This document shows positions 1 through 64,000 of a stretch of DNA of 64,000 bases, in pieces. This stretch comes from Halorussus salilacus. GTDB lineage: Archaea; Halobacteriota; Halobacteria; Halobacteriales; Haladaptataceae. A program made the translations under genes and the position numbers. Positions within the stretch are counted from its first letter, which is position 1; each line of letters starts with the position of its first letter. The notes beneath the pieces were generated by a model. That model saw only the letters and a program-made list of their open reading frames with translations. It was not told where the DNA came from and did not search any database. The stretch lies in the NCBI RefSeq assembly GCF_024138125.1, contig NZ_CP099993.1:2542001-2606000 (forward strand), read 5' to 3'.

Positions 1-852
1 CTCGGCCGCCGGATAGATGAACAGCGGGCGCGCCATCGGGTAGTCGCCCGACTTGGCGTTTTCGAGGTTCGGCTTGACCGCATTCGAGACGTCTTCCTCG
101 GCGACGTTGACGGCCTTCACGCGGTCGCTGTTCTCCTGATAGTAGGAGTACCCGAGGTAGCCCATCGCGTTCTCCGAACCCTCGACGCCCTCGATGATCT
201 TGTTGTCGTCCTCGGTGGGTTCGTAGTCATCGCGGTGAGAGCCCGCTTCACCGACGACGTTCTCGGTGAACCAGTCGAACGTGCCGGAGGTCGAGGCGGG
301 CCCGTACAGTTCGAGTTTCTCGTCGGGCCAGTCGTCGCGCACGTCGCTCCACGTCTCCGCGCCGTCGGGCTCCCAGATCTGAGCGAGTTCGTCGAACGTG
401 ATGCTCTCGATGTCGGATTCGGTGTTGACGACGACCGTGAGCGCGTCGCTCGCGATCTGGAACTCCCGCGGGTCGACGTCGTTCTCGCCGCAGTTCTCCT
501 CTTCTTCCTCGGTGATGGGACGGGACGCGCCGTTGATGTCGGAGTTGCCCGGACAGAAGTGGTTCTCGAACCCGCCGCCGCTCCCGGTCGAGTCGACCGA
601 GATGTCGACCTCCTCGTTCTCCTTCTCGAACTCCTCGGCCATCGCGACCGAGACCGGGTACACCGTACTGCTCCCGGTGACCGTCACGTCACCCGAGAGG
701 CCACTGCCTCCTTCTTCCGTCTCGGTGTCGGACCCACCCGAACCGCCGCCGTTCTCGCCGATGCAACCAGCTAGGGCGGCCGCGCCGAGCGCACCCGTGC
801 CGACGAGGAACTTTCGTCGCGATTCGAACGTCGGTCGCTCCGTGTCTGTCAT
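1..852 (-). CDS. pstS: Phosphate ABC transporter substrate-binding lipoprotein PstS (partial, C-terminus beyond window)
   Basis: This is the periplasmic-type phosphate-binding protein that feeds the PstCAB importer. Reading from ATG at 852, 284 codons are open to the window edge, so the C-terminus is missing. The N-terminus has a Tat motif (SRRKFL, residues 11-16) and a lipobox ending in Cys30 (ALAGC), followed by a Gly/Ser/Glu-rich linker; it is therefore predicted to be exported folded and lipid-anchored. The mature part starts VTVTGSSTVYPV and continues with STGSGGG and TSGTFDWF, typical phosphate-binding loops of the PstS family. It is divergent from phoU with 273 bp between. Two TATA-like stretches lie upstream on its strand (about 880 and 903), which fits a phosphate-regulated promoter, although I cannot show a P-box. 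Family assignment is secure; phosphate specificity is inferred from the family and the phoU neighbour. Confidence 0.93.
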   Translation of the reverse strand, partial: MTDTERPTFESRRKFLVGTGALGAAALAGCIGENGGGSGGSDTETEEGGSGLSGDVTVTGSSTVYPVSVAMAEEFEKENEEVDISVDSTGSGGGFENHFCPGNSDINGASRPITEEEEENCGENDVDPREFQIASDALTVVVNTESDIESITFDELAQIWEPDGAETWSDVRDDWPDEKLELYGPASTSGTFDWFTENVVGEAGSHRDDYEPTEDDNKIIEGVEGSENAMGYLGYSYYQENSDRVKAVNVAEEDVSNAVKPNLENAKSGDYPMARPLFIYPAAE

Positions 853-1125
853 CACCTGAAACGAGGACGTAGTCGATGTAAATACTCTACTATGAAGTCT
901 ATATAGTGTTGGGTTGATGCACGCTCTCAAGGGGACGAAATGGCGAAGAGAGCTCGAAGATTCTCGGCTCTCGGCAGGTCGCGTGATGTCGAGAAACGCC
1001 GGGTAACGGCTCAATTAGCCCGTTGAAATCGGCTGAGGGTTCTACGTGTCTGCTCGGAATCCTGAACCCGAACTCGGTATATAGAGATAGGTGGATTTAT
1101 CCCTAATCGAATGTGACGTACGCAC
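853..1125. promoter_or_regulatory. Divergent pstS/phoU promoter region
   Basis: This 273-bp gene-free stretch separates the divergent start codons. On the plus strand a TATA-like gatttatccc centred near 1098 sits 27 bases before the phoU ATG, predicting a leaderless transcript; a second, ggtatatagag, lies at about 1076-1086. On the minus strand, TATA-like stretches at about 876-885 and 898-908 could serve pstS. Promoter assignments rest on spacing alone. Confidence 0.55.
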
Positions 1126-2124
1126 ATGGAAACCCGGAAGGTGCAGGTCACGGGCGGTTCGACGTTCACGGTCTCGATTCCGAAGGACTGGGCGACCGAT
1201 AACGGCATCGAGGCGGGCGAGCGACTCGCGTTCTACCCGCAGGACGACTCGCTCGTGGTCACGCCCCGCGATTCGGACGAGAAGTCCGAGGGGACCCTCG
1301 ACATCACCGACCTCCGTGGCGAGAGCCTCACCCGGACCGTGATGACGATGTACGTCAGCGGCTTCGACGTGATGGTGCTCGAATCGGGGCGCATCGACGC
1401 CGACCAGCGTCAGGCCATCCGACAGGCGACCCAGAGTCTCGTCGGACTGGAGGTCATCGAGGAGACCGGCGACCGGGTGGTCATTCAGGACCTGCTCGAC
1501 TCCTCGGAGCTGTCGGTCCACAACGCGGTCACGCGCATGCGACTCATTTCTTTGAGCATGCTCGAAGACGCGGTAACCGCCATCTGCGAGAACGACGACT
1601 CGCTCGCCGAGGACGTCATCGAGCGCGACGACGACGTCGACCGCCTGTGGTTCATGGTCTCGCGCATCTTCCGGGCCACGCTCAGGACGCCGAAGGCCGC
1701 CGAGGAACTCGGGATTCCCCGCGAGGTCTGCTTCGACTACCACTCCAGCGCGCGTCAGCTGGAGCGGATCGCCGACCACGCCGCGAAGATGGCCCAGCAC
1801 GCCCGCCAGCTCGGCGAGATTCCCGAGGAGGTGGCCGAGTCACTCGGAGGCCTCCACGCCGACGCCGCCGAGATCGTCAACACCGCGATGGACGCCCTCC
1901 TGCTCGACGACAGCGCGGAGGCGACCGCGCTCGCCAACGAGGCCCGCGAGCACGTCCGGGAGATAGACCAGCACACCCGAACCGTCGACGACCAGATACG
2001 GGACCTCGACGCCCAGCAGGCTCAACTGCTCGGGCTCATCGTCGACTCGCTGTCCAGAAGCGGCGACTACGGCGGCAACGTCGCCGAGACCGCACTTCAG
2101 AAGGCCGCACCTCGGCCCGAATAA
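1126..2124 (+). CDS. phoU: PhoU family phosphate uptake regulator with N-terminal AbrB-like domain
   Basis: This is a cytoplasmic regulator of phosphate uptake. Residues 1-45 (METRKVQVTGGSTFTVSIPK) have the swapped-hairpin AbrB/SpoVT-type fold signature common in archaeal PhoU proteins. Residues from about 110 onward form two PhoU helical repeats, with conserved metal-site-like acidic runs such as ERDDDVDRL. At 332 aa it is the usual length for haloarchaeal AbrB-PhoU proteins. The start is set by ATG 1126 with a TATA-like box 27 bases upstream. The divergent neighbour is pstS, supporting a role in Pst control. The N-terminal domain suggests direct DNA binding, unlike bacterial PhoU, which acts through PhoR; that point is inference. 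Confidence 0.92.
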   Translation: METRKVQVTGGSTFTVSIPKDWATDNGIEAGERLAFYPQDDSLVVTPRDSDEKSEGTLDITDLRGESLTRTVMTMYVSGFDVMVLESGRIDADQRQAIRQATQSLVGLEVIEETGDRVVIQDLLDSSELSVHNAVTRMRLISLSMLEDAVTAICENDDSLAEDVIERDDDVDRLWFMVSRIFRATLRTPKAAEELGIPREVCFDYHSSARQLERIADHAAKMAQHARQLGEIPEEVAESLGGLHADAAEIVNTAMDALLLDDSAEATALANEAREHVREIDQHTRTVDDQIRDLDAQQAQLLGLIVDSLSRSGDYGGNVAETALQKAAPRPE

Positions 2125-2148
2125 GTCTAAAATCGCAGTTTTCCCGTC

Positions 2149-3312
2149 TCAGAGCTCGCCGAGCTTCCGCAGGAGCTGGCCCTCGTACTCGCGGTCGCTC
2201 TGGACGCCCTTCACTTCGAGGACGTTGCGCTCCAGCTTGTCGCGCGCGACGCTGAACGCCTGCTCGGCACCGTAGCCCTCGCCCGACCCCGCGACCTGTC
2301 CGCGGTTGGTCCGCAGGCGGATGGCACACTGGATGAGCGGCGTGCCCCGGAGCGTCTCCTTGTGCTCCTGGAACCGGACGTGGGCGTGACGGACCTGCAT
2401 CTTCTGGTACTTGTCCGATATCTCCGAGATGGACTCGCGGATGTCGGCACGGCTGATGGTATCGAGGAGTTTGATGTTGGTTATCTGCACGTCCATCACG
2501 TCCTCTTCGGTGTACGACAGCGCGCGCAACACGTCGGTCTTGGTGAGGACGCCGCCGACCACGCGGTCGTCGTCCTCGGGGGTGACGACGAGACCGGCGT
2601 AGTCGCTGTCGAGCATGCGCGAGACGGCGTCGCGGACCGACTCGCCGAGCGAGGTGGTCTCGACCGGACTCGACATCACGTCGTAGACGGGGAGGTCGAG
2701 CATCCGGTCGAGGTCGCCCGCGCGGTCGCCCTTTCCGGTGATGCGCTGTTCGTTTCGGGTCGCGAAGTCGACCACGTCGTGGGTCGTCACGACGCCGGTG
2801 AGGAAGCCGTCGTCGTCGACGACCGGGAGGCGCGAGATGCCGTGTTCGCGGAGTCGGTTGATGGCCTGCCCGAGGGTCGCGTCCTCCCCGACGGTGATGA
2901 CGTTCTCGGTGAAGATGTCCTCGACGGTCAGGGTGTCGAGGTGTTCGAGGACGCCTTCGAGGATGTTGTCCTCGTCGACCACGCCCCAGAGTTCGCCGCC
3001 CTCGAAGACGGGAGCGACCTTGGTGCCGCCCTCGACCAGCGACCGGGCGACGTCCCGGACGTTGTCGGTTCGCTCGACCTTGGGTGCCGACTTGGCGAGC
3101 GTCTCGACCTTGGTGTGGTCCTCGATGTGCGAGCGGAGCAGTTGCTTCTGGGTGAGCACGCCCTCGTACTCGCCCGCTCTCATCACGATGATGCCTTTCG
3201 GATTCTCTTCCTCGAAGATCGAGCGCGCCTTCCCGAGGTTGGATTCGGCCTCGATTTCGATGTAATCGGTAGTGGCAATGTCGGAGATGTCCATCTTCGT
3301 TTGAACCGACAC
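2149..3312 (-). CDS. Four-CBS-domain protein with C-terminal HPF-like domain
   Basis: A 387-aa cytoplasmic protein. Residues about 8-280 contain four CBS motifs in two Bateman pairs (for example LPVVDDDGFLTGVVTTHDVV and AGLVVTPEDDDRVVGGVLTK), which normally bind adenine nucleotides. Residues about 290-387 look like the ribosome hibernation factor (HPF/S30AE) beta-alpha-beta fold: paired strands (QVRHAHVRFQEH, LIQCAIRLRTNRG) followed by a helix rich in Arg and Lys. Archaeal CBS proteins with such tails have been linked to ribosome dimerisation, so an energy-sensing ribosome-binding role is plausible but inferred. It converges on phoU with a 24-bp gap. The start ATG at 3312 is the first in frame after the upstream non-coding stretch. 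Confidence 0.8.
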   Translation of the reverse strand: MSVQTKMDISDIATTDYIEIEAESNLGKARSIFEEENPKGIIVMRAGEYEGVLTQKQLLRSHIEDHTKVETLAKSAPKVERTDNVRDVARSLVEGGTKVAPVFEGGELWGVVDEDNILEGVLEHLDTLTVEDIFTENVITVGEDATLGQAINRLREHGISRLPVVDDDGFLTGVVTTHDVVDFATRNEQRITGKGDRAGDLDRMLDLPVYDVMSSPVETTSLGESVRDAVSRMLDSDYAGLVVTPEDDDRVVGGVLTKTDVLRALSYTEEDVMDVQITNIKLLDTISRADIRESISEISDKYQKMQVRHAHVRFQEHKETLRGTPLIQCAIRLRTNRGQVAGSGEGYGAEQAFSVARDKLERNVLEVKGVQSDREYEGQLLRKLGEL

Positions 3313-3381
3313 GCGCGACGCTCTTGAAAGTTACCGCATTCGGGCAGAGGGATTTTGACGCTTCCCGCCGTAGCGACCCGC

Positions 3382-3675
3382 GTGATACCCGACATCGGCG
3401 CGGCGTTCGGCGAGTACACCTACCTCGTAACCGAGGTGGTCTGGGGGACGGTCGCGGTAGGGCTCCTTTACCGTGCGGGGGCGCTGACCCGGGCCGCGCG
3501 TACCATCGCCGTTCTCTACCCCATCGCGTACGTGTGGGACTGGTACACGCTTCATATCGGCGTGTTCGCCATCGAACTTCGGACCGGGGTCGACGTTCTC
3601 GGCATCCCGATAGAGGAACATCTGTTTATGATCGTCGTTCCGGCACTCGTGCTCGGCATCCACGAAAACCTGTGA
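3382..3675 (+). CDS. Lycopene cyclase-domain membrane protein
   Basis: A small integral membrane protein of about 97 aa with three predicted helices. The segment GIPIEEHLFMIVVPALVL matches the PxEE-containing core repeat of heterodimeric lycopene cyclases (CrtYc/CrtYd) and of the archaeal CrtY/CruF-like membrane fold. Only one repeat unit is present, about a third of a full haloarchaeal cyclase, so it is a single-domain relative whose catalytic role is unproven. I chose GTG at 3382 (VIPDIGAAFGEYTY) because the upstream extension would need TTG at 3355 and adds no conserved sequence. It is divergent from the CBS protein, and no carotenoid genes are nearby. Confidence 0.65.
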   Translation: MIPDIGAAFGEYTYLVTEVVWGTVAVGLLYRAGALTRAARTIAVLYPIAYVWDWYTLHIGVFAIELRTGVDVLGIPIEEHLFMIVVPALVLGIHENL

Positions 3676-3876
3676 CGTATTAGCACGATTCTGCAGTTCG
3701 CTGGACCCTCCGAAAACGGGGAGTAAGTGCCGGTTACCGACAGAAGGCGGCGGGGTGAAACGGACGTGCAACAGTTCGTAAGCAACGGTTTCCGATAGGT
3801 AAATGGTGAATAACAAAGGCTAATCCGGGCGATGTGTTCTATCCATGCTGGGTTACGAGCAAGGGGTGGCATATTA

Positions 3877-4542
3877 ATGAGCACCATTGGTGACTCATCC
3901 GGAACAGGAAGCACCGAACCGGAGGAGACTCCGGGCCAAGAGGAGGCGACCGTCGCCGACGGTCGGGTCTCCGACGCGGTCGACTCCCGGGAGGAGGAGA
4001 CGACCGAGGAACTCTCCCGAGACCTCGTCTTCGACGTTCTGAAGAATCGACGGCGGCGGTACGCCCTCCATTACCTGCGTCGAGCCGACGGCTCCGTCCA
4101 ACTCTCGGAGCTCGCCGAGCAGGTCGCGGCGTGGGAGAACGACACGACCGTCGACGCGATCTCCGCGGCCGAGCGAAAGCGCGTGTACACCGCCCTCTAC
4201 CAGTCTCACCTGCCGAAGCTGGACGACGCGAGCATCGTCGAGTACAACCAGAACCGCGGCATCGTCGAACTCTCGGACGCATCCGAGCAACTCGACGTGT
4301 ATCTGGACCTCGACGCCCAGCCCGATATCCCGTGGTGCAACTGGTATCTCGGTCTCGCTGTCGCCGGACTCGGTGTGCTGACGGCGGCGTGGCTCGGCCT
4401 TCCGCCCTTCTCGCTGGTCGCCGACGTCCTGCTGGCGACGCTCATCGTGGCCGCCTACGCCGCCGTCGCGCTCGCGCACGTCTACTTCACGCGTCACGCC
4501 GCCGCGGCGAACGAAGCGCCGCCGGAGCTACAGGAGGCGTAG
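3877..4542 (+). CDS. DUF7344-type winged-helix protein with two C-terminal membrane helices
   Basis: A 221-aa haloarchaeal protein. After an acidic, disordered N-terminus (about residues 1-45), residues 50-140 form a winged-helix segment with the signature DVLKNRRRRYALHYL, a YxxL(H) motif and KRVYTALYQSHLPKLDD, typical of DUF7344. Two hydrophobic helices follow (WYLGLAVAGLGVLTAAW and VADVLLATLIVAAYAAVAL), so it is predicted to be a membrane-tethered DNA-binding protein. ATG at 3877 was preferred over an upstream in-frame ATG at 3832 because homologous N-termini start near here. It lies 4 bases before the next gene and probably shares an operon with it. Its target is unknown. Confidence 0.75.
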   Translation: MSTIGDSSGTGSTEPEETPGQEEATVADGRVSDAVDSREEETTEELSRDLVFDVLKNRRRRYALHYLRRADGSVQLSELAEQVAAWENDTTVDAISAAERKRVYTALYQSHLPKLDDASIVEYNQNRGIVELSDASEQLDVYLDLDAQPDIPWCNWYLGLAVAGLGVLTAAWLGLPPFSLVADVLLATLIVAAYAAVALAHVYFTRHAAAANEAPPELQEA

Positions 4543-4546
4543 AGCC

Positions 4547-5194
4547 GTGGAGGACGCGGTCGGCTCCGGGGCCGGGTCCCGGATCGGTATCGGGTCTCAG
4601 TCCGGACTCGGGTCCGAACCCGAGTCCGAACCCGGGTCGGCTCCGCGGTCGGAGCCGACCCGGGAGGGATTCGGGGGAGCGGGGACCCAGACGCTGGTGT
4701 CGACGCCAGCGAACGCGTCCCCGCTGGCGGAGCTACCCGACTGCGCCTACGACAACCTCCTCATCATCGCCGTGCGCGACCATCCGACCAAGATCGAGGC
4801 GCGACTCGAACGCGAGGGCCACGACACCGCCACCGTCGGCGTGGTGCCGGTCGTCCCCGCCGCCGGAGACTACGACGGGGACCTCTGGACGACCGACCCC
4901 GTCAGACCGAACGACTTGACCGGCCTCGGAATGCGGTTCTCGGACGCCGTCCGCCACATCGAATCGGGGACCGGATGGGTGCTTCTCGACGCGCTCGGCG
5001 TCCTGCTCGTGTACTCGGAGGAATCGCGGGTGTGTCGGTTCTTCCAGACGCTGGCGAACCGGGTGCGAGCTCACGGCGCTCGCGGCGTCTACTGCATCGC
5101 GCCCGAGGCGGTTTCCGACGGGACCTACGAGCGGTTCCGGAGCATGTGCGACGCCGAACGCGACTCCGCATGCGCGTCGACGGACTCGACGTGA
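4547..5194 (+). CDS. DUF7504-like haloarchaeal protein with low-complexity N-terminus
   Basis: A 215-aa protein starting at GTG 4547, four bases after the preceding stop. The first 45 residues are Gly/Ser/Glu/Pro-rich (GSGAGS, GLGSEPESEPGS) and encoded by a repetitive DNA stretch that includes a perfect hairpin at 4631-4664. The rest resembles the haloarchaeal DUF7504 family, which has a RecA/KaiC-like central core: NLLIIAVRDHPTKIEARLE, then GTGWVLLDALGVLLVY (a Walker-B-like strand) and GVYCIAPEAVSD. No Walker A motif is visible, so ATP binding is doubtful. DUF7504 genes often sit beside DUF7344 genes, as here, suggesting a shared signalling role. Function unknown. Confidence 0.6.
   Translation: MEDAVGSGAGSRIGIGSQSGLGSEPESEPGSAPRSEPTREGFGGAGTQTLVSTPANASPLAELPDCAYDNLLIIAVRDHPTKIEARLEREGHDTATVGVVPVVPAAGDYDGDLWTTDPVRPNDLTGLGMRFSDAVRHIESGTGWVLLDALGVLLVYSEESRVCRFFQTLANRVRAHGARGVYCIAPEAVSDGTYERFRSMCDAERDSACASTDST
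4631..4664. repeat. In-frame perfect inverted repeat (14-bp arms, 6-base loop)
   Basis: The arms 4631-4644 and 4651-4664 are exactly complementary around a gcggtc loop. It lies inside the low-complexity N-terminal coding region of the DUF7504-like gene and keeps the frame open. It resembles the intergenic hairpins elsewhere in the window. Confidence 0.8.
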
Positions 5195-5300
5195 GCGCGA
5201 ACGTTGGGAGTCGGCGCGGTCAGCGTACTCTGCGAAAATAGCGTCCTCGGGGACGCGACGATCAAGACGAATCTCCGATTCGGAAACGAAGGAAGTGGAG

Positions 5301-5374
5301 TGGGTTTGGGCAGATTTGAACTGCCGACCTCCTCCATGTCAAGGAGGTGTCATAACCAACTAGACCACAAACCC
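5301..5374 (-). tRNA. tRNA-Val (anticodon GAC)
   Basis: Reading the minus strand gives a complete 74-nt cloverleaf: acceptor GGGTTTG pairing with CAAACCC, a D arm containing AGTTGGTTA, anticodon stem CCTCC/GGAGG with loop TTGACAT (anticodon GAC, valine), variable loop AGGTC, and T arm GGCAG-TTCAAAT-CTGCC. The discriminator is A and CCA is not encoded. No intron is present. It stands alone between a DUF7504-like gene and the trp operon. Confidence 0.96.
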
Positions 5375-5476
5375 ATTTCGGTGCGGTCTTCGTCGGACGC
5401 ATTTCTGGGTTTGTCCGGGGTATAATTGAACCTTTCGGATTACGACGCGGTCCAGCGATTTTCCGAGAAGGATACT

Positions 5477-5524
5477 CGGTAGCGGTGGGAACGCGTCGCG
5501 AGCGACGCGTTCCCACCGCTACCG
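5477..5524. repeat. Perfect 23-bp inverted repeat upstream of trpD
   Basis: The arms 5477-5499 and 5502-5524 are fully complementary with only two bases between, making an almost perfect 48-bp palindrome. It lies between tRNA-Val and the trp promoter, upstream of the likely TATA box, so it is not an attenuator in the trp leader. It could act as a cruciform, as an operator, or as a relic of the palindrome class seen throughout the window. Confidence 0.9.
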
Positions 5525-5616
5525 GTCGGCCCCGACCGGACGGACCACCCCGACACCTTTAAGTCGATGTACGGATGTGTTCATCACAAGACGAAGAAGT
5601 ACATTGGTGATTCCAA

Positions 5617-6621
5617 ATGCAGGACTCCATCGAACGCGTCACCGACGGACGGGACCTCTCGCTCGACGAAGCGCGCGAGGCGGCCGCAGCCGTCTTCGAG
5701 GACGCGACCGACGCACAGATCGGCGCACTGCTCGCCGCCCTCCGCGCGAAGGGCGAGACCGAGGACGAAATCGCGGGGTTCGCACAGGGGATGGCCGACG
5801 CCGCCCGGACCATCGACCCCGACCGCTCGCCGCTCGTCGACACCTGCGGAACCGGCGGCGACGACTACGACACCATTAACGTCTCGACCACGAGCGCCAT
5901 CGTCGCCAGCGGCGCTGGCGTCCCCGTGGCCAAGCACGGCAACTACTCGGTGTCCTCCTCGTCGGGGAGCGCCGACGTGCTGGAGGAGGTCGGCGTCGAG
6001 ATCGACGCCGAACCGCCAGCGGTCGAGGCCGCCATCGAGGACGACGGCATCGGGTTCATGCTCGCGCCCGTCTTCCACCCCGCGATGAAGGCGGTCATCG
6101 GCCCGCGGAAGGAACTCGGCATGCGGACCGTGTTCAACGTCCTCGGCCCCCTCACGAACCCCGCGGGTGCCGACGCCCAGATCGTCGGCGTCTACGACCC
6201 CGACCTCGTGCCCGTGCTCGCGCGCGCACTCGCCCGGATGGACGTAGAGCGCGCGCTGGTCGTCCACGGCTCTGGCATGGACGAGATAGCAGTCCACGAC
6301 GAGACGACCGTCGCGGAGGTCCGCGGCGACGACATCGAGGAGTACGGCCTCGCGCCCGCCGACCTCGGACTGGACCGACGCGACGTGACCGACGTGGCAG
6401 GCGGCACCCCCGAGGAGAACGCCGCCGACCTTCGGGGCATCGTCGAGGGGGACGTGACCGGCGCGAAGCGCGACATCATCCTCGCCAACGCCGGGGCGGC
6501 GGTCTACGTCGCCGGGGAGGCCGACTCGCTCGAAGACGGCGTCGAGCGCGCGGCGAAGGCAATCGACGACGGCGGCGCGGCCGACCAGCTCGAACGGCTC
6601 CGAGGGACCGTGACGGCATGA
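5617..6621 (+). CDS. trpD: Anthranilate phosphoribosyltransferase
   Basis: TrpD transfers the phosphoribosyl group of PRPP to anthranilate, the second step of the tryptophan branch. The 334-aa protein has the normal length. Visible motifs are the PRPP-binding DTCGTGGD and INVST (about residues 79-92), KHGN with the following Ser-rich loop, GPRKELGMRT and FNVLGPLTNP. It is the first gene of trpDFEG, the arrangement known from Haloferax. Its stop overlaps the trpF start (ATGA), implying coupled translation. A TATA-like ctttaagt at about 5557-5564 leaves a leader of roughly 30 bases; no attenuator peptide is evident. Start ATG at 5617 gives the expected N-terminus. Confidence 0.97.
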   Translation: MQDSIERVTDGRDLSLDEAREAAAAVFEDATDAQIGALLAALRAKGETEDEIAGFAQGMADAARTIDPDRSPLVDTCGTGGDDYDTINVSTTSAIVASGAGVPVAKHGNYSVSSSSGSADVLEEVGVEIDAEPPAVEAAIEDDGIGFMLAPVFHPAMKAVIGPRKELGMRTVFNVLGPLTNPAGADAQIVGVYDPDLVPVLARALARMDVERALVVHGSGMDEIAVHDETTVAEVRGDDIEEYGLAPADLGLDRRDVTDVAGGTPEENAADLRGIVEGDVTGAKRDIILANAGAAVYVAGEADSLEDGVERAAKAIDDGGAADQLERLRGTVTA

Positions 6622-7268
6622 CCCGCGTGAAAGTCTGTGGCATCACCTCCCGGGAGGACCTCGACCTCGCGGTCGAGGCTGGTACCGACGCGGTCGGTCT
6701 GCTCGTGGACGTTCCGGTCGACTCGCCGCGAGAGATAGACCCGCGGCTGGCCGCCGACCTCGCCGATGCGGCCCCACCGTTCGTGACCACGGTGCTGGTG
6801 ACGATGTCCGACGCGCCCGACTGCGCCGCCGACCTCGCGCGCGCCGTCGAACCCGACGCGATTCAGGTCCACGGCGAGATGACCGTCGGCGACCTCGCGT
6901 ACCTCCAGTCGAACGTCGACGCTCACGTCATCAAGGCCGTCGACGCCGCTGACCCCGGGGCGGCCCGCCGATACGACGAGGTCGCCGACGCGTTGCTCGT
7001 CGATTCGGTGGACGACGACGGCGCGGGCGGCACCGGCCGGACTCACGACTGGGAGCGCACCGCGTCGGTCGCGGCCGACCTCGACTCGCCGGTCGTGCTC
7101 GCTGGCGGCCTGACGCCCGAGAACGTCGGCGACGCGGTCCGCGCGGTCGAACCGTTCGCGGTGGACGTGGCGAGCGGCGTGGAGTCGTCGGGCGGCCGGA
7201 AGGACCCCGAAGCCGTCGCCGCGTTCGTCGACGACGCCAAGTGCGCGCTGGAGACATCGACGCCATGA
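6618..7268 (+). CDS. trpF: Phosphoribosylanthranilate isomerase
   Basis: TrpF performs the Amadori rearrangement of phosphoribosylanthranilate to CdRP. The 216-aa TIM-barrel has the catalytic Cys in VKVCGIT near residue 7 and, toward the C-terminus, the general-acid Asp region ALLVDSVDDDG with the phosphate-binding loop VVLAGGLTPENV. The ATG overlaps the trpD stop by four bases and the TGA overlaps the trpE start in the same way, so the four genes form one translationally coupled unit. Confidence 0.95.
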   Translation: MTRVKVCGITSREDLDLAVEAGTDAVGLLVDVPVDSPREIDPRLAADLADAAPPFVTTVLVTMSDAPDCAADLARAVEPDAIQVHGEMTVGDLAYLQSNVDAHVIKAVDAADPGAARRYDEVADALLVDSVDDDGAGGTGRTHDWERTASVAADLDSPVVLAGGLTPENVGDAVRAVEPFAVDVASGVESSGGRKDPEAVAAFVDDAKCALETSTP

Positions 7269-8890
7269 CTTCTGACGCCACGAACGCCGACGCCATGACG
7301 CCAGAACGCGAGCGATTCGTCGAACTCGCCGAGAGCGACGACCGCACGGTCGTCCGAACCGCCGTCGAGCTCGACGCCGAGACCGCGCCGCTGTCGGCCT
7401 ACGCCGCGCTCACGGGACGGTCGACCGACCGCGACCCCGCCGACTACGCCTTCCTGCTGGAGAGCGCCGAGAAGACCGCCTCCAGCGACCCCGACGGCGC
7501 GTTCTCGCCGGGGTCGTCGGGCGACCGCCACGCCCGCTACTCCTACGTGGGCTACGACCCGGACGCGGTCGTGACGGTCGAACCCGGGGAGGTGTCGGTC
7601 GAGTCGCTGGGCGGCCGCGCGGGCGAGTACGTCTCGCCCGACGCCGCGGGCGACACCCTCGACGCGCTCCGAACCGCCCTGCCGGACGCCGAGCGGCGTG
7701 GATTCCCGGGTGAGGGCGACGTGGACCGCCAGCACTTCGACGGGGGACTGGTCGGCTTTCTCGCCTACGACGCGGTGTACGACCTCTGGCTCGACGAGGT
7801 GGGAGTCGAGCGTCCCGAGTCGCGGTTTCCGGACGCCCGGTTCGTCCTCAACACCAAGACCGTCGCCTTCGACCACCTCGCCGGGACAGTCTCGCTCGTG
7901 TTCACGCCCGTGGTGGGACCCGACGACGACCCCGAGACGGTGTACGACGAATTCCGGGCCGAGGCCGACCGCGTGGCCGCCCTGCTCGACGGGACCACCC
8001 CGCCCGAGACGGACGGGTTCGTCCGGGAGGACGAAACCGCGGGACCGCGAGACGAGTACGAGGACGCGGTCCGGACCGCCAAGGAGCACGTCCTCGACGG
8101 CGACATCTATCAGGGCGTCATCTCGCGCAAGCGCGAACTCCGCGGGGACATCGACCCGCTGGGGTTCTACGAGGCGCTCCGGGACGTGAACCCCTCGCCG
8201 TACATGTATCTGTTGGGCTACGACGACCTGACCGTGGTCGGCGCGAGCCCCGAGACGCTGGTGTCGGTCCGGGGCCGCGAGGTGATGGCCAACCCCATCG
8301 CGGGCACCTGCTCGCGAGGGTCGAGTCCGGTCGAGGACCGCCGACTCGCGGGCGAGATGCTCGCCGACGGCAAGGAGCGCGCCGAGCACACCATGCTCGT
8401 CGACCTCGCGCGAAACGACGTGCGCCGGGTGAGCGAACCCGGAAGCGTCAGCGTCGACGAGTTCATGAACGTCCTCAAGTACAGCCACGTCCAGCACATC
8501 GAGAGCACCGTCACGGGGCGACTCGCCGACGACTCGAACCCGTTCGACGCGACGCGCGCGGCGTTCCCCGCCGGGACGCTGTCGGGCGCGCCCAAGATAC
8601 GGGCGATGGAGATCATCGACGACCTCGAACGCTCGGCCCGCGGGCTGTACGGCGGCGGCGTGGGCTACTACTCGTGGACCGGCGACGCCGACTTCGCCAT
8701 CGTCATCCGGACCGCGACGGTCGAGCACGAGGGCGGCGACCCCGACCGCATCACGGTGCAGGCGGGCGCTGGCATCGTCGCCGACAGCGACCCGGCCTCC
8801 GAGTACGAGGAGACCGAGAAGAAGATGGACGGCGTGCTGACCGCGCTCCGGGAGATAGAGGTCTCCCGCCCGCCGGAGGTGGGACGATGA
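7265..8890 (+). CDS. trpE: Anthranilate synthase component I
   Basis: TrpE converts chorismate and ammonia (supplied by TrpG) to anthranilate. The 541-aa chorismate-binding enzyme shows the N-terminal tryptophan-feedback domain (with RYSYVGYDPDAVV) and the catalytic domain with DIYQGVISRK, NPSPYMYLL, GASPETLV, NPIAGTCSRG, AEHTMLVDLARND, FPAGTLSGAPK and GGGVGYYSW. The start was placed at ATG 7265, which overlaps the trpF stop (ATGA); an in-frame upstream start at 7241 would lie well inside trpF. It ends with an ATGA overlap into trpG. Confidence 0.97.
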   Translation: MTSDATNADAMTPERERFVELAESDDRTVVRTAVELDAETAPLSAYAALTGRSTDRDPADYAFLLESAEKTASSDPDGAFSPGSSGDRHARYSYVGYDPDAVVTVEPGEVSVESLGGRAGEYVSPDAAGDTLDALRTALPDAERRGFPGEGDVDRQHFDGGLVGFLAYDAVYDLWLDEVGVERPESRFPDARFVLNTKTVAFDHLAGTVSLVFTPVVGPDDDPETVYDEFRAEADRVAALLDGTTPPETDGFVREDETAGPRDEYEDAVRTAKEHVLDGDIYQGVISRKRELRGDIDPLGFYEALRDVNPSPYMYLLGYDDLTVVGASPETLVSVRGREVMANPIAGTCSRGSSPVEDRRLAGEMLADGKERAEHTMLVDLARNDVRRVSEPGSVSVDEFMNVLKYSHVQHIESTVTGRLADDSNPFDATRAAFPAGTLSGAPKIRAMEIIDDLERSARGLYGGGVGYYSWTGDADFAIVIRTATVEHEGGDPDRITVQAGAGIVADSDPASEYEETEKKMDGVLTALREIEVSRPPEVGR

Positions 8891-9468
8891 CCGAGGTGCT
8901 GTTCGTGGACAACTTCGACTCGTTCACGTACAACCTCGTGGAGTACACCAGCGAACACGCCGACACCGAGGTGGTTCGGAATACCGCCTCGCTGGCCGAC
9001 GTGCGCGAGACCGACCCCGACGCCGTCGTCATCTCGCCCGGTCCGGGCCACCCCGAGAACGACCGAGACGTGGGCGTCACGCTCGACGTGCTCCGAGAGG
9101 TGAGTCCGGAGGTGCCGACGCTCGGGGTGTGTCTCGGCCTCGAAGCCGCGGTCTACGCCTACGGGGGGTCGGTTGGGCGCGCGCCCGAACCGATTCACGG
9201 AAAGGCCTTCCCGGTCGCCCACGACGGGCGGGGGGTCTACGCGGGGCTGGAGCAGGGGTTCCGTGCCGGTCGGTACCACTCGCTGGTCGCGACCGAGGTC
9301 CCCGACTGCTTCGAGGTGACCGCGACGACCGACCACGAGGGAACGGAACTGGTGATGGGTATCCGCCACCGGGACCACCCCATCGAGTGCGTCCAGTTCC
9401 ATCCGGAGAGCGTGCTCACGGCCGTCGGTCACGACGTGATCCGGAACTTCCTCGACGGCGTGGCGTAA
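8887..9468 (+). CDS. trpG: Anthranilate synthase component II (glutamine amidotransferase)
   Basis: TrpG hydrolyses glutamine and channels ammonia to TrpE. The 193-aa class I amidotransferase shows DNFDSFTYNL at the N-terminus, ISPGPGHPEN, the nucleophile in LGVCLG, RYHSLV, and the His-Glu pair in FHPES. The usual GHQ after the nucleophile is GLE here, so the loop next to the active Cys differs from the bacterial consensus while the Cys-His-Glu triad is intact. It is the last gene of trpDFEG and is followed by a perfect hairpin at 9514-9557 that may end the transcript. Confidence 0.96.
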   Translation: MTEVLFVDNFDSFTYNLVEYTSEHADTEVVRNTASLADVRETDPDAVVISPGPGHPENDRDVGVTLDVLREVSPEVPTLGVCLGLEAAVYAYGGSVGRAPEPIHGKAFPVAHDGRGVYAGLEQGFRAGRYHSLVATEVPDCFEVTATTDHEGTELVMGIRHRDHPIECVQFHPESVLTAVGHDVIRNFLDGVA

Positions 9469-9513
9469 CCCCGTTTCGACCCTGTTGGCACACCCCAATT
9501 TCGGGGGAGTCGC

Positions 9514-9557
9514 GACCGCGAGCGAGACGGCGACGGTCCGCCGTCTCGCTCGCGGTC
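9514..9557 (+). terminator. Perfect 19-bp hairpin downstream of trpG
   Basis: The arms 9514-9532 and 9539-9557 are exactly complementary with a six-base acggtc loop. It starts 45 bases after the trpG stop, a position that fits an RNA stem at the operon end. No T-run follows, so classical archaeal termination is not shown. Confidence 0.55.
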
Positions 9558-9656
9558 ACGGCGACCCGTGTGTTCGATAGCGTCCGGTCCGCTGATCGTC
9601 TTCGGTTTTGGCTCAGCCGTATTTCAGGTTAGTCGGACTGGCGGTTACGAGGTACG

Positions 9657-9688
9657 GCGGTTTCGCCGCCGTTCGGCGGCGAAACCGC
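9657..9688. repeat. Perfect 14-bp inverted repeat
   Basis: The arms 9657-9670 and 9675-9688 flank a gttc tetraloop. It lies between the trpG hairpin and the convergent small membrane-protein gene and could serve as a 3'-end stem for the minus-strand gene. Confidence 0.8.
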
Positions 9689-9826
9689 TTTGGGACACTG
9701 CTGGCTGACTCACCAGCTATCTGCCCGCAACCGCGGGAGGACGATATACGTCCTCCGCGCGAAACGTCCAGTCCGGATTGGCCCCGGCTTCGTATTTAAA
9801 AGCTCGCGTCGAGGGGATGCGTCGCT

Positions 9827-10006
9827 CTACAGCAGGACGCCCGCTGTGTAGAGCGCACTAACGACCACGATGGCGACGAGGAGTAGCTTCCAGGCGACGC
9901 TCAACACGATTCGACCCACGAGGACGACGACCGCGAGGACGACCAATCCGGCCAGCAATTTTCCGAGCGGCGTCGCGAGCAGGCCGACGAACAGCGAAGG
10001 GAACAT
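9827..10006 (-). CDS. Small two-helix membrane protein (59 aa)
   Basis: An open frame from ATG 10006 to TAG 9827 encodes 59 residues, almost all hydrophobic, with two predicted membrane helices: FVGLLATPLGKLLAGLVVLA and VAWKLLLVAIVVVSALYTAG, separated by a short Arg-containing turn. An upstream tttaggg on its strand (about 10033) could be the TATA element. The clean alternation of hydrophobic helices and turn in a G/C-rich genome supports real coding, but I do not recognise the family. It is divergent from the nrdJ region. Confidence 0.6.
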   Translation of the reverse strand: MFPSLFVGLLATPLGKLLAGLVVLAVVVLVGRIVLSVAWKLLLVAIVVVSALYTAGVLL

Positions 10007-10330
10007 ATCGGAGACACGGGAGCCGTGGACCCTAAACGTATCGGCCAGCGGACCATCGGGCGGGCCGAGGAAGTCGCCAGCTTGCGACGGGGTAAGCCGA
10101 ACGTACTTAAGTACTCTCCCAGTTCGCCGACCACTTCCACTGCGGTCTACATACTCTTATTACCCTCCGGACCTAACGGACGAACGAACACCGAGAGTCG
10201 CGAATCCGTCCCGATCTGTCGGTCGGATGGACCTTCGCGACCGATTTCATTTCCGGACAGAGGCATCACAGTACAATCATAGTTGTAGTAGTCCAACTGC
10301 GACAGCAAAGGTTAAACCGGTGGCTTCAGA
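10007..10330. promoter_or_regulatory. Divergent promoter region upstream of nrdJ
   Basis: About 324 gene-free bases lie between the small membrane protein and the nrdJ leader. A 12-bp palindrome gtacttaagtac lies at about 10103-10114. A TATA-like gttaaacc at about 10311-10318 points rightward, predicting a start near 10340, just before nrdJ. No riboswitch or NrdR-type box was recognised. Confidence 0.5.
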
Positions 10331-10417
10331 ATGCAATCTCCGTCACGAATGAACCGCAACACTCGAACCAACGGTCCCGAAATCGACCGACAGACTCCCG
10401 AGGTGACCCGCGCATGA
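10331..10417 (+). other. Possible 28-codon leader ORF overlapping the nrdJ start
   Basis: ATG 10331 (or the in-frame ATG at 10349) opens a short frame ending with TGA at 10415-10417, overlapping the nrdJ ATG as ATGA. If transcription starts near 10340, the ATG at 10349 would be the first in the message. The predicted peptide is polar and Arg/Asn-rich and not recognised. It may be a coupling ORF or chance. Confidence 0.3.
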
Positions 10418-13400
10418 GCGGTGCGGGCGAACTCACCGCCGACGAGCTCACCCTCCCCATCAAGCGCACCGAAGGTGAGACGCTGGAGGACCGACTGACC
10501 GCCAACGCCTACCACAACATCCTCCCGGCGCGCTACCTCCGGAAGGACGCGAACGGCGACCTCGTCGAGGAGCAGGAGGACCTGTTCGTGCGCGTCGCGA
10601 AGAACATCGCGCTGGCCGAGGCCGTCTACGAGGCCGACAAGCGCGACGAGGAGATCACCGTCACGCCCGACCAGCTCAAACCCGACCACCCCCGACGCGA
10701 CGAACTCGCCGAGGAGGTGTTCGGCGCGGGCACGACCGCCGACGACGACGCCGAGACCGAGCTGTCGGTCTACAACGTAAACAAGTTCGCCTACGAGACG
10801 GTGGTCCCCGAGCTTCCCGAGGAGGTCCGCAGCCACGTCGAGGACGTCCGCGAGGAGTTCCAGGACCTGATGGAGGACCTCTCCTTTATGCCGAACTCGC
10901 CCACGCTGATGAACGCGGGCGACGAACTCCAACAGCTGTCGGCCTGCTTCGTCGATTCGCCCGACGACGACATCGACGACATCCACCAGACCGCCAAGGA
11001 GGCCGCGCAGGTCTTCCAGTCCGGCGGCGGCATGGGCTACGCCTTCTGGCAACTCCGCCCCTACGGCGACGCCGTTGGGAGCACGGGCGGCATCGCGTCG
11101 GGTCCCATCACCTTCATGCGCACGTACGACCAGATGTGCGAGACCATCGCGCAGGGCGGTGCCCGGCGCGGTGCCCAGATGGGCGTCATGCGCGTCTCCC
11201 ACCCCGACGTCATCCAGTTCATCCACGCCAAGAACAAGGACGTGAGCCTCGCGGAGACCCTCCGACTCAACGACCCCGACGACTACACCCACAACTCCTT
11301 CGGCGAGGCGCTCGAAGAGGCCCGCGAGCTCATCGACGACGAGGGCCGGGTCCCCAAGCACCTCCGGAACGCCGCCGAGGGCCACCTCTCGAACTTCAAC
11401 ATCTCGGTGGGCGTCACCGACGACTTCATGGAGGCCCTCCAGAACGGCGAGGAGTTCACGTTCACGAATCCCCGAACCGAGGAGCCCCACGTCGCCACCG
11501 AGCACACCAAGGAGCTCTACGAGATGTTCGGCCTCGGCGAGCACGTCGAAGTCGGCGAGGAACTGTCGATTCCCGCGGAGCTCATCTGGGACCGCATCGT
11601 CGACGGTGCTCACGAGAACGGCGAACCCGGCGTCATCTACCTCGAACGCGTCAACAAGGAGCACTCGTTCGACGTCGAGGAGCATCCCGACCACCGGATT
11701 CTGGCGACCAATCCGTGTGTGACCGGTGACACGCTACTCAGCACCGAGAACGGTCTCGTTCCGGCTGAGGAACTGTACGAAAAGGGCGTTGCAACCGATA
11801 TCGTCGTGGATGGTCGACTTAGCGAGGACTCCGTAAAGGAAGCGAGCAGTGTCTACAAGACCGGAGAAAAAGACGTTTACAAACTGACTACGGCGGAAGG
11901 TTACGAACTCCGTCTGACTGCCGACCACCGCGTGATGACCGACGACGGCTGGGTCGAAGCCCGGAACCTCGACGCGGGCGATACGGTCCACATCGTGAAT
12001 CAGAAGGGCGAGTTCGGCCAGCATGGGACTGCCGAAGAAGGCAAAGTGCTCGGTTGGCTCGTCGGCGACGGCCACCTCAAGCACGGTGAAGAGCGCGCCG
12101 TCCTCAATTTCTACGATGAGGACACCGAGATCTCGGAGGACTTCGCTGGCCACGTCAACGAAGTCGTTCGTGAACCGACCGGGAACGCGAACTACGAGGT
12201 CGGAGTCCAGCAGATCCAACGCGCCGACGAGTATCGTGGTGTCGACGCGCAGGAAGAGCGGGTTCGCTCTGCTCGTCTCTACGAACTCGCCGAACAGGCC
12301 GAGCTCACCGACGATAAGCTACAGGTCCCCGACAGCGTGATGCGGGGAAGTGAGGAGATGGCCCGCGGCTTCCTTCAGGCGCTGTTCACTGCCGACGGAA
12401 GCGTACAGGGGAACGTCGAGAAGGGCGTCTCGGTGCGACTCCACAGCGTCGACACCGACCTCCTCAAAGAGGTTCAGCAACTCCTGCTCAACTTCCGAAT
12501 CGCGAGCAAGGTCTACGAGGAGCGCCACGAGGCAGGGACGCACGCGATGCCCGATGGCAATGGCGGCACCACGGAATACGACCGCCAAGCGGACCACGAC
12601 CTCGTCATCGCGAAGGACAATCTCGTTCGTTTCCAAGAGGAGATCGGTTTCCTCCTCGACTACAAGAACGAGCAACTCCGCGAACATCTCGACTCCTACG
12701 ACCGCGGTCCGTACAGCGAACGGTTCGAGGCTACGGTCGAATCTGTCGAACGAGACGGTCACGAAGTGGTCTACGACCTGACCGAGCCCGAAACTCACTC
12801 GTTCGTCGCCAATGGCCTCGTCGTTCACAACTGTGGTGAGCAGCCCTTAGAGGAGTACGAGGCCTGCAACCTCGGCCACATCAATCTCTCGACGCTGGCC
12901 GACACCGACGCCCCCGACTGGCGGGTCTGGTACGACGAGCACGGCGAGGAGTACGACGACTTCTCGGAGGCGGTCGACGCCTTCCTCGCCGAGGCGATGG
13001 CGTGGGACGAGTTCGACCACCGCATCTCCTACGGCACCCGGTTCTTGGAGAACGTCGTCACGATGTCGGACTTTCCGGTCGAGAAGATAGAGCGGAAGGT
13101 CCGAGAGATGCGCAAGATCGGGCTGGGCGTCATGGGGCTGGCCCAGCTGTACATCCAGCTCGGTGTCGAGTACGGTAGCGAGGAGGCCAACGAGATCGCG
13201 CGCCAGCTGATGCGGTACATCAACCACGAATCGAAGTGGACCTCCCACGAGCTCGCCGAGGAGCGCGGGTCGTTCGCGGAGTGGGACAACTCGAAGTACG
13301 CCGACCCGACCGAGTACCGCGAGTGGTTCGAGAAGCAGACCGGCCTCGACGCCGAGGAGTGGGCCGACGGGTTCGCGATTCGCAACCACAACACGACCAC

Positions 13401-14634
13401 CATCGCGCCGACCGGCACCACCTCGATGGTCGGCAACACCACGGGCGGGTGCGAACCCATCTACAACGTCGCCTACTACAAGAACGTCTCCGACGACGTG
13501 CAGGGCGACGAGATGCTCGTGGAGTTCGACGACTACTTCCTCCGCGTGCTGGAGGACAACGACATCGACGTCGAGGAGGTCAAGCGCGAGGCACAGGACC
13601 AGATGGCGGAAAACGAGTTCGACGGCGTCGAGGGGCTCGAAACCGTCCCGGACGCCATCGGCGAGCTGTTCGTCGTCACCAGCGACCTCACCGGCAAGGA
13701 ACACGCCGCGGTCCAGTGCGCCTGTCAGGAGGGCGTCGACTCAGCGATCTCGAAGACCTGCAACTTCCCCAACGACGCGTCCAAGGGGGACATGCGCGAG
13801 GTGTTCGAGTACATCTACGAGAACGGCGGCAAGGGCGTGACCGTCTATCGGGACGGCACCCGCTCGAAGCAGGTTCTGACGACCCGCGCCGACAACAAGG
13901 AGTTCGCCGACGAGTCCGAGGCCGCCGAGGCGCTCGTCGAGCAGATTCGCGAGGTGTTCGGCGGTATCGAGGGCTTCGTCGAGAGCGACGAGGTGCAGGC
14001 CCACCTCGACCAGCAGGTCGAGTCCATCCTCGAAGCCGCAGACGGCGAGGACTCGTCCGGAGCCTACGCCGAGAAGCGCCCGCGTCCCGACGTACTCCAC
14101 GGCATCACCCAGCGCATCGACACCGGCTACGGCAAGCTCTACGTCAACATCAACGAGGACGACCGGGGCCGACCGTTCGAGCTGTTCGCCAACATCGGCA
14201 ACTCCGGCGGCTTCACCGCGTCGTTCACCGAGTCGCTCGCCAAGACCATCTCGACCGCGCTCCGCTCGGGCGTGGACCCCGAGGAGATCGCAGACGAGCT
14301 TCAGGGCATCCGTAGCCCGAAGGTCGCGTGGGACAAGGGCGAGCAGATAAACTCCATCCCGGACGCCATCGGCACCGCGATGCGCCGGTACCTCGATGGC
14401 GAAGTCGAGAAGGCCTACCCCCAACAGAAGAACCTGACCGAGGTCGAAGAGGAGGTCCAGCCCGAACAGCAACCCGAGGGCGTCGAGCTCAGCGCGGCCG
14501 ACAGCCACGAGGCCGACCAGCAGGACATCATCGACTCGGGCGAGAGCCCGGAGTGTCCGAGTTGCGGGTCGCTGTCGCTGTACTACTCGGAGGGCTGCAA
14601 GACCTGCGAGTCGTGTGGCTGGAGCGAGTGCTGA
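10414..14634 (+). CDS. nrdJ: Adenosylcobalamin-dependent ribonucleotide reductase with intein
   Basis: NrdJ reduces ribonucleotides to deoxyribonucleotides using a B12-derived radical, oxygen-independently. The 1406-aa precursor consists of a 1034-residue class II reductase and a 372-residue intein (residues 435-806). Extein features are FMPNSPTLMNAG, the substrate-site Cys region LQQLSACFV, GGGMGYAF, the catalytic NPCGEQPL split by the intein, ATAPTGT-like IAPTGTTSMVGNTTGGCEP, and a C-terminal Cys-rich tail (CPSCGS, CKTCESCGW) that could bind zinc or act as redox relay. No nrdB partner is nearby, as expected for class II. The start ATG 10414 overlaps a short upstream ORF. A cobalamin adenosyltransferase at 62225 supplies the cofactor. 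Activity requires protein splicing. Confidence 0.97.
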   Translation: MSGAGELTADELTLPIKRTEGETLEDRLTANAYHNILPARYLRKDANGDLVEEQEDLFVRVAKNIALAEAVYEADKRDEEITVTPDQLKPDHPRRDELAEEVFGAGTTADDDAETELSVYNVNKFAYETVVPELPEEVRSHVEDVREEFQDLMEDLSFMPNSPTLMNAGDELQQLSACFVDSPDDDIDDIHQTAKEAAQVFQSGGGMGYAFWQLRPYGDAVGSTGGIASGPITFMRTYDQMCETIAQGGARRGAQMGVMRVSHPDVIQFIHAKNKDVSLAETLRLNDPDDYTHNSFGEALEEARELIDDEGRVPKHLRNAAEGHLSNFNISVGVTDDFMEALQNGEEFTFTNPRTEEPHVATEHTKELYEMFGLGEHVEVGEELSIPAELIWDRIVDGAHENGEPGVIYLERVNKEHSFDVEEHPDHRILATNPCVTGDTLLSTENGLVPAEELYEKGVATDIVVDGRLSEDSVKEASSVYKTGEKDVYKLTTAEGYELRLTADHRVMTDDGWVEARNLDAGDTVHIVNQKGEFGQHGTAEEGKVLGWLVGDGHLKHGEERAVLNFYDEDTEISEDFAGHVNEVVREPTGNANYEVGVQQIQRADEYRGVDAQEERVRSARLYELAEQAELTDDKLQVPDSVMRGSEEMARGFLQALFTADGSVQGNVEKGVSVRLHSVDTDLLKEVQQLLLNFRIASKVYEERHEAGTHAMPDGNGGTTEYDRQADHDLVIAKDNLVRFQEEIGFLLDYKNEQLREHLDSYDRGPYSERFEATVESVERDGHEVVYDLTEPETHSFVANGLVVHNCGEQPLEEYEACNLGHINLSTLADTDAPDWRVWYDEHGEEYDDFSEAVDAFLAEAMAWDEFDHRISYGTRFLENVVTMSDFPVEKIERKVREMRKIGLGVMGLAQLYIQLGVEYGSEEANEIARQLMRYINHESKWTSHELAEERGSFAEWDNSKYADPTEYREWFEKQTGLDAEEWADGFAIRNHNTTTIAPTGTTSMVGNTTGGCEPIYNVAYYKNVSDDVQGDEMLVEFDDYFLRVLEDNDIDVEEVKREAQDQMAENEFDGVEGLETVPDAIGELFVVTSDLTGKEHAAVQCACQEGVDSAISKTCNFPNDASKGDMREVFEYIYENGGKGVTVYRDGTRSKQVLTTRADNKEFADESEAAEALVEQIREVFGGIEGFVESDEVQAHLDQQVESILEAADGEDSSGAYAEKRPRPDVLHGITQRIDTGYGKLYVNINEDDRGRPFELFANIGNSGGFTASFTESLAKTISTALRSGVDPEEIADELQGIRSPKVAWDKGEQINSIPDAIGTAMRRYLDGEVEKAYPQQKNLTEVEEEVQPEQQPEGVELSAADSHEADQQDIIDSGESPECPSCGSLSLYYSEGCKTCESCGWSEC
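11716..12831 (+). mobile_element. Intein with LAGLIDADG-type homing endonuclease in NrdJ
   Basis: The intein begins with Cys435 of the precursor (CVTGDTLL, splicing block A), has block B LTADHRVMT, and ends VVHN before the extein Cys (CGEQPL), so all residues for standard splicing are present. The central endonuclease shows two dodecapeptide motifs, VLGWLVGDGHL and FLQALFTADGSV, each with its acidic residue, so it may still be active. It interrupts the reductase active-site sequence NP/CGEQPL, a site where inteins are known in archaeal reductases. Third codon positions are visibly less G/C-rich than in the flanking extein, consistent with separate ancestry. Confidence 0.96.
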
Positions 14635-14797
14635 ACGGTTCAAAGACCGCTTAACCCCGGCTATTCGTTATTTCCGTTGACCCGCGGCCGGAGAAGTTAC
14701 GGTGGTTGGATACGCACCTGTCGATTATGCGTTCGAACGGGCGAAAACGGGACGGCGGGCGGGCGCGCGACGACGCGACGAGCGGAGGGTCGGTACG

Positions 14798-16063
14798 GTG
14801 AGCGCTCGCCACCCGCTCCGGCGCGGTCTGTTCCTCGTGGTCGCCGGTGCGTTGCTCGTCGCGGTGGCGTTCGGTGCGGGATGGGCGCTCGCACCCGACA
14901 CCGACCGCGTCACCGAGGAGGCCGACCCGGACAACACGACGTATCTGGTCGGCGTGCAGGGACCCGGCCCGAACGGGAACGTGACCGCCATCGACGGCCA
15001 CGGCGACGTCCGGTGGAGCATCGGCGACATCATCAGCTACCAGAACGTCCAGCGACTCGACGACGGCCGGGTGCTGGCGACGTTCGCCGCGGGCGGCTAC
15101 GAGGCCTGCGGCCCCTACGACCCGCCGTGCAAGCGCACCGGCTACCGCATCATCGACTCCGAACCGGAACCCACCGTCGAGGACGAGTGGAGCTATCCGG
15201 TCAAGACCCGCAAGGACAGCGAGGTCCACGACGCCGAGATGCTCGACAACGGCGACGTCCTCGTGGCCGACATGGAGTGGGAGAGCATCTTCACCTACGA
15301 CCCCGAGTCGGGCGAGCGAAACTGGACGTGGAACGCCAGCGACCACTACGAGGCCCCCGAGGACCCCCGGAGCGAGGACTGGCTCCACCTCAACGACGTC
15401 GACTACATCGGCGACGACCGCTACCTCGTCTCGATCCGCAACGAGAACCAGTTGCTAATCGTCGAGCGCGGCGAGGGCGTGGTCGAGGTCATCAACGAGG
15501 ACGGCGACGAGGACGTGCTGAATCAACAGCACAACCCCCACTGGCTCGGTGACGGCGCGGTGGTGGTCGCCGACTCCGAGAACCACCGCGTGGTCGAACT
15601 CCACCGCAACGAATCGTCGGGCGAGTGGGAGGTCGCGTGGCAGGTCGCCAAGGTCGGGGGCATCGCGTTCGACTGGCCCCGCGACGCCGACCGTCTGCCC
15701 AACGGCAACACGCTGGTGACCGACAGCCGGAACAACCGCGTGGTCGAGGTCACCGAGAACGGGAGCGTCGTCGCGAGCTACGAGGTCCCGTCGCTCCCCT
15801 ACGAAGCCGACAAGGTTCCGCACGGCGAACAGCCAGCCGACACCGAGGGCCTTGAACCCTACGGCACCGACAGGGAGACCGACCTCGGTCTGTTCGACCG
15901 CAAGATTCCCGTGCTGTGGCTCCTGCTCGCGGGCGCTCGGGACGTAATCGCGCTTCCCTACTGGGTGTCCGAGGTCCACGTCTTCGTCGTGCTGGTCGCC
16001 GGAGTCCTCTGGCTGCGAGGGGGCTACCTGCTGGCGCGGGCCGGACTGCGTGGGAAAGGGTGA
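14798..16063 (+). CDS. Arylsulfotransferase (ASST)-family beta-propeller membrane protein
   Basis: A protein of about 421 aa with an N-terminal membrane helix (GLFLVVAGALLVAVAFGAGW), a large extracellular domain built of repeated WD-like blades (HDAEMLDNGDVLVAD, DWLHLNDVDYIGDDRYL, QHNPHWLGDGAVVVADSENH, DADRLPNGNTLVTDSRNN), and two C-terminal helices. These blades match the haloarchaeal 'arylsulfotransferase family' of six-bladed propellers. Whether it transfers sulfate is unknown. I prefer GTG 14798, just before the membrane helix; an open frame extends to GTG 14702 but the extension is Arg-rich and atypical. The stop overlaps the start of the next small zinc protein (TGATG). Confidence 0.72.
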   Translation: MSARHPLRRGLFLVVAGALLVAVAFGAGWALAPDTDRVTEEADPDNTTYLVGVQGPGPNGNVTAIDGHGDVRWSIGDIISYQNVQRLDDGRVLATFAAGGYEACGPYDPPCKRTGYRIIDSEPEPTVEDEWSYPVKTRKDSEVHDAEMLDNGDVLVADMEWESIFTYDPESGERNWTWNASDHYEAPEDPRSEDWLHLNDVDYIGDDRYLVSIRNENQLLIVERGEGVVEVINEDGDEDVLNQQHNPHWLGDGAVVVADSENHRVVELHRNESSGEWEVAWQVAKVGGIAFDWPRDADRLPNGNTLVTDSRNNRVVEVTENGSVVASYEVPSLPYEADKVPHGEQPADTEGLEPYGTDRETDLGLFDRKIPVLWLLLAGARDVIALPYWVSEVHVFVVLVAGVLWLRGGYLLARAGLRGKG

Positions 16064-16209
16064 TGTCGCCCGCGGCCTCACGTTCTCCCATGAGCGAGAC
16101 GGGCGGCCGACCCTGTCCCATGTGCGGGGAGCCGATGTACCACCGCCACTGCAAGTACGTCTGCCCGAACCACGGGGTCGTCATGGACTGCGCCGACACC
16201 TTCTACTGA
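16063..16209 (+). CDS. Small haloarchaeal zinc-binding protein (48 aa, or 39 aa)
   Basis: ATG at 16063 overlaps the upstream stop (TGATG) and encodes 48 residues; an internal ATG at 16090 would give the 39-residue form that starts MSETGGRPCPMCGEP. Cys residues in CPMC and the downstream HRHCKYVCPNHG segment form a compact zinc-ribbon-like site ending DCADTFY. The sequence resembles a family of tiny zinc proteins widespread in haloarchaea, some of which are known to affect growth and biofilm formation, but this one's role is unknown. It converges closely on the molybdopterin enzyme (3-base gap). Confidence 0.75.
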   Translation: MSPAASRSPMSETGGRPCPMCGEPMYHRHCKYVCPNHGVVMDCADTFY

Positions 16210-16212
16210 CTG

Positions 16213-17712
16213 TCACGCCTCGACGCGCCTCGACACCCAGCCGGTCGGCCCGCTCGGGAACGCCTCGCTCTCCTCGCGGGGTTGGACCGTCCCCTCGCCG
16301 TCGGTGGCTCGGACGACCACCTCGTGGGGGCCGCCGGGTTCGTAGGTGTACTCCCACTGTCGCCAGACGTCTCGGCCGGACCACGACCGGTCGTTCGACG
16401 CGTCTCGCCGGTCGGTGGCCCTCGGCGGGGGGTCCGAGAGCGTCGCTTCGTCCCACGACTCGCCGCCGTCGGTCGAGACCTCTACGTTCTTGATTCCGCG
16501 CGTGCCCGCGTAGGCGTGGCCGCCGACCTGCACCCGCCCCGAGTCGAGGCGGTTCACGGCGTGGAGCTTCGCCACCGTCTCGACCGGGCCGGTGCCGTGC
16601 CACCCGCGCTTCTCCCAGTAGCCCTTCCGCTCTTCGTCCAGCACCTCGATTCCGGTGACCCACTTGACGTTTATCTCGCCCCAGTGGCCCGGAACGAGCA
16701 GGCGCACGGGATAGCCGTGGCCCCGGGGGAGCGGTCGGCCGTTCATCTCGTACGCGAGGAGGGCGTCTTCGAGCGCCGCCAGCGGGAACTCCTGGAAGTA
16801 GTCGTCGGCCGCCCGGACCATCACGCAACACTCCTCGGGGAGATCGCCCATCAGGTCCGTCACGGGAACGCCGGTCCAGAGCGCGGTGTCCATCTTCTTG
16901 CCGTTGAGCGAGTCCCCGACACACCGGAGGGTGACGAACCGCCGCTCGGCGTCGCGGTCGGTCAGGTCGGCGTAGTCGAACTCTCGTTGCTCGCCGACCG
17001 CACCGGTCACCCGCAGCGACCACTCGTCGGCCTCGACGGTCGGGTCGACGCTGTTGATGTCCACCTGATAGAATCCGTCGCTGACCAGCCCTTCGAGACC
17101 CGCCACGTCGAGGGACCTCGACGCCGCCTCGTCGAGCAGGTCGGCGACCGCCGGGGGGACCTCGTCGTCGCCCTCGGCGGGGCCGCCGCTGGCCCCGCCC
17201 TCAGGGTCTCGCCCGCCGCCGAGGACCGCACCGACACCACTCACGGCGGCCGACGCCGCGACCGCGCGCAGGACGCGCCGCCGCACCGCCGACCGTTCGG
17301 TGTCGCCCCGGAAGTCGGCCGCGACGGCGGCCGCGACCACCCCCGTGGCCGCGCCCGCCGCGAGTCCGGGGACGACCGCGCCGGTCAGTCCCACCGCCAG
17401 CGCGAACGACCCCAGCGCGGCGGCGGGCGGCGTCGGAGCGCCGCCCGCCGCCGCGAGTCGGCCGCCGAGTTCGGCCGCCAGCCCGAACAGACAGACCGCG
17501 AGCGCCAGCGCCAGCGCGAAGCCGAGTCGCTGTCCGAGGTCGCCGAGGGCCTCTATCGACCACGCGAGTACGGCGTCGGGCGTGGCCGCGACCACGAGGT
17601 CGGCGACCGGCGCTGCGACGAACGCGGGAGTGAACCCGGCGACGGCGTACGACCCCGCGACCGCCGCGACCCCCGATGCGAGCGCGACCGGGAGGGTCGT
17701 CCTGAGCTCCAT
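16213..17712 (-). CDS. Membrane-anchored molybdopterin-dependent oxidoreductase (sulfite oxidase/YedY-like)
   Basis: A 499-aa protein. Residues 1-165 form four or five hydrophobic Ala/Gly-rich helices that anchor it, followed by an acidic Gly-rich linker. Residues about 205-400 are the oxidoreductase molybdopterin domain: the conserved molybdenum-ligand Cys264 in VTLRCVGDSLNGKK, then ALWTGVPVTDLM, DDYFQEFPL, LAYEMNGRPLPRGHGYPVRL and GEINVKWVTGIEV. A C-terminal dimerisation-type immunoglobulin fold (HAYAGTRGIKNVEVSTDGG) follows. Probable reaction is oxidation or reduction of a small sulfur or sulfoxide substrate outside the membrane; the substrate is unknown. ATG 17712 was chosen because it precedes the first helix. 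Confidence 0.85.
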   Translation of the reverse strand: MELRTTLPVALASGVAAVAGSYAVAGFTPAFVAAPVADLVVAATPDAVLAWSIEALGDLGQRLGFALALALAVCLFGLAAELGGRLAAAGGAPTPPAAALGSFALAVGLTGAVVPGLAAGAATGVVAAAVAADFRGDTERSAVRRRVLRAVAASAAVSGVGAVLGGGRDPEGGASGGPAEGDDEVPPAVADLLDEAASRSLDVAGLEGLVSDGFYQVDINSVDPTVEADEWSLRVTGAVGEQREFDYADLTDRDAERRFVTLRCVGDSLNGKKMDTALWTGVPVTDLMGDLPEECCVMVRAADDYFQEFPLAALEDALLAYEMNGRPLPRGHGYPVRLLVPGHWGEINVKWVTGIEVLDEERKGYWEKRGWHGTGPVETVAKLHAVNRLDSGRVQVGGHAYAGTRGIKNVEVSTDGGESWDEATLSDPPPRATDRRDASNDRSWSGRDVWRQWEYTYEPGGPHEVVVRATDGEGTVQPREESEAFPSGPTGWVSRRVEA

Positions 17713-17776
17713 ACCCTCCCAACGTCGACCGCACGTAAATCGGTTCGTTCGAACTCCGTTCCGAATCCCTCGCGCG

Positions 17777-18421
17777 CTACCGGGCGCTCGCCGCGCGGTA
17801 CGCGGGCCCAGCGAGGAGCGCGAGCGCCACCGCGACTCCCGCCGTGAGGAGTTCCCAGCCGACCGCGCTCGCGCCCGCGACCGAGAGGCGTTCGAGCGAA
17901 CTCCCCGCGAGCACCGCCGCCACGGTCCACGGAATCTCGCCGACCGCGGTCCCGACGACGAACGCGCCGGTCGAGACGCCCGACAGACCCGCGGTCGCCG
18001 AGACCGGGTCCGAGGGCGCGGGCAGGAGTCGGGAGACCACCATCCCGCGCAGGTCACCCGTCGCCGAGAAGAAGCGCTCGCCCGACGCGCCGAGGCGGGC
18101 CACGAGGCCCGACCCCTCGCCGACGTACCGCGCGAGGAGGAAGGGGGCGAGCGCGCTCGCGGTCGTTCCCGCGAGCGCGACCGGGAAGCCGACGACGGGA
18201 CCGAAGCCGTAGCCGACGAGGACCGCGACCAGCGAGGTGGGCCACGCGAACAGCGGGCGCACGAGGTACGCACCGACGAGCAGGCCAGCGAACAGCGCGG
18301 GCCGGTCGGCCACGCGCCGGGCGGTGTCGAGGAGGGGGTCGGGGCCGACGAGGACGCTCGCGGCCACGACGGCCGCGAGCACCCCGAGGCTGGCGGCCTG
18401 TCGGCGGACGTAGCGGGGCAT
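17777..18421 (-). CDS. TVP38/TMEM64 family membrane protein
   Basis: A 214-aa polytopic membrane protein with about six helices. The central block VLVGYGFGPVVGFPVALAGTTASALAPFLLARYVG and the later segment VVSRLLPAPSDPVSATAGLSGVSTGAFVVGTAVGEIPW match the SNARE-associated/DedA-like fold of TVP38/TMEM64 proteins, including the conserved G-x(n)-R and P motifs. Members are thought to move lipids or act in membrane homeostasis; no specific role can be assigned. The start ATG 18421 precedes MPRYVRRQ, a positively charged N-terminus. It lies 64 bases upstream of the molybdopterin gene on the same strand and may be co-transcribed. Confidence 0.8.
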   Translation of the reverse strand: MPRYVRRQAASLGVLAAVVAASVLVGPDPLLDTARRVADRPALFAGLLVGAYLVRPLFAWPTSLVAVLVGYGFGPVVGFPVALAGTTASALAPFLLARYVGEGSGLVARLGASGERFFSATGDLRGMVVSRLLPAPSDPVSATAGLSGVSTGAFVVGTAVGEIPWTVAAVLAGSSLERLSVAGASAVGWELLTAGVAVALALLAGPAYRAASAR

Positions 18422-18605
18422 CTCGGCGTGGGGTTTCGACTCGCCGCGTAACTGCTTTTTGGGTCGGTCTCGGGGAGGCCGACTCACACCAGTCGTGCCG
18501 GTGAATCTGTCCACGGGAGTCGGCCCCACGATTTGTGACCACGGGACGCCCACGCTCGCACCTCTCGCGCAAGCTTTAATCCGTCTCGCGAGCGATTCGG
18601 AGTCG

Positions 18606-19016
18606 ATGGCCGACGACGCGGAGGCGGAGGATTCGAGCGCCGAGTCGGAGGAACGGGACGCCGAAGCCGACCCGGTGGAACTCGGCGTCGAACTCCTCTC
18701 GAAGCTCGAACACCCCGAACTCACGGTCGCGGAGGCGGTCGACCGCATCGAGACGGTCACGACCCACCCGGCGACCACCCGCGAGATTCTCGACGAGGCC
18801 GAACTCCGAGGGGTCATCGACCGCGAGGACGGTATCGTCAGGCCCACGGGCGGCGGCTACGTCAGCTTCGAGAGCGAAATCGTCACCAAGGAGGGGGAGT
18901 TCTCGTGTCGGCGCTGTGGCGCGAGCATCTCGACGGGTTACTTCCTGAAGCTCGACGCCGGGGAACACGGGGCGTTCGGCCCCGAGTGCATCCGGAAGGT
19001 CACCGGCCGCGACTGA
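18606..19016 (+). CDS. DUF5830-like conserved haloarchaeal protein with Cys pair
   Basis: A 136-aa acidic cytoplasmic protein. After a 20-residue acidic tail, residues 25-90 form a helical, winged-helix-like segment (ELGVELLSKLEHPELTVAEA, TREILDEAELRGVIDR). The C-terminus has CRRC and a later Cys in FGPECIRKV, which could bind one metal ion. It resembles the haloarchaeal DUF5830 family; function is unknown, and a DNA- or RNA-binding role is only suggested by the fold. A TATA-like gctttaatc at about 18573-18581 is 27 bases upstream, implying a leaderless message. Its 3' end overlaps the convergent next gene by 17 bases. Confidence 0.65.
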   Translation: MADDAEAEDSSAESEERDAEADPVELGVELLSKLEHPELTVAEAVDRIETVTTHPATTREILDEAELRGVIDREDGIVRPTGGGYVSFESEIVTKEGEFSCRRCGASISTGYFLKLDAGEHGAFGPECIRKVTGRD

Positions 19017-20178
19017 GCTCCTCGACCAACTGTTCGAGCGTGCGCTGTTGCTCGGCCAGCAGTTCGTTCTGTCGCTGGACGGCCTCGGTCAGCGCTTCGA
19101 GCTGGGCCTCGGTGTCGTCGCTTTCGAGTTCCGAACTCGCGGGTTCGAAGCCCGAGTCGGCGAAGCCGCCGGTCTCCCCTCTCTCGCCGGACCCCGTCGC
19201 CCCGACCGACTCGCTCCCGGCTATCGGGTCGGACTCGATGCCAGCCTCGGCGGTCTCGGTGAGTTCGCTCGCGTGGGTTCCGTCGTCAGTGTCGATTGGG
19301 TCGTCGGCGTCGGCGGTCTCTCCCGCGTCGCTCGCCTCGCCGAACGCGCCGTCGTCGGCGTCGCCGGGGCGCTCGCCGGTCGTCACGCTCGCGTCGTCGT
19401 CGATTATCGCGCCGTCCTCGTCGAGTTCCGGCGGATTGGCGTCGATGGGGTCGACGCCGCCCGCCAGCGGGTCGGCGGTCTCCTCGTCGGTCGAGTCGCC
19501 GTCTTCGGGGTCGGCTTCGGCCTCGGACTGCGACTCGGGGTCGGCGTGTGCGCGGGCGAACTCCTCGTAGGAGCCCATCCCGTGGTGGGCCAGGAGCGCG
19601 CGCTCGATGCGCTCGCGGACCTCGCGGGTCTGGTCGCTCGGGGTCTTGATGCGTTGGGGGCGGCCCTCGGTCTCGATGATGATCTGGGAGGAGACGTTGC
19701 CCTCCTCCACGTCGAGGGCGGTCACGTCGTCGAAGTGGAACTCCTCGTAGTCCTCGTCCCAGACCGCCGCGCCGACGTGCTTGACGACGCGCTCGCTGGT
19801 GATGACCAGCGTGAGCTCGCTGAACTGGTAGGTCTGCTTGACCGTCTCGTCGGCACCGGTCACGTCGGCGGCGTTCAGCACGCCCGCCAGCACGGGATGG
19901 AGCGCCTCGTAGAGGCGATTCGAGGGGACCTTGAACTTCTCTGCGCCCTCGATGCCGAAGTCGAGTTCGATGGCCGACTTGCGCCGTCCCTCCGATATCT
20001 CGATCCGTTCGGCGTCGTGGGGGTACTCCTCGACGGACTCGTCGCTGAGGAGTCCGTCGGCGCGGTAGATGAGGGTGCGGGTCCGAGTCACGTAGAGGGC
20101 GTCCTCGCCGCCGAGCGGGACGTGGGCCGCGACCTGTTCGCCGTCGAGCCGAGACTGTACGATACCGGGAACGCTCAT
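19000..20178 (-). CDS. DUF7115-like haloarchaeal protein with acidic linker and coiled coil
   Basis: A 392-aa cytoplasmic protein. Residues 1-200 form a double PH-like domain similar to bacterial stress proteins with tandem pleckstrin folds (GGEDALYVTRTRTLIYRADG, TLVITSERVVKHVGAA, FHFDDVTALDVEEGNVSSQI), matching haloarchaeal DUF7115. Residues 215-345 are a very acidic, Gly/Asp/Glu-rich disordered linker. The last 40 residues (LEALTEAVQRQNELLAEQQRTL) form a coiled coil likely used for oligomerisation. No catalytic residues are evident. The 3' end overlaps the DUF5830-like gene. Role unknown; possibly membrane-associated through the PH-like folds (inference). Confidence 0.65.
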   Translation of the reverse strand: MSVPGIVQSRLDGEQVAAHVPLGGEDALYVTRTRTLIYRADGLLSDESVEEYPHDAERIEISEGRRKSAIELDFGIEGAEKFKVPSNRLYEALHPVLAGVLNAADVTGADETVKQTYQFSELTLVITSERVVKHVGAAVWDEDYEEFHFDDVTALDVEEGNVSSQIIIETEGRPQRIKTPSDQTREVRERIERALLAHHGMGSYEEFARAHADPESQSEAEADPEDGDSTDEETADPLAGGVDPIDANPPELDEDGAIIDDDASVTTGERPGDADDGAFGEASDAGETADADDPIDTDDGTHASELTETAEAGIESDPIAGSESVGATGSGERGETGGFADSGFEPASSELESDDTEAQLEALTEAVQRQNELLAEQQRTLEQLVEELSRGR

Positions 20179-20306
20179 GCTCAGGTATGATTAGCCGCCC
20201 GGCTTAAATCCGCCGGGTGCGTCGGCCGGTCGGAAGTGGGGCGTTCGTGCGAGCGGGCCGAGCCGAAAATCCCCGTGCGTCGCGGTGACGGACCGACCGA
20301 AGATGA

Positions 20307-20317
20307 GAACTTTAAAG
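20307..20317 (+). promoter_or_regulatory. TATA box of tRNA-Met
   Basis: The tttaaa core at 20311-20316 lies about 30 bases before the tRNA 5' end, the expected distance for a transcript starting at or just before the mature end. Confidence 0.7.
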
Positions 20318-20343
20318 GGTACCTCCCGCTTACGACTAATCGA

Positions 20344-20494
20344 GCCCGGGTGGCTTAGCTGGACATAGCGCCGCACTCATAGGGTTCTGAGATTCGGTGC
20401 TCAGGCCTTGGAAGCCTCCCCATGTCCGACGAGGACTGCCGAGCCTCGAACCTGGGACATGCGGAGATCGAGGGTTCGGAGCCCTCCCCGGGCA
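20344..20494 (+). tRNA. tRNA-Met (anticodon CAU) with 77-nt intron
   Basis: Exon 1 (20344-20381) begins GCCCGGG and ends A37 after anticodon CAT; exon 2 (20459-20494) starts A38 and continues TGCGG, variable AGATC, T arm GAGGG-TTCGGAG-CCCTC, acceptor CCCGGGC and discriminator A. The intron at 20382-20458 follows position 37, the canonical archaeal site, and its ends can pair to form a bulge-helix-bulge substrate for the splicing endonuclease. Mature length is 74 nt. Intron-containing CAU tRNA is the elongator methionine tRNA in haloarchaea; initiator identity is excluded by the acceptor sequence, and a tRNA-Ile2 identity is less likely. A short T-run follows the gene. Confidence 0.92.
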
Positions 20495-20796
20495 TTTTTC
20501 GAAACCATGGTCCCTAGTCCCACGTCTCCAGTTTGGAATACGCGCTCCCTGAACCCGCGATGGAAACGCCTGATTACCGTCCGAGACCCAGTCGTATCGC
20601 GGGATTTATGAAATCCCTCACACCGCAGAAAAAACGCTCAGAACCGGTTTTAAATTTTATAACGGTTTCTCAAGCCGTTTTGAAACGTCTCCACTCCGAC
20701 CGTTCACGGTGAACTGATTTGAAATCGCGCTAACGCTCGCTCCCTTATATGACCCCGGCGGTGTAACGAGCAATCGAAGTCGAGGTGACCGCCACG
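20495..20796. other. A/T-rich gene-free stretch after tRNA-Met
   Basis: About 300 bases without a gene. The T-run at 20495-20499 may terminate the tRNA transcript. The interval 20640-20690 is unusually A/T-rich (gttttaaattttataacgg), and cttatatga near 20742-20750 could be the TATA element for the next gene. Confidence 0.5.
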
Positions 20797-21093
20797 ATGT
20801 CCGAACCCTCCATCCAAAACGAAAACAAGTCCGCCATCGGTTCCCCTGCTGACGCCGGAGAGGCGACCGCAGGGCGCCGCAAGCTCGCCGCACTCGCCCG
20901 CACCTACAGGGAGCACGCGCTCACCCAGCCCATCCAGATCGTCGGCTTCTGGTCGGCGGTCGCGCTCCCGTTCCTCTATCTCCCCCTGCTCGTCACCGGC
21001 ATCTCGTCGGAGGCTGAACTGCTCACCTTCGTCGGTCTGCTCGCGCTCAATCTCGCGGCCCTCCTGGCCGGGCACGGCCACAAGCGCGAGTGA
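20797..21093 (+). CDS. Small two-helix membrane protein
   Basis: A 98-aa protein with a polar N-terminus (about 50 residues, including REHALTQPIQIVGFW) and two membrane helices (FWSAVALPFLYLPLLVTGI and LTFVGLLALNLAALLAGHG). I chose ATG 20797 over GTG 20785, which adds only four residues. The sequence looks like a haloarchaeal conserved membrane protein, but I cannot name a family. It ends with His/Lys/Arg, suggesting a cytoplasmic C-terminus. Confidence 0.6.
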   Translation: MSEPSIQNENKSAIGSPADAGEATAGRRKLAALARTYREHALTQPIQIVGFWSAVALPFLYLPLLVTGISSEAELLTFVGLLALNLAALLAGHGHKRE

Positions 21094-21281
21094 GCAACCC
21101 CCATCCGTTCGGCCCTCCCCGATTCGTCGTCCCCCTCTCTGCTCTCCCTCTTTCGCCCCCGTCTCTCGTACTCCTCGCCCTTCCGCATCCGGAACCCCTC
21201 GGCCGCCGAGTCGGGGCGGTCGGCCGACCGGCGAGCCCCGAACCCCAAGAGCTTTGCACCCCCGTCGAACACAAGACGCCG

Positions 21282-21479
21282 ATGACCTCACCGGAGAACC
21301 GCGGGGAGTTCGCAGCGTCGGACCGCGACTCCCGGACGCCGGTGCTGTACGCCGTCGCGGCGACGGTCGTCGCGCTCAACAGCGCGCTGTACTTCTTCGG
21401 CGCGGAGGCACTCTCACACCCCGCGGTCTCGGCGCTCGGCCTCGCGTTGCTGGTCCCGCTGTACCTCCGAGACGACTGA
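21282..21479 (+). CDS. Small hypothetical membrane protein (65 aa)
   Basis: ATG 21282 encodes 65 residues: a charged N-terminus (SPENRGEFAASDRDSRTP) followed by two hydrophobic helices (VLYAVAATVVALNSALYFF and AVSALGLALLVPLYL) and the acidic end RDD. It is downstream of a markedly pyrimidine-rich 180-bp spacer and converges on the DMT transporter gene. The alternation of charges and hydrophobic segments supports a genuine gene. Function unknown. Confidence 0.6.
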   Translation: MTSPENRGEFAASDRDSRTPVLYAVAATVVALNSALYFFGAEALSHPAVSALGLALLVPLYLRDD

Positions 21480-21509
21480 GGAGAGCCCCACCCAGTCGGT
21501 GGAAGACGG

Positions 21510-22451
21510 CTATCGCTCCGACCGGACCATCCCGACCACGGCACCCCGAAGTCGCGGGAGCTCTCGCGCGAGCGCGCGGCGCTTCACCAGACAGAACCCC
21601 GCGAAGATTATCAGGAACCCGACGACGGTGGCGAGGTCGATGACCTCGCCGAGGAACCACCACCCCGACAGCGCCGCGAACATCGGCGCGACGTACGAGA
21701 CGAGGTTGATCTCGATGGGGCCGAGTCTGTCGAGCAGGTCGAAGTAGATGAGGAAGCCGACCGCGCTCGCGGCTATCGAGAGGTACGCCATCGCGGCGAA
21801 CGCCTCCGGGGTCCACCGAATCGCGGCGAGCGACTCGCTCGGGCGCGCGGCGCTGACACCGTGCATCAGGACCGCGCCGAGGAGCATCGACCACGCCTCC
21901 ATCGTCTCGATGGGGAGCTCGGCGTCGATGCGCCGGGTCAGCACGCTCCCGAGCGCGAACGACGCGGCCGCCGCGAACACCAAGAGCTTGCCGACCACGT
22001 CGGCCGCCAGCAGGTCGTTCGGGTCGGGCTGGCTCAGGACCGCGACCCCGACCAGCCCCAGCAGCAGGCCCGCGACGCCCGCGGCGGTCAGGCGCTCGCT
22101 GGGCAGGAACAGCCGCGCGAACCCGGTCGTGAGCACCGGACTGAGGCTCACGATGACCGAGGCCGCGGCGCTCGTGGTGTGCTGTTCGCCGACGAACAGG
22201 AAGGCGTGGTACGCCGCGATGAGGAGGGTCCCGCCGACCCCGACCAGTAGCCACTCGTTTCGAGTTCGGGGCCGCCACCGCTCGGTCGCGTACACCGCGT
22301 AGCCCAGCATCAGCACGCCAGCGACGTCGTAGCGGATCGCGGCGAACAGGACGGGCGGGAAGTAGTCGAGTCCGGCCTTGATGGCCATGAACGCAGACCC
22401 CCAGACGGCGGCCAGGACGACGAACAGCGCGACGTTCCGGTATCTACTCAC
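21510..22451 (-). CDS. EamA/DMT family transporter
   Basis: A polytopic membrane protein of 313 aa with ten predicted helices arranged as two EamA repeats: the first begins VALFVVLAAVWGSAFMAIKAGLD and contains IRYDVAGVLML; the second begins GKLLVFAAAASFALGSVLTRR and includes LGPIEINLVSYVAPMFAAL and WWFLGEVIDLATVVGFLII. EamA proteins export metabolites or amino acids or take up small solutes; the substrate cannot be told from sequence. I used GTG at 22451 (VSRYRNVALF), since extension to the TTG at 22481 adds only an Arg/Gly-rich tail. Downstream lies a convergent small membrane-protein gene. Confidence 0.88.
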   Translation of the reverse strand: MSRYRNVALFVVLAAVWGSAFMAIKAGLDYFPPVLFAAIRYDVAGVLMLGYAVYATERWRPRTRNEWLLVGVGGTLLIAAYHAFLFVGEQHTTSAAASVIVSLSPVLTTGFARLFLPSERLTAAGVAGLLLGLVGVAVLSQPDPNDLLAADVVGKLLVFAAAASFALGSVLTRRIDAELPIETMEAWSMLLGAVLMHGVSAARPSESLAAIRWTPEAFAAMAYLSIAASAVGFLIYFDLLDRLGPIEINLVSYVAPMFAALSGWWFLGEVIDLATVVGFLIIFAGFCLVKRRALARELPRLRGAVVGMVRSER

Positions 22452-22515
22452 GGCCGAGAATCGACGCCCGCCGGGGGTCAACGTTTCGATGGGCGTCCGA
22501 CTTGCCGGTTGCGGG

Positions 22516-22549
22516 CCGAGCGGCCTCCGGCGCGCCGGAGGCCGCTCGG
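22516..22549. repeat. Perfect 34-bp palindrome
   Basis: The halves 22516-22532 and 22533-22549 are exactly self-complementary with no spacer. It sits between the starts of the DMT gene and the end of the CBS gene, immediately before a tandem duplication. Confidence 0.9.
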
Positions 22550-22552
22550 TCG

Positions 22553-22608
22553 CGCGTGGTGGTTAGCAGTCGCTCGACCCCGCGTGGTGGTTAGCAGTCG
22601 CTCGATCC
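22553..22608. repeat. Tandem 28-bp duplication
   Basis: Copies 22553-22580 and 22581-22608 match at 27 of 28 positions; each contains gtggttagcagtcgctcga. They directly follow the palindrome at 22516-22549. Confidence 0.9.
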
Positions 22609-22621
22609 TACACGCTCGGGG

Positions 22622-23179
22622 TCACTCGGCCCCGCGCGCTCCGCGACGCTCGTCGCGGAGCGCGCGAAGCACGTCCTCGCGCGCCACGATGCCGACGAGG
22701 CGTCCGTCCTCGACCACCGGCAGTCGGTTGATGTCCCGGTCGTCGTCGGCCAGCAGGTCGAGGATGCGGTCGAGGTCGTCGTCGGGGGCGACCGTCACCG
22801 GGTCGTCGGTCATGATGGTCCGGACGGGCTTGCCCGCGTGCTTCAGCAGGTCGAGTTGGCCGTCGAGGTCGTCCCACGAGAGGTCGATGGCGTACTCCAG
22901 CGTTTCGAGGAACGGCGGGAAGCCGACCGGAATCCAGAGCGTCCGGTCGCTGGGCTGGAAGATGTGGACGAGGTCGTGCTGGGTGACGATGCCGACGACT
23001 CGCTCGTCGTCGTCCACGACCGGGAAGCCGTTGAAGTCCTCGCGCGCGAGTCGAGTCAGCACGTCGCCGATATCGTCGTCTGGATGGACCGTCTCCACGT
23101 CGGTCGTCATCAGGTCGCGGGCGTTCATGTCCGAGACGAGGGGGTCCCGGTCCGTATGGTTTCCGGTGGCCGGGCGCAT
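22622..23179 (-). CDS. CBS domain protein
   Basis: A 185-aa protein with two CBS motifs flanking a central helical insert. The first, MNARDLMTTDVETVHPDDDI through FNGFPVVDDDERVVGIVTQ, and the second, TIMTDDPVTVAPDDDL through INRLPVVEDGRLVGIVARED, form a Bateman module that normally senses adenine nucleotides. The 45-residue insert (FLETLEYAIDLSWDDLDGQL) is typical of haloarchaeal members. ATG 23179 has a strong Shine-Dalgarno-like GGAGGT five bases upstream, so I chose it although family N-termini resemble MNARDLM at 23128. The extreme 3' end forms a perfect 15-bp inverted repeat (22634-22665) that may end the message. Confidence 0.82.
   Translation of the reverse strand: MRPATGNHTDRDPLVSDMNARDLMTTDVETVHPDDDIGDVLTRLAREDFNGFPVVDDDERVVGIVTQHDLVHIFQPSDRTLWIPVGFPPFLETLEYAIDLSWDDLDGQLDLLKHAGKPVRTIMTDDPVTVAPDDDLDRILDLLADDDRDINRLPVVEDGRLVGIVAREDVLRALRDERRGARGAE
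22634..22665 (-). terminator. Perfect 15-bp hairpin inside the end of the CBS gene
   Basis: The arms 22634-22648 and 22651-22665 are exactly complementary around two bases. The stem lies within the last codons of the CBS gene, so it could stabilise or end the message. Termination itself is inferred from position only. Confidence 0.45.
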
Positions 23180-23211
23180 CACTTACCTCCCTTCACCGCG
23201 TCGTCGGACCC

Positions 23212-23313
23212 ATGGGGGAACGCGAGCGCTACGTCTGCGAGGCGTGCGGCGAGGAGTTCGAGACCGAGGCGGAACTCCGAGAACACGTCGAGTGCGTCGG
23301 ACTGGTCGAGTGA
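23212..23313 (+). CDS. Tiny C2H2-like zinc finger protein (33 aa)
   Basis: ATG 23212 to TGA 23313 encodes 33 residues starting MGERERYVCEACGEEF. Spacing of CEAC, then a helix ending H-x(3)-C (REHVEC), gives a C2HC/C2H2-type zinc finger, a form seen in many tiny haloarchaeal proteins. It is divergent from the CBS gene, 32 bases away. Such proteins may bind nucleic acid or partners; this one has no known role. Confidence 0.7.
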   Translation: MGERERYVCEACGEEFETEAELREHVECVGLVE

Positions 23314-23358
23314 GTCGCGAGCGAACGCGGACTCGGTGATTCGGCTTCCGGCCACCGC

Positions 23359-23994
23359 TCAGTCGCTCGCGCGCCGGTCGGCCCGGGAGGGCGGCGGAAT
23401 CTGGGCTTCGCTCGACGCGGGGCTGTCGGGCAGGAGACACCGGTCGGTCTCGGCGTTGACGTGGGCGTACTCCCCGGGGGCGTTCGCCAGCGCGTGGGCG
23501 GGGTTCGAGTCGCTCTCGACGACCGCGGCCCGGACCTCGTCGAACCCGCAGATGCGGGCTCGAATCCCCCGCCAGTGGTTCGCGTTGGCGTCCGGAACCC
23601 GGAGCTTTCGGGGCGGGACGTGGTCGCTACGCCGAGTCGCCAGCGACGCGCTGTTGACGTTCGCGGCGAGGTCGTCGTGGTCCACCACGACGCCGACGCG
23701 GGCGTCCCGCGGCGCGCGCGCGGCCAGCACGTCGAGTCCGAGGTGGAGCGCCCGGTACTCGGCGGCGTTGTTGTCGGCGACCGTCGAGTCGGGGACCGCG
23801 ATCCGCGCGACCCGCTCGCCGTCTCGGGTCTCGATGATGGCACCGAGTCCGCCGTCGTCGCTGTCGAGGCTGTAGGAGCCGTCGGTCGCGACGTAGAAAT
23901 CGCGGTGGTGCGTTCGCGGCGGATGGGCGATGTGCGGCGTGGGCGATTCGTCGAACAGGGCCCGGAGTTGAGAGGGACGGCCGTGAACGGCCAT
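23359..23994 (-). CDS. rnhA: Ribonuclease HI
   Basis: RNase HI degrades RNA in RNA-DNA hybrids and removes primers and R-loops. The 211-aa protein has a 30-residue N-terminal extension and then the RNase H fold: first acidic residue in FYVATDGSYSLD, catalytic Glu in VADNNAAEYRALHLGL, third acidic region VVVDHDDL, and a final acidic residue near the C-terminus (NAPGEYAHVNAETD). It belongs to the archaeal/bacterial small RNase HI group described from Halobacterium. ATG 23994 has a TATA-like cttaaacc 27 bases upstream on its strand, implying a leaderless transcript. Confidence 0.9.
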   Translation of the reverse strand: MAVHGRPSQLRALFDESPTPHIAHPPRTHHRDFYVATDGSYSLDSDDGGLGAIIETRDGERVARIAVPDSTVADNNAAEYRALHLGLDVLAARAPRDARVGVVVDHDDLAANVNSASLATRRSDHVPPRKLRVPDANANHWRGIRARICGFDEVRAAVVESDSNPAHALANAPGEYAHVNAETDRCLLPDSPASSEAQIPPPSRADRRASD

Positions 23995-24095
23995 ATCTCC
24001 CGGTTCGGCCCGCGCTGACTTAAACCTGCGGCCGGGACGGGCAGTACGTTTATCTTCCTCAGCGTGTTGCCTTGCGGGACGCAACGACGCCCGGC

Positions 24096-24126
24096 GGGAC
24101 CCCGACCGCACGGCGGTCGGGGTCCC
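24096..24126 (+). repeat. Perfect 14-bp hairpin in leader of DUF7344 gene
   Basis: The arms 24096-24109 and 24113-24126 flank an acg loop. A smaller gttgc/gcaac pair precedes it at about 24066-24084. A TATA-like cgtttatctt at about 24046-24055 would place transcription start near 24077, so the larger hairpin could lie in the 5' leader of the gene starting at 24158, where it could affect expression. Confidence 0.6.
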
Positions 24127-24157
24127 ACCGCGGCGCTCCGCAACCTCCACACGAACC

Positions 24158-24556
24158 ATGAGACACGACCAGCAGGGGGAGGCGAACGTCTCTCCGTCGC
24201 ACGTCTCCGAGCAGGATGTACTGTCAGTCACCGGCGAGAGCGAGGCGCTCGACGCGGTGTTTCGCGCCCTCGCGGACTACCGACGACGCTGTGCCTGCCA
24301 CTATCTCGCCCGGAGCGACGGCCCGATGCGGGTCGAGGACCTCGCGGAACTGCTCGCCGCGTCGGTCCGCGAGAAGAGTCGCGCGCTACTCACCGCAGAC
24401 GAGGTCGAGAAGACCCGGACAGAACTCCTCCGGATGCACCTGCCGAGGTTGGCCGAGGCCGGTGTCGTGAAGTACGACGGTGAGACGGTGACGCTCGCGG
24501 GGTCACCGGGCGTCCGGGTATGTCTCGGGGCAGCCTCGTCGGTTGACTTCGGGTAG
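24158..24556 (+). CDS. DUF7344-type winged-helix protein (soluble)
   Basis: A 132-aa cytoplasmic protein with the haloarchaeal DUF7344 signature: ALDAVFRALADYRRRCACHYL, DGPMRVEDLAELLAA, then EKTRTELLRMHLPRLAEAGVVKY, the typical wing and dimer helix. Unlike the paralogue at 3877, it has no membrane helices. It is probably a DNA-binding regulator. The start is the ATG at 24158 following a possible hairpin leader; homologues begin near SEQDVLSVTGES, so residues 1-15 may be dispensable. No linked operon genes; targets unknown. Confidence 0.75.
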   Translation: MRHDQQGEANVSPSHVSEQDVLSVTGESEALDAVFRALADYRRRCACHYLARSDGPMRVEDLAELLAASVREKSRALLTADEVEKTRTELLRMHLPRLAEAGVVKYDGETVTLAGSPGVRVCLGAASSVDFG

Positions 24557-24756
24557 GGGGTACGTCTCTGTCTTTTCGATTCGTTAGGATTGGTGAGTAG
24601 TTGCGTCTCAGTTTGCTCGTTTGCTCGAACTACAATCCCCGAGCAGGTGTCGCTACGGAATGCTAGCATCTAGAACCCCTATATGTATTAACATGTATAA
24701 ATATGTAGGGAGTTAGAACACAGATTTTATCAAAGAGTGTCGTTTGATTGGATATT

Positions 24757-25806
24757 ATGAAGCGAACCGTCGTCCTGATGCTACTTATAGTAATCAGTAG
24801 CACAGCCGTCGTCCCCCACTCTGTCGCGGCGGACGATGAGTATCCATCGCCGTGCGACGAAGCACCCCTCCTCGACGCCACGGGCGAATACGAAGGGGCC
24901 ATCGATACGCCGGAAGATGTCGATACGTTTCGGGTGCAAGTCGACCGGGGCGACTATCTGCATTTCAACGTCCGCTACGCAGAGGGCTCAGTCGACCCAG
25001 AAGTTGCTGTGTACGGCATCGAGGTGACGAGAAAGAACATCACCAGTACCGACTCTAGAACGTACCGTGGGGACACGTACCTCGAACCAGACCCCGGAGT
25101 CGAAGGGACGGGCGAGCTCTGGGCCGAGGAGTCCGGGGCCGTCTGCTTCAAGATGCACGAAGACGCCCCGTCTGACGCAACTGTTCCGTACCAATGGCGA
25201 TTCGCGCTGGACAAAAACAGTCCGACTGCGCCGGAGTTCACCCCGGCCTCCGACGAACTCCAGACTCGCGCCGAGTCGCTGGAGTCCGAGGTTGAAGAGC
25301 AGAACGAAACGATAACCGAACTCGAATCGCAGCTCTCGGAGCGTCAGGACCGAATCGCAGAACTGGAGTCCGAACTCGAAGAAGCCGAATCAAACGAGGA
25401 GTCCGGTGGCGACGTAACTATCAACGTGGAAGTCACACCGGCGGGAGACCAGCAGAACTTCGTCACTGGCGGCAAGGCGCAACTTTCAGTCCAGAGCGAC
25501 GACGTTGACCCGAGTGAGGTGGACATCGAGTACGGCAGTGCGACCTACGGTGTCGGTGCGGACGGGCAAGCCGAAGTGGCGCTTGCGGATGCCGGAACGC
25601 AGAATTTGAACGTCGTCTACGGAGACACCAGCGAGTCGGTCAGTTTCGACGTTCAAGCATCGGACGAGGAGACTGACGGCGAATCAGCGGGCCAAGACGA
25701 CGGTGATAGCGACGAGCAATCGTCCGGTGGTGTTCCCGGCTTCGGGTTCGTCACAGTCCTCGGCGCAGTGGCACTGCTGGTGGCTGTCGGCCTCCGACGC
25801 GATTGA
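24757..25806 (+). CDS. PGF-CTERM surface protein with coiled coil
   Basis: A 349-aa secreted protein. Residues 1-24 are a Sec signal peptide (RTVVLMLLIVISSTAVVPHS). Residues 25-155 form a beta-rich domain resembling pre-peptidase-type carbohydrate or adhesion folds (ATGEYEGAIDTPEDVDTFRV). Residues about 170-215 are a coiled coil (AESLESEVEEQNETITELES), followed by a beta domain and an acidic Asp/Glu/Ser linker. The C-terminus has the PGF-CTERM tripartite signal: GVPGFGF, a hydrophobic helix and RRD, so archaeosortase A should cut it and lipid-anchor the protein. ATG 24757 is used. The gene and its A/T-rich upstream 200 bp (ctatatgtattaac) are less G/C-rich than neighbours, hinting at transfer. 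Confidence 0.82.
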   Translation: MKRTVVLMLLIVISSTAVVPHSVAADDEYPSPCDEAPLLDATGEYEGAIDTPEDVDTFRVQVDRGDYLHFNVRYAEGSVDPEVAVYGIEVTRKNITSTDSRTYRGDTYLEPDPGVEGTGELWAEESGAVCFKMHEDAPSDATVPYQWRFALDKNSPTAPEFTPASDELQTRAESLESEVEEQNETITELESQLSERQDRIAELESELEEAESNEESGGDVTINVEVTPAGDQQNFVTGGKAQLSVQSDDVDPSEVDIEYGSATYGVGADGQAEVALADAGTQNLNVVYGDTSESVSFDVQASDEETDGESAGQDDGDSDEQSSGGVPGFGFVTVLGAVALLVAVGLRRD

Positions 25807-26011
25807 GCGAATTCGGGGGTCGGCGGATTCGGTTTGGGGATGTGAGTGGGCTTTTATCATCGGTTGAGGACGACCGAGAGCCGTTCTTTTCGGCACGAGT
25901 AGCTGACCACGTCCGAAACAGAGGCAAAACCGCCACCGCGACCGCAGACCTCACGCCTCCCCAACCTCCTCTTTCGCTCCCTCCGGTCGCTCAGTCGTCC
26001 CTCGCGCGATA

Positions 26012-26034
26012 GGCGCGACCACGAGGGTCGCGCC
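26012..26034. repeat. Perfect 9-bp hairpin downstream of malic enzyme
   Basis: The arms 26012-26020 and 26026-26034 flank acgag. It lies in the 289-bp gene-free interval between the PGF-CTERM gene and the end of maeB and could be the 3' stem of either convergent gene. Nothing else was recognised in that interval. Confidence 0.6.
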
Positions 26035-26095
26035 CCGCGCGCCGACTGTTAGTTAATGGTTCGCTCGCAGAGAGGTGATTGTTCGCTCCCGGCGA

Positions 26096-28354
<2,259 letters not shown>

Positions 28355-28477
28355 GGCGCGACAAATCGCACCCGCCCCTAAAAAACTATGCGAAGCCGTC
28401 GAACCGTGGTTCGACGGCCGTCGAAATCCCGCCGCGCCCACGTCGCCGTCACAGCGGCGTCGACGCCGCGCCGTCGA

Positions 28478-29584
28478 CTACGCCGAGTTCACCAGCACGT
28501 CCGGACACTCCAGTTCGACGCCGCCGTCCTCGGACTCGACGGCCGTCGTCGGCCACCGGCCGGTGTCGGTCAGCACCCCGAACTCCTCCTCGGCCACCAG
28601 CACGGTGTCCTCGCTCTTGGCACCCTGCACGGTCGGGTTCCACGCGTAGGCCATCGGCGCGGTCACGGGGGCCGCCGAGTCGGGTGTCGCCACCCACTCG
28701 CGCCCGGCGTACCCGGCCGCCCCGCCCTGATGGTGGAGTCGCCACTCGTCGGGGTGGCCGACCCGGTCGTAGGCGTTCCGGACCGCGGCGAACACCTCGC
28801 CCGCGGTCCCGCCCCGTCCTGCGGCCTCGCGGGTCGCGGCGAGCGCGGCCACCTCGACCGTGCGGGCCGCGCGGTGACGTTCGCGGAGTTCCGCCAGCGC
28901 CTCGTCGGACAGTTCGGACTCGAACGCGACCGTCCGGGTCGCGCTGGCGTGGAGACCGCCGCGCTCGGCCGTGACCGACACCAGCGCGTACCCGCCGAGT
29001 TCGGCGTCGGTCGGCGTGTAGTGTCGGTACTTCCGGGCGCGCTCCGCGCCGCCCACGAGCGCGACCGGGGCCTCGATACCCCGCGCCGAGAGCGCGACCC
29101 GGAGGGCGGAGGCGACCTCCGACTCGGTGTCGCCGGGCCGGAGCTCCCGGCAGACCGCCTCGACCGCCTCGGCGGTCTCCCCGCCGAGGTCGCGGTAGGC
29201 CTCGATGTCCTCCGGCGTGAGTGGGTGGCGCAACGGCGAGGCGTCCACCGACGCCAGCCCCGGTGCGTCGAAGTCGGCCCCCGCGGGGCCGGGCGCGCGC
29301 TCGGCGACCGCCTCCGCGAGCGACTTCTCGTGCCACGGGAACTCGACGACGTGCGCGCGCACGTCGTCGAGTTCCTCCTCGCGAAGGCGGTCGGCCTCGA
29401 CGTTGTTCGTCACGACCTCCAGCGCCTCGCCGTCGTAGCCCACCGCGGCGACCCCCACGTCGGTCTCGCGGTCCACGACGTTGCTCGCGCCGGTCAGCCA
29501 CGCGAAGGAGTTCGGGCGCGCGAACCAGACGGACCCGAGGTCGCGCTCGGCGAGCAGGGCGTCGAGGCGGTCCTGCTTGGTCAT
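28478..29584 (-). CDS. M24-fold (creatinase/aminopeptidase P-like) protein, metal ligands apparently lost
   Basis: A 368-aa cytoplasmic protein. Residues 1-130 resemble the creatinase N-terminal domain (LDALLAERDLGSVWFARPN), and the remainder has the pita-bread fold (RKYRHYTPTDAELGGYALVS, RTVAFESELSDEALAELRER, WRLHHQGGAAGYAGREW). In active M24 peptidases two Asp, one His and two Glu bind metals; here the stretch corresponding to the Asp ligands reads ALVSVTAERGG and HASATRTV, so the aspartates seem replaced. It is therefore likely not a standard metallopeptidase; a creatinase-type or binding role is possible. ATG 29584 was chosen because the longer frame adds only Arg/Pro-rich, untypical sequence. 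Confidence 0.78.
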   Translation of the reverse strand: MTKQDRLDALLAERDLGSVWFARPNSFAWLTGASNVVDRETDVGVAAVGYDGEALEVVTNNVEADRLREEELDDVRAHVVEFPWHEKSLAEAVAERAPGPAGADFDAPGLASVDASPLRHPLTPEDIEAYRDLGGETAEAVEAVCRELRPGDTESEVASALRVALSARGIEAPVALVGGAERARKYRHYTPTDAELGGYALVSVTAERGGLHASATRTVAFESELSDEALAELRERHRAARTVEVAALAATREAAGRGGTAGEVFAAVRNAYDRVGHPDEWRLHHQGGAAGYAGREWVATPDSAAPVTAPMAYAWNPTVQGAKSEDTVLVAEEEFGVLTDTGRWPTTAVESEDGGVELECPDVLVNSA

Positions 29585-29709
29585 ACGTGGCGGGTGGGGA
29601 GCGACCGCCTTGAATGAGGCGACTTCGGCGAATCTTCGCGGTCCGGACCCGACCGCGAATTTCGCGACCTGCCGCGAACCACGAGTGTCGTGACGTGCGC
29701 CAGACCACG

Positions 29710-29919
29710 GGACGCGCCGCGCTTGCGGCCTCGACGAGGCCGCAAGCGCACGCGGGGAGGCACGGGGCGCGGTGCGGGTGCAGTGCGGTCGCGATGCGGG
29801 TGCAGTGCGGTCGCGATACGGGTGCAGTGCGGTCGCGATGCGGGTGCAGTGCGGTGCAGTGCGGTCGCGATGCGGTGCGGTCGCGGTCTCATCGGTACCG
29901 AGAGTAGCTAGCTTCTCGG
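29710..29919. repeat. Composite palindrome-plus-tandem-repeat element, copy 1
   Basis: Order: 12-base left flank (ggacgcgccgcg), inverted repeat with 15-base arms (29719-29733 and 29735-29749), a 35-base conserved block beginning cgcacgcggggagg, a 22-bp tandem array of about 4.5 units (29774-29886), then a conserved tail with catcggta and gtagctagc. The flanks and tail match copy 2 at 39737-39863 almost base for base, while the stem sequence is entirely different but self-complementary in both. No coding potential is believable. Confidence 0.85.
29774..29886. repeat. 22-bp tandem repeat array
   Basis: Units 29774-29795, 29796-29817 and 29818-29839 are nearly identical (core gtgcagtgcggtcgcgat). 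A fourth copy at 29840-29871 carries a 10-base internal duplication, and a partial fifth ends at 29886. It lies inside composite element 1. Confidence 0.92.
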
Positions 29920-30088
29920 TTCCGACAGCAACCGCACGACCGAACCACACCACCACGGGTCGCGTATCCACCACCTCGCAATCGCAGTCGGACAGGTCTA
30001 AGTACGACCGGCCGAAAACCCCGATACGGGGAGTTCAAACCGTGCAAACACACACGATACGAGTCTCGTCGAGGGGAGGGTCGCGCTG

Positions 30089-30565
30089 ATGGTCCGGTTT
30101 CGCCACCTCGCCGCCGTCACCACTGGCCTCACCTTCGTGCTCATCCTGCTCGGGGTCTACACCGCCGCGGTGGGCGCGGGGCTGTCGTGTTCGGCCCAGT
30201 GGCCGTTCTGCGACGGCGGCCTGATTCCGCAGTCGTTCCCGAGCTTCGTCGAGTGGTTCCACCGCCTCGTCGCGATGGTGACCGGGTTCTTCATCCTCGG
30301 CACCGCGGTCGGCGCGTGGAAGTACCACTCCCAGCGGCGGATTCGGGGCGCAGCCACCCTCGCGCTCGCGGTCACGCCGGTTCAGGTCGTGCTGGGCGGC
30401 GCGACCGTCTTCGTCTACACGCCGGTGGTGCAGGTCGCCCACCACGCCGCCGCGCTGATAATCTTCGGCGCGCTCGTGGCGACCACGCTGTGGTCCTACG
30501 AGACCGCGCGAGCGCCTGAGAGTCGGGCGGCCGACGCGACCGCCGGGTATCCGACCGACGACTGA
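30089..30565 (+). CDS. ctaA: Half-size heme A synthase (CtaA/COX15 family)
   Basis: CtaA oxidises heme O to heme A for terminal oxidases, at the membrane. The 158-aa protein has four helices, half the bacterial enzyme, as known for archaeal CtaA from other lineages. The conserved features are the extracellular Cys pair in GLSCSAQWPFCDGG, the glutamate and heme-ligand His in FVEWFHRLVAMVTGF, and a second His pair VAHHAAALIIFG. It presumably dimerises. ATG 30089 begins MVRFRHLAAV with a Sec-type first helix. It follows composite repeat 1; no cytochrome oxidase genes are in the window. Confidence 0.88.
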   Translation: MVRFRHLAAVTTGLTFVLILLGVYTAAVGAGLSCSAQWPFCDGGLIPQSFPSFVEWFHRLVAMVTGFFILGTAVGAWKYHSQRRIRGAATLALAVTPVQVVLGGATVFVYTPVVQVAHHAAALIIFGALVATTLWSYETARAPESRAADATAGYPTDD

Positions 30566-30657
30566 CCCTCATTTTAGCGTCTCTCCCGTCCGATTCTGGA
30601 ACTTTCGCGCCAACGGTTATATGGTATCGGGTAGATGGAATATCGGGGGAGAAACAC

Positions 30658-31584
30658 ATGGACATCGACAGGCGGACGTTCGTCACGGGGAGTGCGGGAA
30701 TCGTCGGCGGGTTCGCGCTGGGGGGCGTGGCCGCCGGACAGGACGACGAAGAAGTCATCCGGGTCGGTTCGGACATCCCGTACAATCCGTTCGAGTACCG
30801 GACCGAGGAGGGCGAACTGGTCGGCTTCGACGTCGACATGGCCGAGGCCATCTTCGTCGACCAACTGGACCGGGAGTACGAGTTCGTCCAGACCGGGTTC
30901 GACACCATCATCCCGAGCCTGAACAACGGCAACTTCCGGGTCATCATGTCGGCGATGACCATCAACGAGGAGCGCGCCGAGCAGGTCGACTTCTCGGACC
31001 CGTACTTCGTCGCGTTCCAGACCGTCGCGGTGCTGGAGGGTAGCGACATCGAGAGCTTGGAGGACCTCCGGGGCCAGACCGTCGCGGTCCAGAAGGGCAC
31101 GACCGGCGAGGCCGCCGCCCAGGAGCTACAGGAGGAGTTCGACGGCGACCTCACCATCGACAGCTACGACCAGATTCCGGGGGCGTTCAGCGCCCTGCGC
31201 AACGCCCAGGCCGTCGGGGTCATCAACGACAACGCGGTCAACCTCCAGTACGTCGAGGACCGCGAGAACGTCGTGATGCTCGAAGGGGAGGGCGAGGCCG
31301 CCGAGGAGTTCGAGGAGGCCCCGCCGTATCTCACGCTCACGGTCGAGCGCTACGGCATCGCGTTCCGGCAGGACGACGACGAGTTCCGCGAGCAGGTCAA
31401 CGAGGCGCTCGGGGAAGTCATCGAGAGCGGAGCCTACGAGGAGATATACGCCGAGTACTTCCCCGGCGAGCCGCCGACCGCCATCCTCGAAGCCGGGCGG
31501 GAGACCACGACCGCCGACGGCGAGACCGAGACCGACGAGGACGAGACCACCGCGGAGGACGGAACCACCGCGAACGGCGGGTAG
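30658..31584 (+). CDS. Polar amino-acid-type ABC transporter substrate-binding protein
   Basis: A 308-aa exported binding protein. The N-terminus has a Tat motif ([11 protein letters not shown]) and hydrophobic segment without a clear lipobox Cys, so it may be released or anchored otherwise. The mature domain ([61 protein letters not shown]) belongs to the bacterial extracellular solute-binding family 3, usually for polar amino acids. The C-terminus is Thr/Glu-rich and low complexity. It heads a three-gene operon with permease (31591) and ATPase (32451). The exact substrate is not deducible. Confidence 0.92.
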
Positions 31585-31590
31585 CCCGCG

Positions 31591-32454
31591 ATGGGGGAGA
31601 CGTACGCCGACGAGGTGACCGCCGACGAGGCGACGGGCGGCGGCCCGCTGACCGACGAGCGCGTCAAACGGGCCGGAGTCGCGGTCTCGCTGGTGTTCGC
31701 CGCGGTCGTCCTCGGGTTCATCGCGCTCGTCCTGCTGGAGTACGTCGACTACGACCTGCTGTTCGCGGTGGTGCCGCGGTTCGTCGTGGCGTTCGTCCGG
31801 GTGCTGGCGGTGGTCGTGGTATCGAGCGTCCTCGCGGTCTCGGCCGGTCTCCTCGTCGGCCTCGGCCGCGTGTCCCGGACCTCGCTCACCCACTCCATCG
31901 CCACGGCGTACGTCCAGTTCTTCCGCGGGACGCCACTGCTCTTTCAGCTGTTCATCATCTATCTGGGCATCCCGTCGCTATGGCCGCCGGGCGAGTTCCC
32001 GATAAACCAGAACTGGACGGTCGTTCCGGGCGTCCTCTGGATAGACTGGAGCTTCATCACGGCCGTCGTCGCCCTGACGCTCAACCACGCCGCGTACGTG
32101 GGCGAGGCCGTGAAGGGCGGCATCAACGCGGTCCCCGACGGACAGATGGAGGCCGCCCGGTCGCTCGGCATGTCGTACGTCGATTCGATGCGGGAGGTCG
32201 TGCTCCCGCAGGCGTGGCGCAACGCGCTGGCGGCCATCGGCAACGACCAGGTCATCCTCGTCAAGGACACCTCGTTGCTGACCGTCATCGCGTTCCCCGA
32301 GATACTCACCGTCTTCCGGGAGATAAACTCGAACCAGTTCGACGCGTGGACGCCCATCGTGCTGGTCGCGGTGACGTATCTGGCCATCACGCTCCCGCTG
32401 ATGCGGCTGGTCCAGCACCTCGAAACCCGCGGCGAGTGGAGGGGAGAGCGATGA
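31591..32454 (+). CDS. Amino acid ABC transporter permease
   Basis: A 287-aa inner-membrane permease of the HisM/GlnP group. After a 30-residue cytoplasmic tail, five or six helices follow; [20 protein letters not shown] and the coupling-helix EAA motif ([24 protein letters not shown]) are diagnostic. It lies 7 bases after the binding-protein gene, and its TGA overlaps the ATPase start (ATGA), so the transporter is translated as a unit. It probably works as a homodimer, since only one permease gene is present. Confidence 0.93.
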
Positions 32455-33200
32455 GCGACGACCCCGCAAGCGTACCCGCGGTCGAATTCGAGAAGGTGAA
32501 CAAGTACTTCGGCGAGGCCCACGTCCTCAAGGACGTCGACCTCGCGGTCGCCGACCGCGAGGTCGTGGTCGTCGTCGGGCCGAGCGGGTCGGGGAAGTCC
32601 ACGCTACTCCGCTGCGTGAACCGTTTAGAGGAGGTCCAGTCGGGCGACATCCGCATCGAGGGCGAGTCGATCGCCGACCCCGACGTGGACGTGAACCGCC
32701 TCCGCCAGCGGGTCGGCATGGTGTTCCAGCACTTCAACCTCTTTCCGCACAAGACCGCGCTAGAGAACGTCACGCTCGCGCCGGTCCGGGTCCGGGGGCT
32801 CCCCGAGGAGGAGGCCCGCCGGACCGGCGAGGAACTGCTCGAAGAGGTGGGACTGGGCGACCAGCTCGACTCGTATCCGGGACAGCTCTCGGGCGGCCAG
32901 CAACAGCGGGTCGCCATCGCCCGCGCGCTGGCGATGGACCCCAGCGTGATGCTGTTCGACGAGGTGACCTCCGCGCTCGACCCCGAACTCGTCGGCGAGG
33001 TGCTGGCGGTGATGCGACGACTCGCCGAGGAGGGGATGACAATGCTCGTGGTGACCCACGAGATGGGGTTCGCCCGCGAGGTGGGCGACCGGGTCGTGCT
33101 GATGTCGGAGGGCCGAATCGTGGAGACGGGCCCGCCCGAGGAGCTGTTCGACCACCCAGAGACCGACCGCGCGAGGCAGTTCCTCGCGCGGGTGAAGTGA
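32451..33200 (+). CDS. Amino acid ABC transporter ATP-binding protein
   Basis: A 249-aa cytoplasmic ATPase that drives the transporter. Walker [13 protein letters not shown]-loop VFQHFNLFP, signature [16 protein letters not shown], Walker [13 protein letters not shown] and the switch His in VVTHEMGFA are all intact and in GlnQ-type context. Start overlaps the permease stop (ATGA at 32451-32454). Confidence 0.95.
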
Positions 33201-33251
33201 GACCGACCGGTGCCGTCGACGCTACTCCGTCTCACCGACGCGTTCCCGGTC

Positions 33252-33914
33252 TCACCGGCGCTCGCGGTCGCCCGCCCACGGCGTCTCGCTCTCGGCGCTC
33301 TCGTTGTCCAGCGTCTCGTTCGCGGCGTCCCGACCGACCTCGTCCTCGAAGCGGTAGAGGTCGACCGACCGATTTTCGAGGGTCCGGGCGTGGGTCACGT
33401 TCACGTCGTAGGTGGCTCGCATCCCGGGCGAGAGCTCCTCGGCCGCTCCGATGGTCCGGTTCGCCCGCATCTCGACGACCCGCGCCCTCACGACCAGCTC
33501 CGAGACCGACGCGCGGTACTCGCCCTCAGACAGCTCGCCCTCGTCCCACGCGACCGTGACGTTCGCCCGGACGCCTTCGAGCGCTTCGACGTACAGTTCG
33601 ACGGCCGCGATCTCCTCGGCGAGGACCTCCGCGCGTTCGGCGCGGGTCGTCGCGTTCTCGAGTCGGTCCGAGAGGGTCCGGTTCCAGAGTTCGCCCTCGA
33701 CGCTCGCACCCTGCGTGCCGACCGCGCCCGCGAGCTGTTGGCCCGGCGAGACGGTGGTGTTGTTCGCGACCACCGTCTCGTCGTCCGGCCACGTCGGGGT
33801 CGGTTCGTCGGCTTCCGGCGGCGTCTCGGGATTCGACGGACCGGTCGCGGCCGCGACCGGTCCGGTCACGACGACCGCGAGGAGGCCCACCACCAGGACG
33901 ACTGTGGGTTTCAT
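33252..33914 (-). CDS. Secreted DUF7096-like haloarchaeal protein
   Basis: A 220-aa protein with a signal peptide ([21 protein letters not shown]) followed by an acidic, helical mature domain rich in N-glycosylation sites (NNT, NRT, NAT, NVT, NRS, NET). Segments such as [20 protein letters not shown] and [20 protein letters not shown] suggest helical bundles. There is no membrane anchor at the C-terminus. It resembles haloarchaeal DUF7096 proteins, whose genes sit beside the membrane-tethered HTH protein encoded next on the same strand; a sensing partnership is inferred. ATG 33914 follows a palindromic promoter region at 33958-33989. Confidence 0.62.
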
Positions 33915-33957
33915 CGGCCGTTTCTACGGATTCTGTCGGCAATAAGCCGCCGTTACT

Positions 33958-33989
33958 GAACCCGGATTAATCCGGATTAACCGGGGTTC
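33958..33989. promoter_or_regulatory. Palindromic repeat in spacer before secreted DUF7096-like gene
   Basis: The 80-base spacer between the HTH gene and the secreted gene contains a direct repeat of ccggattaat and imperfectly paired gaaccc.../...ccggggttc ends, enclosing the perfect palindrome ttaatccggattaa. A TATA-like cttattgcc lies just downstream on the minus strand, so this could be an operator for the secreted gene. Confidence 0.5.
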
Positions 33990-33994
33990 ACGCC

Positions 33995-35008
33995 TCAAGG
34001 CTCCTCCTGAGCCAGTGCGAGCACGTTCTCGCGGCCGAGTCGGAAGCTCTCTATCTTCCCCTGCTCGCGGAGGCTGCCGACCACCTGACTCGTCTTGGCC
34101 TCGGTCCACCCGAGTTCGTCGACGATGGCCTTCTGCTTGACGCGGCCGCCCCGGCGTTCGAGGAGTCGGAGGACCCGCTCCTCGTTGCTCAGCAGGTCCT
34201 CGGGCGGTTCGTCGGTCTCCTCGCCGGGTTCCGAGTCGCGACGGCGGTAGAGCCACCACCCTCCGGCGACCCCCGCGCCGACGACCGCGAGACCACCGAC
34301 CGCCGCGAGGACGACGCCCCACGGCAGGTCGGGGGTTCCGGTACCCGGCGGCGAGAGGACGATTCGCGGCTCGTTGGCGGCGAACTCCATCGGGCCGTTC
34401 CAGACCGCCGCGGTCTCGCGCTCCTCGTCGGGGGTCGGCCGGACCTCGGTCGTCTCGTAGTCCCCGGGCCACGTTATCAACAGCCGGGTCTTCTCGTCGA
34501 GCGGGAGCCCCGAAAGGGCGTCGCCGACCCGGACCTCGTCGTCCGACACCGCGGCGAACCCCTTCCACTGGAAGGTGTAGGCCACGATGCCGTACCGCTG
34601 GGGGAACTCCCGGACCTCGGCGTCGACGGTGAAGTTCTCGCCCGCCATCTCCCTGCCCGTGGCGTCCTCGGCGCTGTCTATCGTCCCCGACATCCGGCGG
34701 ACGAACTGCTGGCTGTACTCGGTGGAGTTGGTCTCGATGTCGCTCTGCAGGCTCTCGAACGCATCGGTGGTCTCGCCGTCGTCGAGTCGCGTCCGGTAGG
34801 CGACCTCCCACGTCGCGGTCCCGTTCCCGTGGACCTGAACCCGCATGACGATGGTGTCGGGCGTGACGTCCCGGGACTGGCGGTCGAGGCTCTCGACCCG
34901 TTCGGGGTGGCCCGCCGCGCCGTCGACGGCCACGCCGCTGGTCGCACCGACGACGGCCGCCGCGCAGAGGGCTACCGCGAGGACCGCTCCGAACTGTCGC
35001 GCCCCCAT
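33995..35008 (-). CDS. Membrane-tethered winged-helix regulator with extracellular domain
   Basis: A 337-aa protein. Residues 1-22 are a signal peptide. Residues 40-235 form a beta-rich extracellular domain (VMRVQVHGNGTATWEVAYRT, YGIVAYTFQWKGFAAVSDDEVR) like haloarchaeal DUF7345. One membrane helix (VVLAAVGGLAVVGAGVAGGW) leads to an Arg-rich cytoplasmic stretch and a winged helix (LSNEERVLRLLERRGGRVKQ, DELGWTEAKTSQVVGSLREQ) like DUF7343. This architecture fits a one-component transmembrane signal receptor that controls genes directly. The secreted gene downstream is the likely target or partner. ATG 35008 is used because it begins the signal peptide. Confidence 0.78.
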   Translation of the reverse strand: MGARQFGAVLAVALCAAAVVGATSGVAVDGAAGHPERVESLDRQSRDVTPDTIVMRVQVHGNGTATWEVAYRTRLDDGETTDAFESLQSDIETNSTEYSQQFVRRMSGTIDSAEDATGREMAGENFTVDAEVREFPQRYGIVAYTFQWKGFAAVSDDEVRVGDALSGLPLDEKTRLLITWPGDYETTEVRPTPDEERETAAVWNGPMEFAANEPRIVLSPPGTGTPDLPWGVVLAAVGGLAVVGAGVAGGWWLYRRRDSEPGEETDEPPEDLLSNEERVLRLLERRGGRVKQKAIVDELGWTEAKTSQVVGSLREQGKIESFRLGRENVLALAQEEP

Positions 35009-35250
35009 TCGCTCGGTTCTCCGACGCCAAGGGAAAAATGGGTTGCGCCGCTTTGGGGCGTCTTACCCCCGCCCGTATAGTTCCACGAGCCGTTTCTCGG
35101 CGGTAGGTACGGCCTACCCTCGGTATCGGGTCGTTGCTTCGCTGAATCCGGGTGAAATCGGGCCAAAGCCGCCCGCAGGCTTCCCAATCGGCTTTCAGGG
35201 TTTAGGGGGTTGAAACGCCTGTCCGTACAACCCGCAATCGGCGAGACACC

Positions 35251-35559
35251 ATGTCGAAGACGGAAACGCACACGGCGAACCCGGTCGAACGCGAGGAACG
35301 AGAGACACCGCTGCGGGTCCAGGCCGACTGGTCCGGCTGTGAGACCCTCGACGCCGCGGTGACGAGCGCGATTTCCCGGGCGACCGGGGCCGCGGTGACC
35401 GACCTCGCGCCCCTGTACGAGTACATGGACCCCGACGCGCTCCACGCGTTCGTCGCGTCCATGCGCGACCGCGAGCGGGAGACGAGCATCACCTTCGAGT
35501 ACGAGGGCCACGACGTGACGGTCCGCTCGGACGGCGAGATACTGGTCTGGCCGACCTAG
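35251..35559 (+). CDS. HalOD1 output domain protein
   Basis: A 102-aa cytoplasmic protein. Residues 35-102 match the haloarchaeal output domain HalOD1: CETLDAAVTSAISRATG, DLAPLYEYMDPDALHAFV, ETSITFEYEGHDVTVRSDGE, ILVWPT. HalOD1 is usually attached to receiver domains in haloarchaeal signalling; here it stands alone, so it may act as a separate effector. The upstream 240-bp interval (35009-35250) shows only a weak TATA-like ggtttagggg near 35197. Its 3' end overlaps the convergent rfcL gene by four bases. Confidence 0.8.
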   Translation: MSKTETHTANPVEREERETPLRVQADWSGCETLDAAVTSAISRATGAAVTDLAPLYEYMDPDALHAFVASMRDRERETSITFEYEGHDVTVRSDGEILVWPT

Positions 35560-37043
35560 AAGAAGTCGCCGAGCCCCGACTGGCCGTCGTCTGCGTCCTC
35601 GCTGTCGTCGGCCTCCGAGTCGCCGGACGCCCCCTCACCGGTCGCGTCGGTGCCGGACGCCCCCTCACCGGTCGCGTCGGCGTCGTCCGACGCCGACGCG
35701 ACCGAACCGTCGCTTTCACCCGATGCGACGCTCCCCTCGAACGCGCCGCCCGAGTGCTCGACGGCCCGCTCCTCTCGGAGTTCCTCTGCCTCCTCGACGA
35801 TGTTCTGGACCTTGTTGGTGGTCTTGCCGCTGCCGGTGACGAACGAGACGTGCTCGGCGTCCAGCTCGTACTTGGCGGTCATCGCGACCGTCAGCTCGCG
35901 GTTCTTGCAGTGGTGGGTCATCGCCGCGAGGAACGGGAGCATCTCCCGACGGGCGGTCGACATGCTCACCCCGTCGGCCTGCGCGATCTTCCGGGCGACG
36001 TAGTCGCGCCTGTTGCGGTTGCCCTTCGAACTCCCGAGCTTCCGCCAGTAGCTCGGCGGGCCGTAGCGGGTCCACCCGCCCTTCTCGCCCCGCCGGGCCG
36101 CCGCGACCCCGCCAGCGATGTTGTCGCCCGCGTAGCGCCAGTAGGAGTAGTTCTGGGAGGCCCGGACCCGGCCGAGCCACCTGTCGGCGTTCGAGAGGAA
36201 GTCGTAGGCGACCGCGAGTTCCTCGCCCTCGTAGTCCTTGGGGACGTTGTCCTCGACCCAGTTGAGCATGTCGTCGGGCGTCTCGTCCACGTCGTAGGAC
36301 TGCTGGAGCGCACCCTGCGCGTCGGCCTCCTTGAACAGCACGTCGAGGAAGTCGAAGATGCCGCTCGTCTCGTCGCGCTCGCCCGTGACTTCCACGTCCT
36401 CGGCGGTGAGTCGCTCGCTCTCCTCCGCGATGGCCTGGAGGTCGTTGACCGCCGACCGGAGGTCGCCGCTGTTCTTCTCGGCGAGCGCCTGCAGGGCGTC
36501 GTCGTCGAACTCGACGCCCTCCTGTCGGCAGATGTCCCGCAGGACCGGGACGATGGAGCGCGCCGAGACGTCCCGGAACTCGATGGTCTCGCAGGCGTTG
36601 CGCAGTGAGTTCGACATATCGTAGAACTCGTTGGCGATGAGGACCATCGGCTGTCCGGCCTCCTTGACCACGTCGGTGATGGCCCGCGAGCCGCCCCGGT
36701 CGACGTTGCCGTGGAGGTTGTCGGCCTCGTCCATGATGATGAGCCGACGGCCCGCCTCGCCGCCGGTCAGGGTGCCGCTCTTTGCGGCCTCGCCCGCGAT
36801 GCGCTCGACGACCGAGGAGGTGCGCTGGTCGCTGGCGTTCAGCTCGATGGTGGGCCAGCCGAGGTCGCTCGCCAGCGCGTGGGCCGCCGAGGTCTTGCCG
36901 ACGCCGGGGCTGCCGTGGACGATGACGGCGTCGCCGTGGTCGTCCCACGTCTCGGCCCACTGCTTCAGCTTGTCGCGGGCCTTGTCGTTTCCGCGGACCT
37001 CCGAGAGGGTGGAGGGGCGGTACTTCTCCGTCCAGTCTGCCAT
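35556..37043 (-). CDS. rfcL: Replication factor C large subunit
   Basis: RfcL with small subunits loads the PCNA clamp during replication. The 495-aa protein has the AAA+ core: Walker A GSPGVGKTSAAHALA (about residue 44), Walker B LIIMDEADNL, sensor motifs and an arginine-rich C-terminal collar (GVAAARRGEKGGWTRYGPPS). The last residues QSGLGDFF form a PIP box for PCNA binding. Between collar and PIP box lies an acidic linker with a perfect tandem duplication (ATGEGASG twice), encoded by 30-bp repeats at 35622-35681. Length is normal. The 3' end overlaps HalOD1. Confidence 0.96.
   Translation of the reverse strand: MADWTEKYRPSTLSEVRGNDKARDKLKQWAETWDDHGDAVIVHGSPGVGKTSAAHALASDLGWPTIELNASDQRTSSVVERIAGEAAKSGTLTGGEAGRRLIIMDEADNLHGNVDRGGSRAITDVVKEAGQPMVLIANEFYDMSNSLRNACETIEFRDVSARSIVPVLRDICRQEGVEFDDDALQALAEKNSGDLRSAVNDLQAIAEESERLTAEDVEVTGERDETSGIFDFLDVLFKEADAQGALQQSYDVDETPDDMLNWVEDNVPKDYEGEELAVAYDFLSNADRWLGRVRASQNYSYWRYAGDNIAGGVAAARRGEKGGWTRYGPPSYWRKLGSSKGNRNRRDYVARKIAQADGVSMSTARREMLPFLAAMTHHCKNRELTVAMTAKYELDAEHVSFVTGSGKTTNKVQNIVEEAEELREERAVEHSGGAFEGSVASGESDGSVASASDDADATGEGASGTDATGEGASGDSEADDSEDADDGQSGLGDFF
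35622..35681. repeat. 30-bp tandem duplication in rfcL linker
   Basis: Copies 35622-35651 and 35652-35681 match except for the last base. They encode a repeated ten-residue acidic motif in the RfcL linker, an in-frame and probably neutral length change. Confidence 0.92.
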
Positions 37044-37094
37044 TGGGCCGAGGTAGGGACGGACCGCGTTTAGTGGTTGCGGAGAGACCCGCGA

Positions 37095-37335
37095 CTACGA
37101 GTCGTCGAACTCGACCGCCTCGTCGAGCGCCGCTTCGCGCCTCCTCGCGGAGTTCGTCGGCGGTCTTCTCGACGTTCGCGAACTCGTCGCCGAGCGCGTC
37201 GAGTGGGTCCTCGGCGACCGGGATCAGCTTGATTCGGTCGTGCAGTTCGACGATGTGGTAGCGGTCGCCGTATCGCTCTCGCAGGTCCTTCGGGAGCGTC
37301 AGACGCCCGGAATCGCCCAAGGTAGCTTCGGGCAC
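37095..37335 (-). pseudogene. AbrB/SpoVT-domain (antitoxin-like) gene with apparent frameshift
   Basis: ATG 37335 encodes MPEATLGDSGRLTLPKDLRE, a clear AbrB/MazE-type swapped-hairpin domain, continuing through residue 65 (ADELREEAR). Haloarchaeal relatives of about 80 aa end with an Ala/Glu-rich helix and acidic tail. Here the expected ending (AALDEAVEFDDS, stop at 37095-37097) is present in a different frame, and the shift can be explained by a two-base deletion near 37135. In the current frame the reading frame runs on, antisense through rfcL. This is either a broken antitoxin-like gene or a sequence error. No PIN toxin is adjacent. Confidence 0.6.
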
Positions 37336-37445
37336 GGCCGAACGTGAGAATCTCCCGCACGACTGGCGAGCGACTGGAGTCGAATACCGACCCGATGTTC
37401 TCCCCGCAAGCCTTTACTTCCCGAGGCCCAACACCGACCGATTAC

Positions 37446-38162
37446 ATGACCGACGAGGTTTCGGTCGCCATCGACCCCCACGTCCACTCCGAGGACTCCT
37501 ACGACGGCCACGAACCGGTCGAACTCCTGCTGGAGCAGGCCAGCGACATCGGCCTCGACGGCGTCGTGGTCACCGACCACGACGCCATCGAGGAGTCGCT
37601 CCGGGCGGCCGACCTCGCGCCCGAGTACGGCCTGCTCGGGATTCCGGGCGTCGAGGTCTCGACCGCCGCGGGCCACCTGCTCGCCATCGGCGTCGAGCAG
37701 CGCCCCGAGCCGTATCGCCCGCTGGGCGAGACCGTCGAGACGGTCCGCGACATGGGCGGGGTCGCGGTCATCCCCCACCCGTTCCAGCGCACCCGCCACG
37801 GCGTCCGGAAGCGCCGAATCCGGGACTGCGACGCCATCGAGGTGTTCAACTCCTGGCTGTTCACCGGCTACCGGAACCGACGCGCGAGGCGGTTCGCCGC
37901 CGAGCGCGACTATCCGGGCGTCGCCGCCAGCGACGCCCACTCGGCGACGTACCTCGGTCGGGCGTACACCGAACTCGCCATCGACGGCGTCGAATCGCGG
38001 GCGGACCTCGACGGCGAGGACGTGGTCGAGGCCTTCCGCGAGGGCGACGCCGAGATTCACGGCCGCAGACAGCCCCTCTACCGCAGCACGAAACACTACC
38101 TGAAGGGGGCCGGGCGACGGGTCGGGTGGGCGGTCCGGCCGGTCGTCTCGTCGTTGCTGTGA
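37446..38162 (+). CDS. PHP domain metal-dependent phosphoesterase
   Basis: A 238-aa cytoplasmic protein with the PHP fold. Metal-binding residues are visible in IDPHVHSEDSYD, VVTDHDAIEES, IPGVEVST, VIPHPFQRTRHGV and AASDAHSATYLG, covering the usual His/Asp/Glu set. PHP proteins hydrolyse phosphoesters; related haloarchaeal proteins may act on nucleotides or DNA ends, but the substrate is unknown. The ATG at 37446 begins MTDEVSVAIDPH; the upstream in-frame extension is not conserved. A TATA-like ctttactt at about 37411 precedes it. Confidence 0.87.
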   Translation: MTDEVSVAIDPHVHSEDSYDGHEPVELLLEQASDIGLDGVVVTDHDAIEESLRAADLAPEYGLLGIPGVEVSTAAGHLLAIGVEQRPEPYRPLGETVETVRDMGGVAVIPHPFQRTRHGVRKRRIRDCDAIEVFNSWLFTGYRNRRARRFAAERDYPGVAASDAHSATYLGRAYTELAIDGVESRADLDGEDVVEAFREGDAEIHGRRQPLYRSTKHYLKGAGRRVGWAVRPVVSSLL

Positions 38163-38224
38163 ACCTTGCCACCTCGTGTCGAGGTCGGCCAACGCTTTTG
38201 ACCCGTGGCTCCGACGCCTCTGAC

Positions 38225-38818
38225 ATGTTCCCCGAGCGCGTCGAGACCGAACGGCTCGTCCTCGAACCCCTCACGACCGAGAACGTGGACGTGCTGGCGT
38301 TCTATCGCCACTGCTCGCGCCACGACCCCCACATCGAGGAGGTGACCGAATACCTCTCGTGGGAACCCCACGAGACGCCAAAGGAGACCCTAGAGTTCCT
38401 CGAAACGTGCGAGGAGAGATGGGAGAAAAGCGAGGACGCGAGCTACGTCGTCCGACCCAAGGAGGGCGAGGACGGCGCGGGCGAGATAGCGGGCGCGACC
38501 GGTCTCCACCCCGACTGGGACCGCCGGAGCGCGACGCTGGGCGCGTGGTTGCGCAAGCCGTTCTGGGGTCGGGGCTACTCGGGCGAACGCGCCGAGGCCC
38601 TGCTGGCGGTCGCGTTCGACCGCCTCGACCTCGAAGTCGTGGCGGTGACCCACCACGCTGGCAACGAGAAGTCCCGGCGGGCCATCGAGAAGTACGTCGA
38701 GGCCCACGGCGGCCGCCACGAGGGCCTGCTCCGGAACTTCCACCCGGGGCCGGACGGTCCCGTCGACGCTCGTCGGTACACCGTGACCCGAGAGGAGTGG
38801 CGGGAGGCGACCGCATGA
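38225..38818 (+). CDS. GNAT family N-acetyltransferase
   Basis: A 197-aa cytoplasmic acyltransferase. Begins MFPERVETERLVLEPLTTEN, typical of the RimJ/RimL subgroup; the acetyl-CoA-binding region is LGAWLRKPFWGRGYSGERAEAL with the Q/R-x-x-G-x-G/A motif, followed by HHAGNEKSRRAIEKY. A RimJ-like protein may acetylate protein N-termini or small amines. ATG 38225 is the natural N-terminus. The stop overlaps the next gene by four bases (ATGA). Confidence 0.88.
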   Translation: MFPERVETERLVLEPLTTENVDVLAFYRHCSRHDPHIEEVTEYLSWEPHETPKETLEFLETCEERWEKSEDASYVVRPKEGEDGAGEIAGATGLHPDWDRRSATLGAWLRKPFWGRGYSGERAEALLAVAFDRLDLEVVAVTHHAGNEKSRRAIEKYVEAHGGRHEGLLRNFHPGPDGPVDARRYTVTREEWREATA

Positions 38819-39042
38819 CCGAGGAGTTCGACGTGCACGAGGTGCGCCACGCGCTGAAGCTCCACCGGGACACCGGCGACACCCAGCTGTGGGAGAACCG
38901 GAAGGACGCGACCTGTCCGGCCTGCGACGAGCCGTTCGCCGACCTGCTGGTCTCCGAGCGGCGGCACAACAGCTTCAATCCGCCCGACGGGCGGTTCTGC
39001 GTCGTCCGGGAGCCAGACCGGATTCTGGTGTTCACCCACTGA
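38815..39042 (+). CDS. DUF7385-like small zinc-binding protein
   Basis: A 75-aa cytoplasmic protein, coupled to the GNAT gene by ATGA. CPAC in DATCPACDEP and a later His/Cys region (ERRHNSFNPPDGRFCVV) suggest a single zinc-ribbon. It matches a widely conserved haloarchaeal family of unknown function. Operon linkage to an acetyltransferase suggests, but does not show, a shared process. Confidence 0.7.
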   Translation: MTEEFDVHEVRHALKLHRDTGDTQLWENRKDATCPACDEPFADLLVSERRHNSFNPPDGRFCVVREPDRILVFTH

Positions 39043-39118
39043 CTCGTCCGAGCTAGAGGGCGGGTCTCGCGCGGGGCGAGCCACAAGGTATTCGACCCGG
39101 CGGTCGGATGCCCTCACC

Positions 39119-39694
39119 ATGTCGGTGACTGACGACTTCCCGGTCGCCCGCGGCGCGCTCGCGGGCACAGCTGCGTGGCTCGCTGGCTACCTCGTCGCGT
39201 ACGTCTGGAAGGCTGGCGAGGTCGCCGAGGCCGTCGAGGGAATCGGGTTCGTCTCCCAACTCTTCGGCGGCGAGGGCGTCCCGGCGTGGAAGGGCGTCGG
39301 CTGGCTGTTCATGAACGCCCACCTCGTGGACATCCGGTTCCCGACCATCGCGGGCGGGACCCGGATGCTCAACTTCGTCACCGCCGAGGACGGCGTCTCG
39401 ATGGCGTTCCTCCTCATCCCGCCGGTGGTCCTGCTGGCCGCCGGGTTCGCGGTCGCGTACGCCGAGCGCGAGAGCGCCGAGACGGGACCTCTCGCGGGAG
39501 CCAAAGCGGGAACCACGCTCGCGCTGGGCTACCTCCCGCTGTCGGTCGCGGCCGGATTCCTGACCGAACACGCCATCGGGAGCACCGAGGCCGCCATCGC
39601 GCCCGACCCCGTGACCGCGGTCCTGCTCGCCGGACTCGTCTACCCCCTCGCGTTCGGCGCGCTCGGCGGGGCCGCCAGCGGCGCGCTCGACTGA
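39119..39694 (+). CDS. Haloarchaeal membrane protein (DUF7978-like)
   Basis: A 191-aa protein with four or five membrane helices (ALAGTAAWLAGYLVAYVWK, FLLIPPVVLLAAGFAVAY, ALGYLPLSVAAGFLTEHA, AVLLAGLVYPLAFGALGG) and a periplasmic-side segment rich in Gly and Phe (WKGVGWLFMNAHLVDIRF). It resembles haloarchaeal membrane proteins grouped as DUF7978. No transport motifs are recognised. It is followed by composite repeat element 2. Confidence 0.6.
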   Translation: MSVTDDFPVARGALAGTAAWLAGYLVAYVWKAGEVAEAVEGIGFVSQLFGGEGVPAWKGVGWLFMNAHLVDIRFPTIAGGTRMLNFVTAEDGVSMAFLLIPPVVLLAAGFAVAYAERESAETGPLAGAKAGTTLALGYLPLSVAAGFLTEHAIGSTEAAIAPDPVTAVLLAGLVYPLAFGALGGAASGALD

Positions 39695-39736
39695 CCGACC
39701 CCTCATATCTGGCGATTGTTCTTTCACTCTCGCGGA

Positions 39737-39863
39737 GGATGCGCCGCGAATTCGCTCGCACCGCGAGCGAATTCGCACGCGGGGAGGAACGGGGCGCGGT
39801 GCGGGTGCTGGGCGGTGCTGGGCGGTGCGGTCTTCATCGGTGACGGAGGTAGCTAGCCTCTCG
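39737..39863. repeat. Composite palindrome-plus-tandem-repeat element, copy 2
   Basis: Left flank ggatgcgccgcg, perfect inverted repeat (arms 39746-39759 and 39763-39776, loop acc), a 35-base block identical to that of copy 1 except one base, a short tandem repeat of gtgctgggcg (2.5 units), then the conserved tail with catcggtg and gtagctagc. It lies between convergent genes. Confidence 0.88.
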
Positions 39864-39924
39864 TCTGTCTTCACCCCGAATCTGCGAATGCAATCAGCAA
39901 ACGCAATCGAACGAATCGCGACTG

Positions 39925-40500
39925 CTACTCCAACTTCCGGGCGACCATCTCGCCCCAGTGTTCGAAGCCGTGGCGGTCGTAGAATCCCTTCGCGCGGTCG
40001 TTCTCGCGGTCCACGTCGAGGACCAACCGATTCAGCGGCAGGTCCTGATCCTCGGCGAACTCGACGGCCGACTCCATCAGGTCGTCGGCGACCCCCGACC
40101 CGCGGAACTCCGGCCGGACGAATATCTCGTTGAGCACCGCGGCGTCCCAGATCATCGCGAGCTGCTGGGGGAGGACGAAGACGTAGCCCGCGAGGTCGGG
40201 CGTTCGGGGGTCCCCCTCGCCGGGCTCGGAGTCGGTCCCGGTTCCCTCGCTCTCGCCCTCGACCTCCGCGACCGTCACGCAACGCGGGTCGTGCTTCGTA
40301 CACCAGAACACCCAGTCGAGGTATCGCTCGCCGTACTCGGTCGTCAGCTTCCCCTCGTAGACCTCCCGTTTGTCGTCGCCGCCGGTCCCGGACCCGAGGC
40401 CGAGTTCGAACTCTCGCTTGAGCGCCCACAGCGCCTCGGGGTCGCGGTCGGGGTCGTACGGCCGTATGGCGATATCGGTCGTTTCGTCGGTCTCGCTCAT
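39925..40500 (-). CDS. GNAT family N-acetyltransferase
   Basis: A 191-aa cytoplasmic acetyltransferase. The core motif is IFVRPEFRGSGVADDLMES, with R-x-x-G-x-G/A for acetyl-CoA, preceded by LAGYVFVLPQQLAMIWDAAVLNE and followed by LNRLVLDVDRENDRAKGFYDRHGF, the usual motif B. An acidic insertion (EGESEGTGTDSEPGEGD) interrupts the first half. Substrate unknown. The start ATG 40500 gives an acidic N-terminus typical of haloarchaea. It lies near the convergent composite element 2. Confidence 0.88.
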   Translation of the reverse strand: MSETDETTDIAIRPYDPDRDPEALWALKREFELGLGSGTGGDDKREVYEGKLTTEYGERYLDWVFWCTKHDPRCVTVAEVEGESEGTGTDSEPGEGDPRTPDLAGYVFVLPQQLAMIWDAAVLNEIFVRPEFRGSGVADDLMESAVEFAEDQDLPLNRLVLDVDRENDRAKGFYDRHGFEHWGEMVARKLE

Positions 40501-40525
40501 ACGGGGTCGTTCGCGGACCGCGACG

Positions 40526-41212
40526 TTAATCCCGGCGTTCCTCCCAGAGGCGCAGGCCGACCACCGCGTAGCCCGTCAGCGCGACCAGGAGACGCTCGCC
40601 CGACGTGACGATGTAGAAGACGCGCTCTACGTCCTCCGGACCCTCGTCCCTGCTCGGGTCGACGCCGGTCTTGTAGTGGGTGTTCTCGGTCGTCCGCACG
40701 GTCTCGCCGCTCGACTGGGCGGCCTCTCCGGTCCGTTCGGCCGACTCCTCGGTCAGGAACTCGAAGCTCACGTCGACGAACGTCTGGACGAATCCGCGCT
40801 GGTCGGAGTAGATGAGGTGGCCCGAGAGCTCGTAGAAGCGGTCGTGGAGCGGATAGAAGAGGTTCGCGCCGTTGAAGAACAGGTCGGGACCGATGCCCGC
40901 GACCGTCACCGCGAACACCGAGACCCACGCGATTCGGACGCCGCGGTCGCCCCACCGGGCGCGTATCCACGACCGCGAGCGCTCGCGGACGCGGAGGTCG
41001 TAGGCCAACAGCGCCCCGACCGCGAGGGGCAGGAGGAGGGTGTGGAACGCCGCGCGATGGGTCCCCGGGAAGACGAGGCCGACGAACACGTCGAAGTCGA
41101 TGAACGCCACGGCCCCCATCACCACCAGCACGGACTTCGAATCGAAGTGGTCGGAGAGCAGTGCGGTCCCGACGAGTCCCGCGAGCGCGACGTGGACCAG
41201 CGTCGATGGCAT
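40526..41212 (-). CDS. Membrane-bound metal-dependent hydrolase (YdjM-like)
   Basis: A 228-aa integral membrane protein. Conserved His/Asp residues (STLVHVALAGLVGTALLSDH, FIDFDVFVGLVFPGTHRAAF, FHTLLLP) form the probable zinc site of the YdjM/LexA-regulated hydrolase family, and about five helices follow. It is adjacent to GNAT on the same strand. ATG 41212 starts MPSTLVHVALAG, the usual N-terminus. Substrate unknown; lipids or peptides are possible. Confidence 0.78.
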   Translation of the reverse strand: MPSTLVHVALAGLVGTALLSDHFDSKSVLVVMGAVAFIDFDVFVGLVFPGTHRAAFHTLLLPLAVGALLAYDLRVRERSRSWIRARWGDRGVRIAWVSVFAVTVAGIGPDLFFNGANLFYPLHDRFYELSGHLIYSDQRGFVQTFVDVSFEFLTEESAERTGEAAQSSGETVRTTENTHYKTGVDPSRDEGPEDVERVFYIVTSGERLLVALTGYAVVGLRLWEERRD

Positions 41213-41318
41213 GCGTGAGGGTTGAGACCGAGGGACGTTATCAGTTTCCCGACCCCTTCGGCGAACGTCGAACCCCGATTTCGATACGCTTTTCCGGGTC
41301 ACGCCCAGATTCGCCAGC

Positions 41319-42032
41319 ATGACCGAACCGGACGACCCCCGCGAACAGCTCGCAGAGCGCATCGCGGGCGAGATAACCCTCAGCGACGACCCCGGCGCGA
41401 CCCTCCGGAAGTGGCGGACCGACTTCGGGGTCTCACAGACCGACCTCGCCGACCACCTCGACGTGTCGTCGTCGGTCGTCAGCGACTACGAGAGCGGCCG
41501 CCGGGCGAGTCCGGGCATCGGCGTGGTCGCGCGCATCGTCTCGGGCCTGCTCGACATCGACGAGCGCCGCGGGGGCGACCGCATCCGCCAGTACGCCCGC
41601 GTCCTCTCTGCCGGATTCGAGAGCGACATCGTCAACGACCTCCGGGAGTACCCCACCAGAGTCGCGCTCGACCGCTTCTACGACGCGGTCGGCGCGACCG
41701 AACTCGCCGCTGGCGACCACGACCACGTCACCGGCCACACCGTCATCGACAGCATCGAGGCCATCACCCGCCTCTCCAGCGAGGAGTTCTACCGGCTCTA
41801 CGGCCAGTCCACGAGCAGGGCGCTGATGTTCACCAACGTCACCCGCGGGGAGTCGCCCCTCGTGGCGATGCGCGTGGTGAATCCGACGCCGAACGCCGTT
41901 GTTCTGCACGGTCTGGACCGCGGAGATTTGTGGGAGCACGCGCCGAAGCTGGCGCAGTTGGACGGCTTCTCGCTGGCGGTGACGAACGAGCCGATTGGCG
42001 ACGTGCTGGAGGCGCTTCGGGAGTTTCCGTGA
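41319..42032 (+). CDS. XRE-family transcriptional regulator with C-terminal effector domain (COG1709-like)
   Basis: A 237-aa DNA-binding protein. Residues 25-85 are a helix-turn-helix of the Cro/CI type (LRKWRTDFGVSQTDLADHLD, SSSVVSDYESGRRASPGIGV). The C-terminal 140 residues (VTGHTVIDSIEAITRLSSEE, MFTNVTRGESPLVAMRVVNP) match an archaeal regulator family often located next to HMG-CoA synthase genes, as here (42865), where an unrelated HD gene now lies between them. It may control mevalonate or lipid synthesis, an inference from context. Confidence 0.82.
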   Translation: MTEPDDPREQLAERIAGEITLSDDPGATLRKWRTDFGVSQTDLADHLDVSSSVVSDYESGRRASPGIGVVARIVSGLLDIDERRGGDRIRQYARVLSAGFESDIVNDLREYPTRVALDRFYDAVGATELAAGDHDHVTGHTVIDSIEAITRLSSEEFYRLYGQSTSRALMFTNVTRGESPLVAMRVVNPTPNAVVLHGLDRGDLWEHAPKLAQLDGFSLAVTNEPIGDVLEALREFP

Positions 42033-42206
42033 GTCGAGTGTGTCTCGGCTTCCATCGGGCGCGAAAGAGGAGGTCGGCTTCGGTACGTACGCGTGCGAAT
42101 CTCGCAAGACAACGATTTAGACCGCGGTCTTCGGGGTAATTAGCAGGGTCGTTTCGTCAGTTCGTGCAAGGAAGTTTTAATAACATATGCCGTTCCACTC
42201 AGATAG

Positions 42207-42758
42207 ATGAGGGATTTAGAAACGGACCAAGACATCGAGCGAGCCATTCAATATCTGGTTCATTCGTTCGAATCCTCCGGAGACAACCCAAAGCCTGTAA
42301 TCCTCCATAGCATCAGAGTGGGAATGAATCTGTACGACAGGGATTACGAAAAGCGTATTGTAATTTCTGGCCTTCTCCACGATTTAGTAGAGGACACGGA
42401 CGTGACCCCAGACGAGATTCGTTCGGAGTTCGGAACCGAGGTCGCAGATACCGTAGAAGCCACTACCTTCGACAGGAGTATCGAGGACTATTTGGAACGG
42501 CACTACGACATTTATAGAAGGTGTTTCAAACGGGGGAGAGATGCGGTAGTTGTTAAAGCCGCAGATATCTTAGATAACAGTGATTACTACGGGGTAGCAG
42601 GGTCGGAAGAGTTGCAAAAGAACCTGCTAGAGAAGATGAGGTACTTCATTGACGAATCCGAACCGTATATCGGAAACGAAGACATATATTCCGAACTCGA
42701 TGACGCGTTCCCGATTGTGAAGGCAAGGGTGGAAGAAAACAGCGGTACCGATAGCTGA
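42207..42758 (+). CDS. HD-domain hydrolase resembling (p)ppGpp hydrolase (MESH1/SpoT-like)
   Basis: A 183-aa protein with HD-domain metal ligands His34 (VILHSIRVGMNL), His58-Asp59 (LLHDLVEDTDVT) and Asp120 (VVVKAADILDNSD). The extra Glu62-Asp63 'ED' pair and the KAAD-x-x-x-N motif match the hydrolase half of RelA/SpoT and small alarmone hydrolases. It lacks synthetase and TGS domains. Codon use is clearly A/T-richer than in its neighbours, and it lies between an XRE regulator and HMG-CoA synthase, suggesting acquisition by transfer. A TATA-like gttttaataac at about 42173-42183 stands 27 bases before ATG 42207. Substrate unproven: may be alarmones or other nucleotides. Confidence 0.75.
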   Translation: MRDLETDQDIERAIQYLVHSFESSGDNPKPVILHSIRVGMNLYDRDYEKRIVISGLLHDLVEDTDVTPDEIRSEFGTEVADTVEATTFDRSIEDYLERHYDIYRRCFKRGRDAVVVKAADILDNSDYYGVAGSEELQKNLLEKMRYFIDESEPYIGNEDIYSELDDAFPIVKARVEENSGTDS

Positions 42759-42864
42759 TTCATATTCGGAGTCCATTCTAGCTCTCTACCGAACAGGAAT
42801 CGTCGAGTCACTGTCCCACCCAACTGTTCGCCCTCTCGGAAAACGAACCCCTCGCTACTGGCCC

Positions 42865-44202
42865 TTACTCCACGTACTCGTAGGTCCGCTCGTTCATCCG
42901 CCCCCACCCCGTGAAGACGAACTCCTCTTCCGGAAGCGTGAAGTCCTCGATTTCGATGGTCTTGTCGTGGTTGTGGCGGTCGTGGACCTTCTCGTACTCC
43001 GCAAAGGAGAGGTCGTAGCGCTCGTCTATCTGCTCGTCGATGTTGAGTTGCTCGATCTCGTCTTTCCACCCGTCACGCACGGTCTCGGCGTGGATTTCGG
43101 CCTGCGCGCCCGAGCCGTAGGAGCCGACCAGCAGGTCCTTCCCGGCGAGGTCGATTCCGGCCTCGGCCGCGGCCTTGAGCGCCGAGGCGCGCGCGATGTG
43201 GACCGACCCGGTGTACCAGTTGCCGACCTCCCGGGAGATCGAGAGGGTCGGCTCGATGACCTCGCCGTACCACTCGCGGTAGGCGTCGGTCGACTTGAGG
43301 TCGTCCATGTGCTCGCGGATGGCCTCCTCGTAGGTCTCGCGGTCCTCGAAGTCGTCCTCGCGGGGCTGGAGGCCGATGTCCTCGGCGAGCTCCTCCTCGA
43401 CGGGCGTGTCCCGGATCATGTGACGGTACCCGAGCAGGCCCGCCTTCCGGACCATGCCGGGGAACGGCGTGTGGAACGGGATGTACGCGAAGTCGTCGGG
43501 GTGGGAGTCGCCCGCCACCGACTCGTAATCTTCGAGCGCCTCGCGCATCCGGGCCAGATACACCTGCATCGAGCGCTTGCCGTCGACGCTCGGGAACTGC
43601 TGGTTCGGCTTGAGGAAGTCGGTCTCGTCGGCGCTCCCGTAGCCCTGGTGGGTCGACAGCTCCACGAGGCTCGGGTCCTCGTCGATGAGCATCGCGACCG
43701 CGCCCGCGCCCTGCGTGGCCTCGCCGGGGTCCCCGCGAGCGTAGAGTGCGGTGTCGGTCGCCACCACGAGCGCGGCGCGGCCCCGATTGCGTCCGGCCTT
43801 GATCCAGTTGTACGCGTCGTCCAAGCTCTGGGTGCCCGCGATGCAGGCGAACTTGCGCTCGCCCTTGTTGGCGTGGTGGAAGTCCTCGCCGTACACCTGT
43901 TCGAGACACCCCGCGATGTAGGTCGAGACCGGCTTGGAGTTGTCGAACGCCGACTCGGTCGCCACGTCGATGCGGCCGATGTCGTCGGGGGTCAGCCCCT
44001 TGCGCTCCATCAGGCGCTTGGCGGCGTTCGCGCCCATCGTCACGATGTCCTCGTGGGCGTCCGGGAACGAACTCGCGTTGAGTCCGAGTCCCTTGGTGTA
44101 CTTCTCGGGGTCCTCGCCCTTCTGGGGCGCGAACGTGTTCGGCAGGTCGAGCGTGAGCTTCCCCGTCCAGATCTCGATGGCGTCGATGCCGACGGCTGTC
44201 AT
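42865..44202 (-). CDS. hmgB: Hydroxymethylglutaryl-CoA synthase
   Basis: HMG-CoA synthase condenses acetyl-CoA with acetoacetyl-CoA, the first committed step of the mevalonate pathway that makes archaeal isoprenoid lipids. The 445-aa protein has the length of the characterised Haloferax enzyme. The nucleophile Cys120 lies in ERKFACIAGTQSL, the catalytic Glu in VATESAFDNSK (Glu83), and the His in YIPFHTPFPGMV. C-terminal GNWYTGSVHIARASAL and LLVGSYGSGAQAE complete the thiolase-like fold. The ATG at 44202 is preceded by a strong GGAGGTG Shine-Dalgarno-like site and an aaaataata TATA element. Near the XRE regulator, consistent with control. Confidence 0.95.
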   Translation of the reverse strand: MTAVGIDAIEIWTGKLTLDLPNTFAPQKGEDPEKYTKGLGLNASSFPDAHEDIVTMGANAAKRLMERKGLTPDDIGRIDVATESAFDNSKPVSTYIAGCLEQVYGEDFHHANKGERKFACIAGTQSLDDAYNWIKAGRNRGRAALVVATDTALYARGDPGEATQGAGAVAMLIDEDPSLVELSTHQGYGSADETDFLKPNQQFPSVDGKRSMQVYLARMREALEDYESVAGDSHPDDFAYIPFHTPFPGMVRKAGLLGYRHMIRDTPVEEELAEDIGLQPREDDFEDRETYEEAIREHMDDLKSTDAYREWYGEVIEPTLSISREVGNWYTGSVHIARASALKAAAEAGIDLAGKDLLVGSYGSGAQAEIHAETVRDGWKDEIEQLNIDEQIDERYDLSFAEYEKVHDRHNHDKTIEIEDFTLPEEEFVFTGWGRMNERTYEYVE

Positions 44203-44282
44203 GTCCCCACCTCCGACGACGCGACGTATTATTTTGTCGATAGCCGATTCGACGCGCGTCGAACTATCGCCACGGCGCGACC

Positions 44283-44336
44283 ACCCCCCGAACCTCGGCT
44301 ACCCCCCGAGCCTCGGCCACCCCCCGAAGCGCGACC
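44283..44336. repeat. Three 18-bp imperfect direct repeats
   Basis: Units 44283-44300, 44301-44318 and 44319-44336 each start accccccga. They occupy the spacer between HMG-CoA synthase and the surface-protein gene. Confidence 0.8.
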
Positions 44337-44350
44337 ACGCCCGCGCGGAG

Positions 44351-46336
44351 TCACGACTGGCGGAAGTGGATCGCCCGCTCGGTGCCGTCGTCGAGCGTGA
44401 GCGTGACCGTCACGTCGGCGTCGGCCGCCGAATCCGCGAATTCGAGGTCGCCGAGGTCGGCGTCGAACCCGCGGAAGTCGACGGTCACGTCGTCGTCGCT
44501 CGGTTCGAGCACCGCCTCCGAGCCCTCCGCCGCGAGCGCGTACGTCGTGCCGTCGGCGTCGAACCGCGACGTCGGGCTGTTGCCCGGCCCGTCGCGGTTC
44601 GCGAAGCCGGGCTGGGTCGCCCGGAGGATGCCCAGTTCGTCGCTGTCGCCGTTGTTCAGCCGACTCGCGTCGACGCCTCCGGCGTCGACCGCGAAGTCGG
44701 TCACGGTCACCGACTCGCTCCCGGTGTTCTCGACCGTGAACGTCAGTTGCGTTCCGCTGGTCACGCCCGCCGATTCGACCGGTCTGAGGCCCTGCTCGGA
44801 GGGGCCGCCGCCCGACCGCTCGACGTGAATCGTGATGGGGTCGACGTCGTCGCCGCTGGCGGCGTACGCCTTCACCGTTCCGTTCTCGGCAGGCACGTCG
44901 AGGGTGGTCCCGTTTTCGCCCGCGTCGGTGACTCCCTCGGTCGGCGAGAGGTCGCCGAAGTCGCTACGGTTCAGCGCGTAATCGACGGTCGAATTCGAGA
45001 CCGGGTCGCCGTCCTCGGTCACGTTCGCCGTGAGGTCCACCGTCGTCCCCTCGTCGGCGTCGAGCGTACACCGGTCGTGCCCGTCGTCGCAGTCGAGTCC
45101 GTCGCCGACAGCGTCGGTCCACTCCACGTCGTAGGTCCGGTCCGCTCCGTCGTCGCCGTCCCCATCGTCCCCGTCGACGAACAGGTCGACGGTCGCCTCC
45201 TCGCGGGGTTCGGGGTCGTCGCTGATGTTGAACGCGACCGTCTTCGGTCCGGGGTCGTCCGGAGCGCGATAGACGAACGTCGCGCGGCCCTCGGCGTCGG
45301 TCTCGGTCCGCTCGGGCGTCACCGGGTCGTCGGGGTCGCTCACGTTCACGCGCGCGCCCGAGACGGGGTTGTTGTACCTGTCGCGGACCTCCACCACGAC
45401 CCGCTGTTCGCCCCCGGCTCGAACCGTCTCGCTGTCGCCCCGGACGGTGGTGACGTAGTGGGCGTCGACGCCCGAGACGTCCGAACCCACACCGACCTTC
45501 GCGAGTTCGAGTTCGTAGGTGCCCGGTTCCAGCACGAGTCGGACCGCGTTCGCGCCGTCGGTGGTCGTCGCGTCCTCGACCGCCGTGACGCGGCGCTCGG
45601 GGTCGTCCTCGTCCTCGTCGAGTTCCTCGGCCAGCAGGTCGGTCCACTCCTCGGCGCCGCGGTTCGTCGGCACGACCACGGTGACGTTCTCGTCGGCGCT
45701 CTCGTTTTCGACGGTCACGGTCCGGGTGGCCGCGCTGACCGGCCGCACGTCCACGCTCTCGGTCGCGCTGCCCGACTCGGCGAGGCTGCCGTTGAGCGCC
45801 ACGAGCGAGATTCGGTTACCACGGACGAGTCTCTGGCCCGCGAGCGTTCGGTTCGCGCTCTCGAATCGGTTGTAGAGGGCGCCGTTCTCGTAGACCGTGG
45901 TCGGCGCGCGCCGGTACTCGTGGTAGACCGGGGCGTAGGTCACCCCGCGCGTCGAGAAGTTCCGGTCGCTCCCGTTCCAGTAGTCGCCGGTCTCGCCGAC
46001 CGCGGTGGCGTTCCCGACGGTGGCGTTCGACGGCGGCGTGGTCCGGAGCGTCCCCGAGGGCGGCGCGGGGTTGACGAACAGCGCGCGCTCGGGGTAGCGG
46101 GTGCCCAGCGCGACCGAGGCGCTCCCGCCGCTGTCGGTGGCCGCGGTCCGGAGGAGTTCGTCCCGGAGGTCCTGGAGTTCGCCCTGGACCTGCTGGTTGT
46201 GGTTGAACTCCACCTCCTCGTTCTGTTGGGGGACGACCGTGGCCTGATAGGTCGAGAGCAGGACGATGAGCACGCCGAACAGCAACACCGTCCCGATCTG
46301 GACCGTCACCGCACGGTCGTCCGTTCGAAATCGCAC
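44351..46336 (-). CDS. Pilin-like surface protein with Ig-like repeat
   Basis: A 661-aa protein starting with GTG 46336. Its N-terminus (DDRAVTVQIGTVLLFGVLIVLL) resembles the class III signal peptide and hydrophobic helix of archaeal pseudopilins. The extracellular remainder is acidic with many N-glycosylation sites and at least one bacterial Ig-like (Big-1) domain (EVRDRYNNPVSGARVNVSD through TDAEGRATFVYRA). A Cys pair (CDDGHDRC) may form a disulfide. Haloarchaeal proteins with this architecture are common but uncharacterised; adhesion or envelope structure is likely. A gttaaaaatag box at about 46361-46371 is positioned as a promoter just upstream. Confidence 0.7.
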   Translation of the reverse strand: MRFRTDDRAVTVQIGTVLLFGVLIVLLSTYQATVVPQQNEEVEFNHNQQVQGELQDLRDELLRTAATDSGGSASVALGTRYPERALFVNPAPPSGTLRTTPPSNATVGNATAVGETGDYWNGSDRNFSTRGVTYAPVYHEYRRAPTTVYENGALYNRFESANRTLAGQRLVRGNRISLVALNGSLAESGSATESVDVRPVSAATRTVTVENESADENVTVVVPTNRGAEEWTDLLAEELDEDEDDPERRVTAVEDATTTDGANAVRLVLEPGTYELELAKVGVGSDVSGVDAHYVTTVRGDSETVRAGGEQRVVVEVRDRYNNPVSGARVNVSDPDDPVTPERTETDAEGRATFVYRAPDDPGPKTVAFNISDDPEPREEATVDLFVDGDDGDGDDGADRTYDVEWTDAVGDGLDCDDGHDRCTLDADEGTTVDLTANVTEDGDPVSNSTVDYALNRSDFGDLSPTEGVTDAGENGTTLDVPAENGTVKAYAASGDDVDPITIHVERSGGGPSEQGLRPVESAGVTSGTQLTFTVENTGSESVTVTDFAVDAGGVDASRLNNGDSDELGILRATQPGFANRDGPGNSPTSRFDADGTTYALAAEGSEAVLEPSDDDVTVDFRGFDADLGDLEFADSAADADVTVTLTLDDGTERAIHFRQS

Positions 46337-46639
46337 TATCCGGACGTTTCAGCCGAGACAGTTAAAAATAGCGTCTGTGGTGGCCGACGATTTCGCCGCT
46401 CGATGAGTCGAGCCGCGAAGAATCGCGGTCGGGTCGATTCGACTGGCGCTACGATGTCGGACAGTCGAACCCTCCGTGGGCGGTCGAGACGGGGTCGGTC
46501 AGCCGAAGCGACGGCGAGCGGCCGGTCGCTCGACAGAGCGACCGGCCGCCCGCGTTGGCGTCGCTCCACTCGACGGGATGTGAATGCCACGCATTGTCGT
46601 TACGGATTTATTACAATTGAGGTGTGATAGCACGAGTGT
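46337..46639. other. Divergent promoter region with perfect hairpin
   Basis: 303 gene-free bases. It contains the putative TATA of the surface protein (about 46366), an inverted repeat (46518-46549), and a TATA-like ggatttatta at about 46603-46612 for the methyltransferase. Nothing else recognised. Confidence 0.55.
46518..46549. repeat. Perfect 14-bp inverted repeat
   Basis: The arms 46518-46531 and 46536-46549 surround gaca. It lies in the divergent region between the surface-protein gene and the methyltransferase gene, not at a gene end, so a terminator role is unlikely. Confidence 0.85.
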
Positions 46640-47347
46640 ATGCCCGACCCATTCGGTCGCGCCATCCGCGACCACCACCTCGGCGACCGCGACGAACCGC
46701 TCGTCGACCGCGACGGCGACGAGACCCGCGACCACGCCATCGAGCGGTGGTACTTCGGCGAGTTCGACGGCGACGACTGGCTCGAATCGTATCTGGACGG
46801 CCCCCTGCTCGACATGGGCGCTGGCGTGGGCAGGGACGCGCTGTACTTCCAAGAACTGTTCGAGACCGTCGCCATCGAGGTCAGCGACCACCTCGTGACC
46901 ACCATGCGCGAGCGCGGGGTCGAGGACGCCCGTCGGGCCGACATGTTCGCGCTCCCCGAGTCCTTCGAGCGCGACCGCTTCCGGTCGGCGTACGCGAGGG
47001 GCACGCAGGTCCAGCTGGCGGGGTCGATGGCGGGCGTCCGAGAGTTCCTGAGCGACCTCGCGCGCGTGACGACGCCCGACGCGACCGCGGTGTTCGACGG
47101 CTACGCGCCCGAACTCGACGCGACGGAGGAGGTGTTCGCCTACCGCGAGGACCCCGCGCCGGGGCTGGCGTGGCGGGTGTACCACGAGGTCTACGAGGGC
47201 GAGGTGGGCGAGACCCTCGTCTTCCGGCTGTTCAGCGGCGACCGACTCCGGGAGGCGACGGTCGGCACGCCGTGGGAAGTCGTCGAGGTTCGGTATCCGG
47301 GGTCCGACGAACCGACCCAGTGGGTCGCGGCGCTGGAGAAGGCGTGA
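46640..47347 (+). CDS. Class I SAM-dependent methyltransferase
   Basis: A 235-aa cytoplasmic enzyme. Motif I is GPLLDMGAGVGRDALYFQE, followed by IEVSDHLVTTMRERGVEDAR and AYARGTQVQLAG, consistent with the Rossmann-fold methyltransferase family. Substrate unknown. A perfect 16-bp palindrome 6 bases after the stop (47354-47369) is a good candidate transcript end. Confidence 0.82.
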   Translation: MPDPFGRAIRDHHLGDRDEPLVDRDGDETRDHAIERWYFGEFDGDDWLESYLDGPLLDMGAGVGRDALYFQELFETVAIEVSDHLVTTMRERGVEDARRADMFALPESFERDRFRSAYARGTQVQLAGSMAGVREFLSDLARVTTPDATAVFDGYAPELDATEEVFAYREDPAPGLAWRVYHEVYEGEVGETLVFRLFSGDRLREATVGTPWEVVEVRYPGSDEPTQWVAALEKA

Positions 47348-47353
47348 GACCTG

Positions 47354-47369
47354 CCTGCTCCGGAGCAGG
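47354..47369 (+). terminator. 16-bp palindrome after methyltransferase
   Basis: The halves 47354-47361 and 47362-47369 (cctgctcc/ggagcagg) are perfectly complementary, six bases after the methyltransferase stop. Its position suggests a 3' stem. Confidence 0.5.
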
Positions 47370-47410
47370 AACCCGAATTCCCGGCGACAAGCGACCACCC
47401 CCGGCTACAG

Positions 47411-47420
47411 TTTAAATATC
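47411..47420 (+). promoter_or_regulatory. TATA box of vapB-like gene
   Basis: tttaaatatc at 47411-47420 lies about 27 bases before the ATG at 47441, predicting a leaderless vapB-vapC message. Confidence 0.7.
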
Positions 47421-47440
47421 ATGACGGGCAACGTTCAGGT

Positions 47441-47605
47441 ATGAGTAACGCGACGGACCTGTTCGACGTTCTCGGGAACCGATACCGTGATGCAAACCGC
47501 ATCTCCGACGCCATCCGGAAACAGGACGACCTCCGAGCGAAATCTCTTGGGTGGTCCGGCGAACGCGAGGTGGAGCGATGGCGGAACGAGCGATACTCGT
47601 ACTAG
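47441..47605 (+). CDS. vapB: VapB-like antitoxin (54 aa)
   Basis: ATG 47441 to TAG 47605 encodes 54 residues (MSNATDLFDVLGNRYRDANR), mostly helical and charged, consistent with a small haloarchaeal antitoxin that binds its toxin through the C-terminal tail (GWSGEREVERWRNERYSY). The gene overlaps the PIN-domain toxin start by 28 bases. It starts leaderless after the TATA box at 47411. Not recognised by name, but adjacency to PIN and overlap support the assignment. Confidence 0.6.
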   Translation: MSNATDLFDVLGNRYRDANRISDAIRKQDDLRAKSLGWSGEREVERWRNERYSY

Positions 47606-47990
47606 ATACGTCGGTCGTCATCAAGTGGTTCTCCGAGGAGGAACTGACCGACGCGGCGCTTCGAGTCCGTCAGTCGTACGCCGAAACGAGATCGACAGCT
47701 TCGTGCCGGACCTCCTGCTCTACGAACTCTCGAACGCGCTCCGCAACAAACCGCGTTTCGACGCGAATGACGTACGGGAGGCAATCGAGAGCGTCCTCGC
47801 TATGAACTTCGAAATCGTCACTCCGGCACCGGAACTGCTCGCCGACGCGATAGACCTCGCTCACGAGACCGAACTCACGGTGTACGACGCGACGTACGTG
47901 GCGTTAGCAGAAGCGCTCGACGCTCGGGTCGTGACTGCCGACGAGGAAATCGGAACGTTCGAACACGCCGTCGGTCTGTCGGAGTTTTAG
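47578..47990 (+). pseudogene. vapC: PIN-domain toxin (VapC-like), frameshifted
   Basis: VapC toxins are PIN ribonucleases. ATG 47578 begins MAERAILVLDTSVVIKWFSE with the first acidic residue, but the frame fails after about residue 38. The remainder (NEIDSFVPDLLLYELSNALR through VTADEEIGTFEHAVGLSEF) continues in another frame from about 47695 to the stop at 47990 and contains the other PIN acidic residues (YELSNAL, TVYDATYVALAEAL, VVTADEE). One missing A in a gaaaac run around 47691 (now gaaac) would restore an intact protein. Either a mutated toxin or a homopolymer sequencing error. Confidence 0.75.
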
Positions 47991-47991
47991 G

Positions 47992-48576
47992 CTACTCGTC
48001 GTCTTCCTCTTCGACCACTTCGGGGTCGCTCATCGCGCTCTGGAGGCTGTCGAGGCCGTTGACCCACTCGGTCACGAGTCCGTACTCCAGTTCCTCGGTC
48101 ACCGTCATGTCGAGTTCCTCGCCGTCGATGATGCGCGTCCCCCCGGCCGCCACGAGGCCGAGCGCCGAGTCGATGTCCTCGGCCTCCTCGGCCTTCCCGG
48201 CTTCGAGGACGTACTCCTCGACGCTCCCGTCCTCGGCCGGACCGTCGGCGACGTACTGCTCGGCGGCGTAGAAGACGCAGACCAGACTGGTCTGGACGCC
48301 GTCGATGAGCATCGCCTTCTCGTCGTTCTCGAACGCGACCTCGTCGAGGACGACCTCGCGGATGTCGGCCAGCTCTTCGAGGGCCTCCTCGTCGTCGATT
48401 CCCCCGTCGTCGTACGCGGTCACTATCTTGGCGACCGCGATGGCCACGTCGTCCTGGAGGTTGAGGAGCAGGCGCGCGGAGTCCTCGTCCTCGGGGTCGA
48501 TCTCCTCTTCTCTGATGCGGTCCAACCAGTTCTGCCAGCGTTCGTCGGAGTAGAACTCCTCGGGAGGTGCGCTCAT
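47992..48576 (-). CDS. DUF2150 family protein
   Basis: A 194-aa acidic cytoplasmic protein matching DUF2150, a family largely restricted to euryarchaea. Helical throughout (YSDERWQNWLDRIREEEIDP, LLNLQDDVAIAVAKIVTAYD, LADIREVVLDEVAFENDEKA) with a very acidic C-terminus. The ATG at 48576 begins MSAPPEEFYSDERW, the family N-terminus; an upstream start at 48603 would add nine residues. Function unknown. It lies 1 base beyond the PIN gene end (convergent). Confidence 0.8.
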   Translation of the reverse strand: MSAPPEEFYSDERWQNWLDRIREEEIDPEDEDSARLLLNLQDDVAIAVAKIVTAYDDGGIDDEEALEELADIREVVLDEVAFENDEKAMLIDGVQTSLVCVFYAAEQYVADGPAEDGSVEEYVLEAGKAEEAEDIDSALGLVAAGGTRIIDGEELDMTVTEELEYGLVTEWVNGLDSLQSAMSDPEVVEEEDDE

Positions 48577-48625
48577 GTCTCTTCGGAGTGTTGCGCGCCC
48601 CATATGCCTTTCTCCTTTGGCTTCG

Positions 48626-49477
48626 CTATCGGTCGAGCGTCGCCTCGGTATCGACGCCGTACACCAGTTTCGGGGTCTCTACGTGGGCGTTTCGGACCGC
48701 GTCGTCGCGGCCCTCCTCCAGCAACCACCGGACCCGCCGGGGGACCGTCTTGGGTCCCATCACCGCGCCGGGCCGGTCGGGGTCGTCCACGAAGTCGGTC
48801 TCCATCAGGAAGGGCTCGCCTCGGTCGGCCGCCAGTTCGAGGCGGTCTTTCTCGCTCATCACGCTCGGGGTCGGGCCCGCGAGTCGGCCGCCCGCGTAGT
48901 GTTTGACCACCTTCTCGGGCGCGAGTCCGACCGCCTCGGCCCACTCGGCGATCTCGGTCAGGTCCTCGCTGGCCTCGGTGTGGAGCTGGACCGCGCAGTC
49001 GTGCTCCGCGGCGAGTTCGAGCCCGTGGCGCAGGACCGCGTTCGACGCCTCCCACACCGCGTCGGCGACCTCGTAGTGCGGGCGGCCGGTCTTGAGCGCG
49101 AGCGCCCGGCCCTCCGCGACGTACTCGGCCGCGAGGTCGAGTCCCGCCCGCATCAGGTCGCGGGCCTCCTCGGGCGCGAAGCCGCGGTCGTCGACCAGCT
49201 TCGAGGCGAGCCCCGGATGGACGCCCAGCACGGGCCACGCTCGACCATCTAGTATTTTGTTCGCACGCGAGAGCCCGTCGACGGTGGTCTCGAAGACCGG
49301 CCGGAACCCTTCGCCGGTCTCGGGTTCGACGCCGAGGAGCCACGAGGGCTTGTTGACCACCAGCAGGTGGGTACCGCCGCTGCGCGCGAAGTCCTTCACG
49401 GCCTCGATGCCCCGCCCGTGGTCGGGGTCGAGGTGGAGGTGGTCGTCGAGCACCGGGGTTCCGAGGTCGTCGCTCAT
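48626..49477 (-). CDS. TatD family metal-dependent hydrolase
   Basis: A 283-aa amidohydrolase-fold protein. Metal ligands appear in VLDDHLHLDPDHG (first His pair), GVHPGL, the bridging Glu region, VQLHTEASED and a final Asp in LMETDFVDDP. The family acts as metal-dependent nucleases or esterases; substrate not determined. ATG 49477 begins MSDDLGTPVLDDHLH. Same strand as DUF2150, with a 50-bp gap, so possibly co-transcribed. Confidence 0.85.
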   Translation of the reverse strand: MSDDLGTPVLDDHLHLDPDHGRGIEAVKDFARSGGTHLLVVNKPSWLLGVEPETGEGFRPVFETTVDGLSRANKILDGRAWPVLGVHPGLASKLVDDRGFAPEEARDLMRAGLDLAAEYVAEGRALALKTGRPHYEVADAVWEASNAVLRHGLELAAEHDCAVQLHTEASEDLTEIAEWAEAVGLAPEKVVKHYAGGRLAGPTPSVMSEKDRLELAADRGEPFLMETDFVDDPDRPGAVMGPKTVPRRVRWLLEEGRDDAVRNAHVETPKLVYGVDTEATLDR

Positions 49478-49546
49478 GGACGAACTTCGGGGTGCGAGGC
49501 GGAAAAACGGCGGTGGTTCGAAACGCAATGGGACTCCGGCGGCCCT

Positions 49547-50842
49547 CTATTCTTCGGGTCGCTCGGTCTCGGTCTGCAGGTCGAAGTCCTCCGGCTCTGC
49601 GACCTCGACCGCCGGGAGTCGTCGTAGTCGCGGGCGCAGGAGGACGTAGACGGCCGTGAAGCCGAAACCGCCAGCGGCCAGCGCCATCGTCGTCGTCGTT
49701 CCCAGCGCCTCGGCGACGAGACCGCCGACGAGCGAACCCAGCGGGAGCGTCGCCCCCGAGGCGGTGCCCTTCGTCGCCGAGACCCGGCCGAGCAGGTGGG
49801 TCGGGAACACTCGCTGGTTCAGCGTCGACGTGAGCACCCCAGAGACGCCGATGGGCACCCACGCGAGGCCGAACAGCACGACCGTGAGCGACGGCGAGGG
49901 CGCGAACACCGCCGCGACCCAGCAGCCCGCGCCGATTCCGTGGGAGACCAGCACCGTCCCGTAGGGGACACCCTCCGCGTACGGACCCACGACGGACCCG
50001 ACGAGTCGGCCGATGCCGAGAGCTCCCAACAGCAGGCCGTAGACCGCAGGCCCGCCGATGGCGTCGCCGAACGCTGGGAGGATCGCGAGCGCGACCCCGG
50101 TCGTGAAGTTCGCCACCGCGGTCGTCAGTATCAGTTCGACGAAGAGGCTCCCGCGGAGGACCTCCACACCGGCCCGGAGGTCGGCTCGGTACGACCCGAG
50201 AACCGACCCGAGGGTCGGTTCGGAGTCGTCGGTCGCTTCGGTCGCTTCCGGACGTTGAGAGGGCCCCAGCGAGATACCCGCGAACAGCAACGCGGCGACG
50301 GCGAAGGTGACCGTGTCCGCGAGGAACAGCGTCGTCGCTCCGAAGACGGCGATGAAACCGCCCCCGACCGCATCGAACACCATGTCGAGTCCGAGGGTCA
50401 CCGTCGCCAGCGCGGAGTTGGCCTCGGGGAGTCGCTCGTCGTCGACGATTCGAGGGAGTAGCGCGGTCTCCATCGGTGCCATCACCAGCGTCGCGAGCAT
50501 CAGGACCGGGGCGACGACGAACAGGACGCCGACGCTCAGGTGGCCGGTCGCCGCTGCGAGCGGCAGGACGAGCACGACGACGCCCTGGACCACCTGTGAC
50601 CCGACGAGGACGGGCCCGAGCGGCAGACGGTCGACGAGCGGCCCGGCGACGACCTGTAGTAGCCACGGGAGCAGGAGTATCGCGTTCAGCGCGCCGGTGA
50701 CGAGGGTCGAACCGCTGAGTTCGAACGCGAGCCAGAGCACGGCGACCGTATAGAGGCTGTCCCCCGCGTTCGTCGTGAACTGGCCCGCCAAGAAGCGCCG
50801 GAAGTCACGGTTCCGCCACACCAATCGCTTGGCGGCGATCAT
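49547..50842 (-). CDS. MFS transporter
   Basis: A 431-aa membrane protein with twelve predicted helices and a central polar loop (RPEATEATDDSEPTLGSVLGSY), like the enterobactin exporter/multidrug subgroup (FRRFLAGQFTTNAGDSLYTV, LPWLLQVVAGPLVDRLPLGP, FGDAIGGPAVYGLLLGALGI). The C-terminal tail is acidic. Substrate unknown; efflux is likely. The ATG at 50842 begins MIAAKRLVWRNRDFRRFL. A short 44-codon frame upstream (50973-50839) overlaps it as ATGA and may be coincidental. Confidence 0.85.
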   Translation of the reverse strand: MIAAKRLVWRNRDFRRFLAGQFTTNAGDSLYTVAVLWLAFELSGSTLVTGALNAILLLPWLLQVVAGPLVDRLPLGPVLVGSQVVQGVVVLVLPLAAATGHLSVGVLFVVAPVLMLATLVMAPMETALLPRIVDDERLPEANSALATVTLGLDMVFDAVGGGFIAVFGATTLFLADTVTFAVAALLFAGISLGPSQRPEATEATDDSEPTLGSVLGSYRADLRAGVEVLRGSLFVELILTTAVANFTTGVALAILPAFGDAIGGPAVYGLLLGALGIGRLVGSVVGPYAEGVPYGTVLVSHGIGAGCWVAAVFAPSPSLTVVLFGLAWVPIGVSGVLTSTLNQRVFPTHLLGRVSATKGTASGATLPLGSLVGGLVAEALGTTTTMALAAGGFGFTAVYVLLRPRLRRLPAVEVAEPEDFDLQTETERPEE

Positions 50843-51278
50843 CGCCCACCACCCCTGCGGGCCGTCGGCCCAGCGCCAGATGGTTCGAGTGGGCGGGTGA
50901 ACTCCGGTTCGCGAGTCGGTTCGCGGTCGTTCGAGTCCCGGCGATTGGCCGGTGACTCGGTGGATGTCTGCATATCTGTGTCTGGTCGAGAGGAAGTGCG
51001 ACTACCGGGGAGGTAGCGAAACGGACCCGAGTCCTGCAGCTATCGGGCCCGCCGCGCGGCGGGGGGTGAGAGGGGGTCGAACACCGGACGAATCGCGGGC
51101 CGGTGGGTCATAGAACGAATCGTCCCATAGATTCGCAGGCCCGCCCAAAAGTGTATCGGTTCCGTACAATCTGGGTGGCTTTCACTACGCCCGTACGTCC
51201 AGCGCTACTCGCCGTGTCATCACACCCCCGAACTCGCTCGGCGCGAATTCCAAGTACCTCCGGCCCGCACACCCCCAC
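50843..51278. other. Gene-free stretch upstream of MFS and DUF8009-like genes
   Basis: 436 bases without a recognised gene. A 44-codon minus-strand frame (50973-50839) overlaps the MFS start. A 16-bp palindrome (cccgccgc/gcggcggg) lies at 51048-51063. Promoters for both neighbours presumably lie here but no clear TATA element was found. Confidence 0.5.
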
Positions 51279-51698
51279 ATGAGTACCGACGCGCGGGTCG
51301 TCCGGTCGGTCGCGGTCACGACCGCCGACGTGGTCGCGGCCTACGAGGCGCGCGAGCGGAGTTCGCGCCCGGCCGTCCTCCGGGTCACGCCGCCCTTCTC
51401 GGGGCGGATGCGCGCGCGGCTCCACGTCGCCGACGGCGACGTGGAGACCGACGCGATTCACATCGACCCCGCAACGCTGGTCGCCGAGGGCGAGGTCCCG
51501 GCGTACCCCTCGCCCGACGACACCGAGGACGAACTCCGCGCCGACCCCGACGCCCCGTTTTCGGTCGAGCGCCACCGCGAGCGCCACGTCGAGGCGGTCG
51601 AGGCGTGGCGCGAGGCGGTCGCCGAGGGCGTGGTCGACCGGGTCGAGCTCCCGACAGACGAGGGGACCCACGCGGTCGAGGTCAAGCGACTCGGGTAG
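51279..51698 (+). CDS. Conserved haloarchaeal hypothetical protein (DUF8009-like)
   Basis: A 139-aa acidic cytoplasmic protein beginning MSTDARVVRSVAVTTADVVAAYEARERSS; it contains PPFSGRMRARLHVAD and later LRADPDAPFSVERHRERHVE, a pattern I associate with a haloarchaeal conserved family (DUF8009). No catalytic motif is seen. Its stop abuts the convergent NYN gene without a gap. Function unknown. Confidence 0.65.
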   Translation: MSTDARVVRSVAVTTADVVAAYEARERSSRPAVLRVTPPFSGRMRARLHVADGDVETDAIHIDPATLVAEGEVPAYPSPDDTEDELRADPDAPFSVERHRERHVEAVEAWREAVAEGVVDRVELPTDEGTHAVEVKRLG

Positions 51699-52142
51699 CT
51701 ACTCCTCCAGCACGCGGGCGTCGTGGGCGGCGTTCCGGAGGGCGTCCGACCGGCCGTGTTCGCCGGGCGCGATGGCGACCGTTCGCACCCCGGTCCGGGC
51801 GGCCTTCTCGATGACCGGCTTGAAGTCGGTGTCCCGGGACGCGACCGCGAGCACGTCGAGGCCCTCGGTGAGCGCGAACTCGGTGGCGTCGACCGCGAGT
51901 TTCACGTCCACGTCGCCGCTGGTGACGACGACCTCGAAGCCGCGTGCCTCGGCCGCCTGAATCAACCCCGGGGTCGCGTGCTCGTCGAGGTAGAGGCGGG
52001 CGGTCACCAGGTGGCCCAGTTCGTCGGCGGCCGCGCGCACGTCGTCTAAGTCCACGTCGAACTCCTCGCGGAGGACGTTCGGACCGTCGACGAACAGCGC
52101 GACGGTCGGCTCCTCCGAGAAGAGCGAGCGCAACGGTTGCAT
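51699..52142 (-). CDS. NYN-domain protein (TIGR00288-like)
   Basis: A 147-aa cytoplasmic protein of the NYN (PIN-like) nuclease fold. Acidic residues are in ALFVDGPNVLREEFDVDLDD, SGDVDVKLAVDATEFALTEG and AVASRDTDFKPVIEKA, the three canonical positions. Such archaeal NYN proteins are thought to be RNases, possibly in rRNA or tRNA processing. ATG 52142 gives MQPLRSLFSEEPTVAL. Convergent with the DUF8009-like gene, with stops touching. Confidence 0.82.
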   Translation of the reverse strand: MQPLRSLFSEEPTVALFVDGPNVLREEFDVDLDDVRAAADELGHLVTARLYLDEHATPGLIQAAEARGFEVVVTSGDVDVKLAVDATEFALTEGLDVLAVASRDTDFKPVIEKAARTGVRTVAIAPGEHGRSDALRNAAHDARVLEE

Positions 52143-52300
52143 ACCCGCCGATAGCCCATCTCGGGGTATAGCGGTGGCGGTCCGGGGACGACGTTGATTG
52201 TGCTCGCGAGCTACCTTGGGGTTTCTCTCGTGAGAGGTAATTACCCACATATGCTACGAGTAATCATAGCTATCTAACAATTTATTCCGAGAAGATTAAA

Positions 52301-52311
52301 GCTTAAATAAC
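52301..52311 (+). promoter_or_regulatory. TATA box of halolysin gene
   Basis: gcttaaataac at 52301-52311 within an A/T-rich stretch lies about 31 bases before the ATG, giving a transcript start of about 52333 and a leader of a few bases at most. Confidence 0.7.
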
Positions 52312-52336
52312 ACCGTCCCTATGTAGGATTCGTAGC

Positions 52337-53938
52337 ATGACAGACAACAGCAATCCACGGTTCAACCGCCGTGACTTCATGAAGGCGACGGGTGTGGCCG
52401 GTGCGACGGCCGCGCTCGGTGGAATCACTGCAGCGACTCCCGGGCGCGAACCCGGTGCGAAGGAGAACGAGGTCCTCGTCGGTGTCTCCGCCGGTCAGGG
52501 TGACATCGAGAAGAAGGTCGCCCAGCACGTCCCCGGCGACGCCGAGGTCGTTCACAAGAACGAGAACCTCCGCTACGTCGCGGTCCGGTTCCCCGAGCAG
52601 GCCGCCGACGTGGCCCAGAAGAACTTCATCGAGGCCGTCACGAAGAAGGACGGCATCAAGTACGCCGAGGTCAACGAGACGCTCGAAGCCCAGTACGAGC
52701 CGAGCGACCCCGATTTCGGCGACCAGTACGCGCCCCAGCAGGTCGAGTCCGACGCCGCGTGGGACACCACGCTCGGTGACTCCAACGTCACCATCGCCGT
52801 GGTCGACACCGGTGCGCAGTACGACCACCCCGACCTCGAAGCCAACTTCAAGTCCGACCCCGGCCGCGACTTCGTCGACAGCGACGACGACCCGGCCCCG
52901 GACGCGCCCAACGACGAGTACCACGGTACCCACGTCGCTGGCTGTGCCGCGGCGGTCGTCGACAACGACACCGGCGTCGCGGGCCAGGGTAACTCCTCGC
53001 TCATCAACGGCCGCGCGCTCGACGAGGACGGTGGCGGTTCCACGGCCGACATCGCCGACGCCGTCGAGTGGGCCGCAGACGAGGGCGCAGACGTCATCAA
53101 CCTCTCGCTCGGTGGCGGCGGTTACACCGACACGATGAAGAACGCGGTCAGCTACGCGACCGACAACGGCGCGCTCGTCATCGCGGCCGCGGGCAACGAC
53201 GGTCAGAACTCCGTCTCCTACCCCGCTGCCTACGATGAGGTTGTCGCCGTCTCCGCAGTCGACGACAGCGAGAGCCTCGCCAGCTTCTCGAACTACGGTA
53301 GCGAGATCGAACTCGCCGCACCCGGCGTCGACGTGCTCTCGACCACGACCGAGGAGCGCGGTAGCTACGAAGAGCTGTCGGGCACCTCGATGGCATGCCC
53401 GGTCGCGTCCGGCGTCGCCGGTCTGACGCTCGCCCAGCACGACATCTCGAACTCCGAGCTCCGCACCCACCTCAAGGACACCGCCACGGACATCGGCCTG
53501 TCCGAGGACGAGCAGGGTGCCGGTCAGGTCAACGCCTACAACGCGGTCACCACCGAGCCCGGTGACGGCGGCGGCGACGACCCCGACGACCCCGACGACC
53601 CCGACGACCCCGACGACGACGAGACTTCGGAGACCGTCAGCGACTCGCTCAGTAGCTACTACGACTCCGACTGCTGGAACTGGACGTGGGAGTACGACTC
53701 CCCGAGCAGCATCGAGGTCGTCCTCGACGGTCCGTCGGACGCCGACTTCGACCTCTACGTCAACGAGGGTAGCGGCTCGTGCCCGACCACGAGCGACTAC
53801 GACTACCGGTCGTACAGTCCCGACAGCCAGGAGACCATCACCATCGAGGACCCCGACACCTCGGAGGACCTCGAGATCCTCGTGGACTCCTACAGCGGCT
53901 CGGGCGACTACGACCTGACGATGACCGAGACCAACTAA
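52337..53938 (+). CDS. hly: Halolysin-type S8 serine peptidase
   Basis: A secreted subtilisin of 533 aa. Tat motif (NRRDFMKATG, residues 10-19) indicates export folded. A propeptide of about 85 residues (inhibitor-like, NEVLVGVSAGQGDIEKKVAQ) is followed by the catalytic domain with Asp157 (AVVDTGAQYDHPDL), His196 (YHGTHVAGC), Ser351 (SGTSMACPVASG) and oxyanion Asn287 (AAAGND). The C-terminal pre-peptidase-type beta domain is joined by a repetitive Asp/Pro linker (DDPDDPDDPDD). Salt-dependent extracellular proteolysis is expected. Strong promoter suggests stationary-phase or starvation expression, known for halolysins but not shown here. Confidence 0.94.
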   Translation: MTDNSNPRFNRRDFMKATGVAGATAALGGITAATPGREPGAKENEVLVGVSAGQGDIEKKVAQHVPGDAEVVHKNENLRYVAVRFPEQAADVAQKNFIEAVTKKDGIKYAEVNETLEAQYEPSDPDFGDQYAPQQVESDAAWDTTLGDSNVTIAVVDTGAQYDHPDLEANFKSDPGRDFVDSDDDPAPDAPNDEYHGTHVAGCAAAVVDNDTGVAGQGNSSLINGRALDEDGGGSTADIADAVEWAADEGADVINLSLGGGGYTDTMKNAVSYATDNGALVIAAAGNDGQNSVSYPAAYDEVVAVSAVDDSESLASFSNYGSEIELAAPGVDVLSTTTEERGSYEELSGTSMACPVASGVAGLTLAQHDISNSELRTHLKDTATDIGLSEDEQGAGQVNAYNAVTTEPGDGGGDDPDDPDDPDDPDDDETSETVSDSLSSYYDSDCWNWTWEYDSPSSIEVVLDGPSDADFDLYVNEGSGSCPTTSDYDYRSYSPDSQETITIEDPDTSEDLEILVDSYSGSGDYDLTMTETN

Positions 53939-54070
53939 GCCGACCGCTTCATCCGTCTTTTCTTTCGCGTTCGTTCGACCAGCCGCGGCGCTCGCGGTGA
54001 AGGTTCAAGTACGAAAGCGACCCCAACTCGGGACGACCGGCGCGCCGAACGCACCTGCCGGTCCGATACC

Positions 54071-54328
54071 ATGAGTACCTGTCACAACTGCGGTCACGCC
54101 GGTACGTTCGTACTGCTCGTCGAGTTCGCCCTCGCGGTTCGAGACGGCTCGCCGAATCCCGACTCGACCGACTCCGACCGCCCGGACCGCGGCGATTCCA
54201 CTCATGCGGGTCGCTCGACCCGCCGGGAGTGGTCGCTTTCGGTTCAGTGTCCGGCCTGCGACAGCACCGACGTGGGCGTCGCGGCCACCGACCTACTGGC
54301 GGGTCAGGGGTCGAGCACTACGTCGTAG
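54071..54328 (+). CDS. Small zinc-ribbon protein
   Basis: An 85-aa protein. The N-terminal CHNCGHAGTF and C-terminal CPACDSTDVG form two CxxC pairs consistent with one zinc ribbon; the middle is low-complexity Asp/Ser/Arg-rich. It resembles haloarchaeal proteins such as DUF7837-type zinc ribbons. Its 3' end overlaps the convergent 54304 gene by 25 bases. Function unknown. Confidence 0.65.
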   Translation: MSTCHNCGHAGTFVLLVEFALAVRDGSPNPDSTDSDRPDRGDSTHAGRSTRREWSLSVQCPACDSTDVGVAATDLLAGQGSSTTS

Positions 54329-54759
54329 CGGTCGTCGACCGCCCCGTCACTCTCGGCCGACCAGACGACCAGCGGCGCGTCGGCCTCGCGCGCGGCGGCC
54401 GACAGCCGACGTTCCAGCAGGTCGACCACGCCGACCGACCACCACGAGGTAATCTGCTCGCGCGCGCACAGCCACACCGCCGACGGTCGTCGTTCGTCTA
54501 TCAGCCCCGCCGCGCAGTCGGCCGCCGCGCGAGCGTCGGCCCCGTCGTATCGCCGGACCGCCCTGCCGCCCTCGGTCGCGGCGGTGACGTACAGCGACCC
54601 CTCGGGACGGTCGACGCCCAGCGACGCGACGACGCCGGGTTCGACCGTGACGGTGTCGGGCGGTTTCGGCGGTGCCGTCGCGCCGCGGACGAGCGCGGTC
54701 TGCCCGCCGGTTCCGTGCAATCGCCTCGACAGTTGTTTCAGGGCGAGTCCGGACTTCAT
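54304..54759 (-). CDS. Haloarchaeal conserved hypothetical, divergent from AbrB regulator
   Basis: A 151-aa protein starting at ATG 54759 (MKSGLALKQLSRRLHGTGGQ). The middle contains a beta-rich segment (DTVTVEPGVVASLGVDR, GSLYVTAATEGGRAVRRY) and the C-terminus SAVWLCAREQITSWWSVGVV resembles strands of a small Rossmann-like or PIN-like fold, but no family is recognised. Its promoter contains a 17-bp box (54763-54779) shared with the divergent AbrB gene, so it is probably controlled by that regulator. Function unknown. Confidence 0.55.
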   Translation of the reverse strand: MKSGLALKQLSRRLHGTGGQTALVRGATAPPKPPDTVTVEPGVVASLGVDRPEGSLYVTAATEGGRAVRRYDGADARAAADCAAGLIDERRPSAVWLCAREQITSWWSVGVVDLLERRLSAAAREADAPLVVWSAESDGAVDDRYDVVLDP

Positions 54760-54762
54760 TGA

Positions 54763-54779
54763 CTAAATAGTCGAAGTAG
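54763..54779. promoter_or_regulatory. Putative operator box A (17 bp)
   Basis: ctaaatagtcgaagtag differs from box B (54945-54961) at two positions. On the minus strand it lies between a TATA-like ttatgta (about 54787-54793) and the start codon at 54759, the usual place for a repressor site. A further half-site, tagtcgaa, follows at about 54777-54784. Confidence 0.6.
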
Positions 54780-54944
54780 TCGAAAGTACATAACGGTGTC
54801 GGTGACCGCATCGGTCACCACTCGACTTCGGGGCGTGACCGGCCCGACGTTCGGCGACCGGTGACTATCTGTGGTTCGCGCCAAATAACCATCATAAAAC
54901 TGAGAATTATACCGGCAAATCTTAGTCTATTTAGGATTTAAACG

Positions 54945-54961
54945 CTATATAGTCGAAATAG
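54945..54961. promoter_or_regulatory. Putative operator box B (17 bp)
   Basis: ctatatagtcgaaatag lies just downstream of a TATA-like gatttaaac at about 54934-54942 and before the presumed start of the AbrB-gene transcript. Same sequence and orientation as box A with two changes. Confidence 0.6.
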
Positions 54962-55002
54962 CTAAGAGTCCCTAATAGTACCGTTACCCAAGACGCCAGT
55001 AG

Positions 55003-55179
55003 ATGAGCGACGATACCGAAGAGAAGATACTCGGCACGACGACAGTGACCCAGCGATGGCGAATCAGCCTCATCAAAGCCGTCCGCGAGGAGTTCGCCGA
55101 CGACGGCATGGACGTAGAGGAGGGCGACCGCCTGGTCTACAAGCTGCGCGACGGCGAGATCGTCGTCGAGCCCGCCTGA
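55003..55179 (+). CDS. AbrB/SpoVT-family DNA-binding protein (58 aa)
   Basis: ATG 55003 to TGA 55179 encodes 58 residues (MSDDTEEKILGTTTVTQRWR). The pattern TTTVTQRWRISLIKAVREEF through EEGDRLVYKLRDGEIVVEPA fits the swapped-hairpin AbrB fold of archaeal transition-state-like regulators. It is divergent from the 54304 gene, and both promoters carry the same 17-bp box, so it probably represses itself and that gene. Too short for many gene callers; I am confident it is coding. Confidence 0.75.
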   Translation: MSDDTEEKILGTTTVTQRWRISLIKAVREEFADDGMDVEEGDRLVYKLRDGEIVVEPA

Positions 55180-55263
55180 GAAGGGGCCGACGACCGCGAC
55201 CGCCACTCGCCTCTCGCCTCCGGAAGACAAACCATTACGTGCCGGGCGTCCGAACGTGGCGGT

Positions 55264-56361
55264 ATGAGCCTTCGGAAGCCGCCACTGCGCGACGTCCACG
55301 ACGCGCGCGGTGCGACGTTCACGGAGTTCGGCGGGTGGGAGATGCCCGTCGAGTTCGACTCGATTCAGGACGAACACCGCGCGGTCCGCGAGGAGGCGGG
55401 CGTCTTCGACGTCTCCCACATGGGCGAGATCGAGGTTGGCGGCTCGGACGCCGAGACCCTGATGCAACGGCTCACCACCAACGACGTGACGAACCTCGAC
55501 GCCGGGGACTCCCAGTACGCGATGATAACCGACGACGAGGGGACGATTCTGGACGACACGGTCGTCTACCGACTCCCCGAGAGCGAGGACTCGGCGTTCC
55601 TCTTCGTCCCGAACGCGGGCCACGACGAGCAGATGTACGACCGGTGGGTCGACCACCGCGACGAGTGGGACCTCGACGCAACCGTCTCGAACGTCACGGA
55701 CGACTACGCCATGTTCGCGGTTCAGGGGCCCGACGCCGTCGACCTCGTCGCCGACGCGACCGAGGAGTCGCTCGGTGACCTCTCGAAGTTCGAGGCCAAG
55801 TACGCCACGGTCGCGGGCGTCCGTTGCTGGGTCGCGCGCACCGGATACACCGGCGAGGACGGCTTCGAACTCCTGCTCGACGCCGACGAGGCCGAGACGG
55901 TCTGGGAGGCGCTCGACTGCCAGCCCTGCGGGCTCGGCTCCCGGGACACCCTCCGGATGGAGATGGGGTTTCTGCTCTCCGGGCAGGACTTCGACCCCGA
56001 GGAGGACCCCCGGGACCCCTACGAGGCGGGCGTCGGGTTCACCGTGAAGCTCGACACCGAGTTCGTCGGCCGGGACGCCCTCGAACGCGTCAAGGAGGAG
56101 GGCGTCGAGGAGGAGTTCGTCGGCATCAAGCTCGTGGACCGCGGCATCGCGCGCCACGGCTACGAGGTGACCGACCGCGAGGGCGAGGTCATCGGCGAGG
56201 TCACCAGCGGGACGATGAGCCCCACCCTGAACGAACCCATCGCGCTGGGGTACGTCCCGACCGAGTTCGCCGACGCCGACACCCGGGTCGGCGTCCGGGT
56301 TCGCGGCGAGTCCAAAAAGGCAAAGATAGCGACCGTCCCATTCCTGAGTGAGAAACGATGA
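55264..56361 (+). CDS. gcvT: Aminomethyltransferase (glycine cleavage T protein)
   Basis: GcvT takes the aminomethyl group from lipoyl-GcvH to tetrahydrofolate, releasing ammonia. The 365-aa protein has N-terminal [20 protein letters not shown], folate and catalytic regions ([34 protein letters not shown]), and C-terminal [20 protein letters not shown]. It is the first gene of gcvT-gcvH-gcvPA-gcvPB. The stop overlaps the gcvH start (ATGA). ATG 55264 is preceded by a short spacer after the AbrB gene. Confidence 0.96.
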
Positions 56362-56735
56362 GTTTCGATGTACCCGACGACCGGAAGTACCTGGAATCGC
56401 ACGAGTGGGTCGAGGACGGCGACGGGCCCGTCAAGATCGGCATCTCCGACTTCGCGCAGGACGAACTCGGCGACGTGGTGTTCGTCGAACTCCCCGGCGA
56501 GGGCGACGACCTCGCGGCGGGCGAGGAGTTCGGCGTGGTCGAGTCGATTAAGGCGGTCTCGGACCTCTACTCGCCGGTGAGCGGCGAGGTGGTCGCGGTC
56601 AACGACGCGCTCGAATCCCAGCCCGAACTCGTCAACGACGACCCGTTCGGCGACGGGTGGATGATAGAGGTCGAAGTGTCCGAGGAGAACGGCGACCTCC
56701 TGTCGGCCGACGACTACCGCGAGCAGATAGAGTAG
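56358..56735 (+). CDS. gcvH: Glycine cleavage system H protein
   Basis: GcvH carries intermediates on lipoate. The 125-aa protein has the lipoyl-lysine Lys65 in [19 protein letters not shown] and the typical [20 protein letters not shown] start. ATGA overlap with gcvT. It is followed by a small reading frame and palindrome, then gcvPA. Confidence 0.97.
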
Positions 56736-56793
56736 CGTCTCCGAACGCCAGCAATTTCGAAACGTTCAGCCTTCTCCGGTAGTCGCATCCGTC

Positions 56794-56937
56794 ATGGTCC
56801 TCAGCCTCGCCGCGTACGTCTACGCTTCGGTCACGACCGACGGCAACGAGTTCGACGAGGGGTTCGACTTCGTGCTGTTCCTGGCCGACGTGTTCACCGC
56901 GTCGGCGCTCGTCCCGGACGCGCCGTTCGTCTCGTGA
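56794..56937 (+). CDS. Small ORF between gcvH and gcvPA (47 aa)
   Basis: ATG 56794 opens a frame of 47 residues (MVLSLAAYVYASVTTDGNEF) ending TGA 56935-56937, inside a perfect 34-bp palindrome (56934-56967). The peptide is moderately hydrophobic at the start and acidic in the middle, with no known motif. It may be a small accessory protein of the gcv operon or an untranslated spacer; I include it because its composition and position are plausible. Confidence 0.4.
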   Translation: MVLSLAAYVYASVTTDGNEFDEGFDFVLFLADVFTASALVPDAPFVS

Positions 56938-56967
56938 CCGGGTCGCGGCGCGCCGCGACCCGGTCAC
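56934..56967 (+). repeat. Perfect 34-bp palindrome within gcv operon
   Basis: The halves 56934-56950 and 56951-56967 are exactly self-complementary. It contains the stop of the small ORF and lies 70 bases before gcvPA, so it could terminate or process the transcript between gcvTH and gcvPAPB, or be an element of the palindrome class seen elsewhere. Confidence 0.9.
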
Positions 56968-57037
56968 GGGTGCGTTCCCCGGCGAGCGCGACCGGATACC
57001 ACCCTCTTAAAACGATTCGCTCCGTAGCCCCGTCCAC

Positions 57038-58372
57038 ATGAGCGGACGAAACGAGAGGGGAAGTCCGTACGCCCCCCACACCGACGCCGAGACCGAAGCG
57101 ATGCTATCGGCCGTCGGCGTCGGGGGCGTCGACGACCTCTTCGACATCCCGGAGTCGGTCGCGTTCGACGGCGAGTTCGGCATCGAGTCGAGAGGCGAAC
57201 GCGAGGCCGAGCGCCACGTCGGGAGCCTGCTGGCGCGCAACGACGACCACACGGAGTTCCTCGGCCGCGGCCACTACGCCCACTACGTCCCGTCGCTGGT
57301 CGACCACATCTCCCAGCGCTCGGAGTTCCTGACCTCCTACACCCAGTACCAGCCCGAGATCACGCAGGGGTTCCTGCAGGCGCTGTTCGAGTACCAGTCG
57401 ATGCTCGTGGAGCTGACGGGGCTCGAAATAGTCAACGCCTCGATGTACGACCACGCGACCGCGCTCGCGGAGGCGGCCCTGCTCGCGGCGCGCGTGCGAG
57501 CGGTCGACGGCGACCGGGTGTTGGTGCCCGAGTACCTCCTCGACCGACGCCGGGACGTGCTGGAGAACTACACCGACGGCGCGGGCCTCTCGGTCGAGAC
57601 CTACGGCACCGACGACGCCAACGTCGACCCCGACGCGCTCGCCGACGCCATCGACGACGAGGTCGCGATGGTGTACGCCGAGAGCCCGACCACGCGCGGC
57701 ACCGTCGAGGAGCACCTCGACGCGGTCGGCGACCTCGCCGACGACCACGGCGCGCTGTTCTGCCTCGGGTCGGACCCGGTCGCGCTCTCGGTACTCCAGG
57801 AACCCGCGTCGGTCGGTGCCGACGTGGTGGTGGGCGACGCCGCCGCGCTCGGCCTGCCGACGGCGTACGGCATGGGACTCGGGCTGTTCGCCTGCCGGGA
57901 GGACTTCGTCCGACAGGTACCCGGACGATTGGTGGGGGCCAGCGAAGACGACGCCGAACGCCGCGCGTACACCCTCACCCTCCAGACCCGCGAACAGCAC
58001 ATCCGCCGCGAGCGCGCGACGAGCAACATCTGCACGAATCAGGCGTGGGTCGCGCTCCGGACCGCCATCCACGCGGCCTACCTCGGTCCCGGCGGCCTCG
58101 TGGACCTCGCCAACGACTGCGTGGGACTCGCGGCCGACCTCGCCGACCGCCTCGATTCCATCACGGGCGTTCGGGCTCCGGTCCACGACCGCCACCACTT
58201 CCGGGAGTTCGTGGCCCACACAGACCAGCCAGCCCGAGCGGTCGCCGAGGACCTCGAAGCCGAGGGGTTCGCGGTCCACGCGGTCGGCGAACACGAGGTG
58301 CAGGTCTGCATCACGGACGCGAACGAGCACGCCGCCGACGAGTTCGTCGCGGCGTTCGAGGAGGTGGCCTGA
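57038..58372 (+). CDS. gcvPA: Glycine dehydrogenase (decarboxylating) subunit 1
   Basis: The A part of the P protein; with GcvPB it decarboxylates glycine with PLP. 444 aa, the standard length. Conserved features include [60 protein letters not shown] and [20 protein letters not shown]. It ends with TGA immediately before gcvPB ATG. A TATA-like cttaaaacg lies at about 57006-57014, so a secondary promoter is possible. Confidence 0.95.
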
Positions 58373-59836
58373 ATGAAGTACGATCAAGCCCGCTGGACCC
58401 ACGACGCCGACGGCGACCGCGACTCGACCGACGACCAATACGAACCGCTCCTCTCGGAGAAGAACACCGAGGAGGTCGCGGTCGACTCGGCCCTGCCCGA
58501 GGACCTCACGCGCGACAGCATCGAACTCCCCGACCTCTCGGAGCCCGAGCTCGCGCGCCACTACACCCGACTCAGCCAGATGAACTACGGCGTGGACTCG
58601 GGACCGTACCCCCTCGGGAGCTGTACGATGAAGTACAACCCCAAGTTCACCGAGGACGTGGCCGCGCTCCCGAGCGCGGCGGTCCACCCCGACCGCTCGG
58701 ACCGGAGCGTTCAGGGCACCCTCGCGCTGATGGCTGGCCTGCAGGACTACCTCGCTCGAATCGGCGGGATGGACGCGGTGAGCCTCCAGCCCCCCGCGGG
58801 CGCGGCCGGAGAGTTCACCGGCATCCTCGTCGCGAAGGCGTTCCACGAGGCCAACGGCGAGGGCGAGACGCGCGACGAGATCATCGTCCCCGACAGCGCC
58901 CACGGCACCAACTTCGCCAGCGCCGCGCTCGCGGGCTACGAGGTGGTCGAACTCCCCTCGGGCGAGGACGGCCGCGTCGATCTGGAGGCCCTCGAAGCGG
59001 CCGCGAGCGACCGGACCGCCCTCTTCATGCTCACCAACCCCAACACGCTCGGACTGTTCGAGCGCGACATCGAGGAGGTCGCCGACATCGTCCACGACGC
59101 GGGCGGCCTGCTCTATTACGACGGCGCGAACCTCAACGCCCTGCTCGGGCAGGCCCGGCCGGGCGACATGGGCTTCGACATCATGCACTACAACGTCCAC
59201 AAGACGTTCGCCACGCCCCACGGCGGCGGCGGCCCCGGGGCCGGACCGGTCGGCGTGGTCTCGGACCTCGCGGAGTTCCTGCCCGCACCGCGAGTCCGCG
59301 AAGTCGAGGCGAGCGACGGCGAGAAGGGCTACGAGCGCTTCGACCCCGAGAACAGCGTCGGGAAGGTCCACGGCTTCGAGGGCAACTGGCTCGTCCTCGT
59401 GAAGACCTACGCCTACATCGCGCGCCTCGGCGACGAGGGACTCCGTGACGCCTCCGCGAAGGCGGTGTTGAACGCCAACTACCTGGCCTCCCAGATAGGC
59501 TACGACATCCCGTTCGGCCCGTTCCACCACGAGTTCGTCGCCAGCGCGGGCGACCAGGACGCCGCCGACGTCGCCAAGCGGATGCTCGACTACGGCGTCC
59601 ACCCGCCGACGACCAAGTGGCCCGAGATCGTCCCGGAGGCGCTGATGACCGAGCCGACCGAAATCGAGAGCAAGGAGACGCTCGACCAGCTCGCCGACGC
59701 CTTCGACGCGGTCGCCGACGAGGACGACGAGACGCTCGAAGCCGCGCCGAACCGGACCACCGCCCGGCGCATCGACCAGACCAGCGCCGCGCGCAACCTC
59801 CGGCTGTCGTGGCAGGCGCTCGACGCCGAGGACTGA
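58373..59836 (+). CDS. gcvPB: Glycine dehydrogenase (decarboxylating) subunit 2
   Basis: The B part carries PLP bound to Lys277 in NVHKTFATPHGGGGPGAG. The 487-aa protein has MNYGVDSGPYPLGSCTMKYN, LQPPAGAAGEFTGILVAKAF and DSAHGTNFASAALAGY. With gcvPA it forms the P-protein heterodimer found in archaea and many bacteria. ATG 58373 immediately follows the gcvPA stop. Confidence 0.96.
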   Translation: MKYDQARWTHDADGDRDSTDDQYEPLLSEKNTEEVAVDSALPEDLTRDSIELPDLSEPELARHYTRLSQMNYGVDSGPYPLGSCTMKYNPKFTEDVAALPSAAVHPDRSDRSVQGTLALMAGLQDYLARIGGMDAVSLQPPAGAAGEFTGILVAKAFHEANGEGETRDEIIVPDSAHGTNFASAALAGYEVVELPSGEDGRVDLEALEAAASDRTALFMLTNPNTLGLFERDIEEVADIVHDAGGLLYYDGANLNALLGQARPGDMGFDIMHYNVHKTFATPHGGGGPGAGPVGVVSDLAEFLPAPRVREVEASDGEKGYERFDPENSVGKVHGFEGNWLVLVKTYAYIARLGDEGLRDASAKAVLNANYLASQIGYDIPFGPFHHEFVASAGDQDAADVAKRMLDYGVHPPTTKWPEIVPEALMTEPTEIESKETLDQLADAFDAVADEDDETLEAAPNRTTARRIDQTSAARNLRLSWQALDAED

Positions 59837-59900
59837 TTCGCGCCGCCGGAGCCTACGTATCGGAAAATTTATTATTCGCTCGCGCGTCGGCTACCGGTCC

Positions 59901-60758
59901 ATGCGCGAACTTCCCCTCGACGACCTCCCGAAGCACTCGCCGTGGTCCGCCCGCCTGCTCGGACTCGACGACTGGGACGGTGAGAGCTACGGCGGCACCG
60001 GCGTCTCGTGGTACGACGGGGCCTACGGGGGCCTGCTCGAACTCGCGAGCGAGAACCCCGAGTTCGACTTCCGCGATGTGAAGCGCTCGGCTCACCACCA
60101 CACGCAGGAGAGCCCGGTCGCCATCTCCGAGCGAGAGTCGCTCTACCTCGCCGACATCGACGAGAAACTGGACCGTCAGGAGGCCGCGCTCGTCGCCGCC
60201 TTCGACGGTGTGTTATCCGGTGAGGAGACGGTGGTCGCGCTCGGATGCGGGTGGGGACACGAACTCGGCGTCCTCGCCGACGCCTACCCCGACTGCGAGT
60301 TCGTCGGTGGTGAACCCTCCGAGAACGGCGTGGCGCTGGCCCGCGAACTGTTCGGCGACCGCGACCGGATTCGGGTCGAACCCTTCGACTTCCGCGAGGA
60401 CTCGTGGGAGATACTCGACTGCGACGACTTCGGAGTCGCCGACTCCGAAGTCGTCGTCTTCACGCAGGGGTCGCTGACCGCGCTCCCGAGCGCCCGCGAG
60501 GTCGTCACCGAGACGCTGGTCGACCACCTCGACCGGGTTCGGGAGGGCGTCCACCTCGAACATGTGTTCGAACTCAATCCGGAGGACACCCTCCTCGGGC
60601 AACTCCGGCGGAGCTACATCCGCGAGCGGGGGTACAACGACGACCTGCTCGCGTCGCTGCGGGACGCCGACGCCATCGACGTGACCGAGACGACCTACGA
60701 CGTGGTCGGCGGGAACCCGCTCCACCCGCTCTCGGAAGTGCACTGGCGACCGGCCTGA
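59901..60758 (+). CDS. SAM-dependent methyltransferase-like protein
   Basis: A 285-aa cytoplasmic protein with a clear Rossmann motif I (VVALGCGWGHELGVLADAYP) and following FVGGEPSENGVALARELFGD, like SAM-binding enzymes. The rest is not assigned to a family; the N-terminal SPWSARLLGLDDWDGESYGG and C-terminal QLRRSYIRERGYNDDLLASL appear haloarchaea-specific. A perfect 16-bp inverted repeat lies in frame in its centre (60422-60456), encoding an acidic loop. TATA-like aaaatttatta stands about 31 bases before the start. Confidence 0.6.
   Translation: MRELPLDDLPKHSPWSARLLGLDDWDGESYGGTGVSWYDGAYGGLLELASENPEFDFRDVKRSAHHHTQESPVAISERESLYLADIDEKLDRQEAALVAAFDGVLSGEETVVALGCGWGHELGVLADAYPDCEFVGGEPSENGVALARELFGDRDRIRVEPFDFREDSWEILDCDDFGVADSEVVVFTQGSLTALPSAREVVTETLVDHLDRVREGVHLEHVFELNPEDTLLGQLRRSYIRERGYNDDLLASLRDADAIDVTETTYDVVGGNPLHPLSEVHWRPA
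60422..60456. repeat. In-frame perfect 16-bp inverted repeat
   Basis: The arms 60422-60437 and 60441-60456 flank gcc, inside the methyltransferase-like gene; reading frame is kept. Same structural class as the intergenic hairpins. Confidence 0.85.
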
Positions 60759-61352
60759 GCCACCGACGGAGAAGTTTTCGGCCATTTCAGGGCTCGAACC
60801 TCTCGACCAGCGTCTGCTCTCGATAGTCGGGCTCTGCGCCCGCGCAGGAAGAATTTAGTATATCGTTATGGGATTTATGAGTCCGGGGCGAGTCGGTCGA
60901 TCCGTCTCGGTCGCGCCTCTCGCGGGGAGATCGACCGCGAAAATCGGTTGGTCGTTCCGTTCTCGGCGGTGTCGGCTTCGGTTCGTCAGAGTCCGACGAC
61001 GCAGGGGCGTTCGAGCGCGAACGAGCGCCGCGACATCGCGAGACGGCGAGTTCGAATCGGCCGGAATCGAAATCGAGTCGGTCCGCGGAACGGGAATACC
61101 CGTAGTCGACTCCGCGACGGAAGTCGGTGGGTCTCCCGATTCGGGCGTTCCGGTCGCTCAGTTCGAACGACGTTCCGGTCGGTCGCCCCCGATTCGCGCC
61201 GGAAACCCCCCGGGGTAGCGTCGCCGGTTCGCCCTTCCGGAGGTCTCGCGGCCGAGCGCTCGGGGATCGGCTCGCGACGGTCGAGAATCGCCAGACGCCG
61301 GTCGCGTCGCTACCGGTTGCAGGTGTCCGTCGAGGAGAACGCGACGTCGAGG
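60759..61352. other. 594-bp stretch without a recognisable gene
   Basis: Open frames exist on both strands but are Arg/Ser-rich with no domain signatures, so I do not call genes. A TATA-rich stretch (agtatatcgttatggg) lies at about 60858-60873. No tRNA, RNase P RNA or SRP RNA signatures were seen. The stretch may be decayed coding sequence or contain an uncharacterised RNA. Confidence 0.5.
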
Positions 61353-61523
61353 TCAGGCCTCGACCGAGGAGTCTATGTCGCCGTCGATTCGGACGAGTCG
61401 GTAGCCGCACTCGGGACAGCCCCACTTGGTCTTCTCGCCGAGGTGGAGGGTCGTGCTGGCGGTGCGGTAGAACGTCCGCTCGGTCCCGCACTCGGGACAC
61501 TCGTGTTCGAGTTCCTGACTCAT
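61353..61523 (-). CDS. Small zinc-ribbon protein (56 aa)
   Basis: ATG 61523 encodes 56 residues beginning MSQELEHECPECGTERTFYR, with two CPEC motifs spaced 26 residues apart (GCPECGYRLVR), an unmistakable zinc beta-ribbon. It resembles small haloarchaeal zinc-ribbon proteins such as DUF7838. Function unknown; these often bind nucleic acid or protein partners. Confidence 0.8.
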   Translation of the reverse strand: MSQELEHECPECGTERTFYRTASTTLHLGEKTKWGCPECGYRLVRIDGDIDSSVEA

Positions 61524-61933
61524 GTCTACGCCTCGGGTCGCGGTGAAGTTGAAGATACTGGTTTCGGGTCCCGCCGACCAGTGGGGCGGCCAGCGCGTGC
61601 ATCGTCGTCGTTTGCGCGTGAGTCGAACCGCGTCGGTTCGACTCACGCGCAGTTCGACCCGGAGATTTCGTCCTCCGTTTCTCCGTCCCGCGAACCACGA
61701 ACGAGGACGTTCGAGTTCGGAAGTGGGGTCGCGAGTCGTTCCGAGGGGCGTTCGGTCCGACGACGATTGGCGGTAGATACCGCGCCGACCCGACCGACGC
61801 CGGGCGGCGGCCGTGTGGGGTCTTCCCGGCCAATTCCGAACAGATAAACTCCATATCGATATACTAATTTCCCCTCGTCGGGGTGGACTCCGGGGACGCC
61901 AGTTACTTGCGACGTGGGCCCGTAGCGGGTCGT
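61524..61933. other. Gene-free stretch with perfect hairpin
   Basis: 410 bases. It contains a perfect 17-bp inverted repeat (61614-61650) and an A/T-rich tail (ctccatatcgatatac) at about 61848-61865 that may be a promoter for the glutaredoxin gene. No coding region is supported. Confidence 0.5.
61614..61650. repeat. Perfect 17-bp inverted repeat
   Basis: The arms 61614-61630 and 61634-61650 surround cgt. It lies in a gene-free stretch upstream of the glutaredoxin gene. Confidence 0.9.
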
Positions 61934-62173
61934 ATGTCCGTCATCCTCTACTCGCTCGACGGCTGTCCGTACTGCGAGAAGGTCGAGCAAGCGCTCGACG
62001 AGAACGGCGTCGAGTACGAGACCCGGTGGGTCGAGGCGCTTCACTCCGAGCGCGACGAGGTCAAGCGCGTCAGCAACCAGCGGAGCGTCCCGGTGCTCGT
62101 CCACGAGGAGGCCGGGGTGACGATGGGAGAGAGCGACAACATCGTCGAGTACGTCGAGACCTCGCTTTCGTGA
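61934..62173 (+). CDS. Glutaredoxin-like protein
   Basis: A 79-aa redox protein with the active-site CPYC (residues 11-14) in SLDGCPYCEKVEQALDENGV, and the cis-Pro region SVPVLVHEEAGVTMGESDNI. It matches the glutaredoxin family. Haloarchaea use gamma-glutamylcysteine rather than glutathione, so it probably works with that thiol or with another thiol reductant. ATG 61934 gives MSVILYSLDGCPYC, the expected N-terminus. Confidence 0.88.
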   Translation: MSVILYSLDGCPYCEKVEQALDENGVEYETRWVEALHSERDEVKRVSNQRSVPVLVHEEAGVTMGESDNIVEYVETSLS

Positions 62174-62224
62174 GTCCCGTCGTTCGGGGCGGGAATTAAG
62201 AGGCGTCGGCCGGTAGCCCTCGGC

Positions 62225-62758
62225 ATGAAAATCTACACCGGCCGCGGCGACGAGGGACAGACCGACCTGCGCGACATGTCGCGGGTCTCGAAGGCCAGTC
62301 CCCGCATCGAGGCCTACGGCACCGTCGACGAACTCAACGCGCTCGTGGGTCGGATTCGGCCCTGCGGTCACGGCGACATCGACGACCACCTCCGGGAGAC
62401 GCAGAACCTCCTCCATGTGGTGCAGGCCGACTTCTCGAACCCCGAGCCCGACGAGGACGACCCCGTGGTCCGCGAGGACCACATCGAGGAGGTCGAGGAG
62501 TGGATCGACTCCTACGACGACGAACTCGACCCGCTCGAATCGTTCATCCTGCCGAGCGGGAGCAAGCCCGGGGCCGACCTCCACCACGCCCGCACCGTCT
62601 GTCGGCGCGCCGAGCGCCGGGCGGTCGCGCTCGCGAGCGAGGAGGACGTGAACGAGGTCGCGGTGAAGTACTTGAATCGCCTCTCGGACGCGCTATTCGT
62701 CTTCGCGCGCGTGGTGAACCAGCGCGAGGGCGTCGTCGAGGAGTCGCCGACGTACTGA
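62225..62758 (+). CDS. pduO: Corrinoid adenosyltransferase (PduO type)
   Basis: Transfers the adenosyl group of ATP to cob(I)alamin, making adenosylcobalamin, the cofactor of the NrdJ reductase in this window. The 177-aa protein has the ATP-binding N-terminal loop YTGRGDEGQTDL, EAYGTVDELNALVGR, LPSGSKPGADLHHARTVCRR and NRLSDALFVFARVVN, diagnostic of PduO. Predicted trimer. ATG 62225 (MKIYTGRGDEG) is the usual start. Confidence 0.94.
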   Translation: MKIYTGRGDEGQTDLRDMSRVSKASPRIEAYGTVDELNALVGRIRPCGHGDIDDHLRETQNLLHVVQADFSNPEPDEDDPVVREDHIEEVEEWIDSYDDELDPLESFILPSGSKPGADLHHARTVCRRAERRAVALASEEDVNEVAVKYLNRLSDALFVFARVVNQREGVVEESPTY

Positions 62759-62803
62759 GGACCGATACGTTAATCCTCCCCCGGTGGCTTGGTACGTGTA
62801 AGC

Positions 62804-63355
62804 ATGCGGATACGCGAGTGGCAGGACATCGTCGAGGACGTGGTGGAGACCGACACCGACCCCGACGACTGGCGCGCGGTCGGCGGCACCAGAGCGGGCG
62901 GCGTCGGCGAGGACCTCTATCTGGGTCATCCGCACGCTGGCGTGTACCTGCTCAAGACCTACGCCAAGAACCCCTACGAGGTCAAGGGGGTCGGCGCGCG
63001 GGTCGCGCGAAAACTCGACGACGAGATCGGGTCGTTCCTCCCCGAGGAGGAGACGGGCGGGCGCTTCGCGGTCCAGAGCCCGCCGGAGGACGAGGACGAC
63101 GCCGAGCGGAAGGCCCGCCACGTCGAGGAGGTCGTCAAGGCTCACGCCGACGCGCCGACCACGCCCAACGACTTCTTCGACGACCTGATGGACGCCCTCG
63201 ACAGTCCGGCGTTCGGTCCCATGGAGTTCGACCGGTACGACCGGCCCGACCCCGCCGACGAACTCTCCGCGCGGTTCGACGAGGCCGAGGAACTGCTGAA
63301 CGCCGAACTCGACGACCTCGTCGACGAGGACGACGTGGGCCGCGGGTTCCACTGA
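62804..63355 (+). CDS. Conserved haloarchaeal hypothetical protein
   Basis: A 183-aa cytoplasmic protein. The N-terminus MRIREWQDIVEDVVETDTDP is acidic, the middle has LYLGHPHAGVYLLKTYAKNP and a short Pro/Glu-rich segment, and the C-terminus EFDRYDRPDPADELSARFDE is again acidic. No known domain. ATG 62804 is used rather than GTG 62789 because it starts the acidic N-terminus. Separated by 45 bases from the cobalamin gene and possibly co-transcribed. Followed by a hairpin and tandem repeats. Confidence 0.65.
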   Translation: MRIREWQDIVEDVVETDTDPDDWRAVGGTRAGGVGEDLYLGHPHAGVYLLKTYAKNPYEVKGVGARVARKLDDEIGSFLPEEETGGRFAVQSPPEDEDDAERKARHVEEVVKAHADAPTTPNDFFDDLMDALDSPAFGPMEFDRYDRPDPADELSARFDEAEELLNAELDDLVDEDDVGRGFH

Positions 63356-63390
63356 GCCGCCGACCGGGCACGGCGTGCCCGGTCGGCGGC
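63356..63390 (+). terminator. Perfect 16-bp hairpin after the 62804 gene
   Basis: The arms 63356-63371 and 63375-63390 enclose ggc and start directly after the stop codon. A likely 3' stem of the 62804 gene and start of the repeat block below. Confidence 0.55.
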
Positions 63391-63405
63391 AGTCGAGCCC
63401 TTACT

Positions 63406-63505
63406 CGGTCGCCAGCCATCCGGAATCTCGTCGGTCGCCAGCCATCCGGAATCTCGTCGGTCGCCAGCCATCCGGAATCTCGTCGTCGGTACTCCGGAAT
63501 CTCGT
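63406..63505. repeat. 26-bp tandem repeat array (3 full copies plus partial)
   Basis: Copies 63406-63431, 63432-63457 and 63458-63483 are identical (core cggtcgccagccatccggaa). A degenerate shorter copy spans 63484-63505. The repeated cggtcgccag is also the core of the left arm of the following hairpin. Confidence 0.95.
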
Positions 63506-63537
63506 CGGTCGCCAGCGTTCCGCTGGCGACCGACGAG
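63501..63537. repeat. Perfect 17-bp inverted repeat following the array
   Basis: The arms 63501-63517 and 63521-63537 flank ttc. Its left arm (ctcgtcggtcgccag...) matches the repeat unit of the array, so the array looks like copies of one hairpin arm. Confidence 0.9.
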
Positions 63538-63571
63538 TAGGCTTAAGCGGGTCGGCGGTCATCGATTTTCC

Positions 63572-63943
63572 ATGAATCCCACCGAGACCGTCGAGGACTA
63601 CTACGGCGCGCTCCGGCGGGGCGACCCCCTCCCGCCCTACTTCGTCGAGCGCGAGGACGTAGTGAAGTTCGGCGTCGGCGAGCGACTCGCGGGCTACGAC
63701 GCGGTCGCAGAGGGGCTTCGCGACCAGACTCGGACCACCCGCGACTGGCGGGTCGAGAGCCGCAATCTTCGAACGACCGCCCGCGAGTCGGTGGCGTGGT
63801 TCACCGACGACGTGGGGCTTGCGTGGACGCCGGACGACGGCGAGCGGCGGTCGTTCGACACCCGCTGGAGCGGCGCGCTGGAGTCCGACGGCGGCGACTG
63901 GCGCTTCGCGCAGATGCATGTGAGCGCGCCCCGTGAGGTCTGA
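63572..63943 (+). CDS. NTF2-like (SnoaL-type) protein
   Basis: A 123-aa cytoplasmic protein with the cone-shaped NTF2 fold signature: N-terminal ETVEDYYGALRRGDPLPPYF, a middle GERLAGYDAVAEGLRDQTRT and C-terminal strands ESVAWFTDDVGLAW and RRSFDTRWSGALESDGGDWR. Many such proteins are small enzymes or binding modules; substrate unknown. Start ATG 63572 is a natural N-terminus (MNPTETVEDYY). Confidence 0.82.
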   Translation: MNPTETVEDYYGALRRGDPLPPYFVEREDVVKFGVGERLAGYDAVAEGLRDQTRTTRDWRVESRNLRTTARESVAWFTDDVGLAWTPDDGERRSFDTRWSGALESDGGDWRFAQMHVSAPREV

Positions 63944-63977
63944 CGATGGTCGGGACTCGACGTGAGGAGGTCTGAGG

Positions 63978-64000
63978 ATGGTCGCGCCACCGAACGACGA
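63978..64000 (+). CDS. Possible next gene start (partial)
   Basis: ATG 63978 is preceded by a good Shine-Dalgarno-like GGAGG (63966-63970, seven bases of spacing). Only seven codons are visible (MVAPPND). Position fits a downstream operon gene; identity cannot be told. Confidence 0.35.

Follow-up and report, generated by a model that had tools for sequence, protein, structure and literature searches.

Why should a divergent gene pair carry nearly the same box in both of its promoters? The question arises in the 64,000-nucleotide stretch of Halorussus salilacus DNA analysed here (the window), where a gene for a small AbrB-like protein and a leftward gene of unknown family are transcribed away from a common intergenic region. 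A sequence-only reading of this DNA had proposed that each gene has a 17-bp box just downstream of a TATA-like element, where the AbrB protein would act as a repressor of both genes, and that this might be a small regulatory switch not described before. The host is a haloarchaeon with a genome of about 66-68% G+C, and the features of the locus are collected in Table 1.

Table 1. The divergent abrB locus: features, window positions and the grounds for each assignment
Feature	Position	Strand	Remarks
Left gene, transcribed away from abrB; 151 aa, family unknown	54304-54759	-	no Pfam/NCBIfam match
Left-hand 17-bp box, CTAAATAGTCGAAGTAG	54763-54779	+	includes part of palindromic GACTAAATAGTC at 54761-54772
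Second copy of the 28-bp element, ATAGTCGAAGTAGTCGAAAGTACATAAC	54767-54794	+	starts 8 nt from the left gene's ATG; overlaps the left-hand box over most of its length
Probable left-gene TATA, TTATGTAC	54786-54793	-	-34 to -27; box between TATA and ATG
Right-hand 17-bp box, CTATATAGTCGAAATAG	54945-54961	+	first four bases (CTAT) vary among relatives
Candidate abrB promoter/operator element, 28 bp, ATAGTCGAAATAGCTAAGAGTCCCTAAT	54949-54976	+	-54 to -27 from the abrB ATG; holds most of the right-hand box
Probable TATA-like hexamer of abrB, CCTAAT (CATAAC in most relatives)	54971-54976	+	-32 to -27 from ATG; position and conservation
AbrB-like regulator, 58 aa, ILGTTxVTxRWRISLIKxVREE signature	55003-55179	+	TIGR01439 E=6e-5, below curated cut-off
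gcvT (glycine cleavage T protein), own promoter region	55264-56361	+	protein sequence and synteny
gcvH, next after gcvT	56358-56735		protein sequence and synteny

The boxes and the 28-bp element

A direct check of the sequence confirmed the two 17-mers, both on the + strand and with two differences between them. No further match with up to three mismatches was found in the whole window, dinucleotide shuffles of which gave 0.04 matches on average and never two, and an 18-mer close to the boxes in sequence, CTAWWTAGTCGAAATAGC, occurs with up to two mismatches nowhere else in the 3.6-Mb genome. The repeat therefore stands, but not the length first given to it: the bases 3' of the right-hand 17-mer, CTAAGARTCCATAAC, are conserved among relatives whereas its 5' CTAT is not, and the true unit is 28 bp, the 17-mers being the cores of two copies of this longer element in the same orientation.

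The abrB copy is strongly constrained. When 17 Halorussus abrB promoters are anchored on their ATG, ATAGTCGAAATAGCTAAGARTCCATAAC is near-invariant, at 1.75 bits per position vs 0.42 just upstream. In 10-bp blocks, the gcvT promoters of these genomes attain about 1.4 bits, and the longest run of positions at 1.5 bits or more is 19 in the abrB element vs 2 in the gcvT promoter. A leave-one-out matrix, built from the abrB promoters of 16 relatives and scanned over the window, ranked the abrB copy first (51.4 bits) and the left copy second (29.4 bits; its matrix scores range over 28.4-29.4); the third-best match (15.6 bits) falls within the coding sequence 10414-14634, and the best of 20 simulated windows scored 10.9. 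By eye, this large open reading frame resembles a ribonucleotide reductase with an intein-like insertion.

The AbrB-like gene is present in 17 Halorussus genomes, the window's included, and in all sampled Haladaptatus and Halomicrococcus; throughout this sample it lies nearly always immediately upstream of gcvT-gcvH. Conservation among relatives, the lack of which the sequence-only reading had named as a refutation, was found for the boxes and for the divergent pair alike. Both stretches are AT-rich within a GC-rich genome, and a chance likeness between two such promoters could have been suspected; the shuffle counts, the genome-wide uniqueness, the conservation and the matrix scores are all contrary to it. 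We rejected this explanation, which conservation already refutes, and give it virtually no credence. Because the element is also retained in front of abrB in three Halorussus species without the left gene (G008, G016 and G017), it serves abrB itself. In an incomplete eighteenth Halorussus genome, an intact element precedes an abrB gene that lacks its middle and is out of frame (L111, G011:C74), possibly through an assembly error.

The divergent promoter and its second copy

Most relatives carry a single copy of the element midway between the divergent genes. In the 12 genomes with an undisturbed pair, 63-65 nt separate the two start codons and enclose one element; TCCATAAC/GTTATGGA would serve as TATA in both directions. 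Bidirectional promoters with a single TATA-like element are known from Pyrococcus furiosus, in which about 50 bp separate the TSSs and bidirectionality is a general by-product giving antisense RNA (PMC6640164). The likeness lies in the one TATA-like element between divergent starts, the 63-65 nt measured here separating start codons and not TSSs; the present case differs in that both genes of the conserved pair are coding and that the box is a dedicated one.

Haloarchaeal mRNAs are mostly leaderless (72% of the transcripts in Hfx. volcanii, PMC4983044) and the CATAAC hexamer is found at -32 to -27, so that the box likely lies upstream of the abrB TATA. This hexamer also has the same position as TTATAA before a gene of the cassette described below in relatives. 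The TTTAAA at 54937-54942, presumably the abrB TATA of the sequence-only reading, occurs in this species alone and is not conserved in relatives; it could act as a TATA here. On the other side, TTATG or TTATA is kept about 34-38 nt upstream of the left-family start codons, with the box between it and the start. The idea of a box just downstream of a TATA in both directions thus holds for the left gene and fails for abrB, whose conserved TATA-like hexamer is downstream of the box. For the same reason, repression by blocking is not implied at the right-hand box.

Why, then, does the window hold a second copy? It is oriented like the one at abrB, contains CATAAC and gives the second-highest score of the locus; in relatives, the left-gene copies lie 11 nt from the left ATG and likewise rank second behind abrB's own. 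The same place in relatives is occupied by an intact tandem abrB paralogue (four genomes), by a decayed one (G009, 30.5 bits) or by the element alone. The tandem paralogues and the decayed copy would explain the two elements: those of the window probably stem from a duplication of the abrB promoter region, one copy of which was kept by the left gene. The boxes are probably duplicates of one ancestral shared site and not two separately placed operators. No trace of a former abrB paralogue was detectable between the two copies of the window (33 of 200 shuffles were as good), which counts against this part of our interpretation.

Given this history, the left copy could also be a remnant of the duplicated promoter, without function, and the right copy alone might matter. 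The orientation of the left copy, its CATAAC, the intact and decayed paralogues at this place in relatives and the decay of the copies in genomes with the cassette would all fit. However, the copy keeps a fixed distance from the left ATG and ranks second in most species from which the paralogue has disappeared, and the single element of sister genera is common to abrB and the left gene; we regard a mere leftover as rather unlikely. In most species with the cassette between the left gene and abrB, the left-gene copies are nevertheless degraded, which makes regulation of the left gene less secure than that of abrB.

The cassette itself is found between the left gene and abrB in six Halorussus (L115-L120), some of which have a paralogue too, and its completeness varies: it is complete in L119 (G007:C2:284200-289500) and partly decayed in others. 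It encodes a protein of about 700 aa, a DUF7504 protein and a 55-aa peptide. The C-terminal half of the large protein looks CHAT-like by eye; the protein has no Pfam or NCBIfam match.

Range of the element

A matrix trained on Halorussus promoters only was run over 22 loci that are either outside the genus or hold unlinked paralogues. At all 19 loci of the same AbrB subfamily, the element ranked first among about 7,000-12,000 positions per locus, and the top position was a promoter site that begins 52-55 nt upstream of the ATG; scores were modest at some of these loci (5-12 bits), yet still first there. The 19 loci include four Haladaptatus paralogues away from gcvT whose products are 54-61% identical to the window protein. 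With the same matrix, no such element was found at the loci of three distant AbrB genes without the subfamily signature. The element is thus a conserved site in the regulator's own promoter which moves with the gene to other loci.

Several neighbourhoods in these genomes deserve mention. A second Haladaptatus abrB of the same subfamily carries the TAGCTA...CATAAC part of the element (L063, L064, L069 and L070); in at least L063, L064 and L069, the gene after it encodes a DUF7504-type protein, with DUF7344 and HalOD1 domains in L069. In L071-L073, a DNA cytosine methyltransferase-like gene lies 78-129 nt from a distant AbrB group that lacks the element, in divergent orientation.

In the genomes searched, matches with at most one mismatch occur only at abrB, at its tandem paralogues and at the left-gene copy; weaker matches elsewhere are no commoner than those of a reversed control pattern. 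Three exact 12-bp matches exist elsewhere in the genome; two are intragenic and the third is some 180 bp upstream of an orc1-like gene. A genome-wide regulon was therefore rejected, matches to the long element being no more frequent than those of the reversed control. Confinement to its own loci rather points to a local, probably autoregulatory site. In two genomes (L001 near 1504, G000:C1:262993, and L113 near 1506, G012:C2:401831), a box-like TAGTCGAA precedes orc1/cdc6-like genes by about 180-270 bp, which may be chance.

The element is real and strongly conserved, and it tracks the AbrB gene subfamily and the divergent pair; by what it is read can be argued. It might be a core promoter only, an unusual BRE-TATA combination read by general factors or by a particular TFB/TBP pair without any binding of AbrB: a TATA-like hexamer is at the right place, the element contains CGAAA, which was proposed as the BRE motif of haloarchaea (PMC4983044), and a conserved shared promoter alone could explain the conservation. 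But the element is limited to one gene subfamily and its partner, was not found at other promoters and is conserved far above the adjacent gcvT promoter, and we consider a pure core promoter unlikely. Alternatively, a different trans-acting regulator could control abrB and its partner through this operator, as conservation shows that the site is read and not by what. Self-regulation would be expected to leave just the pattern seen, a site that accompanies members of the abrB subfamily at unlinked loci in several families and is absent elsewhere, and we consider a foreign regulator quite improbable.

The two proteins and a proposed switch

The profile scores of the AbrB-like protein are below the curated cut-offs (22.6 bits vs 28.3 for TIGR01439 and 15.2 vs 24.7 for PF04014), and 19 of 23 members of its family match TIGR01439 at E<0.01. 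The monomer model (pLDDT 81) has the beta-alpha-beta-beta order. This order and the domain match at E=6e-5 are what it shares with the swapped-hairpin DNA-binding proteins AbrB, SpoVT and MazE (TIGR01439, PF04014); it departs from them by its sub-cut-off score, by RWRISLIK in place of the usual pattern and by lying outside a MazEF-type operon. A Foldseek search of the model against the PDB gave no significant match, which is to be expected of one half of a swapped dimer, and a profile search of the family against PDB sequences found no match; the sub-cut-off score and a fold search that found no AbrB count against the reading proposed below. A toxin-antitoxin system of the MazEF type was not recognised at the locus: the partner is divergent and matches no toxin family, and the next gene is gcvT.

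Of 59 related genomes, 26 encode a member of the left family, and throughout the genome samples it was encountered only where abrB is present, except for the incomplete genome with the damaged abrB. In further lineages (Halegenticoccus, Halomarina and others), diverged proteins of this family lie at the same position, with profile E-values of 1e-24 to 4e-7 from a small candidate set; two more lineages gave weaker values. The family is fast-evolving and found only alongside this AbrB subfamily. One homologue is split across two frames (G002:C1:2099051-2099538), possibly by a frameshift. The model of the window protein (pLDDT 86.5) has KaiC as its best match (Z 8.8 over 123 residues at 12% identity) and weakly resembles the KaiC/RecA fold, this Z being near the level of common arrangements. 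An RNase H/RuvC-like fold gave the top Foldseek matches and was rejected, TM being about 0.35 and KaiC scoring higher in VIA-align; kinship with DUF7504 was likewise discarded after a negative profile comparison (four sequences on the DUF7504 side).

We propose that AbrB binds the 28-bp element, the candidate promoter/operator of this haloarchaeal AbrB-like subfamily, and thereby adjusts its own transcription and that of its divergent partner; we put the probability of this reading at 0.64. In the common single-copy arrangement, the protein would bind between the two genes: upstream of the abrB TATA, it would tune abrB, and between the TATA and the start of the partner, it would block the partner. 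In the window species each gene has a copy to itself, a state that probably arose when the abrB promoter region was duplicated. Because the boxes and the pair are conserved, the element tracks the subfamily and the left copy has a fixed place, autoregulation with control of the left gene would be the most economical reading, whichever sign the regulation may have. It is tempting to go further, although we find it doubtful, and to imagine a dedicated haloarchaeal two-gene switch, in which the AbrB-like protein and a fast-evolving, KaiC/RecA-shaped partner are transcribed in opposite directions from a common TATA and a common operator and the partner perhaps senses a signal and acts on AbrB.

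The working mode of such a switch would not be new. PhaR of Haloferax mediterranei is an AbrB-like regulator of phaRP which represses its own promoter, probably via promoter repeats (PMC9049629, PMC7137286). It has its domain type in common with the AbrB of the window, both being small haloarchaeal proteins with an AbrB-like domain; it is cotranscribed with phaP and functions with PHA granules, whereas the AbrB of the window is divergent from its partner. What appears novel is the subfamily, the element and the partner, which we did not find described in the open literature searched, where nothing was found on AbrB in Halorussus or on DUF7504 either; the suggestion of an undescribed switch must be narrowed to these, autoregulated divergent promoters being known (cf. 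PhaR, PMC9049629).

Few archaeal regulators have known sites, and the element provides a sharply defined, testable candidate site for an uncharacterised archaeal regulator subfamily. It also links this subfamily to an unknown protein family found only with it, and its fixed geometry round one TATA-like element offers a simple natural case of the choice between two transcription directions in archaea.
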